Shown in pieces: positions 1 through 14,026 of a stretch of 14,026 bases of DNA. The stretch is from contig JAGCAV010000543.1 of assembly GCA_017652545.1 (NCBI GenBank), positions 1-14,026 of the forward strand, read 5' to 3'. The DNA comes from Lachnospiraceae bacterium (GTDB lineage: Bacteria; Bacillota_A; Clostridia; Lachnospirales; Lachnospiraceae). The notes under the pieces were generated by a model. The model saw only the letters and a list, made by a program, of their open reading frames with translations. It was not told where the DNA came from and did not search any database. A program made the translations under genes and the position numbers. Numbering within the stretch: the first letter of the stretch is position 1; every line of letters begins with the position of its first letter.

Positions 1-1
1 C

Positions 2-949
2 AAATACACCTTTATCCTGTTTCTGGTGACCCAGGCGATCCTGGCCACCCTGCGCTGTGCTGACACAGTGCGGATCGCCTTCATTGTTTCCTGTATCTCC
101 CTTGTCGTAAATGTGGGGATCAACTACTGCCTGATCTTCGGCAAATTCGGCATGCCGGAGCTTGGGATCCGCGGTGCCGCCATCGGCACGCTCATTGCCA
201 GGATCACAGAGCTTGTCATCGTCATCGTCTATGCCCTGAAAGCAGATCAGAAGGTCCGGCTGTTCAGTGAGAACCCGCTCAAGAAAGACCCGGCCATCAG
301 CCAGGATTTCTCCAGGCTGGCGACCCAGATCCTGGTACAGGAACTGTTCTGGGCCGTTTCCATACCGCTGCAGAGCGCGATCCTGGGACACCTGAGTTCA
401 GATGCCATCGCCGCGAACTCCATAGCCACTACCTTCTATCAGTACCTGAAGGTCGTCGTCCGCGCCATGGCCTCTGCTTCAGCGGTCATGATCGGGAGCG
501 CCATCGGACGCGGCAATATAGATGAAGTCAAGGCGGAAGGCAGAACTCTGTCCGTCATCGATCTGATCATCGGGATCATCCTCGGCATCACCCTGTTTGC
601 TCTGCACAGACCGCTCCTGTCCATGTATTCCCTGACCGACACCGCCTACGTGATGACAGACCAGCTGATGATACTGATGTCTTTCCTGATGGTGACGATG
701 GGATACATGATGCCCGTCATGAACGGGATCCTGCGCGGCGGCGGCGATGCAAAATTCACCCTGTATGTGAACATGATCTCGACCTGGGCAATCGTGGTGC
801 CTCTCTCTTTCATGAGTGCATTCTGGTGGAAGCTGCCCGTGGTATGGGTCGTCTTCTTCTCCCAGTCAGATCAGGTATTCAAGGCACCGATCGCCTTTCT
901 GCGCTTCCGCACTTACAAATGGATCCGGAAGCTGACAAGAGATGCTTAA
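2..949 (+). CDS. MATE-family multidrug/Na+ efflux transporter, C-terminal part (5' end outside window)
   Basis: The frame is open from base 2 to the TAA at 947-949, so the start lies beyond the left edge. About 315 residues are visible, while MATE proteins are usually about 450, so roughly the last two thirds is present. The protein is rich in hydrophobic membrane segments. It carries the MATE-like stretch 'NYCLIFGKFGMPELGIRGAA', followed by the second-half repeat with 'ILGHLSSDAIAANSIA' and 'GILRGGGDAKF'. MATE carriers are inner-membrane antiporters that export cationic drugs or metabolites using Na+ or H+ gradients; the substrate cannot be told here. The gene converges on the inositol locus with only 12 bases between the two stop codons, and I see no functional link to it. 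The GTG at 26 is internal and is not a start. Confidence 0.85.
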   Translation, partial: KYTFILFLVTQAILATLRCADTVRIAFIVSCISLVVNVGINYCLIFGKFGMPELGIRGAAIGTLIARITELVIVIVYALKADQKVRLFSENPLKKDPAISQDFSRLATQILVQELFWAVSIPLQSAILGHLSSDAIAANSIATTFYQYLKVVVRAMASASAVMIGSAIGRGNIDEVKAEGRTLSVIDLIIGIILGITLFALHRPLLSMYSLTDTAYVMTDQLMILMSFLMVTMGYMMPVMNGILRGGGDAKFTLYVNMISTWAIVVPLSFMSAFWWKLPVVWVVFFSQSDQVFKAPIAFLRFRTYKWIRKLTRDA

Positions 950-961
950 GTGTTCTGATGC

Positions 962-1780
962 TCAGCCGATCACCCGATCCAGATACTCGATCGCTTTTCT
1001 GGCTGTCAGTTCATTATCCCCTTTCGGGAAGCACTCCACCGTAACATAGCCCTTGTATCCGACCTGCGAAAGCGCCTCGAAGATCGGTTCAAATCTCATT
1101 TCTCCGCTGCCCGGATACCAGCGCTGGCTGTCGGCAATGTGGACATATCCAAGTTTGTCTCCTGCCTGCCGGACCGCTTCCGCCATGTTGTTTTCTTCCA
1201 GCTGCATATGATAAGTGTCCAGATGGATAAAACAGTTGTCCAGACCAAACTCGTCAATGAAGGCAGCTGTCTCGGCACAGGTGGTAAAGAACACCATCTC
1301 ATAGTGGTTGATGACCTCGATGTTGATCCGGACATTCTTTTCCTTCCCGTAGTCATTCAGGATCTTCAGGTTCCGGGCCAGACGTCTCCGGTACAGTTCC
1401 CGGCTTTTTCCCGCAGGCGGATTGCCCCTGCCCCAGCCGATCACGATACCGGCACCCAGTTCTGATGCCATGTCGATATAGGTCTTCATGCCTTCCACAC
1501 AGGCTTTTTCCACATACGGACGGTCGTCGATCAGGCTGCACCCTCCCTCTGTATTAAGCCTTCCGGTGATGATCTGAGATATTTCGATACCGGTCTTTGC
1601 CATACAGCTTCTGATCGCATCCATATCCCAGTCCACGTTCTCTCTCGTGTGGATCTCGATCGCGTCATAGCCCAGTTCTTTTGCTTTCCTCAGGTTTTCC
1701 TCCACACTCCCCTTCAGCAGAAGAGGCGCTGTATCCGGCGCTTCGTCAACAGAGGAAATACCGATCTTCCACTTTCTCAT
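962..1780 (-). CDS. Sugar phosphate isomerase/epimerase-like TIM-barrel protein (AP-endonuclease-2 family)
   Basis: A 272-residue protein of the xylose-isomerase-like TIM-barrel superfamily, which includes IolE, IolI, hydroxypyruvate isomerase and D-tagatose/D-psicose 3-epimerase. Expected metal ligands are visible: E155 ('INIEVINH'), D188 ('HLDTYHM'), H214 ('GYVHIADS') and E249 ('VTVECFPK'). The 'LDTYHMQLEE' and 'HIADSQRWYPGSGEM' stretches resemble the ketose 3-epimerase branch more than IolE. It is the last gene of the minus-strand run, 95 bases after the transketolase C subunit, with two stem-loops in that gap. The ATG at 1780 is preceded by GAGAGG at 8 bases. The substrate is unknown. An inosose isomerase (IolI-like role, letting other inositol isomers enter) or a ketose epimerase acting on a pathway intermediate are both plausible. 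Family call is firm, function is not. Confidence 0.8.
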   Translation of the reverse strand: MRKWKIGISSVDEAPDTAPLLLKGSVEENLRKAKELGYDAIEIHTRENVDWDMDAIRSCMAKTGIEISQIITGRLNTEGGCSLIDDRPYVEKACVEGMKTYIDMASELGAGIVIGWGRGNPPAGKSRELYRRRLARNLKILNDYGKEKNVRINIEVINHYEMVFFTTCAETAAFIDEFGLDNCFIHLDTYHMQLEENNMAEAVRQAGDKLGYVHIADSQRWYPGSGEMRFEPIFEALSQVGYKGYVTVECFPKGDNELTARKAIEYLDRVIG

Positions 1781-1800
1781 TTTCTAACCTCTCATAAAGC

Positions 1801-1817
1801 GGAAACGGGCCGTTTCC
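1801..1817. other. Short perfect stem-loop before the last gene
   Basis: GGAAACG and CGTTTCC are perfect inverted arms of 7 bases around a GGC loop. It sits between the larger stem-loop at 1823-1862 and the start of the isomerase gene. No T-run follows on either strand, so it is not a classical terminator. It may affect mRNA stability or processing. Confidence 0.45.
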
Positions 1818-1822
1818 CTATT

Positions 1823-1862
1823 GACAAGACAGCGGGGGATCCGACTCCCCCGCTGACCTGTC
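1823..1862 (-). terminator. GC-rich stem-loop after the transketolase genes; possible attenuator
   Basis: The inner stem is perfect: CAGCGGGGGA (1830-1839) pairs with TCCCCCGCTG (1846-1855) around a 6-base loop. It extends after a small internal loop by GACA/TGTC. This would be a very stable RNA hairpin 13 bases beyond the transketolase C stop codon. There is no clear T-tract after it on the minus strand, so full intrinsic termination is doubtful. Partial termination, or 3'-end protection that sets a lower level of the last gene, is more likely. Confidence 0.45.
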
Positions 1863-1875
1863 TTCACTGACCTTT

Positions 1876-2817
1876 TCAGGCTTTCAGCTCGCGCACCACT
1901 CTCGCGATGTGATCACATGTCAGGTCAAAGCGTGTCCGCAGGTAGTCCTCCGGACCAACCTCGCCGAATTCATCCTCAACTGCCACATAACCGAACTTAA
2001 GCGGCATGCCGATCAATGCATCCTGTACAGCGCTTGTCAGTCCGCCGATCTTATTGTGATTCTCGGCAGAGACAACGATACCGGTCTTCGCAGCATATTC
2101 GCGGATCAGCTCCCCATCCAGAGGCTTCACGGTGATCGGATCGATCACGGCTGCTTCAATGCCTTCCTCCGCAAGAGCTTTGGCTGCCTGCAGGGCTTCA
2201 TGGACCATGATGCCGCTGGCAACGATCAGGGCATCTGAACCCTCACGGACAACAACGCCCTTTCCGGGTGTGAAGGAACTTCCATCGGCGTAGATCTGGT
2301 AGGATCCTTTTCTGGGGGTACGGATGTATTTCACGCCCGGCATATCCTTTGCCTTGCGGATTGCGTCGATCAGCATCGGAACGTCTGTGATGTCATAAAC
2401 CGTTGCCTCGGGGATGGCGCGGTACAGTGCCATATCTTCAAAAGGCATATGTGTTCCGCCATTGAAAGCTGCCGTAATGCCGGCATCTGTCCCGACAATG
2501 GTGATCGGATTCTTTGCATAGGCGGCTGACATGAACACCTGGTCGAAGCAGCGCCTGGAGGCAAAGGGACCAAAGGAGTGGGCGTAGGGTTTCATGCCGG
2601 AAGCTGAAAGTCCGGCCGCAATACCGGCCATGTTGGCCTCGGCAATACCGCAGTTGATATAGCGGTCTCCCTGCCCTTTTGCAGTGCCGCTGCAGCCCAT
2701 CAGGTCGGCATCAAGCCATACGACCTTATCGTCTTCCTTCATGAGCTCATCGATCGTCGCAGCGAGCGTGGCATTTAACATTCTGGTATCTTTTGTTCCG
2801 TTATATACGATATTCAT
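1876..2817 (-). CDS. Transketolase, C-terminal subunit (split transketolase)
   Basis: A 313-residue protein carrying the pyrimidine-binding and C-terminal domains of transketolase. E60 in 'GIAEANM' is the glutamate that activates thiamine diphosphate; 'CFDQVFMSAAY' (90-100) lines the cofactor pocket; the C-terminal domain spans about 190-313. Split transketolases work as a heteromer with the N subunit, which lies immediately upstream with 11 bases between stop and start. The strong AGGAGGTGAC site overlaps the upstream TAG, suggesting translational coupling. Ordinary transketolases have a histidine and a Glu-Asp pair in the 'H-D/A-S/G-I...GED-G-x-THQ' loop; here the loop reads 'DAGITAAFNGGTHMP' (111-125), so the sugar-phosphate-contacting histidine is D111 and Glu-Asp is F118-N119. 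This suggests an altered substrate. I infer cleavage of 2-deoxy-5-keto-gluconate; ordinary pentose-phosphate work is the alternative. Confidence 0.9.
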   Translation of the reverse strand: MNIVYNGTKDTRMLNATLAATIDELMKEDDKVVWLDADLMGCSGTAKGQGDRYINCGIAEANMAGIAAGLSASGMKPYAHSFGPFASRRCFDQVFMSAAYAKNPITIVGTDAGITAAFNGGTHMPFEDMALYRAIPEATVYDITDVPMLIDAIRKAKDMPGVKYIRTPRKGSYQIYADGSSFTPGKGVVVREGSDALIVASGIMVHEALQAAKALAEEGIEAAVIDPITVKPLDGELIREYAAKTGIVVSAENHNKIGGLTSAVQDALIGMPLKFGYVAVEDEFGEVGPEDYLRTRFDLTCDHIARVVRELKA

Positions 2818-2828
2818 TCCGTCACCTC

Positions 2829-3665
2829 CTATGCGTTCATGGCTTTCTGAGCGTCATGCAGTTCCTTCAGCCATTCATCGAACACTTCCGGAGCCACGTT
2901 CATGGAATGATTCTTCGCAGTCTGTTCAACTGCCGTCACACCCTTGCCCTTGACGGTATCCAGAATGATTGCGATCGGCTTATCGGTGGCAGTACGGGTC
3001 AGGGCTTCATACAGTTTCTCCACATCATGGCCATCTACAGTACAGGCATCAAAGCCAAACGCTGCGAATTTTGCCTCCAGATCGCCGGTGTCAAGAACAT
3101 CCTTTGTGTAGCCGTCCAGCTGCCGCTTGTTCCAGTCGATCAGCCACACCAGATTGGTCAGCTTCTTTGCTGATGTAAACATGGCTGCTTCCCATACCTG
3201 ACCTTCATTGATCTCACCGTCGCCTACGACCAGGAAGGTGCGGCAGTCTCTGCCCTGCAGCCTGTCGCCCAGTGCCAGGCCGACAGCTGTTGATGTGCCC
3301 TGTCCAAGGGAACCTGTGGTCATGTCAACACCGGTCGTCTTGTTCCTGTCGCAGTGGGAGGGAAGATCCGTTCCGGGCTGGTTGAGCGTCATCAGTTTTT
3401 CATACGGGAAATATCCCTTCAGCGCAAGTGTCGCATAGACAGCGGGACCTGCATGGCCTTTGGAACAGACCAGCTTGTCACGGTCCGCCTTTGTCGGATC
3501 CTTAGGATCTATATTCATGACACTTCCATACAGAACAGCCAGCACATCAGCCACAGAAAGGCTTCCGCCAATGTGGCCGAAACCTCTGGACTTAATGCAT
3601 TCGACCGTACCGATCCTGATCTGCAGGGCAAACTCCTGCAGTTTCTTAATTTCTTCTTTTGTCAT
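2829..3665 (-). CDS. Transketolase, N-terminal (thiamine diphosphate-binding) subunit
   Basis: A 278-residue protein equal to the N-terminal PP domain of transketolase. Visible motifs: H31 in 'GHIGGSLS', H71 in 'SKGHAGPAVYA', 'TGSLGQG' (117-123), and the thiamine diphosphate/Mg2+ motif 'GDGEINEGQVWEA' (148-160) completed by 'DWNKRQLDG' (177-185). I chose the ATG at 3665 because GGAG lies 6 bases before it and the protein then begins 'MTKEEIKKLQ' like other N subunits. Upstream in-frame ATGs (to 3725) would overlap the malic enzyme end and add an unrelated 20-residue leader. The partner C subunit follows directly. Such split transketolases serve the pentose phosphate pathway, and in some clostridia split enzymes serve dedicated sugar pathways (for example the sulfoquinovose transketolase route). 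Placement in an inositol locus suggests a dedicated role. Confidence 0.9.
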   Translation of the reverse strand: MTKEEIKKLQEFALQIRIGTVECIKSRGFGHIGGSLSVADVLAVLYGSVMNIDPKDPTKADRDKLVCSKGHAGPAVYATLALKGYFPYEKLMTLNQPGTDLPSHCDRNKTTGVDMTTGSLGQGTSTAVGLALGDRLQGRDCRTFLVVGDGEINEGQVWEAAMFTSAKKLTNLVWLIDWNKRQLDGYTKDVLDTGDLEAKFAAFGFDACTVDGHDVEKLYEALTRTATDKPIAIILDTVKGKGVTAVEQTAKNHSMNVAPEVFDEWLKELHDAQKAMNA

Positions 3666-3708
3666 AGTCATCTCCATTAAAATGATGTTCGGAAAATAAC
3701 ATTTTCCA

Positions 3709-4881
3709 TCAAATCCTTGCCACACCTGATCTTACTGCCGCTTCTGCCACAGCCTTTGCCACAGCGTCTCCAACCCTGGGATCGAATGCCTTTGGGATAA
3801 TATAATCAGCATTCAGCTCCTCATCGGAGATCAGCCCGGCAAGCGCCTCGGCAGCTGCCATCTTCATTTCCTCGTTGATGTCGCTCGCGCGCACATCAAA
3901 GGTGCCCCTGAAGATACCGGGGAACGCCAGCACATTGTTGATCTGGTTCGGGAAGTCGCTGCGGCCTGTGGAAATAACGGCAGCACCGCCCGCCTTCGCG
4001 TCATCCGGGAAGATCTCCGGTGTGGGATTCGCGCAGGCAAACACAATGGCATCCTTGTTCATGGTCTTTACCATCTCTGTCGTCACCGTTCCAGGTGCAG
4101 ATACACCGATGAAGACATCTGCCCCGACCAGCATATCGGCAAGCGAACCGGCCTTCTTTTCAAGATTCGTCTTCAGCGCCATCTCTTCCTTGATCCAGTT
4201 CAGGCCTTCCCTGCCCTCATAGATCGCGCCCTTGCGGTCGCACATGGTCACATTCTTAAAGCCGGCGGACAGAAGAAGCTTCACGATCGCCACAGCCGCG
4301 GCGCCGGCGCCTGAAGTAACGATCTTTACGTCCTCTTTTTTCTTCCCGACGACCTTCAGCGCATTGGTCAGTCCTGCCAGTGTGATCACGGCTGTTCCAT
4401 GCTGGTCATCGTGGAAAATGGGAATGTCGCACCTTTCCTTCAGCTTGCGCTCGATCTCAAAGCAGCGGGGTGCTGCGATGTCTTCCAGGTTGATCCCGCC
4501 GAAGGAGCCGGAGATCTGCCAGACCGTCTCGACAAACGCGTCAACGTCTTTTGTCCGTACACACAGCGGGAAAGCATCCACGCCGCCAAAGGCCTTGAAC
4601 AGAACGCATTTGCCTTCCATGACAGGCATGCCCGCCTCCGGGCCGATATCTCCGAGTCCCAGCACGGCGCTGCCGTCCGTGATGACCGCACACAGATTGT
4701 GGCGGCGGGTCAGTTCATAGGATTTTCCGATGTCCTTCTGAATCTCCAGGCAGGGCTGCGCCACACCCGGGGTGTAAGCAAGGGACAGATCATCTTTGGT
4801 CGCCACGGGTACCGTTGCCACCACTTCAATCTTGCCCTTCCACTCTCCGTGCAGTCTCAATGATTCTTTTGCGTAATCCAT
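3709..4881 (-). CDS. Malic enzyme (oxidative decarboxylation of L-malate to pyruvate)
   Basis: A 390-residue short-form bacterial malic enzyme giving pyruvate, CO2 and NAD(P)H. Visible: tyrosine in 'LAYTPGVAQP' (Y36), lysine in 'MEGKCVLFK' (K91), metal ligands in 'NLEDIAAPRC' (E133, D134) and 'IFHDDQHGTA' (D158, D159), and the nucleotide loop 'GAGAAA' (191-196) followed by 'CDRKG' whose aspartate suits NAD+. I prefer the ATG at 4881. The GTG four codons earlier (4893) overlaps the AAAGGGG ribosome-binding sequence and would leave none for itself. The gene sits between the LarA racemase and the split transketolase. Malic enzymes normally use L-malate, so a racemase next door fits a pathway that forms D-malate. 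An ordinary anaplerotic malic enzyme is the alternative. Confidence 0.93.
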   Translation of the reverse strand: MDYAKESLRLHGEWKGKIEVVATVPVATKDDLSLAYTPGVAQPCLEIQKDIGKSYELTRRHNLCAVITDGSAVLGLGDIGPEAGMPVMEGKCVLFKAFGGVDAFPLCVRTKDVDAFVETVWQISGSFGGINLEDIAAPRCFEIERKLKERCDIPIFHDDQHGTAVITLAGLTNALKVVGKKKEDVKIVTSGAGAAAVAIVKLLLSAGFKNVTMCDRKGAIYEGREGLNWIKEEMALKTNLEKKAGSLADMLVGADVFIGVSAPGTVTTEMVKTMNKDAIVFACANPTPEIFPDDAKAGGAAVISTGRSDFPNQINNVLAFPGIFRGTFDVRASDINEEMKMAAAEALAGLISDEELNADYIIPKAFDPRVGDAVAKAVAEAAVRSGVARI

Positions 4882-4949
4882 ACGCCTTATCACCCCTTTC
4901 GATAATATAAGTCTAAGTCACATCTGTTTGTTCTGTATTTTATAAAAGA

Positions 4950-5020
4950 GTGAAGAGTTAAGAGTGGAGAGTTGAGTTAAAAGTATGGAAACTCTTTACT
5001 CTCCACTCTTCATACTCCAC
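4950..5020. repeat. Long imperfect inverted repeat of GAGTGAAGAGT-type units
   Basis: AAGAGTGGAGAGT (4960-4972) is perfectly matched by ACTCTCCACTCTT (4998-5010). Pairing continues inward (GAGTT/AACTC) and, with mismatches, outward to about 4950 and 5020, giving a hairpin with an 11-base loop. It fills half of the 145-base gap between the LarA stop and the malic enzyme start. The arms are built from GAGTGAAGAGT-like units, and a related CTCTTCACT stretch occurs between iolB and iolE. On the minus strand the stem is followed only by a weak T-rich stretch (CTTTTATAAAAT). It could be a dispersed intergenic repeat, a weak terminator or an mRNA stability element. Confidence 0.6.
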
Positions 5021-5026
5021 ATTGAT

Positions 5027-6277
5027 CTACTGAGGCGGCATCGGCAGTGTCGCGCCGCCGAACGGCATCGCGATGACAGTCGCATCTTCTCCATACCGGG
5101 CCATCGCCTCATCAAAGGCTGTCTGGGCATCCGGCTGCGGATTCAGAAAGATGCTTCGCACAAAGTCATCATCCATCTCGCTCACCAGGTCGATCTGCGC
5201 GTTCTCAAGCACCATGCCGATGGCAGCCGCCTTGTGTCCTCCCAGCTGGAAATCCCGTCCGATCCGTTCCACCATAGCATGCGCTGTGGGAGAACCGACC
5301 AGCCATTCCTCAAACTTCGCACTGCCAAGTCCTTCGTTGCATGCGCCGATCACGATCATGGTGCCGCCCTTCTTCACCGCATGCTTGGCATTGTCCAGCG
5401 CTTTCTGGGTCTGATACAGATTGGCGTCCTTCGGTGCTCCGCCCTGGGAGACCAGCACGATATCCGCACGCTGCGGGATCGGCTTGCGATACATTTTATC
5501 CAGATAGGCGCAGCCTGCACGGTGGGCCGTAATCACATCGCCGGCAACCGCATATACAATGTGCTTATGTTCATCCAGCACCGCGTTCACGATAAAGTGG
5601 ATCGGGCACACAGCCAGCGCCTCTTCCAGATCCTGGCGGACCGGATTGCCCTCCAGTTTTCCGGCACAGGCGTCGGGCGAAACCATGAGGGAATGATTGC
5701 ACTGGATAGCCGCAGGTGTGGAAACACCCGGCATGAGCGCTTTCACGCCGCCGGAATATCCGGCGAAATAGTGAAACTCAATATTGCCCAGCGCAACGCG
5801 AAGATCTGCCTGAGCGACATTTCTGTCAAAGTCAAAGGGTGTTCCGTTTGAAGAGCTTCCCATGTGGATACAGTCATTCGGATCCGAATCGATGCAGCGG
5901 ACTTTTCCGAAGGCGTAATCTCCTGCCAGGCGTTTCCGTTCCTCCTCCGTATGAGGTCTGTGGGAACCCAGGGCAAATACCACCGTAATATCCTCATCGG
6001 GAACCCCTGCAGCGTTCAGCTCATCGATCACCCCGGGCAGCACATCATAGCTCGGGAGAGGCCGGGATATATCGCTGGTGATGACAACCACCTTCTGACC
6101 CGGTTTCGCGATCTCCTTCAGGCGTGGGGAACCGATCGGATTTTCCAGTGCGTATCTGACAGCATCTGCTCCCCGGCGTTCATGCTCCATCTCGTTCGCG
6201 GTCAGAATCGCCAGGAGATTCTTTTCGGGCACCTCCACATTCTGGACACCTTTTCCGTAGCCAAATTCTATTTTCAT
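5027..6277 (-). CDS. LarA-family nickel-pincer hydroxyacid racemase (candidate malate racemase)
   Basis: A 416-residue LarA homologue (DUF2088). Active-site landmarks of lactate racemase are all present: D69 and R72 in 'SDISRPLPS', H106 in 'GSHRPHT', H169 and cofactor-linking K179 in 'EFHYFAGYSGGVKALMPG', H195 in 'QCNHSLM' and K292 in 'LYQTQKAL'. The family uses a covalent nickel-pincer nucleotide made by LarB, LarC and LarE, which are not in this window, to epimerise 2-hydroxyacids by hydride transfer. Different members act on lactate, malate, hydroxyglutarate, phenyllactate or gluconate. The ATG at 6277 is only 2 bases beyond the PGK stop, with GGAG inside the PGK end, so the two are tightly coupled. 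Since malic enzyme follows, D-malate/L-malate racemisation is my best inference; lactate racemase is possible but no lactate gene is nearby. Confidence 0.88.
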   Translation of the reverse strand: MKIEFGYGKGVQNVEVPEKNLLAILTANEMEHERRGADAVRYALENPIGSPRLKEIAKPGQKVVVITSDISRPLPSYDVLPGVIDELNAAGVPDEDITVVFALGSHRPHTEEERKRLAGDYAFGKVRCIDSDPNDCIHMGSSSNGTPFDFDRNVAQADLRVALGNIEFHYFAGYSGGVKALMPGVSTPAAIQCNHSLMVSPDACAGKLEGNPVRQDLEEALAVCPIHFIVNAVLDEHKHIVYAVAGDVITAHRAGCAYLDKMYRKPIPQRADIVLVSQGGAPKDANLYQTQKALDNAKHAVKKGGTMIVIGACNEGLGSAKFEEWLVGSPTAHAMVERIGRDFQLGGHKAAAIGMVLENAQIDLVSEMDDDFVRSIFLNPQPDAQTAFDEAMARYGEDATVIAMPFGGATLPMPPQ

Positions 6278-6279
6278 TT

Positions 6280-7536
6280 TTACTTTGCTCCAAATGTTGC
6301 CGCAGCGTGACGCAGCGCCTTAACGACCGGCAGTTCCTCCCCGGTCAGGAAACGGATCAGCGCTCCGCCACCGGTGCACACATATCCGAGTTTGTCAGTC
6401 ACCTTATACTTCTTCGCAGCCGTGACGGAATCTCCGCCGCCCACCACTGTGTAGGCCGCTGTCTCGCCCAGCGCCTCAAAGATCGCCTTCGTGCCGGCTT
6501 CCGTTAAGGCTTCCTCAAAGATGCCCATCGGTCCGTTCACAAATACCGTCTTTGCTGCGGCGATCTCTGCGCAGTAGCTTTTGATCGTCTCAGAGCCGAT
6601 ATCCACAGCCGTAAAATCATCCGGGACATCATCCAGCGCATATTCCACCCGCTGTCCGTTCAGCGTGCCGGCCACATCCACCGGAAGGGCGATCCTGTCC
6701 GGATAAGCCTCATAGAGCGCTTTCGCCTTTGGAATATATTCCTCGTAATTCTTCGCGTAGATGAAATCCACGCTGCCCTTGCCGATCTTCTTCCCGACAG
6801 CATGCAGCAGGATATTTCCGGCCAGACCGCCGGTGAGCACCCTGTCAGCGCTTCCGCTCTTCAGGACGGTTTCCATCATAATGAAGGCATCGCTGATCTT
6901 GGATCCGCCCAGGACGAACACGCAGGGTTTTTCCGGCGCTTCCATCAGTTCCGAGATCACACAGTATTCCTTCTCAAACAGCCGCCCCATGGCGGAGGGA
7001 AGCACCTGCTCAAAACCGCAGAGCGTCGGCTGATCCCTGTGGGCAGCGGCAAAAGCGTCGCACACATACAGATCGCCCAGCGGCGCCAGCTTCGTGACTA
7101 CCTGGGTCTTCGCCTGCTCCTCATGGGTCAGTTTCAGCTTCAGTTCAAACAGCGTCTGTTCCTCGGAGCAGAAGCGTACGTTATCCAGAAGAATGATATC
7201 TCCGTCTTTCATCTGAGCGATCGCTTCGCGGGCTGTCGGACCGCAGACATCCTCCACCCACTTTACTTCTTTGCCAAGCAGGCCGGAAAGGACCTTCGCG
7301 TGAGGCCTGGTACAGTAGAAATTCTGATATTCGATATCGCTTCCCTGATGCGCCATCACCACAACTTTTGCGCCGGCATCTGACAGTTCCTTCAACGTCG
7401 GTGCGAACGCTTCGATCCGCTGTGTGCTCTTAAGGGAATCGTTCGCTTTATCTACCGGCTGGTTCAGGTCCGCCCTGCAAAGCACTGTTTTTCCCTTCAG
7501 TTCAAATTCGTCAATCGTGTTGATTCCAAAACGCAT
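6280..7536 (-). CDS. Phosphoglycerate kinase homologue, archaeal-like, with altered substrate site
   Basis: A 418-residue protein with the whole PGK fold: N-terminal substrate domain (1-190) and C-terminal nucleotide domain (about 200-400). Conserved: R21, D23, N25 ('RADLNQP'), R40, H63, R121 ('DNVRF'), R167 ('AAAHRDQP'), K213 ('GGSK'), 'NGPMGIFE' (334-341) and 'GGGDS' (366-370). 'DAFAAAHR', 'VLPSAMGR' and 'TGGLAGN' resemble archaeal PGKs. One key position differs: the usual 'H-L/Q-G-R-P' reads 'HQGSD' (63-67), so the arginine that contacts the phosphate of 3-phosphoglycerate is S66, and the 'HR-A/S-H' region reads 'HRDQ'. PGK normally makes ATP from 1,3-bisphosphoglycerate. Here I infer it may use an acyl phosphate with a carboxylate tail (D-malyl phosphate). 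AGGAG precedes the ATG at 7 bases. An ordinary PGK remains possible. Confidence 0.88.
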   Translation of the reverse strand: MRFGINTIDEFELKGKTVLCRADLNQPVDKANDSLKSTQRIEAFAPTLKELSDAGAKVVVMAHQGSDIEYQNFYCTRPHAKVLSGLLGKEVKWVEDVCGPTAREAIAQMKDGDIILLDNVRFCSEEQTLFELKLKLTHEEQAKTQVVTKLAPLGDLYVCDAFAAAHRDQPTLCGFEQVLPSAMGRLFEKEYCVISELMEAPEKPCVFVLGGSKISDAFIMMETVLKSGSADRVLTGGLAGNILLHAVGKKIGKGSVDFIYAKNYEEYIPKAKALYEAYPDRIALPVDVAGTLNGQRVEYALDDVPDDFTAVDIGSETIKSYCAEIAAAKTVFVNGPMGIFEEALTEAGTKAIFEALGETAAYTVVGGGDSVTAAKKYKVTDKLGYVCTGGGALIRFLTGEELPVVKALRHAAATFGAK

Positions 7537-7567
7537 GTCTTATCTCCTCTGCCATGAAACAGCATAT

Positions 7568-7596
7568 TCCGGCCTGCGCGCCGTGCGCAGGTCGGA
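7568..7596. other. Stable 12-bp stem-loop between the GAPDH and PGK homologues
   Basis: TCCGGCCTGCGC and GCGCAGGTCGGA pair over 12 positions with one G-T pair around a 5-base loop. It lies in the 91-base gap between the two genes. No T-run follows on the minus strand, so it is not a standard terminator. It could act as an mRNA processing or stability element that sets different levels of the two enzymes. Confidence 0.55.
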
Positions 7597-7627
7597 ACTG
7601 TCTGTCAGGTGTACGGCTGTTTCGCCA

Positions 7628-8686
7628 TTATTTTTTGAACTTGCCGATACCCAGATACTTGTTGGTTTCAGCGGTGCCTTCTTCACGGGTCAGCTGCATC
7701 TTCATGGCTGCGCGGATGGCGTCCATGGTCTCCGGAATGGTCACGCTCTCCTGCGGGATGTTGATGGCATACATGATGTCGTTGCCGGACTCGACAATGG
7801 AATCCTCCCAGAGGCCGATCTCATACATGTCGCCGCGGCGGTTGCCCAGATCCCTTGCATACTTGAACAGGGAAGCATTGCCCTTGAAGCCTTCGTCGAT
7901 GTTGACGACGCGGATACGCGGATGCTTCTGGAATGCAGCCAGAGCCTCTTCTCTCGTGATCTTCTTTCCGTCCTTGCCGGAGGCGACGACCGTGATGATA
8001 TGGCCGTGGGTCACCGGTGTATGGACCAGGATACCGGTGGCATGCACGTGCGGCATGATGGTCATCAGGTCGACCGCCTGATGGGACGGAGCCTTGTCCA
8101 TCTGCAGCGCGTTGGTCAGTCCGCGATGATAGTCGCCGGGATCCGCAACGCGGCGGATGATCGTGATCGCGACCTTCTCTACGCCGACAGCACGGTCAAG
8201 GCAGTCAACCGTACGGATCAGGCCGGTGGTGTTGCAGGAGGTAAGCTTCAGGTAATCCTGCCCGACACCCTTCTCGAAGTTCGCATAGCCATGGAAGAAA
8301 ACATCCGCAACAGAGTTCTTCTCGCCGCCCTGGAAGATCGCCTTCACGCCGTACTTCTCATAATAGTTTTCCTTATTCTTTGCGCCTACGCCGCCGGGAG
8401 CGGAGTCAAGCATGATATCAACCTTCTGGCACAGGTCAGCGAAAGTGCCTGCCACCGGGATATCCTTTGCCGCAAACGCAGCTTCATCCGCACCGTCAAC
8501 CAGGTAGAGGTTGTACTTCACGCCGTTCGCGCCGATCATGTCTCTCTCACGAAGTGCCTGCAGTGACAGAGTGGGGGCCAGGTCAGCAATACCGACCAGT
8601 TCCATGTCTCCCTGCTGGGCAACGCCGTCTGCCAGACGCTGTCCGATCGTACCGTAACCTGCTACACCAACTTTAATCTTTGCCAT
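7628..8686 (-). CDS. Type II (archaeal-type) glyceraldehyde-3-phosphate dehydrogenase homologue
   Basis: A 352-residue protein of the archaeal-type (type II) GAPDH family, unlike the type I enzyme used by most bacteria. Visible: Rossmann start 'KVGVAGYGTIGQRLADGVA' (5-23), 'GGEK' (120-123), catalytic C151 in 'TSCNTTGLIRT', and 'IIRRVADP' (176-183). At the end of the second strand 'GIADLAP' has D35 where methanogen enzymes carry basic residues, which favours NAD+ over NADP+. The family's 'RRGADP' reads 'RRVADP' and 'SHHGPD' reads 'SHQAVD' (201-206), so residues around the catalytic histidine region have changed. The family oxidises glyceraldehyde 3-phosphate with phosphate to an acyl phosphate. 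I infer D-malate semialdehyde as the substrate here. AAGGAG lies 7 bases before the ATG. The PGK homologue follows, so the acyl phosphate can be handed on. Confidence 0.9.
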   Translation of the reverse strand: MAKIKVGVAGYGTIGQRLADGVAQQGDMELVGIADLAPTLSLQALRERDMIGANGVKYNLYLVDGADEAAFAAKDIPVAGTFADLCQKVDIMLDSAPGGVGAKNKENYYEKYGVKAIFQGGEKNSVADVFFHGYANFEKGVGQDYLKLTSCNTTGLIRTVDCLDRAVGVEKVAITIIRRVADPGDYHRGLTNALQMDKAPSHQAVDLMTIMPHVHATGILVHTPVTHGHIITVVASGKDGKKITREEALAAFQKHPRIRVVNIDEGFKGNASLFKYARDLGNRRGDMYEIGLWEDSIVESGNDIMYAINIPQESVTIPETMDAIRAAMKMQLTREEGTAETNKYLGIGKFKK

Positions 8687-8782
8687 TTTTTCGCTCCTTT
8701 CCTGTTTAGAAAATAAGTGACTGATACTGAATTGATATGATTTCTGTATAAATAATAATGTGCTTACCCCGGTCAGATCTCT

Positions 8783-9682
8783 TTATAATCCTGTCTTTTC
8801 CGCGATGTACTTTCTCGCCCTGATGGCATACTCGAGCGGATTGGCCTTCGCCGGATCCTGCTCTGCTTCAACCAGCATGTAACCTTCGTAGTCAGCTTCC
8901 TCCAGTGTTTTGAAGATCGGCTCAAAATCGATGCAGCCGTCACCGGGGATCGTGAAGGCACCGGCTCTGACGCCGTCCAGGAAGCTCATGTTTTCCTTTG
9001 TGACCTTCTCCACGATTTCCGGACGGATGTCCTTCAGATGAACGTGTTTGATCCTGTCAATGTACTTTTTGACCATGGCGACGGGGTCTTCCCCGGAGTA
9101 GGCAAAGTGACCCGAATCATAGAGAAGAGAAACATACTCCGGATCCGTTCCGTCCATCAGACGCTGTGTCTCCGCATCGGTCTGCACCACGGTACCCATA
9201 TGGTGATGGAAGGTCAGGCTGATGCCGTACTCCTCCTTCGCGATCTTTCCGAGCCTGTTCAGGCCGTCGCAAAGCAGTTTCCATTCGTCATCATTCATCA
9301 CATACTTGTGTCCGAAGATCGGTGTGTCCAGCTTGCCCTGCACACTGTGGCTCTGCTCCGAGAAGCCAATGATCTTTGATCCCATGGCCTTCAGGAAAGC
9401 CAGCTGCTCCCGGGCGGCCTTCTCCACTTCCTCGAAGGGCTGTGAGATCAGGAAGGATGAGAACCACTGGTTGCAGATCTCAATCCCGCGCAGATCCAGG
9501 GCCTTTTTCAGCACTTCGGGATCCTTCGGATATTTGTTGCCGACCTCAGACCCGGTAAATCCTGCCAGCGCCATCTCCGATACGCACTGCTCAAAGGTAT
9601 TCTCCGCGCCAAGATCCGGCATGTCATCGTTTGTCCACGCGATGGGCGCGATGCCCAGCTTTACCTTTTCTTTGTTAAGCAT
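8783..9682 (-). CDS. iolE: IolE, 2-keto-myo-inositol (inosose) dehydratase
   Basis: A 299-residue TIM-barrel lyase that removes water from 2-keto-myo-inositol to give the diketone used by IolD. It matches IolE end to end: 'KLGIAPIAWTNDDMPDLG' at the N terminus, 'TFHHHMGTVVQTDAET' (157-172), 'LLYDSGHFAYSGEDP' (186-200), 'RIKHVHLKDIRPE' (210-222), 'IPGDGCIDF' (245-253) and 'VEAEQDPAKANPLEYA' (271-286). D189, a histidine of 'HVHLKD' and a glutamate of 'VEAE' are likely metal ligands. Length is typical (about 297-300). GGAG lies 8 bases before the ATG. It is third in the iolD-iolB-iolE run, 113 bases after iolB. The call separates it clearly from the other TIM-barrel protein at the left end of the locus, which lacks these motifs. 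Confidence 0.95.
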   Translation of the reverse strand: MLNKEKVKLGIAPIAWTNDDMPDLGAENTFEQCVSEMALAGFTGSEVGNKYPKDPEVLKKALDLRGIEICNQWFSSFLISQPFEEVEKAAREQLAFLKAMGSKIIGFSEQSHSVQGKLDTPIFGHKYVMNDDEWKLLCDGLNRLGKIAKEEYGISLTFHHHMGTVVQTDAETQRLMDGTDPEYVSLLYDSGHFAYSGEDPVAMVKKYIDRIKHVHLKDIRPEIVEKVTKENMSFLDGVRAGAFTIPGDGCIDFEPIFKTLEEADYEGYMLVEAEQDPAKANPLEYAIRARKYIAEKTGL

Positions 9683-9699
9683 GCTCTTTTCTCCGTTCT

Positions 9700-9785
9700 C
9701 TAATATAATTTTTTTATTTTGTTGTTCTGTTTCCGGACTTCAGAATGTTCTCTTCACTTTACGTTCTTTTCACTTCACTCTTTTG
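9700..9785 (-). repeat. iolB-iolE gap with imperfect tandem repeat AAGTGAAAAGAAC/AAGTGAAGAGAAC
   Basis: On the minus strand two 13-base units, AAGTGAAAAGAAC and AAGTGAAGAGAAC, follow each other with three bases between (about 9747-9775), after a further AAGAGTGAAG. The units belong to the same GAGTGAAGAGT family seen at 4950-5020. An A/T-rich stretch (about 9702-9720) lies nearer to iolE. I see no convincing hairpin or promoter in this 113-base gap. Confidence 0.4.
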
Positions 9786-9795
9786 ATCTGCCCGG

Positions 9796-10593
9796 TCACG
9801 CCTTGATGTCCGCCTCATGCAGCCATACATAGCGCTCGTCTTCACACCGGTCCGTCTGCAGCCAGGGGTTTCCCTCAAGATGGCGGATCATCCACACGGT
9901 GTACATCTGGTAACCGGGTGCCACAGCCTGGGGATGAAGCGCTCCGCCCGGGATCGCGGAGAAACTTCCGTCCGTGCTCTTGAATACTTCATCGCCGACA
10001 AAACTTGCGCCAAATCCTTCCGGATGATCAAATTTAAAGTAATATGTCTCCGGCTGCGGATGCCTGTGGGGAAGATAGCCCGACCAGTTCCCCGGATCAT
10101 TGAGTACTTCGCCCAGCACCATATTGGAGACCGGGTTGATGTCATGATCAAAGATCGTATTCACGCGGCGCTTGGCCACATTTCCGAACTTGCCCTTGCA
10201 GGAGTATTTCCAGGGAGCATCCTCCGGCGCGTACAGCTTCGACGGGAAAGCCGCCTCGTTCTTCGTACGCTGGACAAGGATTTCGCTGTCCTCCTGCGCA
10301 GTTACCTTCACAGCTGTGTTCTGTGCCACATGGATCGCCCAGGGTCCCTCTGTGAAAACGCCTTCCCTGGAGACTGTCTTTTCCTGTCCCTCCCATGCAA
10401 AGGTCAGAACACCTGACATCAGCAGCACGGCGGTCTCCTCACCTGCGAAGCAGAATTCCCGGGACTCGCCTGCCTTCATGCGGTACACGCGGATATCCAT
10501 CAGCATGTCGCGGTACTCGTTGTCGTAGGTGGTCAGCACCTGTTCGCCGTTCTCATCGAATTCGGGATAGCCAAACAACTTCTTTTCCATCAT
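9796..10593 (-). CDS. iolB: IolB, 5-deoxy-glucuronate isomerase
   Basis: A 265-residue two-cupin protein that isomerises 5-deoxy-D-glucuronate to 2-deoxy-5-keto-D-gluconate. The second cupin holds the metal site: H176 and H178 in 'YLPHRHPQPETYYFKF', E182, and H220 in 'IPGGALHPQAVAPGYQMY'. These agree with IolB's 'PHKH...E..YY' and 'GYHPV.AAPGY' signatures. Length is close to the usual 270. It lies 29 bases after iolD, and AGGAGG precedes the first ATG (10593) by 8 bases; the second ATG immediately after is less well spaced. Its product is the last shared intermediate before the classical route needs the kinase IolC and aldolase IolJ, neither of which is found in this window. Confidence 0.93.
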   Translation of the reverse strand: MMEKKLFGYPEFDENGEQVLTTYDNEYRDMLMDIRVYRMKAGESREFCFAGEETAVLLMSGVLTFAWEGQEKTVSREGVFTEGPWAIHVAQNTAVKVTAQEDSEILVQRTKNEAAFPSKLYAPEDAPWKYSCKGKFGNVAKRRVNTIFDHDINPVSNMVLGEVLNDPGNWSGYLPHRHPQPETYYFKFDHPEGFGASFVGDEVFKSTDGSFSAIPGGALHPQAVAPGYQMYTVWMIRHLEGNPWLQTDRCEDERYVWLHEADIKA

Positions 10594-10622
10594 ATCGACT
10601 TCCTCCTGATTAACACCAATGA

Positions 10623-12554
10623 TCAGTATTTTCTTGCCTCAGCTCTGTATTTCAGGACTTCATCCGCTGCTTCCCTGACGCTCTCGCTTGTGGACTCCAT
10701 GGCCATACCCACATTCCACCAGGCGTCGTAGCCGTCTGTCATGGTCTTCGGAACGATCTTCAGATCGAACAGGCAGGGCAGTGTCTGCTTTCTCGAGTCA
10801 AGGATGGCATCCTTCAGTTCCTGTGCGCTGCGGCAGGCATAGGTCTTCATGCCGTAGGCTTCGCCGATCTTTGTATAATCCATCGGGATCAGGTTTCCGG
10901 TGGGCTTCATGCCGTCCGTATAGCGGAACTCAGTTGCCAGGGAACCGATGCCGTGGGTCATCTCCAGGTTGTTGATGCAGCCGAAACCACAGTTGTCGAA
11001 CACCAGGATGTTGGTCTTGACGCGCTCCTGCATGATGGTTCCGAGTTCGGAGTTGAGCATCTGGAAACCGGCATCGCCAACGACTGTATACTCTTCCACA
11101 TCAGGCTCTGCCATCTTGACACCCATGGATGCGCCGATCTCATAGCCCATGCAGGAATAGCCGTACTCGACATGATAACCGCCGCGCTTATTGGTCTTCC
11201 ATACACGCTGCAGATCGCTGGGCAGGGAACCGCCGGCTGTCACGATGATGTCATTCTCGCCGATATTGGCCCGGATCGTGGCAAGGGCTGCGGTCTGGGT
11301 CAGGGAAGTCCCGTACATCTTATAGAATTCCGGGATTGTCCTGGGATCACGCGCGGAGATCATGGGTTCAAAATCCTCGCCTGTGCAGGCAATGGCACCG
11401 ATCCGCTCAAGTTCCTCATCCCATTCCTTCCTGGCATCAGCGATCTCATTGGTATATGAAGATCTGTAACCGCGTTTCTCAAGCTCCTGCGTGAGCGCCT
11501 CGAGCGTCGCCTTCGCGTCGCCGACAGCCTTTACGGCATCATATTTATAGGCATGGTAGCGGTTATTGTTGATGGTCACGAATTTCACATCCGGGTTGCG
11601 GAACAGCCACTTGGAGCTGGTGGTAAAGTCGGTGAGCCTGGTGCCCACGGCGATCACGCAGTCAGCCTCCGGGGCCAGCTTGTTCGAAGCGGAAGTACCG
11701 GTCACGCCGATGCCGCCCAGACAATACGGGCTGTCGGATCTGCAGGCGCTCTTTCCGCCCTGGCTTTCACCGAACGGGATGTTGAACTGTTCGCAGAACT
11801 GTTCCATGGTTTCGCCTGCCAGAGAATATCTCACACCGCCGCCCACGATCACGATGGGCTTTTTGCTGGCCGCGATCACATCCGCGATATCCCCGATCTC
11901 CTCCGCCGGAGCAACCGGTCTGGTGATCCTGTGGACTCTTTTTTTGAAGAAATATTCCGGATAATCGAATGCCTCTCCTTCCACATCCTGCGGCAGGGCG
12001 ATGCACACCGCGCCGGTCTCCGACGGATCCGTCAGCACGCGCATGGCATTGATCAGCGCCGTCATCAGCTGTTCCGGCCTGACAACGCGGTCCCAGTACT
12101 TTACGACGGGTTTGAAAGCGTCGTTCGTTGTCGTCGCCAGGGAAGTGCTCTGCTCCAGCTGCTGCAGCACGGGATCCGGCTGCCTGGATGCATATGTATC
12201 AGACGGGAACACCAGCAGCGGGATGTTATTGACCGTTGCTGTTGCACAGGCGACGACCATGTTGGCTGCGCCGGGTCCGATGGATGATGCACAGGGAATG
12301 ATCTTTTTTCTGTCGTTCTGCTTCGCGTAGGCAATGGCGCAATGGCACATGCCCTGCTCGTTGCGGCCCTGCATGACCTTGATGCTGCCGTTATCCGAGT
12401 CAAGCGCTTCACCCAGGCCGACTGCGATGCCGTGTCCGAACAGGGTGAAGAAAGCCTCTACAAACTTTGTCTCCTCCCCGTCCATCGCCACATACTGCTG
12501 GTCCAGGAATTTGACGATCGCCTGCGCTGTTGTCAGTCTGATTGTTTTTTCCAT
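10623..12554 (-). CDS. iolD: IolD, 3D-(3,5/4)-trihydroxycyclohexane-1,2-dione hydrolase
   Basis: A 643-residue thiamine diphosphate enzyme of the acetolactate synthase superfamily that opens the diketo ring made by IolE to give 5-deoxy-D-glucuronate. Catalytic E66 lies in 'QGRNEQGMCHCAIAYAKQ'. The central domain contains 'IVGGGVRYSLAG' (236-247). The C-terminal PP domain has the cofactor motif 'GDAGFQMLNSELGT' (493-506) ending at 'DNCGFGCINN' (520-529). 'GQFPSD'-like 'AGGSLPSDLQRVW' and 'EYGYSCMGYEI' are characteristic of IolD rather than acetolactate synthase. Length equals the family's (about 637-645). It is the first structural gene after the predicted promoter; AAGGAG lies 10 bases before the ATG. 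Acetolactate synthase is the only rival and is unlikely given iolB and iolE next to it. Confidence 0.95.
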   Translation of the reverse strand: MEKTIRLTTAQAIVKFLDQQYVAMDGEETKFVEAFFTLFGHGIAVGLGEALDSDNGSIKVMQGRNEQGMCHCAIAYAKQNDRKKIIPCASSIGPGAANMVVACATATVNNIPLLVFPSDTYASRQPDPVLQQLEQSTSLATTTNDAFKPVVKYWDRVVRPEQLMTALINAMRVLTDPSETGAVCIALPQDVEGEAFDYPEYFFKKRVHRITRPVAPAEEIGDIADVIAASKKPIVIVGGGVRYSLAGETMEQFCEQFNIPFGESQGGKSACRSDSPYCLGGIGVTGTSASNKLAPEADCVIAVGTRLTDFTTSSKWLFRNPDVKFVTINNNRYHAYKYDAVKAVGDAKATLEALTQELEKRGYRSSYTNEIADARKEWDEELERIGAIACTGEDFEPMISARDPRTIPEFYKMYGTSLTQTAALATIRANIGENDIIVTAGGSLPSDLQRVWKTNKRGGYHVEYGYSCMGYEIGASMGVKMAEPDVEEYTVVGDAGFQMLNSELGTIMQERVKTNILVFDNCGFGCINNLEMTHGIGSLATEFRYTDGMKPTGNLIPMDYTKIGEAYGMKTYACRSAQELKDAILDSRKQTLPCLFDLKIVPKTMTDGYDAWWNVGMAMESTSESVREAADEVLKYRAEARKY

Positions 12555-12595
12555 TTTGCTTGGGCTCCTTTTCTGTTATTGAAGAAGTTGAATGT

Positions 12596-12619
12596 AACTG
12601 TTTGATGCAACTGTTTGAT
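12596..12619 (-). repeat. 11-bp tandem direct repeat in the iolD leader
   Basis: AACTGTTTGAT occurs twice (12596-12606 and 12609-12619) with GC between, in the untranslated leader between the predicted start of transcription and iolD. CTGTTTG also occurs in the palindrome at 12773-12784. It may be a regulator half-site pair or a leader RNA feature; function unknown. Confidence 0.6.
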
Positions 12620-12644
12620 TAAGTATGTGCAAATTGTGTGCTTT

Positions 12645-12657
12645 TGTGTTCATTTAT
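12645..12657. promoter_or_regulatory. Candidate regulator half-site TGTGTTCATTTAT just downstream of the iol promoter
   Basis: TGTGTTCATTTAT here is repeated exactly at 14006-14018 upstream of the regulator gene. Its first 11 bases differ by one base from the right arm of the 23-bp palindrome at 12735-12757. It starts about 10 bases after the predicted transcription start, a place where a bound LacI-type protein would block transcription. Confidence 0.5.
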
Positions 12658-12667
12658 GTCCGAACCT

Positions 12668-12703
12668 TGTGTCCATCATAACACACTATCCGTCCGATTG
12701 CAA
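12668..12703 (-). promoter_or_regulatory. Predicted sigma-A promoter of the iolD operon
   Basis: Reading the minus strand, TTGCAA (-35, 12703-12698) is separated by exactly 17 bases from TATGAT (-10, 12680-12675). The -10 box matches the consensus at 5 of 6 positions, the -35 at 4 of 6. Transcription would start near 12668, giving a leader of about 114 bases before iolD. It is the best promoter I see in the window and stands between the two candidate operators. Confidence 0.65.
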
Positions 12704-12734
12704 TAAAATATTTAAGAATTCCGCATTTTATCGT

Positions 12735-12757
12735 AAATGTGCGCAATGCGTTCATTT
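12735..12757. promoter_or_regulatory. 23-bp palindrome, candidate operator for the LacI-family regulator
   Basis: The arms AAATGTGCGCA and TGCGTTCATTT flank a single central A. They are inverted copies at 9 of 11 positions (pattern AAATG-nn-CGCA). It lies about 30 bases upstream of the -35 box. LacI-family dimers bind palindromes of about 16-22 bp, so this is a natural operator candidate. The right arm recurs as TGTGTTCATTT at 12645, 102 bases away (close to a whole number of helical turns, which would suit looping), and again upstream of the regulator gene. Confidence 0.55.
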
Positions 12758-12760
12758 TAG

Positions 12761-12849
12761 ATTTGCACACATAAACAGCTGTTTGTCTCATCTGTATCCA
12801 ATCAGACAGGCAAATGACAGAAAAGACAGGATTTTCACCTGCCTGTTCA
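12761..12849. other. Left-over intergenic DNA after the regulator gene: palindrome and weak stem-loop
   Basis: ATTTGCACA (12761-12769) is the inverted copy of TGTGCAAAT (12626-12634). AAACAGCTGTTT (12773-12784) is a perfect 12-bp palindrome. ACAGGCA (12806-12812) and TGCCTGT (12840-12846) can pair around a loop of 27 bases containing two further GACAG units. This last structure is the only candidate terminator for the regulator gene, and it lacks a T-run, so read-through into the iol genes is possible. Confidence 0.4.
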
Positions 12850-13938
12850 TCATCTCTCCCTTCCCGGAGATGTATATTTTGTCCGAATGGTAATATCTGT
12901 ATAAATGTACTCTTCTGCCGGCTGGCGCCCGCTCCGGAGCAGCCCGGCCAGTGTCAGGACAGACCGGTATCCCTGGTTGTAGCCATCCTGGTCGATCACA
13001 AAATCCACAATATCCGTTTCCAGAAGAAGGCGGTTCTTCGACGTCAGGTCATAGATGACCACATAGGGTCTCTTTGTCTGTGTACGTGAAGCCATTGCCT
13101 TTCTGACTTCCTCATCTTCAAACGCATCCTGAATGCCGAGCTGCCCGTTGGAAACCATCACGATCCCCCCAAGCTCAGGATTGTTCAGAATCGCGTTTTT
13201 GATGATGGCAGCCACGTTTTCCCTTTCATACATGCTCGGGATAACACCCGTCAGCGTAATGCCCGGAAAGCTTGCCGCCAGTTCCTCTGAAAAACCGTTG
13301 ACCCGTCCCAGGTTTGTGCTGTTGGAAAAACTGCCGATCACGCCCAGCACGCTTCCCGTACCCCGCATCAGCGTGCCCAGGAGACCGGCCGCAGCCCGGC
13401 CTCCCTGCTGGTTATCCATGCCGATAAACGCGAGACGATGCACACCGACGATATCCGTATTAAAGGTCACGATCGGTATCCCTCTTTCTTCTGTCAGACG
13501 CAGAAGCCGTTCCCTGACGCCATCGCACTCCACAGGCATGATCGCCAGCGCGTCGATTCCCATCTCCATCAGTTCGTCCAGCGCTGCGCACTGCTGCTTC
13601 TCATCCACATCCAGGCATTCCCGGACGATCACTTCTATGCCGTACGCTTCAACCTCCGTGGCAGCTTCTTCAAATCCCCGTCTGATCAGCTGCATAAAGG
13701 AAGCGTCAGCCAGCTGTGTCACGATGCCGATCTTCCAGACACCTCCGGACGATGCGAGAATCTGCTGGGCGCGAAGATTCTTTTTTTCTGATTTTGTCAG
13801 GTAACCGACTTCACGGGCTGCCTCTCTCACCCGCTCCGCAACTTCATCCTTTACCCGACCGCGGTTATGCAGAACCCTGTCAACGGTCCCCCGTGAGACC
13901 CCTGTCAGTTCTGCGATCTGCTGCATTGTACCGGCCAT
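12850..13938 (-). CDS. LacI-family transcriptional regulator, likely local regulator of the inositol locus
   Basis: A 362-residue protein with an N-terminal LacI helix-turn-helix (residues 5-27, 'MQQIAELTGVSRGTVDRVL' then 'HNRG') and, from about 68 ('WKIGIVTQ'), a periplasmic-binding-protein-like sugar-sensing domain ('PIVTFNTDIVG', 'FIGMDNQQGGRAAAGLL'). I chose the ATG at 13938: GGGAGGAAAC precedes it at 8 bases and the protein then starts like other LacI members. The upstream in-frame ATG at 13971 would add 11 odd residues. The hinge 'GYLTKSEKKNLRAQQ' lacks the usual ARxL. It is the first gene of the minus-strand run, and repeated half-sites occur before both it and iolD, suggesting autoregulation plus control of the operon. 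Inositol or an early intermediate is the likely effector (inference). Repressor versus activator cannot be told. Confidence 0.9.
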   Translation of the reverse strand: MAGTMQQIAELTGVSRGTVDRVLHNRGRVKDEVAERVREAAREVGYLTKSEKKNLRAQQILASSGGVWKIGIVTQLADASFMQLIRRGFEEAATEVEAYGIEVIVRECLDVDEKQQCAALDELMEMGIDALAIMPVECDGVRERLLRLTEERGIPIVTFNTDIVGVHRLAFIGMDNQQGGRAAAGLLGTLMRGTGSVLGVIGSFSNSTNLGRVNGFSEELAASFPGITLTGVIPSMYERENVAAIIKNAILNNPELGGIVMVSNGQLGIQDAFEDEEVRKAMASRTQTKRPYVVIYDLTSKNRLLLETDIVDFVIDQDGYNQGYRSVLTLAGLLRSGRQPAEEYIYTDITIRTKYTSPGRER

Positions 13939-14005
13939 GTCCGTTTCCTCCCGACCTCCGATGAAAAACACTCAAAAAACTATCCTGCAGCTCTCATTTC
14001 CATGA

Positions 14006-14018
14006 TGTGTTCATTTAT
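14006..14018. promoter_or_regulatory. Third copy of TGTGTTCATTTAT, upstream of the regulator gene
   Basis: This 13-base sequence is identical to 12645-12657 and lies about 70 bases before the regulator's start codon. TGAT and ATCA flank it (14003-14006 and 14017-14020). I see no clear promoter within the window edge, which may cut it off. Confidence 0.4.
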
Positions 14019-14026
14019 CACCATTG

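Follow-up and report, generated by a model that had tools for sequence, protein, structure and literature searches.

An operon that most probably degrades inositol independently of IolC was identified on one strand of a 14,026-nucleotide contig from a Lachnospiraceae bacterium (JAGCAV010000543.1, here called the window). A split transketolase encoded by this operon is predicted to cut 2-deoxy-5-keto-D-gluconate, and homologues of GAPDH, PGK, LarA and malic enzyme would act in the steps that follow. What we observe are the gene content of the operon, its recurrence, the lack of IolC in related genomes and changes at specific residues of the encoded enzymes.

The substrates and the flux of every step are predicted from sequence. 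Together, IolE, IolD and IolB would produce 2-deoxy-5-keto-D-gluconate, a keto acid that the split transketolase would cleave without prior phosphorylation, releasing D-malate semialdehyde and a C2 unit. An aldose phosphate, which is probably glyceraldehyde 3-phosphate, would accept the C2 unit, and the xylulose 5-phosphate so formed could enter the non-oxidative pentose phosphate pathway. The remaining (R)-3-hydroxy-4-oxobutanoate would serve as a carboxylate analogue of glyceraldehyde 3-phosphate, to be oxidised by the GAPDH homologue to an acyl phosphate with formation of NADH. The PGK homologue would then transfer the phosphate of this acyl phosphate to ADP, yielding ATP and D-malate, after which LarA is expected to convert D-malate to L-malate and malic enzyme to convert L-malate to pyruvate and CO2.

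This malate route had been proposed in an earlier note on the same DNA, and the sequence and genome evidence gathered here argues for it. The Fischer projection used in that note was right, as re-deriving the stereochemistry by hand gave the same result. Specifically, when numbered from its C6 end, the IolB product has the D-threo configuration of ketoses such as fructose and xylulose 5-phosphate; removing its C2 unit yields (R)-3-hydroxy-4-oxobutanoate, whose oxidation product is D-malate. The author of the note knew of no established description of such a route, and likewise we found none among open-licence PMC papers, a set that excludes preprints.

Every gene named in the earlier note lies on the minus strand, as claimed, and profile searches matched each to its family. 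Upstream of iolD is a LacI-type regulator gene on the same strand (12850–13971; PF00356 and PF13407), whose product is probably the regulator of the operon; a relative with 42-44% identity adjoins the cluster in 5 of 80 related loci (L001-L003, L006 and L029; see below). IolD, a trihydroxycyclohexane-1,2-dione hydrolase (10623–12554; TIGR04377, 874.5 bits, cut-off 715), and IolE, an inosose dehydratase (8783–9682; TIGR04379, 424.9 bits, cut-off 290), both pass their curated cut-offs. These are followed by the type II GAPDH homologue (7628–8686; NF003251, 395.4 bits, cut-off 185), a proposed phosphorylating D-malate semialdehyde dehydrogenase, and by the PGK homologue (6280–7536; PF00162, 378.5 bits), a proposed malyl phosphate:ADP phosphotransferase. 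Next come LarA (5027–6277), malic enzyme (3709–4893; PF00390 and PF03949), and the N-terminal (2829–3725; PF00456) and C-terminal (1876–2817; PF02779 and PF02780) subunits of the transketolase, the true start of the N-terminal half probably lying slightly downstream of the called one. A profile scan of the twelve main open reading frames of the window gave no match to IolC, IolJ, IolG or IolA.

Two points of the earlier description are modified by these searches. Its span, beginning at position 962, holds the named genes and also a gene that it did not name, which encodes an IolO-like TIM-barrel protein (962–1780, minus strand; NF041099). This accessory protein is likely an isomerase or epimerase of inositol derivatives; only 4 of the 80 loci carry a relative, and we therefore rejected it as a core step. 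The gene order iolD-iolB-iolE stands for IolD and IolE, while the protein called IolB (9796–10593, minus strand; Pfam KduI/IolB, 169.2 bits) is a divergent, 5-deoxy-glucuronate isomerase-like member that scores 96.7 bits against a TIGR04378 cut-off of 205, a point absent from the note. Its relative in L012 scores 97.2 bits, and among IolE, IolD and IolB this is the weakest family assignment. The likely metal ligands of the IolB-like protein are retained in 42-43 of 43 sequences.

The earlier note suggested looking for the same neighbourhood in other genomes, and the gene set indeed recurs, in shuffled orders, around the 80 GAPDH relatives kept from 110, which define the loci whose gene content was mapped by tblastn. 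Carriers include many gut and rumen genomes and an isolate, Lachnospiraceae bacterium FE2018 (L074). In the 48 loci that carry an iol gene and have five genes or more, 27 order strings were counted, some of which are truncations. Because the same genes recur together elsewhere in many different orders, their grouping in the window is not a matter of chance. The set is not constant: malic enzyme was found in 32 of 80 loci, and an iol gene is absent from the cluster in 16 of the 62 loci that span at least 9 kb. In one locus (L043) the cluster is adjoined by an IolG that exceeds its cut-off. Roughly twelve related loci have extra phosphatase-like genes upstream, a feature that the note does not mention. 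Names borne by the relatives, among the best 120 of 5596, are glyceraldehyde-3-phosphate dehydrogenase and its type II form.

Fifty of the 80 loci, mostly chosen for their longer contigs, supplied a set of 50 genomes, which are fragmented and related, so that absences from them, like the Fisher value obtained with them, serve as a guide only. IolD was found in 45 of these genomes (it was not found in G045) and IolC over its curated cut-off in two. In a control set from one order, comprising genomes with IolD that do not carry this GAPDH, IolC is present in 26 of 32; this set holds 32 of 33 genomes, the centre, G001, having been left out. No IolC over the cut-off was found in G001-G003, the three closest relatives of the window. 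One of the two genomes with IolC, G044, has it next to one copy of IolD, and a PGK of the cluster type lies near a second IolD copy on a different contig.

Canonical GAPDH (GAPDH-I) exceeds its cut-off in 44 of the 50 genomes, and two types of PGK are likewise present in 44 of 50, so the GAPDH and PGK of the operon form an extra pair. In keeping with the steps proposed for them, both second copies have altered phosphate-site residues, as judged from alignments of sequences that cover more than 75% of the window protein and contain no X and at most one stop sign. The catalytic residue Cys151 of the type II GAPDH homologues is retained in 81 of 81 sequences, all of which have HQA in place of the archaeal motif SHHGPD, present in the three solved archaeal type II GAPDHs compared. 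This archaeal motif presumably has a role in phosphate binding. In glycolytic PGK a basic patch of Arg65, Arg122 and Arg170 holds the 3-phosphate; the PGK homologues retain the latter two, but in all 70 sequences the residue equivalent to Arg65 is either Ser or Asp, whereas ten canonical PGKs from the same genomes have Arg or Lys there.

The best solved relatives of the N- and C-terminal transketolase subunits are the N chain of 6yak and the C chain of 6yaj, respectively. At the phosphate site both the His and the Ser are replaced, and the C-terminal subunit has Asp/Asn in place of His/Asp. The His-to-Asp change is found in 45 of 47 sequences, and the comparison points to matches at 28% identity, in L009 and L073, as the two exceptions. 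The same change is reported for sulfofructose transketolase, which has the motif RAFDR where ordinary transketolases have RSFHR, according to passages of PMC11659671; the window motif, RCFDR, shares the Asp of RAFDR and has Cys in place of Ala. When 30 of the 50 genomes were searched whole, an Asp/Asn transketolase was found elsewhere in 12 of the 15 that have no transketolase at the iol locus, and none was found in G045, G047 or G017. The pair is not unique, as it also occurs in 2 of 9 other transketolases of these genomes (L122 not counted). Phosphoketolase, rejected as an exit for the C2 unit, was found in 0 of the 50 genomes, and a longer exit is therefore needed.

LarA also agrees with the step assigned to it by the earlier note, as it falls in the malate racemase group. 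It passes the cut-off for the LarAH6 type (NF052593, 543.2 bits, cut-off 500), and its best solved relative is the malate racemase Mar2, at 402 bits compared to 202 for the next. The LarA of a spirochaete locus, L016, scores 362 and thus fails this cut-off.

An unlikely alternative is that another PfkB-type kinase and an aldolase located elsewhere complete the classical route, with the GAPDH, PGK, transketolase and malic enzyme of the operon only boosting glycolysis and the pentose phosphate pathway. PfkB relatives are indeed present in 49 of 50 genomes at an E value of 0.001, the best below the cut-off reaching 198.6 bits, but paralogues scoring 207-213 bits are found as well in control genomes where a true IolC is present. 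Moreover, this explanation does not account for the malate racemase, the Arg lost from the PGK phosphate site, or the canonical GAPDH and PGK elsewhere. A phosphoglycerate mutase-like gene in about 14 loci would fit such a role; however, we rejected it as proof of plain glycolysis since it is circularly permuted and lies beside HAD genes, and LarA would still be unexplained.

It seems quite improbable that the malate branch operates as proposed while the transketolase has a different donor, such as another keto acid derived from inositol, or a different acceptor, such as an aldehyde without phosphate. The replaced His and Ser and the divergent IolB could be read in this manner, but the sulfofructose enzyme with the same His-to-Asp change uses glyceraldehyde 3-phosphate (passages of PMC11659671), and the IolB product has a suitable Fischer pattern with no extra step needed. 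A Thermotoga-type route via 5-keto-L-gluconate, in which the gene at 962–1780 would be IolO, is very improbable. IolO is the best NCBIfam match of this gene, yet its 212.5 bits do not reach the cut-off of 300, relatives are as rare as noted above, and the branch to which IolD and IolB belong is that of 5-deoxy-glucuronate.

The preferred route, transketolase cleavage of 2-deoxy-5-keto-D-gluconate followed by oxidation to malate, resembles several known systems in part. The sulfo-TK pathway for sulfoquinovose (SqwGH), as described in passages of PMC11659671, likewise has a split transketolase with the His-to-Asp change at the phosphate-orienting site; as proposed here, its ketose substrate has an anionic tail that carries no phosphate, and xylulose 5-phosphate is supplied to metabolism. 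There, however, the ketose is a sulfonate and the C4 aldehyde is isomerised and cut again, whereas here the ketose would be a carboxylate derived from inositol and the aldehyde would be oxidised by GAPDH and PGK with a gain of ATP. In L-carnitine degradation, as outlined in PMC11353897, malic semialdehyde is converted to D-malate and then pyruvate, the same sequence as proposed here, but by a non-phosphorylating dehydrogenase and D-malate dehydrogenase rather than by a phosphorylating pair with ATP formation, a racemase and malic enzyme. The classical myo-inositol pathway (IolG, E, D, B, C, J and A), as presented in parts of PMC9430895, shares IolE, IolD and an IolB-like enzyme with the operon. 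That pathway includes IolC, which is under the cut-off in 48 of 50 genomes here, and leads to malonate semialdehyde, whereas malate and cleavage without phosphorylation are proposed for the operon. The large survey in the same source used iolB, C, D and E to score genomes and attributed a missing fourth iol gene to assembly gaps or frameshifts; carriers of the cluster could therefore be overlooked.

The window LarA belongs to the Mar2/LarAH6 family, whose cellular role was left open in the relevant passages of PMC7583248, and it is here placed in inositol catabolism. If the proposal is true, it would offer a cellular role for malate racemases and a natural ATP-yielding route from malate semialdehyde. 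Phytate makes inositol an abundant substrate of plant origin. In some lineages, the neighbouring phosphatase-like genes may feed the pathway from inositol phosphates. It is likely that the repurposed GAPDH and PGK carry out substrate-level phosphorylation via malyl phosphate, that the transketolase is carboxylate-specific, and that together with LarAH6, which would thereby gain a role, they form a new IolC-independent pathway of anaerobes in the gut and rumen. The C3/C4 product of inositol in these habitats would then be malate and pyruvate rather than malonate semialdehyde.

Between positions 12554 and 962 the minus strand carries the genes iolD, iolB and iolE, type II GAPDH and PGK homologues, larA, malic enzyme, both halves of a split transketolase (TktN and TktC, the N and C halves) and an IolO-like gene, as an earlier note had described for the core of this set, and a LacI-type regulator is encoded upstream of the run. 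Intergenic gaps taken from the coordinates are only 2 bases between PGK and LarA, 11 between TktN and TktC and 29 between iolD and iolB, which suggests a single transcript; the malic enzyme/tktN overlap, where the start codon was placed mechanically, was left out of this argument. A partial MATE-family transporter gene (2-949, plus strand) is convergent with the operon, and a 54% relative of this transporter adjoins the cluster at another locus (L029).

In established inositol catabolism, IolE, IolD and IolB convert inosose to 2-deoxy-5-keto-D-gluconate. The earlier note proposed that transketolase acts on this compound, and our derivation by hand agrees with its stereochemistry: viewed from C6 the compound is a ketose whose D-threo configuration meets the requirement of transketolase, loss of a C2 unit gives (R)-3-hydroxy-4-oxobutanoate, a carboxylate counterpart of D-glyceraldehyde 3-phosphate, and oxidation of this product gives D-malate. 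Conversion of malic semialdehyde to D-malate is a demonstrated step in carnitine degradation, according to excerpts of one report (PMC11353897). The window's LarA scores above the cut-off for the malate racemase family LarAH6 (543 versus 500 bits) and below that for lactate racemase (329 versus 460). IolB is the weak family assignment of the operon, at 96.7 bits against a cut-off of 205; the residues H, H, E and H, which we take to be its metal ligands, are retained in 42 to 43 of 43 sequences.

The gene set recurs. A single scan of genome contigs yielded 110 relatives of the GAPDH, and the best 80 of these (74 to 96% identity) carry record titles naming Clostridia (Lachnospiraceae among them), Spirochaetes, Synergistaceae and Coriobacteriia, with ruminant guts as a frequent source. 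Many of the contigs are short; the 80 have nearby PGK (72), LarA (60), TktC (47), IolE (45), IolB (44), TktN (44), IolD (43) and malic enzyme (32). As to the co-occurrence with iol genes that the earlier note proposed to check, 46 of 62 loci of at least 9 kb have an iol gene within the same-strand cluster and 16 have none. In the 48 loci that have five or more genes and include an iol gene, 27 different order strings occur, part of this diversity coming from truncations; content is thus retained while order is shuffled, which speaks for a shared function. At a locus titled Coriobacteriia, IolD (G034:C29:16878-18785) reads with three in-frame TGA codons, reflecting either a broken gene or a different genetic code. 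Among the best 120 of 5596 protein relatives of the GAPDH, one of 508 residues (P0055) additionally has a PfkB domain, either a fusion or an assembly error.

IolC, the kinase of the classical pathway, whose lack beside iolBDE the earlier note proposed to look for, is over the cut-off in 2 of 50 genomes with cluster-type GAPDH and under it in 48, whereas a search at 1e-100 detects IolD in 45 (44 over the cut-off). The control set comprised 295 genomes from the order to which G001, one of the three closest relatives, belongs; 33 have IolD at 1e-100, and cluster-type GAPDH occurs in G001 only. IolC is over the cut-off in 26 of these 33, or 26 of 32 without G001. Fisher's test (2/45 versus 26/32) gives p ~1e-12, a guide value given that the genomes are related, their completeness unstated and the lineages unmatched. 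Both IolC-positive exceptions, G038 and G044, carry a pair of IolD genes. One IolD of G044 (C5:123376-125211) has IolC (C5:121437-122381) in its neighbourhood, whereas the second (C54:39842-41686) has the cluster-type PGK (C54:35336-36514) nearby, as if both inositol routes were present side by side.

Most of these genomes carry a second GAPDH and PGK. GAPDH-I is over the cut-off in 44 of 50, with fragments in three of the remaining six, and two PGK types are present in 44 of 50, one scoring higher (434 to 568 bits when unbroken) and the cluster type (340 to 398); five have the cluster type alone and one (G017) the canonical type alone. All 81 sequences of the GAPDH homologue keep the catalytic Cys, and in all 81 HQA replaces SHHGPD, the probable phosphate-binding motif of archaeal GAPDH. 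In the cluster PGK, the position corresponding to Arg65 holds Ser in 64 of 70 and Asp in six, and the other substrate-site residues checked are invariant in the 70. Arg65, 122 and 170 of PGK bind the 3-phosphate and Arg65 additionally aids domain closure, as stated in passages of PMC7729029. Canonical PGKs from ten of these genomes have Lys (five) or Arg (five) at this position.

The split transketolase retains the likely catalytic histidines in 42 of 42 TktN and 47 of 47 TktC sequences, and 46 of 47 TktC have Asn at what we take to be yeast Asp477. The phosphate-orienting set, RSFHR in ordinary transketolases (PMC11659671, in part), is RCFDR in TktC, with Asp in 45 of 47, Cys in 40, Phe in 45, the second Arg in 45 and the first Arg in 36. 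Sulfofructose transketolase has RAFDR instead and, in the same excerpts (PMC11659671), uses glyceraldehyde 3-phosphate as acceptor; by this analogy the same acceptor would be compatible with the missing His here. An Asp/Asn-pair C subunit is present in 27 of 30 genomes, including 12 of 15 in which the iol locus itself has none. Among the other three, only other C types were found in G045 and G047, and no C subunit at 1e-30 in G017. G045 has GAPDH and PGK of the cluster type (L073) and no IolD was found in its genome, perhaps reflecting a different source of malate semialdehyde or assembly gaps. Nine other readable transketolases of these genomes comprise five with ordinary His/Asp, two with Asp/Asn and two that differ; because two have the pair, it marks a wider group. 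Additional C halves with the pair are L131 (G028:C2:159299-160195) and L130 (G008:C81:16448-17356); in L131 the Ser position is occupied by Ala, matching RAFDR, and this protein is therefore perhaps a sulfofructose transketolase.

In one related locus, L043, genes for four HAD-family hydrolases and for a phosphoglycerate mutase-like protein (4251-9983) lie upstream of IolG and GAPDH, with PfkB, PHP and LacI genes divergent from them; the set is likewise found in L026, L031, L033, L035, L037, L038, L039, L041, L045 and L049. These genes could dephosphorylate inositol phosphates (phytate) or have some other role. The mutase-like protein (L043:7348-8913; family in 14 loci) is circularly permuted: its residues 12-303 align with profile positions 213-504, which form the C-terminal part, and only after them, at 389-517, comes the iPGM_N domain.

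No description of the route was found among the open-licence papers searched. In the portions available, iolB, C, D and E count as essential core in a survey of 193,757 genomes (PMC9430895), organisms other than these are suspected in a 2026 study of having an alternative inositol pathway yet to be identified (PMC12838507), and the sole paper found with iolD, iolE and transketolase together places the transketolase in ordinary metabolism (PMC12130570). By term search, neither 'transketolase' nor 'malate' occurs in a 2025 review of gut inositol metabolism (PMC12482443), and the papers with most occurrences of malyl phosphate concern, by title and abstract, an engineered dihydroxybutyrate pathway.

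The weakest points of the route are IolB, the C2 acceptor and genome exceptions such as G045, G047 and G017. At the steps open to sequence and genome checks, the transketolase-to-malate route of the earlier note is supported. None of the 50 genomes gave a phosphoketolase match, so xylulose 5-phosphate would enter the non-oxidative pentose phosphate pathway. Per inositol, we infer, no ATP would be spent before cleavage and one would be gained at PGK.
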